DNA of 33,551 nt. It comes from a virus. This document shows positions 1 to 33,551 of the stretch, piece by piece. Position 1 is the stretch's first letter. Every line of letters starts with the position of its first letter. The translations under genes were made by a program, and so were the position numbers. Location: positions 1 to 33,551 of IMG/VR virus record IMGVR_UViG_3300034071_001157. One strand, written 5' to 3'. Under the pieces are notes generated by a model that saw only the letters and a program-made list of their open reading frames with translations, made no database searches and was not told the origin of the DNA.

Positions 1-49
1 ATAAAGTTTAACGAATGCCAAGTTTTAAACCTTTGGGGGTAAATTAGTT

Positions 50-550
50 ATGGGGCAAAGAGGAACAAAACCAAAACCGAACGCAATAAAAAAAGCTGAA
101 GGTGTACGCAAATCACGCATTAACTTTGACGAACCAGTGGTTATTCCTTTGTCAATTAACACCGAACCCCCAGAAAGATTTACAGAAAAAAGGCAAAAAG
201 AACTTTGGTTTTATTTTTTGGGCCTATTTCATTCGATGCACATCTTAAGTAATGCAGACCAGTACGCACTTGAAGAATTGATATACCATAAGTGGCTGAG
301 CGAACGTGCCGAAAAAGAAGTTAAAGCAAAGGGTGAAGTCATTACATTAATTAACAAGGCAAAAGAGGAATACCTGACTGAAAACCCTTGGGTAAATATA
401 AAAATTAAGAGCAGTGACCGGGTAATGAAAATTTTAACGCAATTTGGCTTAACACCGTCAAGCCGGAGCTCTTTAAAAATTGAAAAGCCAAAGGAAAAGA
501 AACCAGGATTAAGCCTATTAAAGAAACCAGCAGCCGCAAAAAATGGCTAA
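50..550 (+). CDS. terS: Terminase small subunit, P27-like
   Basis: This 166-residue protein has the size, basic ends and helical middle of a P27-type small terminase, the DNA-recognition subunit that binds packaging sites and hands DNA to TerL. The N-terminus carries a lysine-rich MGQRGTKPKPNA start typical of the family, and the C-terminus ends in a Lys/Pro/Ala tail. Its stop overlaps the terL start by 8 bases, so the two are translationally coupled. If the sequence is circular, an HNH nuclease gene lies about 650 bp upstream, the usual HNH-TerS-TerL packaging order. The identification rests on position and general sequence character; no catalytic motif is expected. Confidence 0.82.
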   Translation: MGQRGTKPKPNAIKKAEGVRKSRINFDEPVVIPLSINTEPPERFTEKRQKELWFYFLGLFHSMHILSNADQYALEELIYHKWLSERAEKEVKAKGEVITLINKAKEEYLTENPWVNIKIKSSDRVMKILTQFGLTPSSRSSLKIEKPKEKKPGLSLLKKPAAAKNG

Positions 551-2237
551 AACAAATGATTACACCACACTATATGCGCAATCAGTAACCACCAATAAGG
601 TTGTTGCTTGTGTGTACGTAAAACAAGCGTGTGAGAGGCATTTGAGCGATTTGAAAAGGAGCAAGAAAAAAGAGTATGAGTACCGGTTTGATGTTGATGA
701 GGCCGAAAGGTGGTTTACGCTTTACTCCTACCTCAACCTATGGAAAGGTGAATGGGCGGGCAAACAATTTGTTTTAGAACCTTGGCAAAAGTTTATCATA
801 GGCAGCATTTTTGGTTGGGTTAGAAAGGACAATGGTACTAGAAAGTATAAAAAGGCATACATAGAAATGGCAAGAAAAAACGCTAAGACAACTTTAATGG
901 CCGGAATTGCAATAGGCATGATGGCTATTGATGGTGAACATGGTGCACAAGTGTACGCTGCTGCAACTAAAGAGGATCAGGCCAAGATAGTTGTTAATGA
1001 TGTTGCTAAAATTATAAAGGCCAGCCCAATTATAAAGAATAATGAGGATGATGGTTCTGATAATTTTAAAATTTATGAATTAAATGGTGTTGCTAGAAGG
1101 GTTATTTATCACCAGGAAAGTTCATTTATGGCCCCGCTTGGAAGGGATAGTAAAAGTTTGGACGGTTTGGATGTTAGCTGTGGAATTATTGATGAGTACC
1201 ACGCACACCCAAGTGATGATTTAAAACAGGTGCTTGAATCGGGTATGGGCGCAAGAAAGCAACCACTACTGGCCGTTATCACAACCGCTGGTTTTAACAA
1301 ACAATCCCCATGTTTTGCTTACCGGAAAATGATAACGGAGATTTTAGACGGCAGCAAAACAGATGAAAATACGTTCGGAATTATTTACACTTTAGATGCG
1401 GATGATGATTGGCAAAATCCTGAAGTATGGATAAAATCAAACCCCAACTTGCACGTAAGTGTAAAATATGATTTCTTAAAAAGCGAGTTAACCGATGCGT
1501 TAAATCAACCAAGCAAGCAGACTGCATTCTTAACAAAAAATATGAACCTGTGGGTTGATGCTCCCACCGTTTGGATTCCTGATGATATTTATATGGCGTG
1601 TGCGGATTATAAAAGTTTGGATGAATTAGAAGGTGAATGTTGGGCTGGGCTTGACCTTGCAAGTGTAGCTGATTTAATCTGTTTGCATTTGTATTTTCCT
1701 AAGATAAATTATTACAAGCCCATGTTTTTCTGCCCGAAAGAAACAGCCCAAGCCCGTGAAAAAAACGATGGTGTTCCTTATACACAATGGGCAGATGAGG
1801 GCTGGATTATATTAACTGATGGGGGAGGTGGTAAGCGCACGGACTACAATCACATTAAGCAATTTATCAGGGATTTGCCGCCAAAAATAGAGATTAAATC
1901 CATTGCTTTTGATCGTTGGAATAGCTCACAAATGGTAATTGATTTAACCGATGAGGGTTATAACATGGTTGCGTATGCTCAAACGCTGGCCAATATGAGT
2001 TACCCTACCAAGGAATTTGAAAAGGATATACTTAGCAATGATTCACGGCACGATGGCAACCCGTGTATGCAGTGGATGATGAAGAATGTTGCACTGATTA
2101 CTGACGGCAACGATAATATAAAAATTGATAAGAAAAAAAGCAATGAAAAAGTGGATGGGCCTGTTTCTGCTGTTATGGCAAAAGGCCAACACCTTATTGA
2201 TTGTGCCGAACCCGAAGAAAAATACCTTTTTGCATAA
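543..2237 (+). CDS. terL: Terminase large subunit (ATPase and nuclease)
   Basis: This is the DNA packaging motor. The N-terminal ATPase carries a deviant Walker A (ARKNAKTT, residues 110-117) and a Walker B with catalytic acid (CGIIDEYHAH, D217/E218). The C-terminal RNase H-like nuclease has acidic residues at D371 (AGLDLAS), D457 (IAFDRWN) and D538 (KVDGPVSAVMA), the expected three-metal-ligand spacing. The length of 564 residues is normal for the HK97/phage-terminase family. It translocates DNA into the prohead through the portal and cuts concatemers. It overlaps terS at its start, and a small gene follows 5 bases after its stop. Confidence 0.96.
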   Translation: MAKTNDYTTLYAQSVTTNKVVACVYVKQACERHLSDLKRSKKKEYEYRFDVDEAERWFTLYSYLNLWKGEWAGKQFVLEPWQKFIIGSIFGWVRKDNGTRKYKKAYIEMARKNAKTTLMAGIAIGMMAIDGEHGAQVYAAATKEDQAKIVVNDVAKIIKASPIIKNNEDDGSDNFKIYELNGVARRVIYHQESSFMAPLGRDSKSLDGLDVSCGIIDEYHAHPSDDLKQVLESGMGARKQPLLAVITTAGFNKQSPCFAYRKMITEILDGSKTDENTFGIIYTLDADDDWQNPEVWIKSNPNLHVSVKYDFLKSELTDALNQPSKQTAFLTKNMNLWVDAPTVWIPDDIYMACADYKSLDELEGECWAGLDLASVADLICLHLYFPKINYYKPMFFCPKETAQAREKNDGVPYTQWADEGWIILTDGGGGKRTDYNHIKQFIRDLPPKIEIKSIAFDRWNSSQMVIDLTDEGYNMVAYAQTLANMSYPTKEFEKDILSNDSRHDGNPCMQWMMKNVALITDGNDNIKIDKKKSNEKVDGPVSAVMAKGQHLIDCAEPEEKYLFA

Positions 2238-2242
2238 AACCT

Positions 2243-2437
2243 ATGGAAAAACCAAACATTTTAAACAACCAAGGTTACTTTAACAGGCACTTGCAACTGT
2301 GTGAAGAATACGCAACACAGCAAGATGCTTATGAAAAACTGGAGCAAGAATACCTAGAATTGACAGGTCGCAACCGGCATAAAAGCTACGATGCTTTTCG
2401 GGTGGCAAAAACTAGGTATTTTCAGGTGTTTAGGTGA
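2243..2437 (+). CDS. Small protein following terL
   Basis: This 64-residue acidic/basic mixed helical protein begins 5 bases after the terL stop; the ATG at 2243 is preferred over an in-frame TTG at 2201 that would lie inside terL. The sequence has a predicted helical pair (CEEYATQQDAYEKLEQEYLE) and no motif I recognise. Its placement suggests co-translation with the packaging genes. It is the last rightward gene before the leftward block, and its stop lies 3 bases from the stop of the convergent gene at 2441. Confidence 0.6.
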   Translation: MEKPNILNNQGYFNRHLQLCEEYATQQDAYEKLEQEYLELTGRNRHKSYDAFRVAKTRYFQVFR

Positions 2438-2440
2438 TTG

Positions 2441-2701
2441 TTATGGTTTACAATTTTCGCACTGAATTTCACACCTTGATTGCCCGCGTAAAAAATCCAA
2501 ACAAGCAAATTTTTTGCTTTCATTGTTGCTGTTTTCATACAGCATAGCCACCGCCCACCTAGGCAGCTTCTTGTTGGGCTGTGTCATATCCTTAACGGTG
2601 TCCGCTGTAATTCCTAGTATTTCAGCTATTTTGGCATTGGTTAAACCACGTTTTTTTTTGTAGGCTTTCCAGTCGGTGTGTGTGTATGTTGTGTTGCTCA
2701 T
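2441..2701 (-). CDS. Small helix-turn-helix DNA-binding protein
   Basis: This 86-residue protein contains a Cro/CI-like helix-turn-helix: residues 12-45 read YKKKRGLTNAKIAEILGI then TADTVKDMTQ, with the conserved Ala-x-x-Leu-Gly turn. The C-terminal part has four cysteines (CLDFLRGQSRCEIQCENC), possibly a metal site. It is the last gene of a leftward four-gene block that is read against the surrounding late operon. A regulatory role, perhaps for this block or for lysogeny, is inferred from the fold alone. Confidence 0.6.
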   Translation of the reverse strand: MSNTTYTHTDWKAYKKKRGLTNAKIAEILGITADTVKDMTQPNKKLPRWAVAMLYENSNNESKKFACLDFLRGQSRCEIQCENCKP

Positions 2702-2717
2702 GTTTTTTTACCTAATC

Positions 2718-3056
2718 TTAATAAAAAATAAATCGTAAATCTTGCCGCCTACAATCCAAATAAGGCTCCTGTCTTGGAAGCCGTATTGGATATAAAGTAA
2801 GCGTTTGACATAATTTGTCCATATTACCGGGTATATTTTTACCATTTTTTAATGCCCCCCCTTTACAAAGATTTTTTAAAGTGTTCAAGTCTTTTATTTT
2901 AGGAGAATCGGCATTTTTGGTGCTGTCTATTAGTGGCATTTTATCCGTCCGTGTTGTCCATTTTTTGCCAGTTACAGGGCTAGTGTAGGTTACATCATAA
3001 TGACCGTAGCCTGAAAATTTAAAATCAAAATCCGAAAGTTTAATAACTGTTTTCAT
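2718..3056 (-). CDS. Hypothetical protein of the leftward block
   Basis: This 112-residue protein is not recognised. The N-terminal half looks like a small beta-rich domain (SDFDFKFSGYGHYDVTYTSP), followed by a basic, Lys/Asn-rich middle and a C-terminus ending in RFIFY. It is the third of four genes reading leftward between terL and portal, with short gaps to its neighbours, so it is probably co-transcribed from the promoter at 3808-3837. The C-terminal third is compositionally different from the rest and could be a read-through into non-conserved sequence. Confidence 0.5.
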   Translation of the reverse strand: MKTVIKLSDFDFKFSGYGHYDVTYTSPVTGKKWTTRTDKMPLIDSTKNADSPKIKDLNTLKNLCKGGALKNGKNIPGNMDKLCQTLTLYPIRLPRQEPYLDCRRQDLRFIFY

Positions 3057-3067
3057 AATAAAAAAAA

Positions 3068-3487
3068 TTAAAGGGTGTTTAAAAATGCGTTAACTGATGA
3101 TTGGGTGTATTTTTTAGAAAAATGTTCTTTGCGAAATTCATTTTTAGGAGTATTTAACCACTTTCCAAATTCAACCATTTTTTTAGCTGATTTTATAGGG
3201 GCTAAAACGTCAGCAGATGCTTCTTTATTAGCGGCTAATTTTGCTTTGCTTTCAGATTTTTTGTTATCTTTTTTTACCTCCTCGTTTAAAAAAAACAACT
3301 TCCACTCTTTTTCAACCTCTTTGTTTCCGTTAAGTATTTGGGTAACTATATTATTGTGAAATTCGCAGCGTTGTTCAGCCGCAGCCCAACCAATGTATTG
3401 CGGCTCATAGCTTTCAACGGTCCTGATAACCAACATTGCGCTGTAGTTTGCTTTTGCGTTTTCGATTTGTTTTGCTGTGTATTCCAT
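3068..3487 (-). CDS. Hypothetical Lys/Glu-rich protein of the leftward block
   Basis: This 139-residue, strongly charged and mostly helical protein starts MEYTAKQIENAKANY and has a lysine-rich middle (EEVKKDNKKSESKAKLAANK) that looks like a linker or coiled coil. I do not recognise a family. Its start is preceded on the minus strand by the leader AACAACCAAACATT directly before ATG, the same leader as the next gene upstream in the block and several early genes. It sits second in the block. Confidence 0.55.
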   Translation of the reverse strand: MEYTAKQIENAKANYSAMLVIRTVESYEPQYIGWAAAEQRCEFHNNIVTQILNGNKEVEKEWKLFFLNEEVKKDNKKSESKAKLAANKEASADVLAPIKSAKKMVEFGKWLNTPKNEFRKEHFSKKYTQSSVNAFLNTL

Positions 3488-3514
3488 AATGTTTGGTTGT
3501 TTTTTTGTTGGTTT

Positions 3515-3784
3515 TTATAAAATTTTATTTATGAATTTAGCGGCTGCATTTGCCGTTTTGAAAGTTTGGAAATGAACACCCTTTTTGCCGACATATGGGA
3601 TTAGGTTGGTTGGATGACAAAGATACTCAGCCATTCCTTTTCTTAGAATCACTACAAAAAACCCTTCAACTGAATTGTAGAAATATTTTGCAAGGTTGTA
3701 ATTCACATTACCATCTTTTTTTGAAATTGAAACAATTTTGTTTCCTACATTTTTGATTTCTGTTACTGTTACTAATTTTTCCAT
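3515..3784 (-). CDS. Hypothetical protein, first gene of the leftward block
   Basis: This 89-residue protein begins MEKLVTVTEIKNVGNKIVSI and appears to form a small alpha/beta fold; no family is recognised. It is the promoter-proximal gene of the leftward block: a Bacteroidetes-type promoter lies 24-53 bases upstream, and the 5' leader contains ACAACCAAACATT just before the ATG. It would be expressed independently of the late operon, as expected for a moron gene acting in a lysogen. Confidence 0.55.
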   Translation of the reverse strand: MEKLVTVTEIKNVGNKIVSISKKDGNVNYNLAKYFYNSVEGFFVVILRKGMAEYLCHPTNLIPYVGKKGVHFQTFKTANAAAKFINKIL

Positions 3785-3807
3785 AATGTTTGGTTGTTTT
3801 GTGTGTA

Positions 3808-3837
3808 CAAAGGTAATACATATTTTACAACATGCAA
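3808..3837 (-). promoter_or_regulatory. Bacteroidetes-type promoter of the leftward block
   Basis: On the minus strand a -33 TTG (3837-3835) is followed after exactly 19 bp by TACCTTTG (3815-3808), a perfect match to the Bacteroidetes -7 form TAnnTTTG. It points at the gene starting at 3784. The spacing is identical to that of the two promoters near 32.5 kb. Confidence 0.72.
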
Positions 3838-3863
3838 GTAAAAAGTAATAAATATTTTACTAA

Positions 3864-4037
3864 ATCGCTGAAACGCCCGCTGCTCTAAGGGAGAAATTTT
3901 TTAACTATCGCATTTTATCGCATACCGATAAAAAAAATCGCATAGCGATAAATTTTATCGCTCCTGTCGCTGTAAGTGTAAGTGTTAATGTTAATGTAAG
4001 TGTTATTATAATTATAAATAAAAAGGGGGCTGTTTGA
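3864..4037 (+). pseudogene. Decayed fragment related to the DUF6291 replication gene
   Basis: An open frame without any start codon runs between stops at 3861 and 4035. Read in this frame it contains YRILSHTD, then IAPVAVSVSVNVNVSV and INKKGAV. This parallels SRIVSHSD, SVAPVAVNVNDNVSVNVN and LNKNGAD of the replication gene at 25197-25997. The similarity holds at DNA level too (TCGCTCCTGTCGCTGT is shared exactly). It is oriented rightward and could be a relic of a lost homologue, or a retained DNA element; see the iteron feature at 25590. With the promoter at 3808 and the palindrome at 4042 it accounts for most of the 311-base gap before portal. Confidence 0.6.
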
Positions 4038-4041
4038 ATTT

Positions 4042-4058
4042 TGTTACATTTTGTAACA
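4042..4058. promoter_or_regulatory. Perfect palindrome upstream of portal
   Basis: TGTTACA, a TTT centre and TGTAACA form a perfect 7-bp inverted repeat 37 bp before the portal start. It resembles the paired operators near 32.5 kb, which also have a T-rich centre between GTAC-type arms, but is not identical. It may be a protein-binding site controlling the head genes. No clear promoter match accompanies it. Confidence 0.4.
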
Positions 4059-4095
4059 CGGACTAAAAAAACAATGCGTTAAAATTGCCCTATCA

Positions 4096-5394
4096 ATGGC
4101 TAAATGGTGGCAAGTTTTTACAAGAAGTAAACCGCTTAACGAGGGGTTTGGCGGCTATCCTTTTGGTGCTGGCAATATATTTTCTTGGTTTGGTGGCGGC
4201 TTACCTTCTACAAATCACAGCAACGTATTAGTAACGGCCGAAACAGCCAATAAGGTAAGCGCATTTTACTCATGTGTTAGGAACATTTCAGAGGATATTG
4301 CGAAACTGCCATTCAAGGTGTACGCTGTTGATGCCAATGGAAACAGAACCGAATACAAGCAGCATGTGGCGGCTAGGTTATTGGGTGGTAGGCCAAACAG
4401 GTTTACACTACCAGTAACATTGATTACACTATTGCTTGACCGTGCGTTAAGAAAGGGAAACGGTTACGCATTTATTGATAGGGATAATGATGGATACCCA
4501 ATTGCTCTTTACTTCTTAGAAACCGAAACGGTTACACCAATCTTGTATAACCGCAATGTGTATTATCGGGTATCTGACCCGTTGCAGCAGATAGAAGGAA
4601 CGTTTGGCGGTGAATCTATTTTACACATTCGCGGTATGGGCAACGGTGTTGTTGGCCTGAGCGTGTTGAGTTACGCTGCCGAAAGTGTTGGCAAAACAAT
4701 TGCCACACAGGATTATGCAGGTAAATTTTACGGCTCAGGTGCAAACATGACTGGGTTATTGACCTTTACTGGCATGAAGGATGAGGCTAGTATCGCTGGT
4801 GGTAAAACAGCCTTTTTAAACTCATTTAAAAATGATGGTATTGCTGCAATAAACGGCAACACCACGTTTACAAAAATGAACTTCAGTGCAGACGAGGCGC
4901 AAATGTTAGGGGCTTCGGAATTTGGCGTAAAAGAAATGGCTAGGTGGTTTAGGATGCCTTTAAGTAAGTTACAAACTTCTGATACCATTGCAAACATTGA
5001 AGCACTGGCAATTGAATATGTAAATGATTGTTTAGAGCCTTGGATTGTACGCATTGAGCAAGAAGTTATTGCCAAACTTTTTACCGAAAAGGAAAGGGGT
5101 TATATGTTTTGCAACTTTGACACGTTCCAGTTGATTAAAGGAGATACAGCAGCAATGGAAAGGCGTAGCAAAACATTATTCTACGTTGGTGCTTATGGGC
5201 CAAATGATGTATTGCGCAGTATTGGGCAAAACACTATTGGGCCAGAAGGTGATAAAAAATACATTCCTGTAAACATGATACCAGCAGACCAAGTTGAAGA
5301 ATTTTGGAAGGGTAAAACAACTGTAAACATAAGCACTGGAAGCCCCGATCCAAGTGGTAGCGGTGCAAACAACGGCAATATTAATAACGAATAA
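4096..5394 (+). CDS. Portal protein, HK97 family
   Basis: This 432-residue protein is the dodecameric portal at the unique head vertex through which TerL pumps DNA and to which the connector proteins attach. The sequence fits the HK97 portal family: a Gly/Phe-rich N-terminus, SAFYSCVRNISEDIAKLPFKVY near residues 55-77, RKGNGYAFI, ILHIRGMGNGVVGLSVL, and the conserved FGVKEMARWFRMPLSKL region. The Ser/Gly/Asn-rich C-terminus is probably disordered. It follows a 311-base gap that holds a gene relic and a palindrome, so it may have its own expression signals. The protease gene begins 1 base after its stop. Confidence 0.93.
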   Translation: MAKWWQVFTRSKPLNEGFGGYPFGAGNIFSWFGGGLPSTNHSNVLVTAETANKVSAFYSCVRNISEDIAKLPFKVYAVDANGNRTEYKQHVAARLLGGRPNRFTLPVTLITLLLDRALRKGNGYAFIDRDNDGYPIALYFLETETVTPILYNRNVYYRVSDPLQQIEGTFGGESILHIRGMGNGVVGLSVLSYAAESVGKTIATQDYAGKFYGSGANMTGLLTFTGMKDEASIAGGKTAFLNSFKNDGIAAINGNTTFTKMNFSADEAQMLGASEFGVKEMARWFRMPLSKLQTSDTIANIEALAIEYVNDCLEPWIVRIEQEVIAKLFTEKERGYMFCNFDTFQLIKGDTAAMERRSKTLFYVGAYGPNDVLRSIGQNTIGPEGDKKYIPVNMIPADQVEEFWKGKTTVNISTGSPDPSGSGANNGNINNE

Positions 5395-5395
5395 A

Positions 5396-6028
5396 ATGAA
5401 TAAGCGCGATTATATACACACAATTGACCCAGCGGCTAATCGCAGGTTCTTGTTTACAGATGTGAGCATTGAAAGAAGGGCTGCAACTGAAGAGGGTGGC
5501 GAAGAAACAGAAGTAATAAAGGGGTACTTTTGTGTATATAACACCGATTACAAAATGTGGCAAGGCGTTATTGAGCGCATTGCTCCGGGTGCTTTCGAGG
5601 GTGCTGATTTAAGCGATGTGTTGGCCCTTTATAACCATGAGGATGAAATGCTATTAGGCCGCAGCTTTAATGGCGAAGGTACTTTACAACTAAAATTTGA
5701 TGCTAAAGGTGGTTATTTTGAAGTAACCAAGGCAAACACCACGGCATTTAATGATACATACGAAAATATCCGTTTAAAGAACATTCGCGGCTGTTCTTTT
5801 GCATTTACAATTAAAGAGGAAACCGTTGAGCGTGATGTATTGCAGCCTGATGGAACACTTGCAAACGTTTACACCATTGTAAAAATTAAAAAGGTGTATG
5901 ATGTTGGACCCGTGAACAACCCCGCTTACGTTGAAACAAATGTGGAAGCAAGCAAGCGCAACAGGCAAGCCCCTGAACCGAAAAAACAAATATCTCTATT
6001 GGATTTAAAATTAAAATCAAGAAAATAA
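5396..6028 (+). CDS. Prohead protease, HK97 family
   Basis: This 210-residue serine protease of the U35 family cleaves the N-terminal scaffold arm of the capsid protein during head maturation. The catalytic signatures are visible: His81 in LYNHEDEMLLGR, Ser134 in IRGCSFAF and the acidic residue near D169 in YDVGPVNNPAY. The ATG at 5396 is chosen because it lies 1 base after the portal stop; a GTG at 5354 would lie inside the portal gene. It sits in the canonical order portal, protease, major capsid. Confidence 0.93.
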   Translation: MNKRDYIHTIDPAANRRFLFTDVSIERRAATEEGGEETEVIKGYFCVYNTDYKMWQGVIERIAPGAFEGADLSDVLALYNHEDEMLLGRSFNGEGTLQLKFDAKGGYFEVTKANTTAFNDTYENIRLKNIRGCSFAFTIKEETVERDVLQPDGTLANVYTIVKIKKVYDVGPVNNPAYVETNVEASKRNRQAPEPKKQISLLDLKLKSRK

Positions 6029-6030
6029 AC

Positions 6031-7383
6031 ATGGAAACACCAATCAAACCAGCGGTTATTACTGCCGGACAAACATCAACAGAGTTGCGCCAATTGCGCA
6101 AAGCAAACGCAGACCAAATCACCGCATTGATTGGTGATGATGGAAAACGTGCAAGAAGTGAGCAAGAAGATAAAGACTTGCAAACATTGCTTGACAATGA
6201 AACCGCTTACACCCGCGCAATAGAGTTGGCATTGCAGCTTGAAAAGCGTAACGCGCTGGCTGCTGGTCAAACGATTGAAAAAGACGAAAAAGAAAAGCGT
6301 GAAATGGGTAAGTTTAGCCTTTCAAAATTGGTTCGCGAAGTTACAATGGCCAAAGGCGATGTGAGCAAGGTTACTGGGTTAGAGGCTGAAATGTTGCGCG
6401 AATCAGAAAAGGAAGCCCGCGAAATGGGTATTAGCCCATCAGGCATATACCTTGGAAACAGCGTTATTGAAGCGGTTAACTACCGTACAATGACTGCTGG
6501 CACAGCCACCGCAGGTGGTAACTTTATTCCGACAGAAAAAGTTGGATTCTTTGATGCCCTTTACAACGCTACAGTAATGGCAGAGTTGGGCGTTCAGTCC
6601 TTGACTGGATTAAGTGCCAACACCGATTTGAAAGGTCTAAGTGCAGGTGCAACCGCCACATGGGGCGGTGAAACTGATTCAATTTCACCAAACGATGCCA
6701 CAACCGCAGCCCGCGAATTAAGGCCGAACACCTTAGCTTCTGCAATGGATGTGAGCCGTACATTAGCTGTTCAAACAAATAACAGCATTGATGCTTACTT
6801 GTTGAACTCGATGCGCAAATCAATGGCTGTGGCTTTAGAAGCTGCTGTTATTAATGGTGATGGAACAAACAAGCCTTTAGGTATCTTGGGAACAGGAGGA
6901 ATACAGTCCGTTGCTGTTGGAACAAATGGCGGTGCGTTAACTTACGCGTTGCTTTTGCAACTCGCTGAAAAAGTAAAAACAGCCGGGGCAAATGCAAACA
7001 ACTTGAAGTGGTTAACCAACTTTAAAGTTGAAGGCAAGATGAAGCAAACACCTATTGATGCAGGCAGTGGCGCAATGATTTTGGCTTACATGGCATACTT
7101 CAACGGCATTGCTGGAATGGTTGATGGTAAGCCAATCAGCTTTACGCAAAATGTGCCAAGCAACCTTGCAAAAGGAACTTCTGGCACTGTTTGTTCAGCA
7201 TTAATTTGTGGTGATTTCAGCAACATTGTGATGGCACAATTTGGTGGAATTGAGTTGTCAATTGATAGCACTTCCGCAGCAGTTGTTCGCGCTCAAAAAA
7301 TTGCGTTAACAATTACCCAGTTGGTTGATAGCGCAGTGTTGCAACCAGCAGCATTAGGCGCAATTCAAGATATTACTACCTAG
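6031..7383 (+). CDS. Major capsid protein, HK97 fold
   Basis: This 450-residue protein has the HK97 precursor layout. An N-terminal helical, charged arm of about 115 residues acts as a built-in scaffold (LRQLRKANADQI, then a coiled-coil-like EKRNALAAGQ and EKDEKEKRE region). It is followed by the shell domain starting near the TATAGGNFIPTEKVGFFDALYN segment. The central part has the typical FWGGE-like ATWGGETDSIS and the AVINGDGTNKPLGILG loop with its spine helix. It is made directly after the protease, which would remove the arm. A strong 11-bp hairpin starts right after its stop. Confidence 0.94.
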   Translation: METPIKPAVITAGQTSTELRQLRKANADQITALIGDDGKRARSEQEDKDLQTLLDNETAYTRAIELALQLEKRNALAAGQTIEKDEKEKREMGKFSLSKLVREVTMAKGDVSKVTGLEAEMLRESEKEAREMGISPSGIYLGNSVIEAVNYRTMTAGTATAGGNFIPTEKVGFFDALYNATVMAELGVQSLTGLSANTDLKGLSAGATATWGGETDSISPNDATTAARELRPNTLASAMDVSRTLAVQTNNSIDAYLLNSMRKSMAVALEAAVINGDGTNKPLGILGTGGIQSVAVGTNGGALTYALLLQLAEKVKTAGANANNLKWLTNFKVEGKMKQTPIDAGSGAMILAYMAYFNGIAGMVDGKPISFTQNVPSNLAKGTSGTVCSALICGDFSNIVMAQFGGIELSIDSTSAAVVRAQKIALTITQLVDSAVLQPAALGAIQDITT

Positions 7384-7410
7384 TATTAACCACCGCTTGG
7401 GTGGTTAATA
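7384..7410 (+). terminator. Perfect 11-bp hairpin after the capsid gene
   Basis: TATTAACCACC, a GCTTG loop and GGTGGTTAATA form a perfect 11-bp stem starting on the base after the capsid stop codon and ending 3 bases before the tRNA. There is no U-tract, so it is more likely an mRNA 3'-end stabiliser or processing element that separates abundant capsid mRNA from the tRNA than a classic intrinsic terminator. Confidence 0.6.
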
Positions 7411-7413
7411 CTT

Positions 7414-7486
7414 CGCGGCATGGAGCAGTTGGTAGCTCGCTTGGCTCACACCCAAGAGGTCGCAGGTTCAAGTCCTGCTGCCGCAA
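7414..7486 (+). tRNA. Initiator-like tRNA with CAC anticodon
   Basis: A full 73-nt cloverleaf folds without mismatches except at the first acceptor position. Acceptor 2-7 GCGGCA pairs TGCCGC, the D stem is GAGC/GCTC, the anticodon stem CTTGG/CCAAG and the T stem GCAGG/CCTGC with loop TTCAAGT. It has two hallmarks of bacterial initiator tRNA: the unpaired C1-A72 and the A11:U24 pair. The anticodon loop is CUCACAC, giving anticodon CAC (reads GUG, Val) in place of CAU. The anticodon stem has two of the three initiator G:C pairs (30-31). CCA is not encoded, as is common in Bacteroidetes. It lies between the capsid gene and a small head gene, within the late operon. Confidence 0.9.
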
Positions 7487-7500
7487 CTAATTTTTTTATT

Positions 7501-7728
7501 ATGACAATTACATTTTTAAGGTCAGCAGCACCATTTGGCTATGCTTATTCCGCTGGTGATACCGCAGAATTTGAGGAAGCACTTGCGCTTGAATTTATCG
7601 AGCGTGGTATTGCAATAGCAGCCGAAGAAGAAACCAAAAAAGAGGTTAATCCAAACGATGAGGGACAAGCCGAAACAGCAGTGAAAAAAGCGATAGAACC
7701 AAAACCACAAGGCTTAAAAAGGCTGTAA
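7501..7728 (+). CDS. Small protein of the head module
   Basis: This 75-residue protein begins at the ATG at 7501; an upstream in-frame ATG at 7420 lies inside the tRNA and is rejected. The first 45 residues (ITFLRSAAPFGYAYSAGDTA and ALEFIERGIAIAA) match the pattern of short proteins often found just after capsid genes: a beta strand, a Gly-Asp turn and a helix that ends in a Gly. The rest is a charged Glu/Lys/Pro tail. The role is unknown; a decoration or connector accessory is possible from position alone. Confidence 0.65.
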   Translation: MTITFLRSAAPFGYAYSAGDTAEFEEALALEFIERGIAIAAEEETKKEVNPNDEGQAETAVKKAIEPKPQGLKRL

Positions 7729-7742
7729 AAAAAGCGTAAACA

Positions 7743-8555
7743 ATGGCGTCTTACAAACAAGTATCATCACCAATTTTTTTGCCCCTTTCTTTAGCGGAGG
7801 CAAAAGAACACATGCGCATTATTGGCGTGTATGATGATACTACCGTGTTGGCCTTATTGCAAGCTGCAGCGCAAAAAGTACAGGACTATACATGGCGGCC
7901 CATTTGTCAACAATCATGGGAAATGCATTTTGATAGCGTTGAAATTTTTACAGATGTGGTATTAATGGTTAATAAGTACCCGGTTATTAGCATTGATAGT
8001 GTAAAGTATTATAACACATCAAATGAATTAACCACATTAGACACTGCGGAATATGAAGTGGATATTATTAGCGACCCTGTACGGGTTAAGCTACTAAAAA
8101 AACCTTTGATTAAAGAACGATTTGGGGCGTTTGTTATTGCCTTTAAGTCGGGTTATATGGGCTATAAAGGCACTTCAATAACACCAAGTGGTGTAAGTGG
8201 TAATGTGTTAACAAGCAACAATCACGGACTGGTTAATAATCAACCAGTAATACCAACAACCAAGGGTGCATCACACCTTAAAGAGAATGGTTTGTATTAT
8301 GTTATTAATGCAACAACAAACACATTTCAGGTAAGTGAACTGCTGGGTGGAAGTGCGGCAACAATTACGGGCCAAATAACAGGGTTGGTAATGCAGGGGT
8401 TAACCGATTGCCCAAGCCCGATAAAATCAGCCATTAAGTTAATAATGGCGCATCTATATGAACACCGAGAGGATGTTGTTGTGGGTGCATCTGTGGCAGA
8501 ACTACCACAGGCCAGTGAGTACTTATTAGCTCCTTATGTCAACAAATATTATTGA
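7743..8555 (+). CDS. Head-tail connector, gp6/gp8-like, with inserted domain
   Basis: The helical core matches head-tail connector proteins of the HK97 gp6 / phiE125 gp8 type. It has PLSLAEAKEHMRI near residues 14-26, LLQAAAQKVQDYTWRPI, the YPV-containing strand (NKYPVISIDSVKYY), and the closing helix PIKSAIKLIMAHLYEHRED with AYV-like C-terminus. Between FKSGYMGYKG and CPSPIKSA, residues about 143-219, sits an extra domain with HGL, YYVINATTNTFQVS and LGG motifs. A related domain forms the core of the next protein. The family is normally near 190 residues, so the excess length of about 80 matches the insertion. It forms a ring beneath the portal. Confidence 0.82.
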   Translation: MASYKQVSSPIFLPLSLAEAKEHMRIIGVYDDTTVLALLQAAAQKVQDYTWRPICQQSWEMHFDSVEIFTDVVLMVNKYPVISIDSVKYYNTSNELTTLDTAEYEVDIISDPVRVKLLKKPLIKERFGAFVIAFKSGYMGYKGTSITPSGVSGNVLTSNNHGLVNNQPVIPTTKGASHLKENGLYYVINATTNTFQVSELLGGSAATITGQITGLVMQGLTDCPSPIKSAIKLIMAHLYEHREDVVVGASVAELPQASEYLLAPYVNKYY

Positions 8556-8556
8556 A

Positions 8557-9102
8557 ATGAAAACTATACCAACTAATTCAGTAGCAGTAACCGCAAGCGA
8601 TAGCGCATACATTACAGATAGTGTACGTCAGGTGTCAATAGAAGCACCGATTGTGTTCACAAGTGTAAACTTGTCAACCGAAGTGTTAACCAAAGCAGCA
8701 CACGGAATAACGAATGGCGCAGCCGTGCAAGTTGTTGATCCTGGCACAACTAATTTAAGCGGTACCACCATGTATTACGCTATTGATGTAGCTACCGACA
8801 CGCTAAAACTAAGTACTGTTGTGGGCGGTTCGGCTGTTAATATTGGAGGTGCAGCAACAACTGCACCAACCTTGAGGGTGTCTGAAAGGGTAGTTACAGC
8901 AAGGGTTGAGGGTTGTATTAGCGTGGTTGGTGCTGGTGATGTGGTGGTACTGCCAACTGGCCATTTAGATACTGACACCGCAACACTTGCTGTTGGTGGT
9001 GCTGTAAAATACACACTTGCAGCTGGGCAGTTTTTGCCCGTGGAAGTAAAAAAGGTATTTGCAACTGGAACAACCGCAACCGGGATAGTTTGTAATTATT
9101 AA
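8557..9102 (+). CDS. Hypothetical structural protein with HGL/YY-GG domain
   Basis: This 181-residue beta-rich protein contains, at residues about 30-107, the same domain that is inserted in the preceding connector: TKAAHGITNGAAVQVV, MYYAIDVATDTLKLS and VVGGSAVNI. The C-terminal part (VVLPTGHLDTDTATLAVGGA) is also beta-rich and rich in Thr and Val. The start at 8557 lies 1 base after the upstream stop and matches the spacing of neighbouring genes; an ATG at 8536 overlapping the upstream gene is the alternative. A surface or decoration role on head or neck is inferred from composition and position. Confidence 0.7.
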   Translation: MKTIPTNSVAVTASDSAYITDSVRQVSIEAPIVFTSVNLSTEVLTKAAHGITNGAAVQVVDPGTTNLSGTTMYYAIDVATDTLKLSTVVGGSAVNIGGAATTAPTLRVSERVVTARVEGCISVVGAGDVVVLPTGHLDTDTATLAVGGAVKYTLAAGQFLPVEVKKVFATGTTATGIVCNY

Positions 9103-9103
9103 C

Positions 9104-9436
9104 ATGGGAATAGCCGCAGGCACATTAGACAGAATTGTAACCATTAGCGAAAGCGAAAGAGTGCAATCAGGTAGTGGCCAGTTTACAATAACGTGGACGG
9201 CCATTTTAACCAATTACCCAGCGAGGCGAATGCAAAAGGGTGGCGGCCAAAATTACGAAGGTGAGCAGCGTGTAAGTAATAACACTGAGAGCTTCCAAAT
9301 TCGTTATAGTGGTGTTGTTGTTAAGGCGGGAATGAGATTAGAATACAATGGTGATATTTACAACATTGTAAACGTTCAAGAAGTTGGAAGAAACGTAGGG
9401 TATGAATTAATGTGTGAAAAAAAGGATAATCAATGA
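9104..9436 (+). CDS. Head-tail joining (stopper/adaptor) protein
   Basis: This 110-residue protein matches the phage head-tail joining family (SPP1 gp16-like stopper). It has the N-terminal AGTLDRIVTISESERVQSG segment, the W-containing strand FTITWTAI, and the C-terminal RLEYNGDIYNIVNVQEVGR stretch that forms the closing beta barrel. It sits between the connector and the tail completion protein, the standard order. It would close the connector after packaging and connect to the tail. Confidence 0.85.
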   Translation: MGIAAGTLDRIVTISESERVQSGSGQFTITWTAILTNYPARRMQKGGGQNYEGEQRVSNNTESFQIRYSGVVVKAGMRLEYNGDIYNIVNVQEVGRNVGYELMCEKKDNQ

Positions 9437-9849
9437 GTGTAAGTAAAGCACTATTCTATTTATTAACCACCAATTCAACGGTGGCCAGCTATGTAAGCAA
9501 TGGGGATGATACATTTAGGGTTCATCCATTGACTGCATACATAGAAGAGCATGTGCCATACATTACTATCCAAGAGATTACCAATAACCCAAACAACACC
9601 AAAAATGCGCCATCAAGTGTTGATAGTTTAACGGTTCAAATCAACGTTATACATGATAACTATGATGGTGTAAAAATTTTGTGCAACGCAGTAAGAAGTG
9701 CTTTAGATTACCAACAAGGCACATTTAACGGTGTGGAAATACAGCACATTAGTTTCCAAGGATCAAACGATGTGTACGAAGACAATGTGCAGTTAAATGG
9801 TGGTGTTATGGTACAGCAAGAGTACTTAGTAAGAATGATTAATGATTAA
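9433..9849 (+). CDS. Tail completion protein, DUF3168-like
   Basis: This 138-residue protein overlaps the upstream gene by 4 bases (ATGA). It resembles DUF3168 tail completion proteins (SPP1 gp17 type): ALFYLLTTNSTVASYVSN at the N-terminus, then VPYITIQEITN, and the core VDSLTVQINVIHDNYDGVKILCNAVRSAL. The family caps the head-proximal end of the tail. The location directly before the tail tube genes supports this. Confidence 0.82.
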   Translation: MSVSKALFYLLTTNSTVASYVSNGDDTFRVHPLTAYIEEHVPYITIQEITNNPNNTKNAPSSVDSLTVQINVIHDNYDGVKILCNAVRSALDYQQGTFNGVEIQHISFQGSNDVYEDNVQLNGGVMVQQEYLVRMIND

Positions 9850-9854
9850 ACAAA

Positions 9855-10673
9855 ATGGCAACTGAAAACGGGACCGATATAATACTTTTTGTGGATGGTG
9901 AGCGATTTGCGGCACTAACTGCAAATGAGTTAAATATTAGTGGTGCAACTAGAGATACCACCAATAAGGATTCAGGCGGTTGGAAAGAATTGGAATATGG
10001 CCTGAAAGAGGGTTCGTTTAGCGGAACCGGATTGTTTTTGCATGAAAACAAAAACCTGCTCACATACAGCGAAGCCTTGGGAAATGCTGCATGGGTTAAA
10101 ACAGGTTTGGCGGTAAGCTCAACCCCACAAATGGGTATTAATGGTTTAAAAACAGCCTTTTTAATTACCGGTATTTCTTCGGGTGATTCTTTGTTGCAAA
10201 ACATTCCCGATATTGATATGGGCACTACAATTGTGTTAAGTGTTTGGCTAGCCGGAAGTGGAAACATAAAGTTAAGCATTGTTGAAAGTGGGGGTGAAGA
10301 AGAAACAACCATTACTTTAACATCTACTTTAACACGTTACACACTTTCGTACACATTAATGGAGGGAACATCAATACAGGCCGGAATAGAAGCCGGAACA
10401 GCTACCAGTGTAACAATGGTTAATCCACAACTAGAAATTAACAGTGATGGTTTGGCAACAGCATACAAGCCTAGTGGTAGGCTATATAATTACTTTATGA
10501 ATTGCATAATTAACAACACTAAGGTTGATTGTGTGGTAACCAACCAAAAGGATTACAAGATAAGCGGACAGGCTTTAATTAACACATTTGGCATCTCTGC
10601 CCCAATGGAGGATAACGCAACGATAAACGCAGATTTTACACTTAGCAATTTAATTTCAACATCAACTTTTTAA
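9855..10673 (+). CDS. Tail tube protein paralog with inserted carbohydrate-binding-like domain
   Basis: The ends of this 272-residue protein are paralogous to the next gene. Both start MATENGT, both have RDTTNK-SGGWK-EYGL at residues 33-50, and both end in SAPMEDNAT plus an alternating-strand tail. Residues about 67-209 are an extra domain beginning NLLTYSEALGNAAWVKTG and ending PQLEINSDGLATAYKPSGR. That is the pattern of jelly-roll carbohydrate-binding-like domains found in phage tail and fibre proteins. Removing it leaves a protein the size of the paralog. It probably forms part of the tail tube, with the extra domain projecting outward, although a minor tube or neck role is possible. Confidence 0.8.
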   Translation: MATENGTDIILFVDGERFAALTANELNISGATRDTTNKDSGGWKELEYGLKEGSFSGTGLFLHENKNLLTYSEALGNAAWVKTGLAVSSTPQMGINGLKTAFLITGISSGDSLLQNIPDIDMGTTIVLSVWLAGSGNIKLSIVESGGEEETTITLTSTLTRYTLSYTLMEGTSIQAGIEAGTATSVTMVNPQLEINSDGLATAYKPSGRLYNYFMNCIINNTKVDCVVTNQKDYKISGQALINTFGISAPMEDNATINADFTLSNLISTSTF

Positions 10674-10685
10674 TAAAAACTAAAA

Positions 10686-11108
10686 ATGGCAACTGAAAAC
10701 GGAACCGCGATTAAAATATTTGTAGGCTCACTACCGGGCAAGGTAGTACATGGCTTAACCAGCAATGAGGCTTCTATCACTCGTGCATTGCGCGATACCA
10801 CCAATAAAGCAAGTGGCGGATGGAAGGCGCAGGAGTATGGCCTTGGTGAAGGTGGTTTTAGCATTACATCAAATTATGATGCAGATGCTAATTCATCAAC
10901 CGTTTACCGATGGGAAGATTTTTTAACGGCATTGTTTGACAAAACAAAACTAACGGTACACTTTACAGATGCGGTAACTGGCCACCAACGCATAACAGCA
11001 ACCTGTTTAGTTACTAGCTGCCCATTATCTGCACCAATGGAAGATAACGCAACCTTTACGGTTGACTTGGCTTGGGATGGTGCGCCAACAATTGCAACAG
11101 TATCTTAA
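10686..11108 (+). CDS. Major tail tube protein
   Basis: This 140-residue protein is the compact tail tube paralog. It shares MATENGT, ALRDTTNKASGGWKAQEYGL and PLSAPMEDNATFTVDLAWDG with the upstream gene but has no inserted domain. Size, beta-rich sequence and position just before the tail chaperone pair fit the major tail protein that polymerises into the tube around the tape measure. The DNA of the two starts is also nearly identical, pointing to tandem duplication. Confidence 0.82.
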   Translation: MATENGTAIKIFVGSLPGKVVHGLTSNEASITRALRDTTNKASGGWKAQEYGLGEGGFSITSNYDADANSSTVYRWEDFLTALFDKTKLTVHFTDAVTGHQRITATCLVTSCPLSAPMEDNATFTVDLAWDGAPTIATVS

Positions 11109-11118
11109 TTAAAATTAT

Positions 11119-11502
11119 ATGAGCACAGCAAAAAACAAAAAAGAAGCACCAAATGAGGCCGGATTGGTGTCAACATCACAAGTAATCACATCAATAACCT
11201 ACAATGGCGAGGAAGTGCCATTTGCAGTGTCAACCAAGGCTGTAATGGCTATTGAAAAGCAGTTGGAACAACCCTTGCAAAAAGTGATTATAGATTACAA
11301 CATGAACCACGCTGTTGTAGCTATCCGTGAGTGTATTAAGGCTGGCTACACCAACCGAAACAACCCGGATAAGGCGGCAACAATTACCGATGATTATGTT
11401 GTTGCATTAATTGATGAAGCGCCTGGTACTTATAACAACGCATACCTGACATTGGATGTTGCTTGGCAAAAGTTCCATAACATCCAAAAATCGGGAAACT
11501 AG
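11119..11502 (+). CDS. Tail assembly chaperone, short form (G-like)
   Basis: This 127-residue protein is the short product of a G/GT-type chaperone pair that binds the tape measure protein and recruits tube subunits in lambda-like tails. It has the expected position between tube and tape measure. Its last codons read TCG GGA AAC TAG, containing a perfect slippery heptamer GGGAAAC in frame immediately before the stop. Slipping by -1 continues into the open frame that follows. Residues 30-60 (YNGEEVPFAVSTKAVMAIEKQ) and the helical C-terminus fit other siphophage chaperones. Confidence 0.82.
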   Translation: MSTAKNKKEAPNEAGLVSTSQVITSITYNGEEVPFAVSTKAVMAIEKQLEQPLQKVIIDYNMNHAVVAIRECIKAGYTNRNNPDKAATITDDYVVALIDEAPGTYNNAYLTLDVAWQKFHNIQKSGN

Positions 11503-11526
11503 CCAGCCTTCCCGTTGAGGAGGGCT
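11493..11526 (+). promoter_or_regulatory. -1 programmed frameshift signal
   Basis: The slippery heptamer G_GGA_AAC (11493-11499) stands in the zero frame directly before TAG (11500-11502). After a 5-nt spacer, an 8-bp stem follows: AGCCTTCC (11505-11512), a 6-nt loop, and GGAGGGCT (11519-11526), with one G-U pair. Heptamer type, spacer and stem are as expected for tail chaperone frameshifting, where lambda uses GGGAAAG. Confidence 0.88.
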
Positions 11527-11846
11527 TGATTGATTACAACCTGCTGTGTTCAATCCTTGCGGGTGTGTGTATGTTGAGCGAAAACGAAGTTAATAACTGC
11601 GATGTAACTTATCTGCACCACCGCTGGGTTGGCACTTGCCACAGGTTGCAAATAGAAGAAAGGAGCAAGTTTGAAGTGGCCAGATGGCAAACGCTATTTG
11701 GCAATATGTTTCAAACAAAAACAACGGCAGCGGAACGTAAACGGGTTTCAACTTTTCCATGGGAAAACGAAAAAACCAAACCAAAACTACCAGAAAAAAC
11801 AGCAGAACGGCTCAAACAATATGGCGCAAGTAATACCAGTAAATAG
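11499..11846 (+). CDS. T extension of the tail chaperone, made by -1 frameshift
   Basis: This open frame extends upstream to a stop at 11478 and has no ATG near its beginning; the first usable start would be a TTG at 11526. Entered by -1 slippage at 11493-11499 it adds about 115 residues (LASLPVEEGLIDYNLLCSIL onward) to the 127-residue short form, giving a fusion of about 242 residues. Motifs include WVGTCHRLQIEERSKFEVARWQT and a Lys/Pro-rich tail. The long form is normally made in small amounts and links the tape measure to tube subunits. It overlaps the next gene by 26 bases. Confidence 0.82.
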   Translation, partial: LASLPVEEGLIDYNLLCSILAGVCMLSENEVNNCDVTYLHHRWVGTCHRLQIEERSKFEVARWQTLFGNMFQTKTTAAERKRVSTFPWENEKTKPKLPEKTAERLKQYGASNTSK

Positions 11847-12375
11847 CATTCGCAACATGGTTATAAAAGACTTTGGCGAGGTAAAACTTGCCCTAGAAGC
11901 TATGGCTGGAAGCGGAGGTTTTGTAAAGTCTGATGTTGATGTGATTTTAAAAAAAGCGGCTAAACCAATGATTGAAGCCATGAAGGCCAAAGCACCTGAA
12001 AAAACAGGTAGGCTTAAGGATTCAATTACGGTGTGGAGTGCAAAAAAACGGCCATACAGGGTGTATGTTGGCCCAAGTTATAAATTATGGAACGGGGGCG
12101 GCAGAATAGCCCATATTATCGAATTTGGAACGGTAAGCAGAACCATGTTAAAGGGGTTAAGGGCTGGCGGTATAACACAATCAACCATGCAGCCATTTGC
12201 AGGGCCGCCAATGTTTGCTCCATACAAGGGTAAAAAACTTGGCGCAGTTGCGGCACGGCCATTTATTAGGCCAGCAGTAGAAGCCACATCAAATCAAGTC
12301 ATTGAAAATATCAAAATAGCCATGATGCCCTATTTGTTAAAGCAAGCGTTGCAGAAAGGATTGGTAGTTAAATGA
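11821..12375 (+). CDS. HK97 gp10-like minor tail (neck) protein
   Basis: This 184-residue protein fits the HK97 gp10 family: AKPMIEAMKAKAPEKTGRLKDSI near residues 45-67, then YRVYVGPSY, IAHIIEFGT and the closing ARPFIRPAVEAT. The ATG at 11821 is chosen as an in-frame TTG at 11671 lies deep in the chaperone frame. The gene usually lies before the tube gene, so its place after the chaperone is a small rearrangement. Its ATGA stop overlap with the tape measure gene suggests coupled translation. Confidence 0.85.
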   Translation: MAQVIPVNSIRNMVIKDFGEVKLALEAMAGSGGFVKSDVDVILKKAAKPMIEAMKAKAPEKTGRLKDSITVWSAKKRPYRVYVGPSYKLWNGGGRIAHIIEFGTVSRTMLKGLRAGGITQSTMQPFAGPPMFAPYKGKKLGAVAARPFIRPAVEATSNQVIENIKIAMMPYLLKQALQKGLVVK

Positions 12376-14030
12376 AGCAAATATATGTACCAATAACATT
12401 AGGGGTTGATTCTTATAAAAAAGAATTGGGCGAGGCCGCTGCTGCAACTTCCGCTGCTGGTTCAAAAATTGCTGAATCAGCAGCAGAAACAAGTAAAGCA
12501 AACGAAAAACAAGCGGTAAGTATTCAAAATGTAACCAAAGAATACAGGGCTGCTGCAAAAGAAGCTAGAAATCTTGCTGCTGCGTATGGGTTAACACACC
12601 CGGCAAGCATTGAGGCAGCACAAAGGGCTGGCGAGTTAAAGGATCAAATCGGTGATGCCAACATTGTGATTGACGCTTTTAGTGCCGACAGTAAGTTTAC
12701 TGCCGTTGCAAAAGCTATGCAAGCGGCAGCAGGGGCCACAAGCATCGTAACTGGCGCAATGGGGCTATTGGGTGTTGAGAGTAAAGACACCCAAGAAATG
12801 ATGCTGAAGCTGCAAAGTGCATTGGCGCTAACCCAGGGCATTGCATCTATCAAAGAAATGGGTGCAAGTTTTACCGCTGTTTCTGCTATTATTAAAATTC
12901 AAGTCATACCTTCAATAATGGCAATGAATGCTGCACAAACAGCGGGTGTTGGATTGGTGTTAGCGGCTGTTGCGGCCATTGTTATTATGGCTGTTAGTTA
13001 TTCAAATGCTGCTGATGCGGCTGAGCGGCTTGAAAAAGCGCAGCAGAACGCAGCACAAAATGCCAAACTAGATAATGATGCCTTAATTGCTGCCAAAAAA
13101 GCCCAATTTAAGGATGAAGAATTAAGAATAAGACTACTAAAAGAGGGTTACGCAAAATCTCACGCTGAGCTGGAGTTAAACAAGCGCAAGGAACTGTTAG
13201 CAGAAAGGGAGATTTACGAAGCAAGTCATAAAACTTATATTGACAGGCAGCGGGCCGAAAGTAGAGTGGCTGACATTAAAAAATATTATGCCCAACAAGA
13301 AATTGATTTAATAAAAAAGATTGAAGAGGCTAGGCATATAACCCGTGCCAAAACATCTACCGCACAAGCAAAACCAGGCAGGGATAGTTTAACCATGCAG
13401 CGGGATTCAATCATTAAACGAACCAACGCACAAATTGAACTTGAAAAATCTGAAATGCAGCGGGCAAGCACCGCATTTGCTGAAAATTCAAAAGAAGCAT
13501 TAGCAACCCGCGAAAAAGCATTCTCAGAACAAGCTGCGGCTTTAAACCAAAACATTCAAACAGGCGTTGTTGGCATTGCTGCTGCAATAGGCACTGCAAT
13601 AGCCTCTGGTGTTGACCCAATAAGGGCGGCTGGTGGTGCGTTGCTTGGCGCATTGGGTAGCTTTATGCAACAACTTGGTGCGCAAATGATAACCATTGGT
13701 ATCTTAGGTACTGCATTTACAAAGGCAGTTGCTAGTTTGCAATGGTACGTAGCTATTCCTTTGGGTATTGCGTTAGTTGCTGCTGGTGCCGCGTTAAGTA
13801 CGATTGCAAACAAAGGACCGGGTGGCGGGGGTAGGGCAACCAGTCCAAGTGTATCAACTGGTGGTGGGCCACGTAGCGGATTTGGCTCAACTAGTGGCAC
13901 ATCAACGGGCTTTGGCTCAAACCAAATGGTACCAGCAATGGTTACTGTAAATGGTAAGATAAGCGGCAGGGATATACAGTTGGTAAGCGGTAGGGAAAAT
14001 GTATTTAGTAAAAGATTAACTGGAAAATAA
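12372..14030 (+). CDS. Tape measure protein
   Basis: This 552-residue Ala-rich, mostly helical protein begins with the typical tape measure start (MKQIYVPITLGVDSYKKELG, then long Ala/Lys/Glu helices). It has hydrophobic segments near residues 192-210 (AGVGLVLAAVAAIVIMAV) and 400-470 (GVVGIAAAIGTAIASG; VAIPLGIALVAAGAAL), a long charged coiled coil between them, and a Gly/Ser-rich tail. It sets tail length; at about 0.15 nm per residue the tail would be near 80 nm. The last 60 residues are low-complexity and may be processed. Confidence 0.88.
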   Translation: MKQIYVPITLGVDSYKKELGEAAAATSAAGSKIAESAAETSKANEKQAVSIQNVTKEYRAAAKEARNLAAAYGLTHPASIEAAQRAGELKDQIGDANIVIDAFSADSKFTAVAKAMQAAAGATSIVTGAMGLLGVESKDTQEMMLKLQSALALTQGIASIKEMGASFTAVSAIIKIQVIPSIMAMNAAQTAGVGLVLAAVAAIVIMAVSYSNAADAAERLEKAQQNAAQNAKLDNDALIAAKKAQFKDEELRIRLLKEGYAKSHAELELNKRKELLAEREIYEASHKTYIDRQRAESRVADIKKYYAQQEIDLIKKIEEARHITRAKTSTAQAKPGRDSLTMQRDSIIKRTNAQIELEKSEMQRASTAFAENSKEALATREKAFSEQAAALNQNIQTGVVGIAAAIGTAIASGVDPIRAAGGALLGALGSFMQQLGAQMITIGILGTAFTKAVASLQWYVAIPLGIALVAAGAALSTIANKGPGGGGRATSPSVSTGGGPRSGFGSTSGTSTGFGSNQMVPAMVTVNGKISGRDIQLVSGRENVFSKRLTGK

Positions 14031-14032
14031 CC

Positions 14033-16114
14033 ATGGCCAAACGAATATTATTTCAGGATAATGCGGTGTATGGGAATATACAAGGTATGTGCGTGGTTAA
14101 TATTATCACCAACGATTCTGTAACTGAAGATATAATACCCATGATAACAAATGCGCTAAACATAGCGTATGATGGCGATGGGGATGGAATGTTTGATAAT
14201 ATTTTACAAGGTAGTGCATGCGTTGTTGGGTTGGAAGTTACATTAGGTAGTGATTTGGATACCTTCTTAAACAACCTGGTTGGTGATGAGTCGCAATATT
14301 TTATTGAGGTGTTACGCAACGGCAACAGGGAATGGATAGGCAAAATATTAACAGACACCAGCACACACCAAGACACTAGCGAAGTTTACAGCTACACACT
14401 TACAGCAACGTGTGGGCTTGCATCATTGCAGGAATATGATTTTGATTTTGCGTTTACAAGTGTTGACACGCACTTTACACTTGGTAATTGCTTAAGAAAT
14501 GCGCTTTTGCCTACATATACTGATTGGGCATATAGCACAACCGATGTGCATATTGTGAGCACACTGAATGCTTATGAATTAAACCAAGCTGCTTTTGATG
14601 ATACCAACTGCCCGCTTGAATTGAGTAGGTGTTTGCGTTCTGCATTTATAAAGGATGTTGAAGATGATGAGGCTTACAATTGTGCTGAAATTATTGAATT
14701 GATATTGCGGCCTTTTGGTTGCAGAATAAGGATGCAAAACGGAAGCTGGCAAATTATTAAGCCTGATGCTTTTACACAAACAAATGTGCGGGTGTTCAGA
14801 TATGGGAATAGAAGTTACACATCTGGTCCATTAAGCACAGCATTGCTAACACACCAAGTAAGTGAAGATACTGGCAATTTGCGCACCATGGCCGGAAATG
14901 CTTTTGCGTACAAGCCAGCTTTAATAAGGGTTGACACGGACTGGAAGCCAAACAGTAGTTTGATTGTAAAAAAAGCGTATAGTGGTAGTGTTTTAGATTT
15001 TAACGCAAGTGTTGCCGACCTTGATACTTATTCTTTGGAGTTTAGTGCAAGTATTACTTATGAAGTGCCTCGTGTAATTTTAAACGGTACCAGCAAGCAA
15101 GATGGCACCGTGCGATTTTACTTTATTGTAAAAGCATACAGCGATAATGGAACGGTTGACAAGTACAGGCTTGTATATGATGAAACGTTGGGCTTTTATT
15201 GGACAACTGATTTAAACGCATTTGCATGGTATGATATGCCAGAGGTTACCGACCAACGAACTTATGATACGCAAGATTTTAGGGTGATTATACCCATAAA
15301 CAACGATACCACAATTGATACTATTAACATCCGATTTTACCCAAATGTGTTAAACAGCACTTGTTCCGCAAACATAAGTTGGGGCGGCACATTAGAACTT
15401 AAACAGGAGTTTGGCAACACGGAATTTGAAGATGATTTATCTTATCAAGCCAACAACACTGTTTTATCAAGCAATAGCGTTTACAAGCGCAGTGAAATAC
15501 TTATAGGCGACAGCAATAATAGCTTTGTTGCTGGAGCTATTGAGGTAAACAACGGTACTGAATGGCAACGTAGCGCAGCGTGGTATTTAACACACCTTTC
15601 AGGCTCTAATTACCCCATAGGCATGTTACTAAGTCGTACCATATTAAGAATGCAGCGCGTAAGCATAGGGGTGTACCAAGGTGGTTTTTATTTTGGCAAT
15701 GAACTAACCCCGTTTAACACCATTGTATATTCCGGCAGGGTTTATTTTTTTAATTCAGGGGATTGGGATTACAAAGAGAATACCATCAATGGTGATTGGA
15801 TTGCTATACAAGGGGCAGACACGGGAATTGGAACCGATACCACGGCACCACGATTGAGCGAAACAGCCAAGCTGAAAAAACAAATAAAAAGGCTGCAAAA
15901 CCAAGCAAAAGATACCGGTGTTGGATTGGGGCAGCAAGGGGCGATTATTAAACAACAAGCACAAGAAATTGAGCGTTTAAAAAGGTTAATCACCACCAAA
16001 CAGGATGATATTTGGCGCAACGTTATTCAACCGGAGGGTTACATACCGGGTGATGAGTATAATGTAAAAATCAAAGAGGGTGATAATGGTGAGCCTATAA
16101 TTTCAATTGGTTAA
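14033..16114 (+). CDS. Tail tip / baseplate protein
   Basis: This 693-residue protein directly follows the tape measure, where distal tail and hub proteins lie. The N-terminal 150 residues (AKRILFQDNAVYGNIQGMCV, YFIEVLRNGNREWIGKILTD) look like a ring-forming beta domain. The long middle is beta-rich with Asn/Asp/Thr repeats. Residues about 608-665 form a coiled coil (LKKQIKRLQNQAK, IIKQQAQEIERLKRLI) that may trimerise. A short C-terminal domain ends at IISIG. It is probably the tail hub or host-contact tip; the family assignment is by order and architecture. Confidence 0.68.
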   Translation: MAKRILFQDNAVYGNIQGMCVVNIITNDSVTEDIIPMITNALNIAYDGDGDGMFDNILQGSACVVGLEVTLGSDLDTFLNNLVGDESQYFIEVLRNGNREWIGKILTDTSTHQDTSEVYSYTLTATCGLASLQEYDFDFAFTSVDTHFTLGNCLRNALLPTYTDWAYSTTDVHIVSTLNAYELNQAAFDDTNCPLELSRCLRSAFIKDVEDDEAYNCAEIIELILRPFGCRIRMQNGSWQIIKPDAFTQTNVRVFRYGNRSYTSGPLSTALLTHQVSEDTGNLRTMAGNAFAYKPALIRVDTDWKPNSSLIVKKAYSGSVLDFNASVADLDTYSLEFSASITYEVPRVILNGTSKQDGTVRFYFIVKAYSDNGTVDKYRLVYDETLGFYWTTDLNAFAWYDMPEVTDQRTYDTQDFRVIIPINNDTTIDTINIRFYPNVLNSTCSANISWGGTLELKQEFGNTEFEDDLSYQANNTVLSSNSVYKRSEILIGDSNNSFVAGAIEVNNGTEWQRSAAWYLTHLSGSNYPIGMLLSRTILRMQRVSIGVYQGGFYFGNELTPFNTIVYSGRVYFFNSGDWDYKENTINGDWIAIQGADTGIGTDTTAPRLSETAKLKKQIKRLQNQAKDTGVGLGQQGAIIKQQAQEIERLKRLITTKQDDIWRNVIQPEGYIPGDEYNVKIKEGDNGEPIISIG

Positions 16115-17223
16115 TGAATCCAAGTTTATACATAGATTTCACACTGGCCCAAACAGTGCCGCCATTTCTAAAATGCAACAGAGGTGGCGCAACAGCTAAT
16201 TATTTCAGCCCAAGTGGTAAACTATTGCCGGCACCCGCAAACACACCTCGTTTTGGCAGCAAAGGATTAATGATTGAGCCATCTGCAACCAACCTTATGG
16301 AAGATAGCAGGGACTTAACTGCATGGGCTAAAACAGGCCCCGGTACTATTGCCCAAGGTATTAGCTTAGACGGCACCCTTAAAAATATAAGAATAATCAA
16401 CCTAACAGGGTCCGCAAACGTAACCTTAACGTACAGTTTAACCGGTTTAACCGGCACTCACACATTAAGCCTGTATGTTACTGCTTACTTTTTTAACTTA
16501 ATTGGTGGTTCGGTTGCTTTTGGCGGGCAAACAAAAGGTTTTCCCACAAGTGGTAACAAGATGATAACCGTAACCGGTAACAACCCGTCAGAAATTGCGA
16601 TAACAATTCAAACTAATGGAAATGCCTTTTCTGCTAGCGATTTTATTTCAATTGACTGCGTACAGGTTGAAGCAACAAGCTACGCAACCAGCCCAATTCA
16701 CACAAATGGAACTACGGTAACACGCAACCAAGACGAGTGCTATTTAGAAATTACACAATCAGCAACAAACACTTGGTTTGATAGGGATAATGGCACGTTG
16801 TTAATGGATTTGCAAACAAACAAACTAGGAACAACTCAACAGGCTTTTTTAGATTTAAACGCAGCTGGTGGTGGTTCAAAAAACATTCAAATGGCTGGAC
16901 AACGTTCGGCCGGAACACAAGTGTTGTGTAGCTATAATGGTGCGGGTTCGTTGTTAAATTTCTTTAACAGTTGCGATACGCCAGGGGAATTATTCCGTAT
17001 AGGCACAACTTATGTTGATACTGAGCAGTTTTTTTCCGTTAGCGGCAAATCGCCAATACCATACAGTGCGGGGAGTGAATCTATTGATTTTAGTTTAATA
17101 ACTAGGTTATATTTGGGTATTTTTGCGGATAGCACTGAAGTTATGAATGGGTATATAAGGCGTGTTGGCTTTTACAAGGCAACCGTTGATCAGATTACAC
17201 TTAATAATTTAACAATGATATGA
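16114..17223 (+). CDS. Tail adhesin with carbohydrate-binding-like and LamG-like domains
   Basis: This 369-residue protein starts at TAATG, overlapping the upstream stop. Residues about 55-200 form a jelly-roll-like domain (PSATNLMEDSRDLTAWAKTG to CVQVEATSYATSPIHTNGT), of the same general type as the domain inserted in the first tail tube paralog. Residues about 215-365 look like a concanavalin/LamG fold (NGTLLMDLQTNK to GYIRRVGFYKATVDQITLNNL). It probably binds host surface glycans at the tail tip. Confidence 0.68.
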   Translation: MNPSLYIDFTLAQTVPPFLKCNRGGATANYFSPSGKLLPAPANTPRFGSKGLMIEPSATNLMEDSRDLTAWAKTGPGTIAQGISLDGTLKNIRIINLTGSANVTLTYSLTGLTGTHTLSLYVTAYFFNLIGGSVAFGGQTKGFPTSGNKMITVTGNNPSEIAITIQTNGNAFSASDFISIDCVQVEATSYATSPIHTNGTTVTRNQDECYLEITQSATNTWFDRDNGTLLMDLQTNKLGTTQQAFLDLNAAGGGSKNIQMAGQRSAGTQVLCSYNGAGSLLNFFNSCDTPGELFRIGTTYVDTEQFFSVSGKSPIPYSAGSESIDFSLITRLYLGIFADSTEVMNGYIRRVGFYKATVDQITLNNLTMI

Positions 17224-18332
17224 GCACAAGAATAGGCATAGGAATAGGCATTGAGTTCGATTTGGGACAACAAACATCATCCGTATCTCCCCCAACCGTA
17301 TCGTCTGTTTCAATACCCACAAGTGGGGTTGTTGGCACGGAATTAACAGGTACTTATACCCTTGGTGGTGGTCCTGCTGATACTGTTACAAGGCGTTGGT
17401 ATAGGGGTGCAACAGAAATATTTAGCTCAACAACAGTAGATACTTACACACCAGTACAAGATGATGCAGGAAATAACTCTGATATTACCCTTGAAGTAAC
17501 AGCTACTAATGCTGGTGGTTCTGATAGCGATACAAGTAACGTACTGACCGTAGTTTATGATGCTATGGCATGGGATTACCGTGAACGCGTAATAGCGGAA
17601 GGTGATACAATGACACTCGCTAGGTTGCAACTATTTCAAGAAATGGTTATTATTCCGCAAAAAACTACTTTAGAAAAAGCAAATTTTGGCGCAGGGGTTA
17701 ATAAAGGTGCTATCCATATAATTACAGCGGAAAACGCCACTCAAGCAAGGTTAAACATACTTAATGCCAACTTTAAAATCACCACTATTAATAGCCCAAC
17801 TTTTGCTGCCGATGCTTATTATACTGGTGGTACTGGCATGGCTCTAAACTCAAACTGGAATCCAAGTACTTTAAGTCTTGGCACAAACAACATCATGGTT
17901 GCTGCATTGTTTAATAACGTCCCTAGCAGTGGATTTCACTTTATTGGCGCACAGAGTAGCACTGCCGCTAACAGTACTTACATATATACCGATGCAACAA
18001 GCATGAACGGAAGGATGCTTACAACCAATGAAAGAGGCGTTGCTTTTACAGCACCTAGAATAGGTTGGAACAGTATAGGGAGGAATAGCGATTCAATGAT
18101 ATTCAACGACCCTAATCAGCAGGGAACGGTGGTTGATAATGTAGATGGCGTTTTTGCAAATTTATCACTTTATGACTTAGCTGTTAATATTAACGGTAGC
18201 GTTAATAGCGGTAGTAACCGCCAACAATGCGCTTCTTTAAAAGGAGCATATTTAACTGATACTGAATTAAATGATTTAAGAACGGCAATAATAGATTACT
18301 GTAAGACAATTAACCCAAGTTTAAATTTTTAA
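17220..18332 (+). CDS. Tail adhesin with Ig-like and LamG-like domains
   Basis: This 370-residue protein overlaps the upstream gene by 4 bases. After a Gly/Ile-rich start, residues about 25-112 form an Ig-like domain (PPTVSSVSIPTSGVVG, WYRGATEIF, TLEVTATNAGGSDSDTSNV). The C-terminal 200 residues resemble a LamG fold closing with GAYLTDTELNDLRTAIIDYC. Ig-like domains on phage tails are common and often bind cell-surface polysaccharide. With the preceding gene it probably makes the receptor-binding tip. Confidence 0.65.
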   Translation: MSTRIGIGIGIEFDLGQQTSSVSPPTVSSVSIPTSGVVGTELTGTYTLGGGPADTVTRRWYRGATEIFSSTTVDTYTPVQDDAGNNSDITLEVTATNAGGSDSDTSNVLTVVYDAMAWDYRERVIAEGDTMTLARLQLFQEMVIIPQKTTLEKANFGAGVNKGAIHIITAENATQARLNILNANFKITTINSPTFAADAYYTGGTGMALNSNWNPSTLSLGTNNIMVAALFNNVPSSGFHFIGAQSSTAANSTYIYTDATSMNGRMLTTNERGVAFTAPRIGWNSIGRNSDSMIFNDPNQQGTVVDNVDGVFANLSLYDLAVNINGSVNSGSNRQQCASLKGAYLTDTELNDLRTAIIDYCKTINPSLNF

Positions 18333-18334
18333 TT

Positions 18335-18541
18335 ATGGAATTTCTACAAGCAACAACAGAACAAAAAGAAAGATTACAAGGCGTTTATAAAAATGCCTCT
18401 GAAATTCAGTTTTTCCCACATTCGCAGGGTTTTTGGGTAACACCCTTGTCTAACCTTGAAAATCCTGATTTTGCGGAAATAATGGACGATTTGACTAACT
18501 TGCCAACGGTTGATTATGAATTGCCAGAAACACAACGATAA
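18335..18541 (+). CDS. Small protein after the adhesin genes
   Basis: This 68-residue acidic protein (MEFLQATTEQKERLQGVYKN, FFPHSQGFWVTPLSNLE) starts 2 bases after the adhesin stop. It is not recognised. Position and size would suit a fibre chaperone or a minor tail component, but no motif supports either. Confidence 0.55.
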   Translation: MEFLQATTEQKERLQGVYKNASEIQFFPHSQGFWVTPLSNLENPDFAEIMDDLTNLPTVDYELPETQR

Positions 18542-18550
18542 ATCGAATTT

Positions 18551-19144
18551 ATGACAAAAGAATATGCTGAAAACCTTGCAACAATAGCAATAACAATAGT
18601 TGGCTATGCACTAACGCATGAGCGTGTGAAAAAACTTGCCAAAAGTGTGTTGGCAAAATTTAAAACACATGATGTTTTTGTTCGGGAACAAATACAAGCC
18701 ACCATTGATAATTTACGCATAAGGCTGGGGGCTGAAATGGTTAATATTTGGCAGGCAAATAATGGCACTTATTCAATGGCTGATTTTCCTTTCAAATACC
18801 TAAACATTATTTTTGAGAGCTATGATGTTTTTGCGGGCAAAAGTGTAAAGTCAAATTTTAGAAATAGCCCAGTTGAGGACTGGTTGCCGCTTTTGCTTGC
18901 CATACAAAAATCAAATAGGTACTTTGTTGGCACAGATGGCAGTGATATTGGCATATTGCGGGCTGCTTACAAAGCGTTTGGGCTAAAGATGGGCATAGAT
19001 TACAAGTTTGACAATAAAGATGTTTATATGGGCTTCCTAAGTGTTGCTTTTACAGATCGCAGGGAATTAACTCCCGAAGAAATAGCCGACATTGAAGCCA
19101 CAACCATTTATGTTTATTCGTTAATACACAAATTGAAAAGATGA
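18551..19144 (+). CDS. Hypothetical protein, possibly GAF-like
   Basis: This 197-residue protein has a hydrophobic N-terminal helix (residues 7-20, NLATIAITIVGYAL) and then a soluble domain. The segment LRIRLGAEMVNIWQANNGTYSMADFPF, followed by an E-containing helix, resembles the V-x-I-W/F-x-x-x-NG pattern of GAF-like proteins seen next to phage lysis genes in Bacteroidetes. It overlaps the putative holin gene by 4 bases, so it likely acts at the lysis step or at the membrane. The function is not established. Confidence 0.55.
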   Translation: MTKEYAENLATIAITIVGYALTHERVKKLAKSVLAKFKTHDVFVREQIQATIDNLRIRLGAEMVNIWQANNGTYSMADFPFKYLNIIFESYDVFAGKSVKSNFRNSPVEDWLPLLLAIQKSNRYFVGTDGSDIGILRAAYKAFGLKMGIDYKFDNKDVYMGFLSVAFTDRRELTPEEIADIEATTIYVYSLIHKLKR

Positions 19145-19389
19145 AAGAATTACTGACAGAGTGGTTGCTCACCTTCAGCAACAGAAAATCAAACTTAAGC
19201 AGTAAACGAATAGAGCGATTTGCCGTGTTTACATCTATGTTACTGGCAACAATAACATATCTGTGCATGGGAATTTTTAAGTGTAACCTTGCCGCATCTG
19301 ATTTAATAATGATTGTTGGCGTGTGGCTTGGTTATGCTGGATTTAACACTATTCAAATAAAAAAAGATGGAACTGAAACTGATTCGTAA
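19141..19389 (+). CDS. Putative holin, two membrane segments
   Basis: This 82-residue protein has two predicted membrane helices, residues about 28-47 (FAVFTSMLLATITYLCMGIF) and 51-69 (AASDLIMIVGVWLGYAGF), and a basic N-terminal stretch (NRKSNLSSKRIER). Small size, topology and position just before a DUF5675 gene and a membrane-spanning lipoprotein fit a holin that forms the inner-membrane lesion at lysis. No sequence family is recognised with certainty. It overlaps the next gene by 23 bases. Confidence 0.6.
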   Translation: MKELLTEWLLTFSNRKSNLSSKRIERFAVFTSMLLATITYLCMGIFKCNLAASDLIMIVGVWLGYAGFNTIQIKKDGTETDS

Positions 19390-19786
19390 AGACTTTGCAA
19401 AAGATTATACCATTGGCGACTTGCTTGTGGATGGAAAATTTGAATGTTACGTACTTGAAGATGTTGTGCGTGATGAAAAAATACACGGCAAAACAGCCAT
19501 ACCATACGGCAAATATTCAGTTATAATCAACCAAAGCAACCGCTTTAAAAGGTTGCTGCCATTGCTGGTAAATGTGCCAAATTATGAGGGTGTGCGCATA
19601 CATACAGGCAATACGGCACTTGATACCGAGGGTTGTTTATTGCCTGGAAGAATGAAACAAAAAGGGCGTGTTCTGCAAAGCAAACTTGCATTTGATGCGC
19701 TGTTTGCAAAAATGCAACAAGCGGTGGCAAAAGGCGAAAAAATCACGATTGAAATTGTAAAAGGCAATGAAATTAACTATGTTTAA
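19367..19786 (+). CDS. DUF5675 protein, candidate cell-wall lysis enzyme
   Basis: This 139-residue protein has the DUF5675 signature: a start of two strands (MELKLIRKDFAKDYTIGDLL), CYVLEDVVRDEKIHGKTAIP, and the conserved block GVRIHTGNTALDTEGCLLPG at residues 75-94. The arrangement of His and Cys in that block recalls the His/Cys active site of L,D-transpeptidase-like folds. The family is known from phage and prophage lysis regions but its activity is not settled. No other endolysin is visible in the window, which makes it the best candidate for the cell-wall enzyme here. Confidence 0.7.
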   Translation: MELKLIRKDFAKDYTIGDLLVDGKFECYVLEDVVRDEKIHGKTAIPYGKYSVIINQSNRFKRLLPLLVNVPNYEGVRIHTGNTALDTEGCLLPGRMKQKGRVLQSKLAFDALFAKMQQAVAKGEKITIEIVKGNEINYV

Positions 19787-20366
19787 CAAACCCATTTTGC
19801 TGATATCGGCAATATGCTTGCTAACATCTTGTTATACCCGTAAACAGGCTATAAGGAAGTTTTTTGTTCCAACGCCAATTAATGTTGATACCACTTGGAA
19901 AATTACTGGCTCTGTAACAGATAGCGCACATACAGGTACCTTCTTTTTAAATGATTCGTGTGATGTGTTAAAAAGGCTATATGATTCACTTATTGCCAGT
20001 GGTAGTTACGTTGTTGATACTACTGTTTACATTAAGGATTCTGTATTGCCAGGTATTAAAGATTCAACAATTTCACCGCCACGCAAACCATTATCAAATA
20101 AGTGGGCTGTTATTTATAAGGATAGCGTTGTGCTGGTTAAATTCAGGTTGTCAAAGTCTGGCCAGTTTCAATTTGATGTCGAGAAATTGCAAAGAGAAAT
20201 TCCGTTTAAGGCTGATGCTAATTTTAAAGGCGTTTTTAATTCTCCTTGCCCCGATAACACCCCAACTAAATGGCAGTTGTTTTGGGCTGGTGTACAGTCT
20301 TTTTTCTCAATACTTGGCCTGCTGGCTATTGTGCTTTTATTGGGTTACTTCTTTTTTAAAAGATAA
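19767..20366 (+). CDS. Lipoprotein with C-terminal membrane helix, candidate unimolecular spanin
   Basis: This 199-residue protein has an N-terminal lipoprotein signal with lipobox LTSC (Cys22) and a C-terminal membrane helix, residues about 176-197 (FSILGLLAIVLLLGYFFFKR). A protein tethered to the outer membrane by lipid and to the inner membrane by a C-terminal helix is the layout of unimolecular spanins, which fuse the two membranes in the last step of lysis. The periplasmic part between is beta-rich. It directly follows the candidate holin and wall enzyme. An inner-membrane structural role is an alternative. Confidence 0.62.
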   Translation: MKLTMFNKPILLISAICLLTSCYTRKQAIRKFFVPTPINVDTTWKITGSVTDSAHTGTFFLNDSCDVLKRLYDSLIASGSYVVDTTVYIKDSVLPGIKDSTISPPRKPLSNKWAVIYKDSVVLVKFRLSKSGQFQFDVEKLQREIPFKADANFKGVFNSPCPDNTPTKWQLFWAGVQSFFSILGLLAIVLLLGYFFFKR

Positions 20367-20367
20367 T

Positions 20368-21198
20368 TTAAACATTTAACCGTGCAAGTGGGCTAACTGT
20401 ATTCGCTATCAATGCGGTGCTTACATGTGTGTAAATCAGCGTGGTTTTAATACTGTTGTGGCCTAGAAGTTTTTGTATTCTACTTATGTCAGTGCCTTGT
20501 TCAAGTGAATGAGTGGCAAAACAATGCCTTAACAAATGCGCATGAACGCGCTTGTTTATTTTTGCCTTGTCTGCATATTTTTTCAAAAACTGATTAATGC
20601 TCCTTTCGCTGTATTGCAATGAACACTGTCCGTTAAAAAGGTACTCTTTGGGTTTATAAGTTGAGTAGTAGTTGCGCAATATTTCAAGCAATGAGGCGTC
20701 AAGCATTACCTGCCTATCTTTTTTGCCTTTTCCGCAAATAATATTAATTACATTGCGCTTGCTGTCAATGTCTGTAATGCGCAGATTAATAACCTCAGAC
20801 ACACGCAAACCACAACCATAAAGCAAGCAAATAATGGCCTTGTGTTTAAGGCTTTCACACGCATCAATTAACAACTGAACTTCACTAATATCAATTGGCT
20901 GTGGCAGCTTCTTTTCTTTTTTGGGCCAAGGTACATGATTTAACTTCATTGGCTGCTGTACAACCAGTTTATAAAACGCTTGAATAGCGCACCGGGCATG
21001 TTTTCGGCTGTTAATTACTGCATTGTTGTTTAAATATTGCTCTATTTCATCAGCAGTAATATTTCTAGCCCGGTCCCGATCTTTAAAAGTTCGCAAAAAA
21101 ACACGGACCTGCGAAGCGTAATTATCACATGTGCTTTTTGCCCAATTTTTGCTTGTCATTCGTTGTACGAATATTTTTTCTGCTTGTACGATGTCCAT
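20368..21198 (-). CDS. int: Tyrosine recombinase / integrase
   Basis: This 276-residue tyrosine recombinase has all catalytic residues: R132 (GCGLRVSEV), K158 (GKGKKDR), H221 and R224 (HAHLLRH), H247 (LLGHNSIKTT) and the nucleophile Y256 (IYTHV). An N-terminal SAM-like core-binding domain spans residues 1-85. The C-terminus TVSPLARL after the tyrosine resembles the SPL ending of many Bacteroidetes and integron-type integrases. The extra insertion of classical IntI proteins is not obvious. It is a likely phage integrase; it also sits at the edge of the attC-like cassette array and might act on it. Its stop lies 1 base from the convergent lysis gene. Confidence 0.9.
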   Translation of the reverse strand: MDIVQAEKIFVQRMTSKNWAKSTCDNYASQVRVFLRTFKDRDRARNITADEIEQYLNNNAVINSRKHARCAIQAFYKLVVQQPMKLNHVPWPKKEKKLPQPIDISEVQLLIDACESLKHKAIICLLYGCGLRVSEVINLRITDIDSKRNVINIICGKGKKDRQVMLDASLLEILRNYYSTYKPKEYLFNGQCSLQYSERSINQFLKKYADKAKINKRVHAHLLRHCFATHSLEQGTDISRIQKLLGHNSIKTTLIYTHVSTALIANTVSPLARLNV

Positions 21199-21274
21199 TT
21201 CGTTTATGTTGATTTTATTGGGGTTTTGGGTTGTGGTTTACATATACATGTTAGGTGCAATGCCAACAGACCGC

Positions 21275-22018
21275 CTAAAACAAACGAGCCTGACTGACAA
21301 ATTCCTCATATCTTTTGTTTTGTTTGTTAAAATATTCCTCGTCAATTTCACAACCGACAAAGTGTAATTTTGCTTTATTGGCACTTATTCGACTGCTTCC
21401 GCTTCCCAAATGAGTATCAAGTATTTTCATTTCAGCAGTTGTAAAATTTGCAAAAATCCAATCATACAATCCAATCGGCTTTTGCGTTGGGTGTATATTT
21501 ATTCCTGCCCTTTCAGTTCCTTTTAGCTTTGGAGCAAATCCGCTTTCATTTCCTCTTGCATACCTAAAAATTTTCATTTTAGTATTTCTGCTATACCAAG
21601 CCATTTCGCCATCAGAAAAAGAAAAATTATACTGCATCTTATCCCAAATAATCCAACTCATAACAGGTGGTAAAATATCTGTAAAGTAATTTCCGCCCCA
21701 AATAATTTGTTCTTTTGATACTCTAAATAATTCAGTAAAATATTCAAGTGTTGGTATTGCATTATCCCAATTTGTGTTTTTATGCTCCTTAAAGCCATTT
21801 GCTTTGCAATTCACACCATTTTTAAAAGCGTTTTCGTCTGCTTTAATTCCATAAGGTGGGTCAACCACAGCCAAATCGAAATATTTATCAGAGTAATGTT
21901 TCATCAATTCGATGTTATCCATTAAATACACTTCCGACACCAAAGGCACTGCACCTAACAAGGTATTGCCAAAAGTGGGGCTTTCGTGCTTTCTATAAAC
22001 TTTTGTATCTATATTCAT
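21275..22018 (-). CDS. Adenine-specific DNA methyltransferase (cassette 6)
   Basis: This 247-residue protein is a beta-class amino-methyltransferase. Motif IV DPPY lies at residues 53-56 (DLAVVDPPYGIK) and motif I near the C-terminus (ILDTHLGSGSSRISA), with WIIWDK and HPTQKPIGLYDW between. It methylates adenine (possibly N4-cytosine) in a short recognition site and could shield phage DNA from host restriction. The first 20 codons lie inside attC-like site A; the start may be the ATG at 22018, or a later GTG or the ATG at 21922 inside the cassette. A lone methyltransferase without nuclease is usual for phages. Confidence 0.85.
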   Translation of the reverse strand: MNIDTKVYRKHESPTFGNTLLGAVPLVSEVYLMDNIELMKHYSDKYFDLAVVDPPYGIKADENAFKNGVNCKANGFKEHKNTNWDNAIPTLEYFTELFRVSKEQIIWGGNYFTDILPPVMSWIIWDKMQYNFSFSDGEMAWYSRNTKMKIFRYARGNESGFAPKLKGTERAGINIHPTQKPIGLYDWIFANFTTAEMKILDTHLGSGSSRISANKAKLHFVGCEIDEEYFNKQNKRYEEFVSQARLF

Positions 22019-22085
22019 CTTTTGTACTTTTAATTAACTTTGGTGGTTTAATGCCCCACCTTCGGCAATACCCAAAACGTTATGC
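21953..22085 (-). repeat. attC-like site A (133 bp)
   Basis: On the minus strand it starts with GCATAAC, which overlaps the stop of cassette 5, and ends with GTTAGGT, which fits the canonical GTTRRRY core. Inner arms pair as GGTATTGCC with GGCAATACC and GTGGGGC with GCCCCAC, around an AT-rich loop that holds the ATG of the methyltransferase ORF. Confidence 0.78.
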
Positions 22086-22325
22086 GTCAGCTTCGAGAAC
22101 CTCTTGAACTTGACTACCACGTAAAATAAGAAAGGTATTTGTTTTTATTTTTAATCCATCTTCCGCTAAATAAACATCAGCAATTCCAGAACTATAACCA
22201 TTTGTGTATGGCGCACCCATTACTATTTTACCATCTTGTTTTTTAAACCAATAAGGTTTATTTTGTTCTAATTCTAATTCTCCGATGTTTACCCATTTTT
22301 CTGGGTTAATTGATAAGTTGTACAT
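22080..22325 (-). CDS. Hypothetical protein of cassette 5
   Basis: This 81-residue beta-rich protein (MYNLSINPEKWVNIGELELE, YWFKKQDGKIVMGAPYTNG) is not recognised. It fills its cassette; the TAA stop overlaps the 3' core box of site A, the compact packing typical of integron cassettes. The short leader before the ATG is AT-rich with no clear promoter. Aromatic and glycine spacing suggests a small barrel-like fold. Confidence 0.6.
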   Translation of the reverse strand: MYNLSINPEKWVNIGELELEQNKPYWFKKQDGKIVMGAPYTNGYSSGIADVYLAEDGLKIKTNTFLILRGSQVQEVLEADA

Positions 22326-22367
22326 AATTTAGTTTTTATTGATTAATATTATTTTAAAAAGCCGAAC

Positions 22368-22500
22368 GCATAACAGCAGTTATATGCTATTGCCACTTTA
22401 GGCTTTATTTATAATTAGTTTTGTATTTGTGATTATTTGTGCCTAATCGAAGCGTTTTTTTTTATTTTTGGCAACATCATATAGCTGCCAAACGTTAGCT
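22368..22500 (-). repeat. attC-like site B (133 bp)
   Basis: On the minus strand it runs from AGCTAAC (directly after the stop of cassette 4) to GTTATGC. The arms GGCAGCTATATGATGTTGCC and GGCAATAGCATATAACTGC pair imperfectly around an AT-rich centre of about 75 nt. Confidence 0.78.
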
Positions 22501-22878
22501 TCAATTGCCTGCCAACGCACTGACAGCATCCGTAACTATTTTATCCACCAATAAATAAAAATTCATATAGTGGTCTGCTTTCATCTCGTGTAGTTCATCA
22601 TTTGCTTCAATCTGTTCGGGGTTAGTTGGGTATTCTAATTCTACAATATGCCCAATTTCATGAGCGATTGTTTCTTTTAAATCTTTTAGGTCATATTCCT
22701 TTGGAACGAATACCCAAACTAACTTTTCATCGAGTTGGGCAAAACCCATACATTCACTACTTACTTCATCCTCATTTACCAATTCTGCACCATCAGGCAT
22801 TCCGTAAAATTCTTTTGCCCACTCGATTATATCGGTGCAAATGTTTATCGTGTAATCTTGTTCTTTTAATGTTTTCAT
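22501..22878 (-). CDS. HEXXH metallopeptidase-like protein (cassette 4)
   Basis: This 125-residue acidic protein has a zinc-protease helix AHEIGHIVELE near residues 73-83 and a downstream helix with acidic candidates for the third ligand (ELHEMKADHY). Small HEXXH proteins of this kind resemble the catalytic part of ImmA/IrrE-type peptidases, which cleave phage repressors, but the rest is not diagnostic. The TGA stop abuts the 3' core box of site B. It may be a stand-alone regulator or an anti-host factor. Confidence 0.65.
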   Translation of the reverse strand: MKTLKEQDYTINICTDIIEWAKEFYGMPDGAELVNEDEVSSECMGFAQLDEKLVWVFVPKEYDLKDLKETIAHEIGHIVELEYPTNPEQIEANDELHEMKADHYMNFYLLVDKIVTDAVSALAGN

Positions 22879-22919
22879 TCAATTTTTATTTATTGGTTTA
22901 TCCCACGCAAGGCAACTAA

Positions 22920-22974
22920 AGCTAACAGCATATTGGCGACATTAAAACGACCGCCAATATGCAAACCGTTAGCG
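22920..22974 (-). repeat. attC-like site C (55 bp)
   Basis: This is the clearest and shortest site. On the minus strand it reads CGCTAAC, an unpaired GGTTT, stem GCATATTGGCG, a 13-nt loop, stem CGCCAATATGC, one unpaired T and GTTAGCT. The perfect 11-bp inner stem, 5-bp outer pairing, and the asymmetric unpaired spacer match the folded single-strand form of attC sites. Confidence 0.85.
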
Positions 22975-22980
22975 GAGATG

Positions 22981-23277
22981 CTAAGGCAACCAATGACCAA
23001 TCAGTTTTGAAATAGCTTTTATTTCCTGAAAAGAAATTGGCATACAGTTAAGCTCCGAAATTGTCAAATCACAAGTAAGCAACTTGTCATTTTCATAGGT
23101 AAATTCCACCTCCAAACAACCTTGCTTATACCGGTTAGTGTGGTAATGGTCGTGGTTATAGCTATCAGTAAGTTTGAAGCCAATTTCTTTAATTTGTGCC
23201 TCCGAAATAGAAGCACCATCCGCTAACAGCACATTGCCAATAGCGGGGGTTTCGTGGTTAATTGAATCTTTCTGCAT
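22981..23277 (-). CDS. Hypothetical protein of cassette 3
   Basis: This protein of 98 residues from the ATG at 23277 is not recognised. It has a central GFKLTDSYNHDHYHTNRYKQ region and a helical end (FQEIKAISKLIGHWL). No ATG lies near the 5' end of the cassette proper (boundary near 23226), so the only good start is inside site D, whose sequence then supplies the peptide NHETPAIGNVLL. A more upstream ATG at 23358 also lies in site D. The gene depends on its neighbour's recombination site for a start codon. Confidence 0.55.
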   Translation of the reverse strand: MQKDSINHETPAIGNVLLADGASISEAQIKEIGFKLTDSYNHDHYHTNRYKQGCLEVEFTYENDKLLTCDLTISELNCMPISFQEIKAISKLIGHWLP

Positions 23278-23354
23278 TTTATTAAATTTTGTGGTTAAGC
23301 CGAACATTTGTGGTTCTAAGTCCCCGCCATCGGCAATCTGCGAGAACGTTAGTG
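23221..23354 (-). repeat. attC-like site D (134 bp)
   Basis: On the minus strand it runs from CACTAAC to GTTAGCG. Inner arms AGATTGCCGATGGCGGGG and CCCCCGCTATTGGCAATGTG pair imperfectly around an AT-rich loop of about 70 nt. The right half closely resembles that of site A, and the loop contains the ATG of the cassette 3 gene. Confidence 0.8.
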
Positions 23355-23360
23355 GCAATG

Positions 23361-23744
23361 TTAGAACGACCTACGAAAATAGATGTCCTCCGAATTATTA
23401 TAAGATAACCTTGTCCCAATTGGATTACCACAATCAATCAAGCCCCAATTTTGCTTTTGGAATCTTAAATGATTCTTGAACACATTAATAAATCGTTTTA
23501 CCGATTGAACTACTTTTAAATCTTGACCTTTGATATATCTATGTATTGGCTCTTTTTCTCCCTTTTCAAAAAGATTCCAAACATTTTCACCAGTAAGGCT
23601 TGATTTAATAAAATACTGTTTACCTTGATAAATAACAAGGTCATAAGTTGTGGGCTTGAAGGATTGCTTGAACGCCCAAATAATTTGTCTGATTTTTACT
23701 TCTAATTTTCGCATTGTATTGAAATTTGTGAGAAACACTGCCAT
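23361..23744 (-). CDS. Hypothetical basic protein of cassette 2
   Basis: This 127-residue basic protein (from the ATG at 23744, which is formed inside the core box GTTAATG of site E) is not recognised; a start at 23714 (MRKLEVKIRQIIWAFKQ) is also plausible. It contains YDLVIYQGKQYFIKSSLTGENVWNLF, a small beta sheet, followed by a helical SVKRFINVFKNHLRF. The TAA stop is 6 bases from the 3' core box of site D. Size and charge allow nucleic-acid binding, but that is only a guess. Confidence 0.58.
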   Translation of the reverse strand: MAVFLTNFNTMRKLEVKIRQIIWAFKQSFKPTTYDLVIYQGKQYFIKSSLTGENVWNLFEKGEKEPIHRYIKGQDLKVVQSVKRFINVFKNHLRFQKQNWGLIDCGNPIGTRLSYNNSEDIYFRRSF

Positions 23745-23873
23745 TAACAGCGTGTATAAAAAATGGCGGGGTTCTCGGTTAATTTAAAGCTTTGTAATTC
23801 TAATTAAGCTCTGCGTTTGCTGAAAGTTTTGGAGTTCTAATACGCCACTTCTTATACACACAAAACGTTAGCG
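23742..23873 (-). repeat. attC-like site E (132 bp)
   Basis: On the minus strand it runs from CGCTAAC to GTTAATG. Arms GTGTGTATAAGAAGTGGCG and CGCCATTTTTTATACACGC pair imperfectly around an AT-rich centre of about 75 nt. The cassette 2 ATG lies in the last three bases. Confidence 0.8.
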
Positions 23874-23879
23874 GTCAGG

Positions 23880-24374
23880 CTAAAGAACACTCACGATATT
23901 TTCAAAATTCACATAAGTATGACCTTTGCCTTTTTCTGAACCTTGACCTTCATACCAAAACCCATACTGCATAGTTTCAGGATATAATTTTACAATTTCG
24001 CCTTCAACTTCGCCTTTACGAACAAGTTTTGCAATCACTTTTTGACCTTCAACTAATTCAAGTTTTAGGTTATTATCAGCAACCCATTTTTTAATAAATG
24101 TTTCTTGAACATTGCTTCTATCATAAGAAACACCATCAAGAATTTCCACAAGTTCACTATCAGGTGAAAAACCTTCATCTTCAAATTCTTTTGCAATTTC
24201 ATAGCCGTTATCATTGCTATGCCATTGTAGCACTTTTTCGGCTGTTTCAATACAATCTTCTAATGGTGTTTCATTATTGCACCATTCGTTTACTTGCTTA
24301 CCTACGATTTGAGCAAGTTCTTTTACCATTTCTTCGTTCCAAGTCGGACGAGTTGTTGTTAATGTTTCTGACAT
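23880..24374 (-). CDS. Hypothetical acidic protein of cassette 1
   Basis: This 164-residue, strongly acidic protein is not recognised. The N-terminal part is helical (WNEEMVKELAQIVGKQVNEW, DCIETAEKVLQWH), and the C-terminal third looks like a small SH3-like barrel (VIAKLVRKGEVEGEIVKLYP, YGFWYEGQGSEKGKGHTYV). Its stop lies 6 bases before the 3' core box of site E. Acidic small proteins in phages are sometimes DNA mimics that block host defence, but nothing here proves that. Confidence 0.6.
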   Translation of the reverse strand: MSETLTTTRPTWNEEMVKELAQIVGKQVNEWCNNETPLEDCIETAEKVLQWHSNDNGYEIAKEFEDEGFSPDSELVEILDGVSYDRSNVQETFIKKWVADNNLKLELVEGQKVIAKLVRKGEVEGEIVKLYPETMQYGFWYEGQGSEKGKGHTYVNFENIVSVL

Positions 24375-24421
24375 TTTTTATAAATTTTAAATTTGATACC
24401 CTTGTGAAACCAAGCCCGAAC

Positions 24422-24553
24422 CGCTAACAAGGGTTTGTAGCAATAGGGGCAGAAGTACTTTAATTGAGCTGTGTACTTCTAATCAGCTTTAGTAGGTAAT
24501 TGAACAGTAGTGCTATAAAATCCCCTACTGCTACAAGCCCCGAACCGTTGGAC
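24422..24553 (-). repeat. attC-like site F (132 bp), entry end of the array
   Basis: On the minus strand it starts 9 bases after the helicase loader stop with GTCCAAC, a canonical RYYYAAC box, and ends with GTTAGCG at the start of cassette 1. Arms GGGGCTTGTAGCAGTAGGGG and CCCCTATTGCTACAAACCC pair over about 18 bp. The centre holds an extra inverted repeat, GAAGTAC/GTACTTC. Its first box has no partner in the array, so it may come from a lost cassette or an anchor site. Confidence 0.8.
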
Positions 24554-24562
24554 CGCAACCCA

Positions 24563-25294
24563 TCACCTTCTATCCTTGTAATCCTTTTCACTGCCCATTA
24601 CAATCATGTTGCACATTTGACGCAACCTACTTCTTACCCGTGTGCTGTAACGTGATTCAATTTCTTCTGGAGTTAGGTTACTGGTAAAATGTGTTATCAA
24701 TCCATTGCTTAATAATTTTTCATACCGTTCAATAATAACATCAACCATTACCTCCTTTTTGTTGCCGTAATTGTTTTTTATTTCTTCACTGCCCAAATCA
24801 TCAAATAGGCACACATTGTCCATTGTACCACTTAACCCTTCACATCCCAGCTTTGTGTATTTTTCTAGGCCAATATCCCCGTCCTTCATGTACGTTTTTG
24901 CAGGAGTTTCACAGTTGTAAAAACTAAAATACCTGAAATATGGCCTGTACTTTGGCGTATTTAAGCACTCTTTTACAATTCGAAATAAAAGGCTTTTACC
25001 GGAACCAGGGTTTCCAATTATCATTATTCCTTTTCGCGGATCAATACCAAGCTGTTCCATTAAGCTAGTGTTATTGGTAAAATAAGCCACAAACGCAATA
25101 ATAGCATCCCTGTTTTCGTCATCAATTTCAAAGTCGTGTTTCAACTCACGCTGAACAACTTTTCGAGCCACACGCCAAAAAATGCTTTTAGCAATTTCAC
25201 ATCTTTGCTCCGGTGTATGATTTTGTTCGGCCTGATTCAATGGCAACTGTTGTTCCGGATTTAGTTCCGTTAAAATGTTTTTGATGTTTTCCAT
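24563..25294 (-). CDS. DnaC-like helicase loader ATPase
   Basis: This 243-residue AAA+ ATPase has Walker A GNPGSGKS (94-101), Walker B VCLFDDLG (D165, D166), a sensor-1 THFTSNL segment and an arginine-rich RYSTRVRSRLRQM segment near the end. It matches DnaC/IstB-type loaders that deposit the host replicative helicase at the phage origin. No phage helicase or polymerase is present, so host enzymes are presumably recruited. It overlaps the upstream DUF6291 gene by 98 bases in another frame, which implies tight co-expression of the two replication proteins. Confidence 0.88.
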   Translation of the reverse strand: MENIKNILTELNPEQQLPLNQAEQNHTPEQRCEIAKSIFWRVARKVVQRELKHDFEIDDENRDAIIAFVAYFTNNTSLMEQLGIDPRKGIMIIGNPGSGKSLLFRIVKECLNTPKYRPYFRYFSFYNCETPAKTYMKDGDIGLEKYTKLGCEGLSGTMDNVCLFDDLGSEEIKNNYGNKKEVMVDVIIERYEKLLSNGLITHFTSNLTPEEIESRYSTRVRSRLRQMCNMIVMGSEKDYKDRR

Positions 25295-25997
25295 GTTCGG
25301 TATTTTTTATTGATTTTATTGAGGCTCTAAATGCGTTTTGGAAGTGGTTTAAATCCTTGTGGTGAACGTAGCGCATACGGTCATTTATAGCCAAATAATC
25401 AGCATCAGATAACCTTGCATTGACTGCCACGCTTTCAAAAAAGCCTGTTTCGTGAATTTTTAAATAATCAACCGGTTCTAGGTCTGAAAAGGTTATCCCA
25501 AACCTTGTTTTGTGGTTTTCGGGTAGCTTTAAAGAATTAATTTCGTCCGCCCCATTTTTATTTAAATTATTAATATCATTTACATTAACACTTACATTAT
25601 CATTAACATTAACAGCGACAGGAGCGACACTATGCGATAGGTTATTATCGCTATGCGATACTATGCGACTTTTTGCGACTTTTTGGGCATCTTCAAGAGT
25701 GATTAATCCTTTGTTTACGCTTTCGTATAAATCAGGATTCCACCTTTTTAAATTGCCCATTGCGCCACCTTCTTTTTTCTTGCCCTTTTCGGTTTCCCAT
25801 TTTTGCAAATCTCTTTTTAAGGCTTGCTTAAACGGCTCAAACACTATGTCAATCCACTTGCTAGGTGGTTCAGGGTTCATGTCGTTAACATACATGAGCA
25901 TGTGTTTAAAGAACTGCCCAGCTTCTTTGTCTGATAGCTTCTGTACGGTTTCCCATGTGTCCGTGTGAATAAGGAATGATTTTTTACCTTCGGCCAT
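25197..25997 (-). CDS. DUF6291-like replication protein
   Basis: This 266-residue protein has an N-terminal DUF6291-type domain (residues 5-75: KSFLIHTDTWETVQKLSDKE, AGQFFKHMLMYV, then a helix around FEPFKQALKRDLQKWE). A low-complexity linker follows (VAVNVNDNVSVNVNDINN, residues 122-143), then a C-terminal helical domain (DYLAINDRMRYVHHKDLNHF). These proteins occur next to DnaC-like loaders in Bacteroidetes phages and are thought to start replication. The linker is coded by an iteron-like repeat, as the lambda origin lies inside gene O. The gene overlaps the m5C methyltransferase by 14 bases and the loader by 98. Confidence 0.78.
   Translation of the reverse strand: MAEGKKSFLIHTDTWETVQKLSDKEAGQFFKHMLMYVNDMNPEPPSKWIDIVFEPFKQALKRDLQKWETEKGKKKEGGAMGNLKRWNPDLYESVNKGLITLEDAQKVAKSRIVSHSDNNLSHSVAPVAVNVNDNVSVNVNDINNLNKNGADEINSLKLPENHKTRFGITFSDLEPVDYLKIHETGFFESVAVNARLSDADYLAINDRMRYVHHKDLNHFQNAFRASIKSIKNTEHGKHQKHFNGTKSGTTVAIESGRTKSYTGAKM
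25590..25690. repeat. Iteron-like repeat in the replication gene, candidate origin
   Basis: Within the linker-coding part of the DUF6291 gene, the minus strand carries repeated GTCGCA/ATCGCATAG words: AGTCGCAAAA, AGTCGCATAGT, ATCGCATAGCGATAATAACC, ATCGCATAGT, then GTCGCTCCTGTCGCTGT. An AT-rich (TTAATG/TAATGT) tract follows. Iterons inside an initiator gene next to an AT-rich tract are the layout of the lambda origin. A similar stretch recurs at 3902-4020. Confidence 0.5.
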
Positions 25998-27048
25998 TAT
26001 TATATGCTTCTATTGATTTAAAGATTTCAAACGCTACTTGTGGTACTATTGCGTTTCCGTAAGCTTTTATTGATTCGTTTCTCCATTTTGAAAAGGTAAT
26101 TCCGTCCAATTCGGTGGGAAGCCCATCATCTCCGCCACAAATCGGGGATTGAGTTGGGAAGTTTTCCCAGTAGTTTGAAAGGCTCTTTTTTGAAGTCCAT
26201 CCTGGTTTCTCTTGCCCGTATTCTTTGCTGGATTGTCGTCCGCTGTTGGTGTGGGTAGTAGATGAAACTCCACAAATGCTCCCAAGTGTGAGATTGCCTT
26301 TTGATGCCCTTGCCGTTTCGCTCTTGTCTCGTAACCTTCCTGCCCGCTCTTTGTTGGAGTTGGCATTAACCCCAGCTTCTCCATTGTTGGCTGGTAACAG
26401 CTCATTATTTCCTGTGCTAGTGTTCCCGAGTTGCCCGTTACCGGATTTGCTTTGCCGCTCGTTACCTGCCCATCCATTACTGTCGGTGTTTTCAAAAGTC
26501 CCAAGGCTGTACCCAAATTTGCTCCATAACCCTCCGATTGTCTGTTTTCGTTGTTGGTTGTTACGGTGGGCAACAAACCAAACTCTATCCCGTCTGTGGG
26601 GGGCGTTGACGGCACAAGCTGGAAGTACATACGCCCACACTTCGTACCCTTCAGCTTCCAAGTCAGCTTGCACTTCGTGGAATACCAGTCCCCCACCCCA
26701 ATTAATAAGCCCGAAAACGTTTTCGCCCACAACCCAACGTGGTTGAATTTCTCTAATTGCTCTAAGAATTTCTGGCCATAAATGGCGTTCATCTTCTTTC
26801 CCTTTTCGCTTTCCTGCAAGTGAGTAGGGTTGGCAGGGGAATCCTCCTGTAACAATATCAATTCTGTTTGCATACTTTGTAAAATCTGTTTTTGTTATAT
26901 CTCCAAACCCTTCTGCTTTCGGAAAGTGATGCCTTAATACTTTTTGTCCAAATTCATTCCATTCACACCAAGCCACCGTTTCCCAACCCATCCAACGGGC
27001 GGCAAGGCTAAACCCACCAATGCCTGCAAATAAATCTATACACCTCAT
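25984..27048 (-). CDS. DNA cytosine-5 methyltransferase
   Basis: This 354-residue m5C methyltransferase has motif I CIDLFAGIGGFSLAA (3-17), motif IV GGFPCQPYS with catalytic Cys72, motif VI VVGENV (E109), motif VIII HRRDRVWF (151-158) and the C-terminal motif X GNAIVPQVAFEIFKSIEAY. A variable Asn/Gly/Ser-rich region lies between about 165 and 290. The ATG at 27048 is chosen as it overlaps the upstream stop as ATGA; an ATG at 27081 exists. It probably protects phage DNA from restriction. Its variable region is overlapped by another long open frame on the same strand. Confidence 0.93.
   Translation of the reverse strand: MRCIDLFAGIGGFSLAARWMGWETVAWCEWNEFGQKVLRHHFPKAEGFGDITKTDFTKYANRIDIVTGGFPCQPYSLAGKRKGKEDERHLWPEILRAIREIQPRWVVGENVFGLINWGGGLVFHEVQADLEAEGYEVWAYVLPACAVNAPHRRDRVWFVAHRNNQQRKQTIGGLWSKFGYSLGTFENTDSNGWAGNERQSKSGNGQLGNTSTGNNELLPANNGEAGVNANSNKERAGRLRDKSETARASKGNLTLGSICGVSSTTHTNSGRQSSKEYGQEKPGWTSKKSLSNYWENFPTQSPICGGDDGLPTELDGITFSKWRNESIKAYGNAIVPQVAFEIFKSIEAYNNGRR
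26067..26873 (-). CDS. Overlapping open frame within the m5C methyltransferase gene
   Basis: A 268-codon frame starting with ATG runs entirely within the methyltransferase gene on the same strand, offset by +1. It contains LWAKTFSGLLIGVGDWYSTK, CKLTWKLKGTK, three LPT/MPT-type repeats (LLPTVTT, LMPTPTK, LLPTPTADD) and LNPRFVAEMMGFPPNWTELP near the end. This LPTPT...LNP-FV-MMGFP pattern is one I associate with phage m5C methyltransferase C-terminal regions and stand-alone relatives. It may be a genuine overprinted protein, perhaps linked to target recognition, or an out-of-frame echo of a conserved gene. No independent start signal is visible. Confidence 0.4.
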   Translation of the reverse strand: MQTELILLQEDSPANPTHLQESEKGKKMNAIYGQKFLEQLEKFNHVGLWAKTFSGLLIGVGDWYSTKCKLTWKLKGTKCGRMYFQLVPSTPPTDGIEFGLLPTVTTNNENRQSEGYGANLGTALGLLKTPTVMDGQVTSGKANPVTGNSGTLAQEIMSCYQPTMEKLGLMPTPTKSGQEGYETRAKRQGHQKAISHLGAFVEFHLLPTPTADDNPAKNTGKRNQDGLQKRAFQTTGKTSQLNPRFVAEMMGFPPNWTELPFQNGETNQ

Positions 27049-27170
27049 TTTCCCTTTACCTGTTCTAAAATTTGGTTCCAAAAAATTTCAATTTCTGTTA
27101 TTGAGTAGCCCATGTTTAGCAACTCACGGTTAACCTTGTCAACACGTTTGCGCACTTCTGTAAATGTCAT
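27045..27170 (-). CDS. 41-residue protein linked by ATGA overlaps
   Basis: A 41-codon gene (MTFTEVRKRVDKVNRELLNM, GYSITEIEIFWNQILEQV) fills the gap between the ASCH gene and the methyltransferase gene. Its ATG overlaps the ASCH stop (ATGA at 27170-27167), and its TGA overlaps the methyltransferase ATG (27048-27045). These two couplings make it very likely a real gene despite its size. It is amphipathic and helical; the function is unknown. Confidence 0.72.
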   Translation of the reverse strand: MTFTEVRKRVDKVNRELLNMGYSITEIEIFWNQILEQVKGK

Positions 27171-27766
27171 AGCTTTTGAAATTCTATTACCCATACCCAA
27201 GGGTTGTTGTTCCACGATTCAGCACCGTTGATTGATTGCCAAAGGGTTTCAAAAGAACTTTTTGCATCTTTCATACATACATCATAAACAGCAATGCTAG
27301 AAGGATTATGATTTGTGTATTTTTTAAAACCATGTAAGTGTTTTTCAACTCCCTCTACAACCGCATCATCCTCTGAAATATCTTGCAGCCTTTCAACTTT
27401 AATGTTGGTTATTTTTAAGAACAACCTACACGCTGCCTTGGGCATGTGTAAAGAAGGTTTCCATTTCCAGTTTTTGTCTAAATAAATCGGGTTGTCAGTG
27501 TCTGCCTTATAGCAGTATTCGTTTGGGTTTAACGAATGTTGCCACGTTTCCCTTACCCAAACAACATCACCTACTTGTCCGTATGGGCATTTATTGCCAA
27601 CAAATGAATCAACCGCACCAGTGTTAGGAATGTGAAGAAATTTATACCCATCATGCGCTTTTCGTTCCACAGGCTGAGGCTTCACAACCCGCCTAGTCTG
27701 CGTTTTTCTATCATCTAAAATAGCCTGCACCATTGGGGTGCTGAATAATATTGGTGTTTCTTTCAT
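27167..27766 (-). CDS. ASCH-domain-like phage protein
   Basis: This 199-residue protein has the start MKETPILFSTPMVQAILDDRKTQTRR and VWVRETWQHS, the pattern of ASCH/PUA-like phage proteins annotated as morphogenetic proteins in enterobacterial prophages. Further conserved pieces are YKADTDNPIY, WKPSLHMPKAACRLFL, and the C-terminal WNNNPWVWVIEF. The fold suggests RNA or modified-nucleotide binding. It is in the early operon, 3 bases after the exonuclease gene, which argues against a structural role. Confidence 0.8.
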   Translation of the reverse strand: MKETPILFSTPMVQAILDDRKTQTRRVVKPQPVERKAHDGYKFLHIPNTGAVDSFVGNKCPYGQVGDVVWVRETWQHSLNPNEYCYKADTDNPIYLDKNWKWKPSLHMPKAACRLFLKITNIKVERLQDISEDDAVVEGVEKHLHGFKKYTNHNPSSIAVYDVCMKDAKSSFETLWQSINGAESWNNNPWVWVIEFQKL

Positions 27767-27769
27767 TGC

Positions 27770-28684
27770 TTAAATCTTAAAAAGGTGTTTGTTCATCCAG
27801 TTCCGGCATTGTTCAATGCGCTTGTAAAGTGCTTCAATGTCTTGGTCAACGTGTGAAACTTCAAACGCATGGTGTCTTTTAGGGAGTGGTATTTCAACAA
27901 ATGAATCATACACTATCATTGCGTTGTCGTCTAGGTGGTGAATACCTCGCTGCTGCCTGTATTCGTTTAACGTTTCTAAGTCATACACATGATTGGCAAT
28001 AATTTGTAATTCAATCCACGCTGGAGTATCCGCGTTTAAATGCTTGTAAGATTCTCGCCTTAATTCACCCTCAACAATATGGTAAGGTGTGTTATTTAAG
28101 CAATAGTCAACAAATCCAATTTTCGCCCCGGCTAAGGCCATATAACCCTTTATTTGCCAAAGGTTCATTTTGCTGATTGGCTTATTAATGGCACGTTGAA
28201 AAGTGTACAGATCCCAACTGCTTTTTGTGTCTCTCACAAGTTCTGCAGAGTAAATTTTTTCACCCAAAAACAAATCAGGCGTACCCTTAATATAGGCGTT
28301 GCTTAAGTGCGATTCGTTCTTTTTGAAATACTTTTTTGTAACCAGTGAAACAGTGGTGATACTATCCTCTTCCACATCGTTGCCCTTTTCAAGTTGCTTG
28401 CCGTTTATTTCGGTGTGTCTATTGTACATTTCTGCGCAAAACACATCAATTAAATGGGTAATAACGGTGTCGGAAAGCTCATCCTTTGCAGCTTTTTTTG
28501 TTTCAGTTTTTAAAAGATTTAAGGCTGTAATGTCATTACTTTTCACAAAATCAAAAACCATTGCGTTGTATTGTTTTTCGGTTATTTCTTGCTCCCCAAT
28601 AAAGTAATGTGTTTTACCCTTTGGTTCTGTCATCAGGTGCCCCAAACTGGAACACCTGAATAGAATTTCGTTTGCGTTTTGCAT
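27770..28684 (-). CDS. YqaJ-like exonuclease for recombination
   Basis: This 304-residue protein has the PD-(D/E)XK core of YqaJ/lambda-Exo-like nucleases: KGTPDLFLGE (D near residue 136) followed by AELVRDTKSSWD (the D-x-K pair) and the LWQIKGYMALAGAK helix that follows the active site. A start such as LFRCSSLGHLMTEPKG also fits this group. It would resect phage DNA ends and load the RecT annealing protein encoded two genes upstream, forming a two-component recombination system. A YopX-type gene lies between them. Confidence 0.8.
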   Translation of the reverse strand: MQNANEILFRCSSLGHLMTEPKGKTHYFIGEQEITEKQYNAMVFDFVKSNDITALNLLKTETKKAAKDELSDTVITHLIDVFCAEMYNRHTEINGKQLEKGNDVEEDSITTVSLVTKKYFKKNESHLSNAYIKGTPDLFLGEKIYSAELVRDTKSSWDLYTFQRAINKPISKMNLWQIKGYMALAGAKIGFVDYCLNNTPYHIVEGELRRESYKHLNADTPAWIELQIIANHVYDLETLNEYRQQRGIHHLDDNAMIVYDSFVEIPLPKRHHAFEVSHVDQDIEALYKRIEQCRNWMNKHLFKI

Positions 28685-28686
28685 GG

Positions 28687-29082
28687 TTACTTGCTTTGGC
28701 GTATGTTGCCGATAATTTCAAACTCGTAATCCAAATGCGTAAAAGAAAACACACATTGGCCATTGTCTGCTTTTACATAAAAACAACCTTCTGCGTAATC
28801 TATAACACCTTCAAAGTTTATTATTTCAGGTTCAGCGTTTGGGTCTAAACTTCTTTGAACCATATATCTACCCATTACCCTATCCCCTTTATACGTATCC
28901 ACCCCGTTTTTATCGGTTAGTCCTGTGAAGATTGTAACACTTCTTGGGTCAACCTCATATTGCTTGAGTGGCCTGTCATATACAGGTGTGTATATATACC
29001 CAGCTACGCCTTGTTGAACATAATACCCATACACCCACTCATTACTTCCATCGGCTTTTAAGCCTCTAAATTTTATTCCCAT
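28687..29082 (-). CDS. YopX-like protein
   Basis: This 131-residue protein starts MGIKFRGLKADGSNEWVYGY, and includes the YopX-typical VDPRSVTIFTGLTDKNGVDTYKGDRV and a closing YEFEIIGNI. YopX proteins are widespread small phage proteins of unknown biochemical role. The ATG at 29082 is chosen, giving 13 bases of spacing to the RecT stop; an ATG at 29145 would overlap recT and add an unrelated extension. It lies in the early operon between recT and the exonuclease gene. Confidence 0.85.
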   Translation of the reverse strand: MGIKFRGLKADGSNEWVYGYYVQQGVAGYIYTPVYDRPLKQYEVDPRSVTIFTGLTDKNGVDTYKGDRVMGRYMVQRSLDPNAEPEIINFEGVIDYAEGCFYVKADNGQCVFSFTHLDYEFEIIGNIRQSK

Positions 29083-29095
29083 AAGTTTTATTTTA

Positions 29096-29872
29096 TTAAT
29101 ACGAGGCTGATTTTTGTTTGTACAAATCTGTAATCTCAGGAACATTCAACTCTTTTACAGCAGCCTCATAGCTGATTAATTCCTCAACAGTTGTTGCGGA
29201 TTCAATTAATGCTTTTAAGCGTTCTTGCTCTTTGTTAGCCTTCGGTTTTTCTTCAATAATTACTGCATCAGTTACATCAGCATCAGTTACCTCAATGCCT
29301 GTAATATTTGACAATAACCACGCACGGGCCTTTCTTGTTGCTTTGCCAATGATAGCATCAACACCAGTATAGCTGTCTATTTTTATTGGTATTGGAATGA
29401 TCTTTTCGTTTGATTGTCCGTTAATGCTCCATTTTATTGTAACATCCACAGCCGCACTTGTTCCTGATATTTTAGGAAGTGAACACACAATGTCATATTT
29501 AAGGCCAGTTGTGTTGTTCAGCCTGTAACCACACCCCTCTTTGGTTGCGTAGGTGTTTGATGCAATAATATTAAACTGATTGCCGTATGGTTGAAGCCCC
29601 ATTAAAACCGCTTCTATAAGGCACTTTTTAACCACTGGTTCGGGGTAGCCGCCTGATTTGTCTTTATCGGTTAAAAAACCTAGCCTATTGCCTTGCAATG
29701 CCATTATTGGGCGCATGTATTCAGGCGTTAGTAATTCGTTTAGTTTTTCAATTGCCGTTGCCATTTGATAGGCTCTTTCAAAACCCATTAACGTGTTATT
29801 GCCAAGTACAGATAAGGCGGTTTCGTTAAGTGTTTGTGCTATAATTGATAGCTGATTGTTCTTGTTTTCCAT
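29096..29872 (-). CDS. recT: RecT single-strand annealing protein
   Basis: This 258-residue protein matches the RecT family: the helical N-terminus with LSVLGNNTLMGFERAYQMA, VKKCLIEAVLMGLQPYGNQF (the conserved A-x-x-G-L/P-x-x-x-Q pattern near residues 84-100), YGYRLNNTTGLKY-like strand and KATRKARAWLLSNITG. It anneals complementary single strands made by the exonuclease encoded two genes downstream and supports concatemer formation and recombination with prophages. The C-terminal 50 residues are a charged helical tail. Confidence 0.88.
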   Translation of the reverse strand: MENKNNQLSIIAQTLNETALSVLGNNTLMGFERAYQMATAIEKLNELLTPEYMRPIMALQGNRLGFLTDKDKSGGYPEPVVKKCLIEAVLMGLQPYGNQFNIIASNTYATKEGCGYRLNNTTGLKYDIVCSLPKISGTSAAVDVTIKWSINGQSNEKIIPIPIKIDSYTGVDAIIGKATRKARAWLLSNITGIEVTDADVTDAVIIEEKPKANKEQERLKALIESATTVEELISYEAAVKELNVPEITDLYKQKSASY

Positions 29873-29875
29873 TTT

Positions 29876-30136
29876 TTAGGATTTATAGTATTTAAGAATG
29901 TCGAAATATTTTTGTTTTAAGCTGGCTAAATCCTTTGAAAAGGACAAGGCAATGTCTTCTATCTCTGGGTTGGCAAACGTTGTTTCTGCATCATCGTAGG
30001 CGGTTATTTTGCATGATTCAATTACCGCTTCAAGTTTTTCAATATCGGGACGAGCGGCCTCGATTTCTTCTTGACGTTCAATTCTGTTTACCTCTAATTT
30101 TTCTGCCAATGTTGTTGGCGTGTTTTTGTTTTCCAT
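29876..30136 (-). CDS. Small acidic helical protein upstream of recT
   Basis: This 86-residue acidic protein (TTLAEKLEVNRIERQEEIEA, then IEKLEAVIESCKITAY) is probably a coiled coil. It ends 3 bases before the recT start. The function is unknown; position suggests an accessory to recombination. The leader ACAACCAAATAAA precedes its ATG, the same motif seen before other leftward genes. Confidence 0.6.
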   Translation of the reverse strand: MENKNTPTTLAEKLEVNRIERQEEIEAARPDIEKLEAVIESCKITAYDDAETTFANPEIEDIALSFSKDLASLKQKYFDILKYYKS

Positions 30137-30157
30137 TTTATTTGGTTGTTAGTTGTT

Positions 30158-30409
30158 TTATAATGATACATCTACAAGCCCCAACACTACATAATCAGGG
30201 GCAATGCCATATTGCCCACCAGTAAGAATATATTTAACATCCTTAAATACGTATCTGGGTAAATAGTGAATGTGTTCCCCGTGTTCTATAAATTTAAGCC
30301 TATCCCCAACTTTAAAATCCCTGTCATTTTTCCTGACTTCAAAGTCTTTCAACCCAACGTAAACATCATTGAAAAAGGGGTTGACTGTTTTTAATTCGAT
30401 TATTCTCAT
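30158..30409 (-). CDS. DUF3850-like protein
   Basis: This 83-residue protein has the DUF3850 pattern: an ELKTVNPFFNDVYVGLKDFE start, VRKNDRDFKVGDRLKFIEHG with the conserved RKNDRDFxVGD, and VKYILTGGQYGIAPDYVVLG. The family is a compact ASCH/PUA-like fold presumed to bind RNA. It is in the early operon and its ATG follows the leader AACAACC directly. Confidence 0.85.
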   Translation of the reverse strand: MRIIELKTVNPFFNDVYVGLKDFEVRKNDRDFKVGDRLKFIEHGEHIHYLPRYVFKDVKYILTGGQYGIAPDYVVLGLVDVSL

Positions 30410-30414
30410 GGTTG

Positions 30415-31062
30415 TTAAAAAGTTAATTTCTCTCTACCTGATTTAATATAATCCCTTAAAATCTCTTCCATTTTGGCTTCAAATGCATTTTGCACACAAA
30501 TGTCAAGTACTTGTTGTTGGTGTTCCCCAAACCTATCGGCAACATCACGCACGGCTGTTGTTTGAATGTGGCCGTACATTGCTGCAAAATCAAGCAAGGT
30601 AGCCGCAGTTACCATAGATGTGTTGTAATCAAGTCCGGCTGGATCGTCCCATGCCCATATAAATTCAACTACACCGTTTTTTTCGTCCCATCCTTCAATT
30701 AATACCTTTCGATTGTCGAATGCTTCACGCTCTATATTCTGCATACAATTGGGCAGTGTGTACCATGTGTATTTAGCAACGATTAATCTAAACCAGGGCC
30801 TTAATTCGTGGTAGATTTCATTAATTAAATAGGCAATTTTGTTCAACTGCTCAATGGCATCGGGCTTGTAACCTATCGAAATAAGTTCCTCAATGAGAGT
30901 AAAACTATTGTGAAATGCCGGGCATAAATACTTGGTGTGTTCACCAAAGGTCAATCCGGGTTCGGGGTCGTTGTTGATTCGCTCAATTTCTGAGATTAGC
31001 ATTTCTCTTTTTTCCGCACTTGTGGAATTAAGAAAATTGGGTATATTTGCATCTGCTTTCAT
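30415..31062 (-). CDS. Hypothetical early protein
   Basis: This 215-residue, mostly helical and acidic protein starts at the ATG at 31062 (MKADANIPNFLNSTSAEKRE); longer starts would run into the upstream membrane protein gene in another frame. It has an aromatic-rich middle (HELRPWFRLIVAKYTWYTLP, VEFIWAWDDPAGLDY) and a helical end. I do not recognise a family. It is preceded by the leader ACAACCAAATTATTCTT before the ATG. Confidence 0.6.
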   Translation of the reverse strand: MKADANIPNFLNSTSAEKREMLISEIERINNDPEPGLTFGEHTKYLCPAFHNSFTLIEELISIGYKPDAIEQLNKIAYLINEIYHELRPWFRLIVAKYTWYTLPNCMQNIEREAFDNRKVLIEGWDEKNGVVEFIWAWDDPAGLDYNTSMVTAATLLDFAAMYGHIQTTAVRDVADRFGEHQQQVLDICVQNAFEAKMEEILRDYIKSGREKLTF

Positions 31063-31078
31063 AAGAATAATTTGGTTG

Positions 31079-31303
31079 TTATTTTTTTGGGAACCTGTCA
31101 GAGAAAGGGCCGTTTTTGCGGCTCTTTTTTTGTTCAGCCATTTCTTTGAAAAGTGGGGCAAACCACAAGTACGCAAATGCAAACATGCCCATCCATATAA
31201 TGATGCACACAAGCAACACAATGTATTGTTCAACGGTTGTTAATTGCTCATAGTTGGCGGCCAACTGCTGAAAAAATCCGGCTTCAATGTTGAGTAGTTT
31301 CAT
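31079..31303 (-). CDS. Small membrane protein of the early operon
   Basis: This 74-residue protein has one long hydrophobic segment, residues about 27-52 (YIVLLVCIIIWMGMFAFAYL), followed by a basic tail (EQKKSRKNGPF). A single-pass membrane protein expressed early could serve in superinfection exclusion or host takeover, but no motif shows this. It sits 16 bases before the next gene's start. Confidence 0.6.
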   Translation of the reverse strand: MKLLNIEAGFFQQLAANYEQLTTVEQYIVLLVCIIIWMGMFAFAYLWFAPLFKEMAEQKKSRKNGPFSDRFPKK

Positions 31304-31311
31304 GGCTTATT

Positions 31312-31689
31312 TTAATTATAAGGGTTAGGATTAAGTGTTGTTGCGTCAGTGGCTTCTTCTGATTCGATAAAACCAAACAAGTCAAGGCGCAAAGACAATG
31401 CTATCCTAACAGCCTCACCCATTGCTTGCATTGCTCCGCTACCATCTTGTTGAATTTTTGCGCTACATTTTGTTATTTGATTAGATTCGTCTTGTGTCAT
31501 ATCTGACAACGGGCGAAGGATGGGCTTAAATTCACCAAATGAAAGGTAAGAACACACCATATCGTAAGCCGCAACCTGTTCTTTTTTCGATTTTGGGCTT
31601 AGTTCATCAATTGTGCCAATAATACCTTCGGGTGTTTGAATTTTGCAGCCCATGTACAGATGCGCTACGTCTTTAAATTTAATTTCCAT
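31312..31689 (-). CDS. Hypothetical early protein
   Basis: This 125-residue protein (start MEIKFKDVAHLYMGCKIQTP at 31689) resembles small early proteins that open with a short beta sheet and a Gly-turn (PEGIIGTIDELSPKS), followed by a PILRPLSDMTQDE segment common in Bacteroidetes phage hypotheticals. The C-terminus is helical (GEAVRIALSLRLDLFGFI). The start overlaps the upstream gene by 11 bases. The function is unknown. Confidence 0.6.
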   Translation of the reverse strand: MEIKFKDVAHLYMGCKIQTPEGIIGTIDELSPKSKKEQVAAYDMVCSYLSFGEFKPILRPLSDMTQDESNQITKCSAKIQQDGSGAMQAMGEAVRIALSLRLDLFGFIESEEATDATTLNPNPYN

Positions 31690-31891
31690 CGTTTGAATTT
31701 TTAAGGGTTGATAATTTGGCATCAAGTGCCTTGTCAATTGCTGTGATTAATGTGCCAGTTAGTTTGATTAACCCGGTTAAATCGGTGCTTAATAACGGGT
31801 CTGCCACGCCATTAGCGCACAAAAAATAAGCACCTTTGTTGTCTGTGGTCACCTCAATAATTTGGGTTTCGATAAATGATGATTCTGCCAT
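31679..31891 (-). CDS. Hypothetical small early protein
   Basis: This 70-residue acidic protein (MAESSFIETQIIEVTTDNKG, GLIKLTGTLITAIDKALDAK) is not recognised. The ATG at 31891 is preceded by AACAACCAACATTATT, the recurrent leader. An ATG at 31933 would add a stretch rich in Ala/Lys with no support. It overlaps the following gene by 11 bases. Confidence 0.58.
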   Translation of the reverse strand: MAESSFIETQIIEVTTDNKGAYFLCANGVADPLLSTDLTGLIKLTGTLITAIDKALDAKLSTLKNSNDGN

Positions 31892-31973
31892 AATAATGTT
31901 GGTTGTTTTTTTTATGGCAGGGGCAGGATTCAAGCCGTTTGGCTATCCGTTTGCGCCCCCGCCTGATTATGCT

Positions 31974-32213
31974 TTATCTTAAGCGTTCTATCGTTGCTGT
32001 GTAAAAAGAGTTAATCGCATTTGCGGGGTTATTAAACACCCCAGCGTGGTTCCTTGTTTCCACTTCAGTAACCGCCCACACATCATTGGTAACTGTTTTT
32101 GTTTTAGCTCCAATAAACACATTTCCGTTGTGTTTGTAGCCTGTAATTTGGGCTGTGTTATCACCTGTTTTTTTAAAGGTGTACCAGCTATTAGTTGGGA
32201 AGTCTAGCATCAT
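31974..32213 (-). CDS. Hypothetical small early protein
   Basis: This 79-residue protein (MLDFPTNSWYTFKKTGDNTA, YKHNGNVFIGAKTKTVTNDV) looks like a small beta-sheet domain with a helical end. It is the second gene of the leftward early transcript, 23 bases after the regulator gene. No family is recognised. Confidence 0.58.
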   Translation of the reverse strand: MMLDFPTNSWYTFKKTGDNTAQITGYKHNGNVFIGAKTKTVTNDVWAVTEVETRNHAGVFNNPANAINSFYTATIERLR

Positions 32214-32236
32214 AATATGAATATATTTATTGGGTG

Positions 32237-32482
32237 TTAGTTTTCTTCGTTTACCACTTCAGGCACTTCAACTTCTTCAGTAATTTGGGTGTCTGGGTTG
32301 ATTTTGGCGTGTTTCCTTAATGCGCTCAAAAAAGCTGGAAAAACAAGGTCGTCAGTATTTTTTTCAGCCCAGCGCTGTATCGTTCTTTCGTTTGGCCCTA
32401 ATTCTAAAGATAGGGAATACCGCAACCGTGGTTGTTCTTTTAACATCTGCCTGAACGCTGGCCTTAGTTGTGTTATAGTCAT
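32237..32482 (-). CDS. Small HTH-like regulator, first gene of the early operon
   Basis: This 81-residue protein from the ATG at 32482 (MTITQLRPAFRQMLKEQPRL) contains a helix-turn-helix-like region, LRYSLSLELGPNERTIQRWA, followed by helices and an acidic tail (ITEEVEVPEVVNEEN). An upstream ATG at 32542 lies before the transcription start inferred from the promoter and is rejected. As the first gene behind an operator-bearing promoter, it is a good candidate for an autoregulated repressor or Cro-like switch protein that also controls the divergent rightward promoter. Confidence 0.65.
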   Translation of the reverse strand: MTITQLRPAFRQMLKEQPRLRYSLSLELGPNERTIQRWAEKNTDDLVFPAFLSALRKHAKINPDTQITEEVEVPEVVNEEN

Positions 32483-32492
32483 GTTACCTGTT

Positions 32493-32516
32493 ATTGTTGT
32501 ACAAATGTACGACAAT
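32493..32516. promoter_or_regulatory. Operator palindrome on the leftward promoter
   Basis: ATTGTTGTAC and GTACGACAAT flank a 4-bp AAAT centre; the arms match at 9 of 10 positions. It covers the -7 element and the inferred start of the leftward promoter, so a bound repressor would block it. Confidence 0.7.
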
Positions 32517-32531
32517 AATCCAAACAAACAA
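32502..32531 (-). promoter_or_regulatory. Leftward early promoter
   Basis: On the minus strand a -33 TTG (32531-32529) is followed after 19 bp by TACATTTG (32509-32502), a perfect Bacteroidetes -7 element. It drives the regulator gene starting at 32482 and the early operon behind it. Confidence 0.78.
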
Positions 32532-32566
32532 CAGGCACACATTAAAATGTGATTAAAAAACGGTTA

Positions 32567-32596
32567 TTGCATTTATTCAAATATGTGTTACATTTG
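32567..32596 (+). promoter_or_regulatory. Rightward promoter
   Basis: A -33 TTG (32567-32569) is followed after 19 bp by TACATTTG (32589-32596), matching the Bacteroidetes form. The ATG of the exported protein lies 18 bases beyond. It is divergent from the leftward promoter, with 35 bp between their -33 elements. Confidence 0.78.
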
Positions 32597-32605
32597 TACC
32601 ACACA
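32582..32605. promoter_or_regulatory. Operator-like palindrome on the rightward promoter
   Basis: TATGTGTTAC and GTACCACACA flank ATTT, with 8 of 10 arm positions matching. Architecture and the TAC-ATTT-GTA core are shared with the palindrome at 32493-32516 (read on the minus strand), and it covers this promoter's -7 element in the same way. Confidence 0.6.
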
Positions 32606-32614
32606 GCAACCAAT

Positions 32615-33079
32615 ATGAAATCCACAGCATTTTTAACCGTGGTGTTATTATTCTCATTAATAACCACGGCTCAAACATGGGAACAATTCCCGACCAAAGG
32701 CAAAACAAGCAAAATAGCCGTATTATTAACCGACACGAGCAAATCGGTACAGCGAATAACCAATGTGTTAATTAACTCAGGCTATCCCATAACATACGTT
32801 AATAACGAATTTAAGCAGATAAGTACCGGAGCGAAAGGCATAAACAATCTAACAATAGCGTATAATATTACATGCACGGCAACAGATAGCGGCACATTTG
32901 TATTGTTCACCGCTACCGCAACAATGAATGTTGGTTATGTTGTAACACACCCCAATGTTAGCAATAGATCAATGCCCGGAAGTCCACTTGATAACCTTTG
33001 GCAAGAATACGACAACGTTACGGCTCAGTTATTGGGCAAGAAGTATTATTATAATCATTTAAAGAAAGTGCCATTTTAA
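32615..33079 (+). CDS. Exported protein, first gene of the rightward unit
   Basis: This 154-residue protein has a clear signal peptide (MKSTAFLTVVLLFSLITTAQ), with likely cleavage near residue 19-20. The mature part is beta-rich and Thr/Asn-rich (KIAVLLTDTSKSVQRITNVL, GTFVLFTATATMNVGYVV). The ATG at 32615 follows a strong promoter; a GTG at 32549 lies upstream of it. Being exported and promoter-proximal it may act in the lysogen's envelope (superinfection exclusion or conversion), which is inferred. HNH follows 3 bases after its stop. Confidence 0.68.
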   Translation: MKSTAFLTVVLLFSLITTAQTWEQFPTKGKTSKIAVLLTDTSKSVQRITNVLINSGYPITYVNNEFKQISTGAKGINNLTIAYNITCTATDSGTFVLFTATATMNVGYVVTHPNVSNRSMPGSPLDNLWQEYDNVTAQLLGKKYYYNHLKKVPF

Positions 33080-33082
33080 AGT

Positions 33083-33394
33083 ATGGCTAGGCCACCATGG
33101 ATAGCAGCACCCAAACCATCAACCAAATCATGGTCGGGCGATGGATTTTACAATAGTGTGCCATGGCGCACATTGCGCGATGTTAAGCTGTCAATTAACC
33201 CATTGTGTGAGAAGTGTGAGTCAAAAGGAATAACACGTGAGGCCACCGTTGTTGACCATGTTAAACAAATCAGTCAAGGCGGTGATAGATTAGACATAAA
33301 CAACACACAAAGCCTGTGCGTTTACCACCATAACAGCAAGTCAGCAAGTGAATCACATTTGAACCGTAAAAGAAAGCAACCAAAAAACAAGTAA
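33083..33394 (+). CDS. HNH endonuclease
   Basis: This 103-residue HNH nuclease has zinc ligands C42 and C45 (CEKC), the catalytic VVDHVKQI (D58, H59), GGDRLDINNTQSLCVYHHNS with Asn73/74, C79 and H82/H83. Such small HNH proteins lie beside the terminase genes in HK97-type phages and are needed for cutting DNA during packaging. If the ends are joined, terS lies about 200 bp downstream. Confidence 0.92.
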   Translation: MARPPWIAAPKPSTKSWSGDGFYNSVPWRTLRDVKLSINPLCEKCESKGITREATVVDHVKQISQGGDRLDINNTQSLCVYHHNSKSASESHLNRKRKQPKNK

Positions 33395-33397
33395 TAT

Positions 33398-33502
33398 ATG
33401 GCACACACAGCATACATTTGCAATACACATAAATGTGTTTACAATCCATTAACACCCAATGCACACGGCTATGGATGTACCGATCATTTCTGTATAGTTT
33501 AA
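33398..33502 (+). CDS. 34-residue Cys/His-rich protein
   Basis: A short gene begins 3 bases after the HNH stop: MAHTAYICNTHKCVYNPLTP, then NAHGYGCTDHFCIV. It has four cysteines and several histidines in a C-x4-C ... C-x3-HFC pattern that looks like a small zinc-binding knuckle. Compact spacing to HNH supports translation. It could bind DNA in packaging or assist HNH; no family is recognised. Confidence 0.6.
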   Translation: MAHTAYICNTHKCVYNPLTPNAHGYGCTDHFCIV

Positions 33503-33506
33503 TATA

Positions 33507-33524
33507 CACCCCATAGGGGGTTTT
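33507..33524 (+). terminator. Weak hairpin with T-run at the right edge
   Basis: CCCC-ATA-GGGG followed by GTTTT lies 5 bases after the last stop. The 4-bp stem and short loop are weak, so a terminator or attenuator before terS is only possible. The remaining 27 bases to the edge hold only a direct repeat of ATAAATGT. Confidence 0.3.
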
Positions 33525-33551
33525 ATGATAAATGTCATAAATGTATCTAAC

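Follow-up and report, generated by a model that had tools for sequence, protein, structure and literature searches.

Codon supply, defence evasion and lysogeny have been put forward to explain the presence of single tRNAs in phages, but the question is unsettled. The window, that is, the whole stretch of DNA analysed here (a linear IMG/VR virus record of 33,551 bases), poses it with an initiator-type tRNA that carries a valine anticodon and lies directly behind the major capsid protein (MCP) gene: what could such a molecule be kept for? The features concerned are as follows:

6031-7383, plus strand: HK97-type major capsid protein gene, phrog_617 (E 1.5e-46; relatives at 44-57% identity)
7382-7412, plus strand: perfect 13-bp hairpin overlapping the capsid stop codon (fold prediction)
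7414-7486, plus strand: body of the initiator-derived tRNA (C1xA72, A11:U24, U29:A41/G30:C40/G31:C39, A73)
7447-7449, plus strand: anticodon CAC (valine, reads GUG; direct reading and ARAGORN)
7487-7489, plus strand: CUA in place of a templated CCA (direct reading)
7501-7728, plus strand: small gene, phrog_2616, with its ATG 11 nt after the CUA (E 2.5e-05)

The sole tRNA call by ARAGORN in the window (7414-7487, plus strand, anticodon CAC), the match of the Rfam tRNA model to 7414-7486 (65.4 bits, E 3.1e-12) and direct reading all agree on the initiator-type tRNA with a CAC anticodon that a sequence-only reading had placed at 7414-7486. The C1-A72 mismatch, A11:U24 and intact cloverleaf named there were likewise read directly: the D, anticodon and T stems are intact, every stem is paired except for the 1x72 mismatch, and A73 and the conserved core bases are present. 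Among the marks of initiator tRNAs, position 1:72 lacks a Watson-Crick pair (C1xA72) and a purine 11:pyrimidine 24 pair is found (A11:U24), but of the three G:C pairs at 29-31:39-41 only 30:40 and 31:39 are kept, with U:A at 29:41 (anticodon stem CUUGG/CCAAG), and the anticodon is CAC rather than CAU. Among those of tRNA-Val, the valine anticodon (A35 C36) and A73 are present, but the elongator body (1:72 pair, pyrimidine 11:purine 24, kinship) is not. The anticodon loop reads CUCACAC, compared with CUCAUAA in the nearest initiators, and thus differs by two changes, U36C (7449) and A38C (7451). The T-to-C change from CAU described previously is real, but it falls at 7449 (position 36) and not at 7451, which is position 38. 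A sequencing error at 7449 may lie behind C36; however, a lone error, the source previously raised for the change, does not account for the second differing loop base (38). The 3' end is A-CUA instead of ACCA, and the CCA of the mature tRNA would need to be supplied once the 3' end is trimmed.

The host-side comparison covered 198 Bacteroidota genomes, the phylum of the host of a related prophage, and 148 of them gave a match to the window tRNA; the best 30 of these 148 matches were all initiator-type tRNA-Met(CAT). The best Bacteroidota initiator among the matches listed (L037) is ~89% identical to the window tRNA, compared by the same lenient measure with 74% for tRNA-Val of the L012 genome (Bacteroidia), the prophage-bearing MAG from which host tRNAs were taken. 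Among all loci compared, the closest was a phage-borne CAT initiator (L165; 64/72, ~89%), and six or more phage-borne initiators that have the normal CAU anticodon share its CTTGG/CCAAG anticodon stem, so that the stem with U29:A41 is not peculiar to the window tRNA. Judged by these sequence relationships, the window tRNA is a descendant of initiator tRNAs, and its source was likely a phage-borne initiator, because L165 is the closest and the anticodon stem is common to the phage CAT initiators. It resembles bacterial tRNA-fMet, including phage-borne copies, in this identity to L165 and L037 and in 1x72, A11:U24, G30:C40 and G31:C39 (in CTTGG/CCAAG, the phage copies), but differs in having CAC for CAU, C38, U29:A41, CUA for a templated CCA and a position behind a capsid gene. 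All eight stem differences from L037 fall within four complementary double changes, and random placement of eight changes kept all pairs in only 4 of 200,000 trials, although L037 merely stands in for the actual ancestor. This complementarity argues that the fold has been maintained. The window tRNA could otherwise be a passenger, an initiator tRNA picked up by chance and now drifting without a present role, as a single case with a changed anticodon, CUA for CCA and tRNA-free nearest MCP relatives (L186 and L001) might suggest. However, its stems remain paired apart from 1x72, its conserved core bases are in place, and 73 nt without a function would probably not survive unbroken in so compact a late operon; we consider this reading unlikely.

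The CAC form appears to be rare. Initiator cores with CAA, CAC or CAG were found neither in 2.9 million viral contigs, where records very near the window possibly fall outside the search, nor in 395 Bacteroidota genomes, in both cases by an exact pattern that fits the window's own tRNA (checked by eye) and does not cover all initiators. The CAT version of the same pattern gave at least 120 matches in viral contigs. A tally of 125 CAT among 126 A11:U24 tRNAs is biased by the way the loci were collected and unusable as a rate. In a small, selected sample, lone phage CAT initiator tRNAs (L125, L083, L272 (Javan59) and L274) were located immediately upstream of HNH/terminase genes or some few genes ahead of the capsid gene.

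Could the tRNA decode? The sequence-only reading had proposed that it directs initiation at GUG starts late in infection: valyl-tRNA synthetase (ValRS) would charge it via A35/C36 and A73, the formylase would accept it via the 1x72 mismatch, and the resulting fVal-tRNA would start proteins at GUG. The premise, that valine-anticodon initiators are charged by ValRS and initiate at the matching codon, holds for an E. coli initiator carrying a GAC anticodon, which is ValRS-charged, formylated, active at GUC and efficient in re-initiation (PMC2268962), evidence that concerns GAC/GUC and not CAC/GUG. By analogy, valine charging and formylation of the window tRNA are chemically possible; the retained 1x72, A11:U24, G30:C40 and G31:C39, and the occurrence of the same anticodon stem in CAT initiators of other phages, are also in keeping with initiation. 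The engineered valine initiator (G34C36) and the window tRNA share an initiator body with the A35 C36 valine identity, but the latter is natural, reads GUG instead of GUC, bears other loop and stem changes and is known from sequence alone. However, every gene in the window can do without a GUG start: only two ORFs begin with GTG (5354 and 32549), with in-frame ATGs 14 and 22 codons later, and the late-gene starts are all readable as ATG. The host's CAU initiator tRNA already reads GUG. Moreover, the A38C loop change is unneeded for valine identity, and the exact-pattern searches of the viral contigs and the 395 Bacteroidota genomes gave no second case. GTG accounts for 22% of the late valine codons and for 6/26 in the capsid gene, so that no valine-codon demand stands out. 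Late GUG initiation is thus possible but unsupported, and we consider it unlikely; if true, it would make this a natural valine initiator, none of which was met in the collections searched.

The altered loop also bears on defence. Phage tRNAs targeted by anticodon nucleases tend toward loop mutations (PMC10264068), and the window loop differs at 36 and 38; an initiator-type tRNA changed in this way could escape or titrate putative host tRNases such as a VapC that cuts tRNA-fMet. However, a CAC tRNA cannot simply replace tRNA-fMet at AUG, and phages are reported generally to avoid encoding tRNA-fMet where the anticodon itself is targeted (PMC10264068), which leaves evasion or decoy activity quite unlikely. 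A tyrosine integrase is encoded in the window (20368-21198, minus strand), and phages with tRNA-dependent lysogeny, which integrate into and disrupt a host tRNA gene and supply their own copy, are documented (PMC10865867). In our case, the tRNA sits downstream of the capsid gene in an operon of late genes, which a lysogen is expected to keep silent, and with a CAC anticodon it would be no substitute for an initiator, making this role very improbable.

The sequence-only reading correctly placed the tRNA beside the capsid gene and behind a hairpin. It lies between the phrog_617 and phrog_2616 genes, within the head-gene operon; a phrog_2616-type small gene follows the capsid gene in relatives as well. 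The hairpin ends 1 nt before the 5' end of the tRNA and occupies the same place as the post-capsid hairpin of the window's nearest relatives, and together hairpin and tRNA are predicted to fold at -48.1 kcal/mol (z -4.6). The suggestion that a strong hairpin implies high expression did not hold up: the hairpin lacks a U-run, terminator scoring did not pick it up, and the promoter searches gave nothing near it. A Bacteroidota-type promoter had no match anywhere in the window, and in the interval from the capsid gene to the tRNA the plus strand had no sigma-70-like site, the host promoter type being uncertain in both searches. The Bacteroidota -7 motif TANNTTTG occurs 32 times in the window versus 52.9 expected (sd 6.9), as if avoided, and 100/100 shuffles of the window had at least 32.

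A terminator was likewise not detected in this interval; with neither signal found there, the tRNA would, judging by sequence, be made only by cutting the late mRNA just behind the capsid gene. The best explanation for the window tRNA, which we put forward tentatively and with confidence a little short of even, is intercistronic tRNA punctuation in the late operon. An initiator tRNA, probably phage-borne, would have come to sit behind the capsid gene as punctuation and be co-transcribed with it, having no findable promoter of its own. A cut by host RNase P at 7413/7414 would leave the capsid mRNA with the 13-bp hairpin and one further nucleotide at its 3' end, and the downstream mRNA, released by 3' trimming or RNase Z, would keep a leader of ~14 nt. 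Selection would hold the fold, while decoding would be secondary or free to drift, and in this way the anticodon could have become CAC. RNase P processes the phage M3 and C4 RNAs and also polycistronic mRNAs (PMC11143913). Cutting or protecting the capsid messenger is the more likely role of the window tRNA, rather than GUG initiation. However, operon tRNAs are all processed by RNase P, so that processing alone is no proof of selection for it, and the retained C1x72 mismatch and A11:U24 are not needed for punctuation; these retained marks weigh most heavily against a role that is structural alone.

The corresponding place in other phages was surveyed in 79 sequences, including the window, after capsid-protein scans had given the relatives at 44-57% identity and more distant ones; the gap is incomplete in a few contigs. 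Every post-capsid gap long enough to read held structured RNA, and four types could be distinguished: type A is the window, type B (20 contigs) a tRNA-like minihelix, type C (24 contigs) a GGGCGG...CCGCCC hairpin and type D (34 contigs) comprises other hairpins, mostly terminator-like. The 100 nt behind the capsid gene were more stable than other gene ends of the same contigs (z-scores, p 1e-11, a value inflated by near-copies). In the capsid tree, types B and C each formed one clade (support 100/100 and 100/99, respectively), and the window grouped with the type D contigs L186 and L001, its nearest MCP relatives, whose gaps hold no tRNA. This grouping makes it likely that the hairpin is the older state and that the tRNA was added later in the window's line. 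Plain hairpins are found in most relatives, so this place can do without a tRNA fold, and among the 79 sequences a full tRNA was found there in the window only. In five contigs of the L013 group, a CAT tRNA lies 851 nt after the capsid end, behind the connector gene and thus one gap further on than the window's (6174-6246 in L013, likewise in L014-L016 and L018); this tRNA also carries A11:U24, but its positions 1 and 72 form a U:A pair and little of the G:C run is left. The type C hairpin, GGGCGGU..GGC UUAGCG GCC..CCGCCC (L012 and part of L196-L230), shows changes in inner-stem pairs within its one capsid clade. A pseudoknot considered for it by eye was dropped, as L012 and L224 break its pairs.

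The type B minihelix comprises a 7-bp acceptor stem and a 6-bp T arm with a tRNA-type T loop in 43 nt, without D or anticodon arms, and occurs in 20 contigs of one MCP clade as eight sequence variants (L002-L004, L019, L021 and part of L210-L238; for example, L218 5327-5372). It runs from AAGCGUG through a 10-nt linker with GGAAGUA, the 6-bp stem and a UUCRAUN (or CUCGAUA) loop to CACGCUU. All 13 pairs are kept across seven distinct sequences, three with compensatory changes versus none or one in slid controls; the acceptor pairs are invariant and thus uninformative on covariation. The L218 copy scored 21.3 bits (E 0.015) against the Rfam mascRNA-menRNA model, below its gathering score of 42.5, and matched the tmRNA T arm in Rfam at E 4e-4; the L217 copy, whose loop has C54, matched neither. 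A covariance model found 18 copies in the loci searched, 18/18 behind the capsid gene, and two weak matches in the 395 Bacteroidota genomes. In a Bacteroidota prophage (L251, 1500-1546, minus strand), a 27-bit match with a different acceptor stem was located between structural genes, where it directly adjoins the stop codon of one and the ATG of the next; this element had no tRNA-like match in Rfam. Outside the type B clade, a generic descriptor gave three hits versus one in shuffles over 2 Mb, and these hits (L095, L098 and L164) were set aside, lying in or beside tRNA-rich stretches.

The minihelix, a tRNA mimic, cannot decode, and it and the window tRNA are of separate origins. That a structured element, including a mimic incapable of decoding, is kept in relatives is not predicted by GUG initiation. 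A broader proposition, for which we claim rather less than even confidence, is that capsid-related phages use tRNA-shaped RNA as a cutting and protecting signal behind the capsid gene, separately derived as a repurposed, anticodon-changed initiator in the window and as a 43-nt mimic in a sister clade. If punctuation is true, an initiator-derived tRNA unfit for AUG, together with the non-decoding mimic in the same gap of sister phages, would show directly that certain phage tRNAs owe their retention to their shape, as signals for RNA processing, and tRNA-shaped elements behind capsid genes would be a wider lead. Parallels exist in tRNA-like elements cut by RNase P or of the mascRNA kind (MALAT1, phage C4 and M3 RNAs), which likewise have an acceptor/T-arm fold on a longer transcript and whose mascRNA model the relatives' minihelix matches weakly; here, by contrast, the carrier would be the late mRNA of a phage, the element in the window is a complete tRNA, and cleavage is proposed.

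Phage LUZ100 offers, by analogy, a precedent from another phage for a transcript end before a tRNA. Its tRNA-Asn is also a lone tRNA in a structural operon, but it is an elongator tRNA of a Pseudomonas podovirus and precedes the capsid gene within the late region. In the record (L277, OP329100, 20769-20906), terminator T14 is annotated at 20769-20868, and by our reading the -60..+40 convention puts the mapped transcript 3' end at ~20829, ~2 nt before the tRNA-Asn at 20831. The authors label T14 a terminator (PMC10134795). It is not labelled rho-independent, and this 3' end may be an RNase P product.

In the window, an ORF (7420-7728) runs in frame through the tRNA into the downstream gene, whose product could thereby gain 27 residues. 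Such an N-terminal extension was judged to be chance, because the distance from identical minihelices to the next ATG differs by 1-2 nt, which breaks the frame. Some minihelix phages likewise show an ORF that is open through the element.
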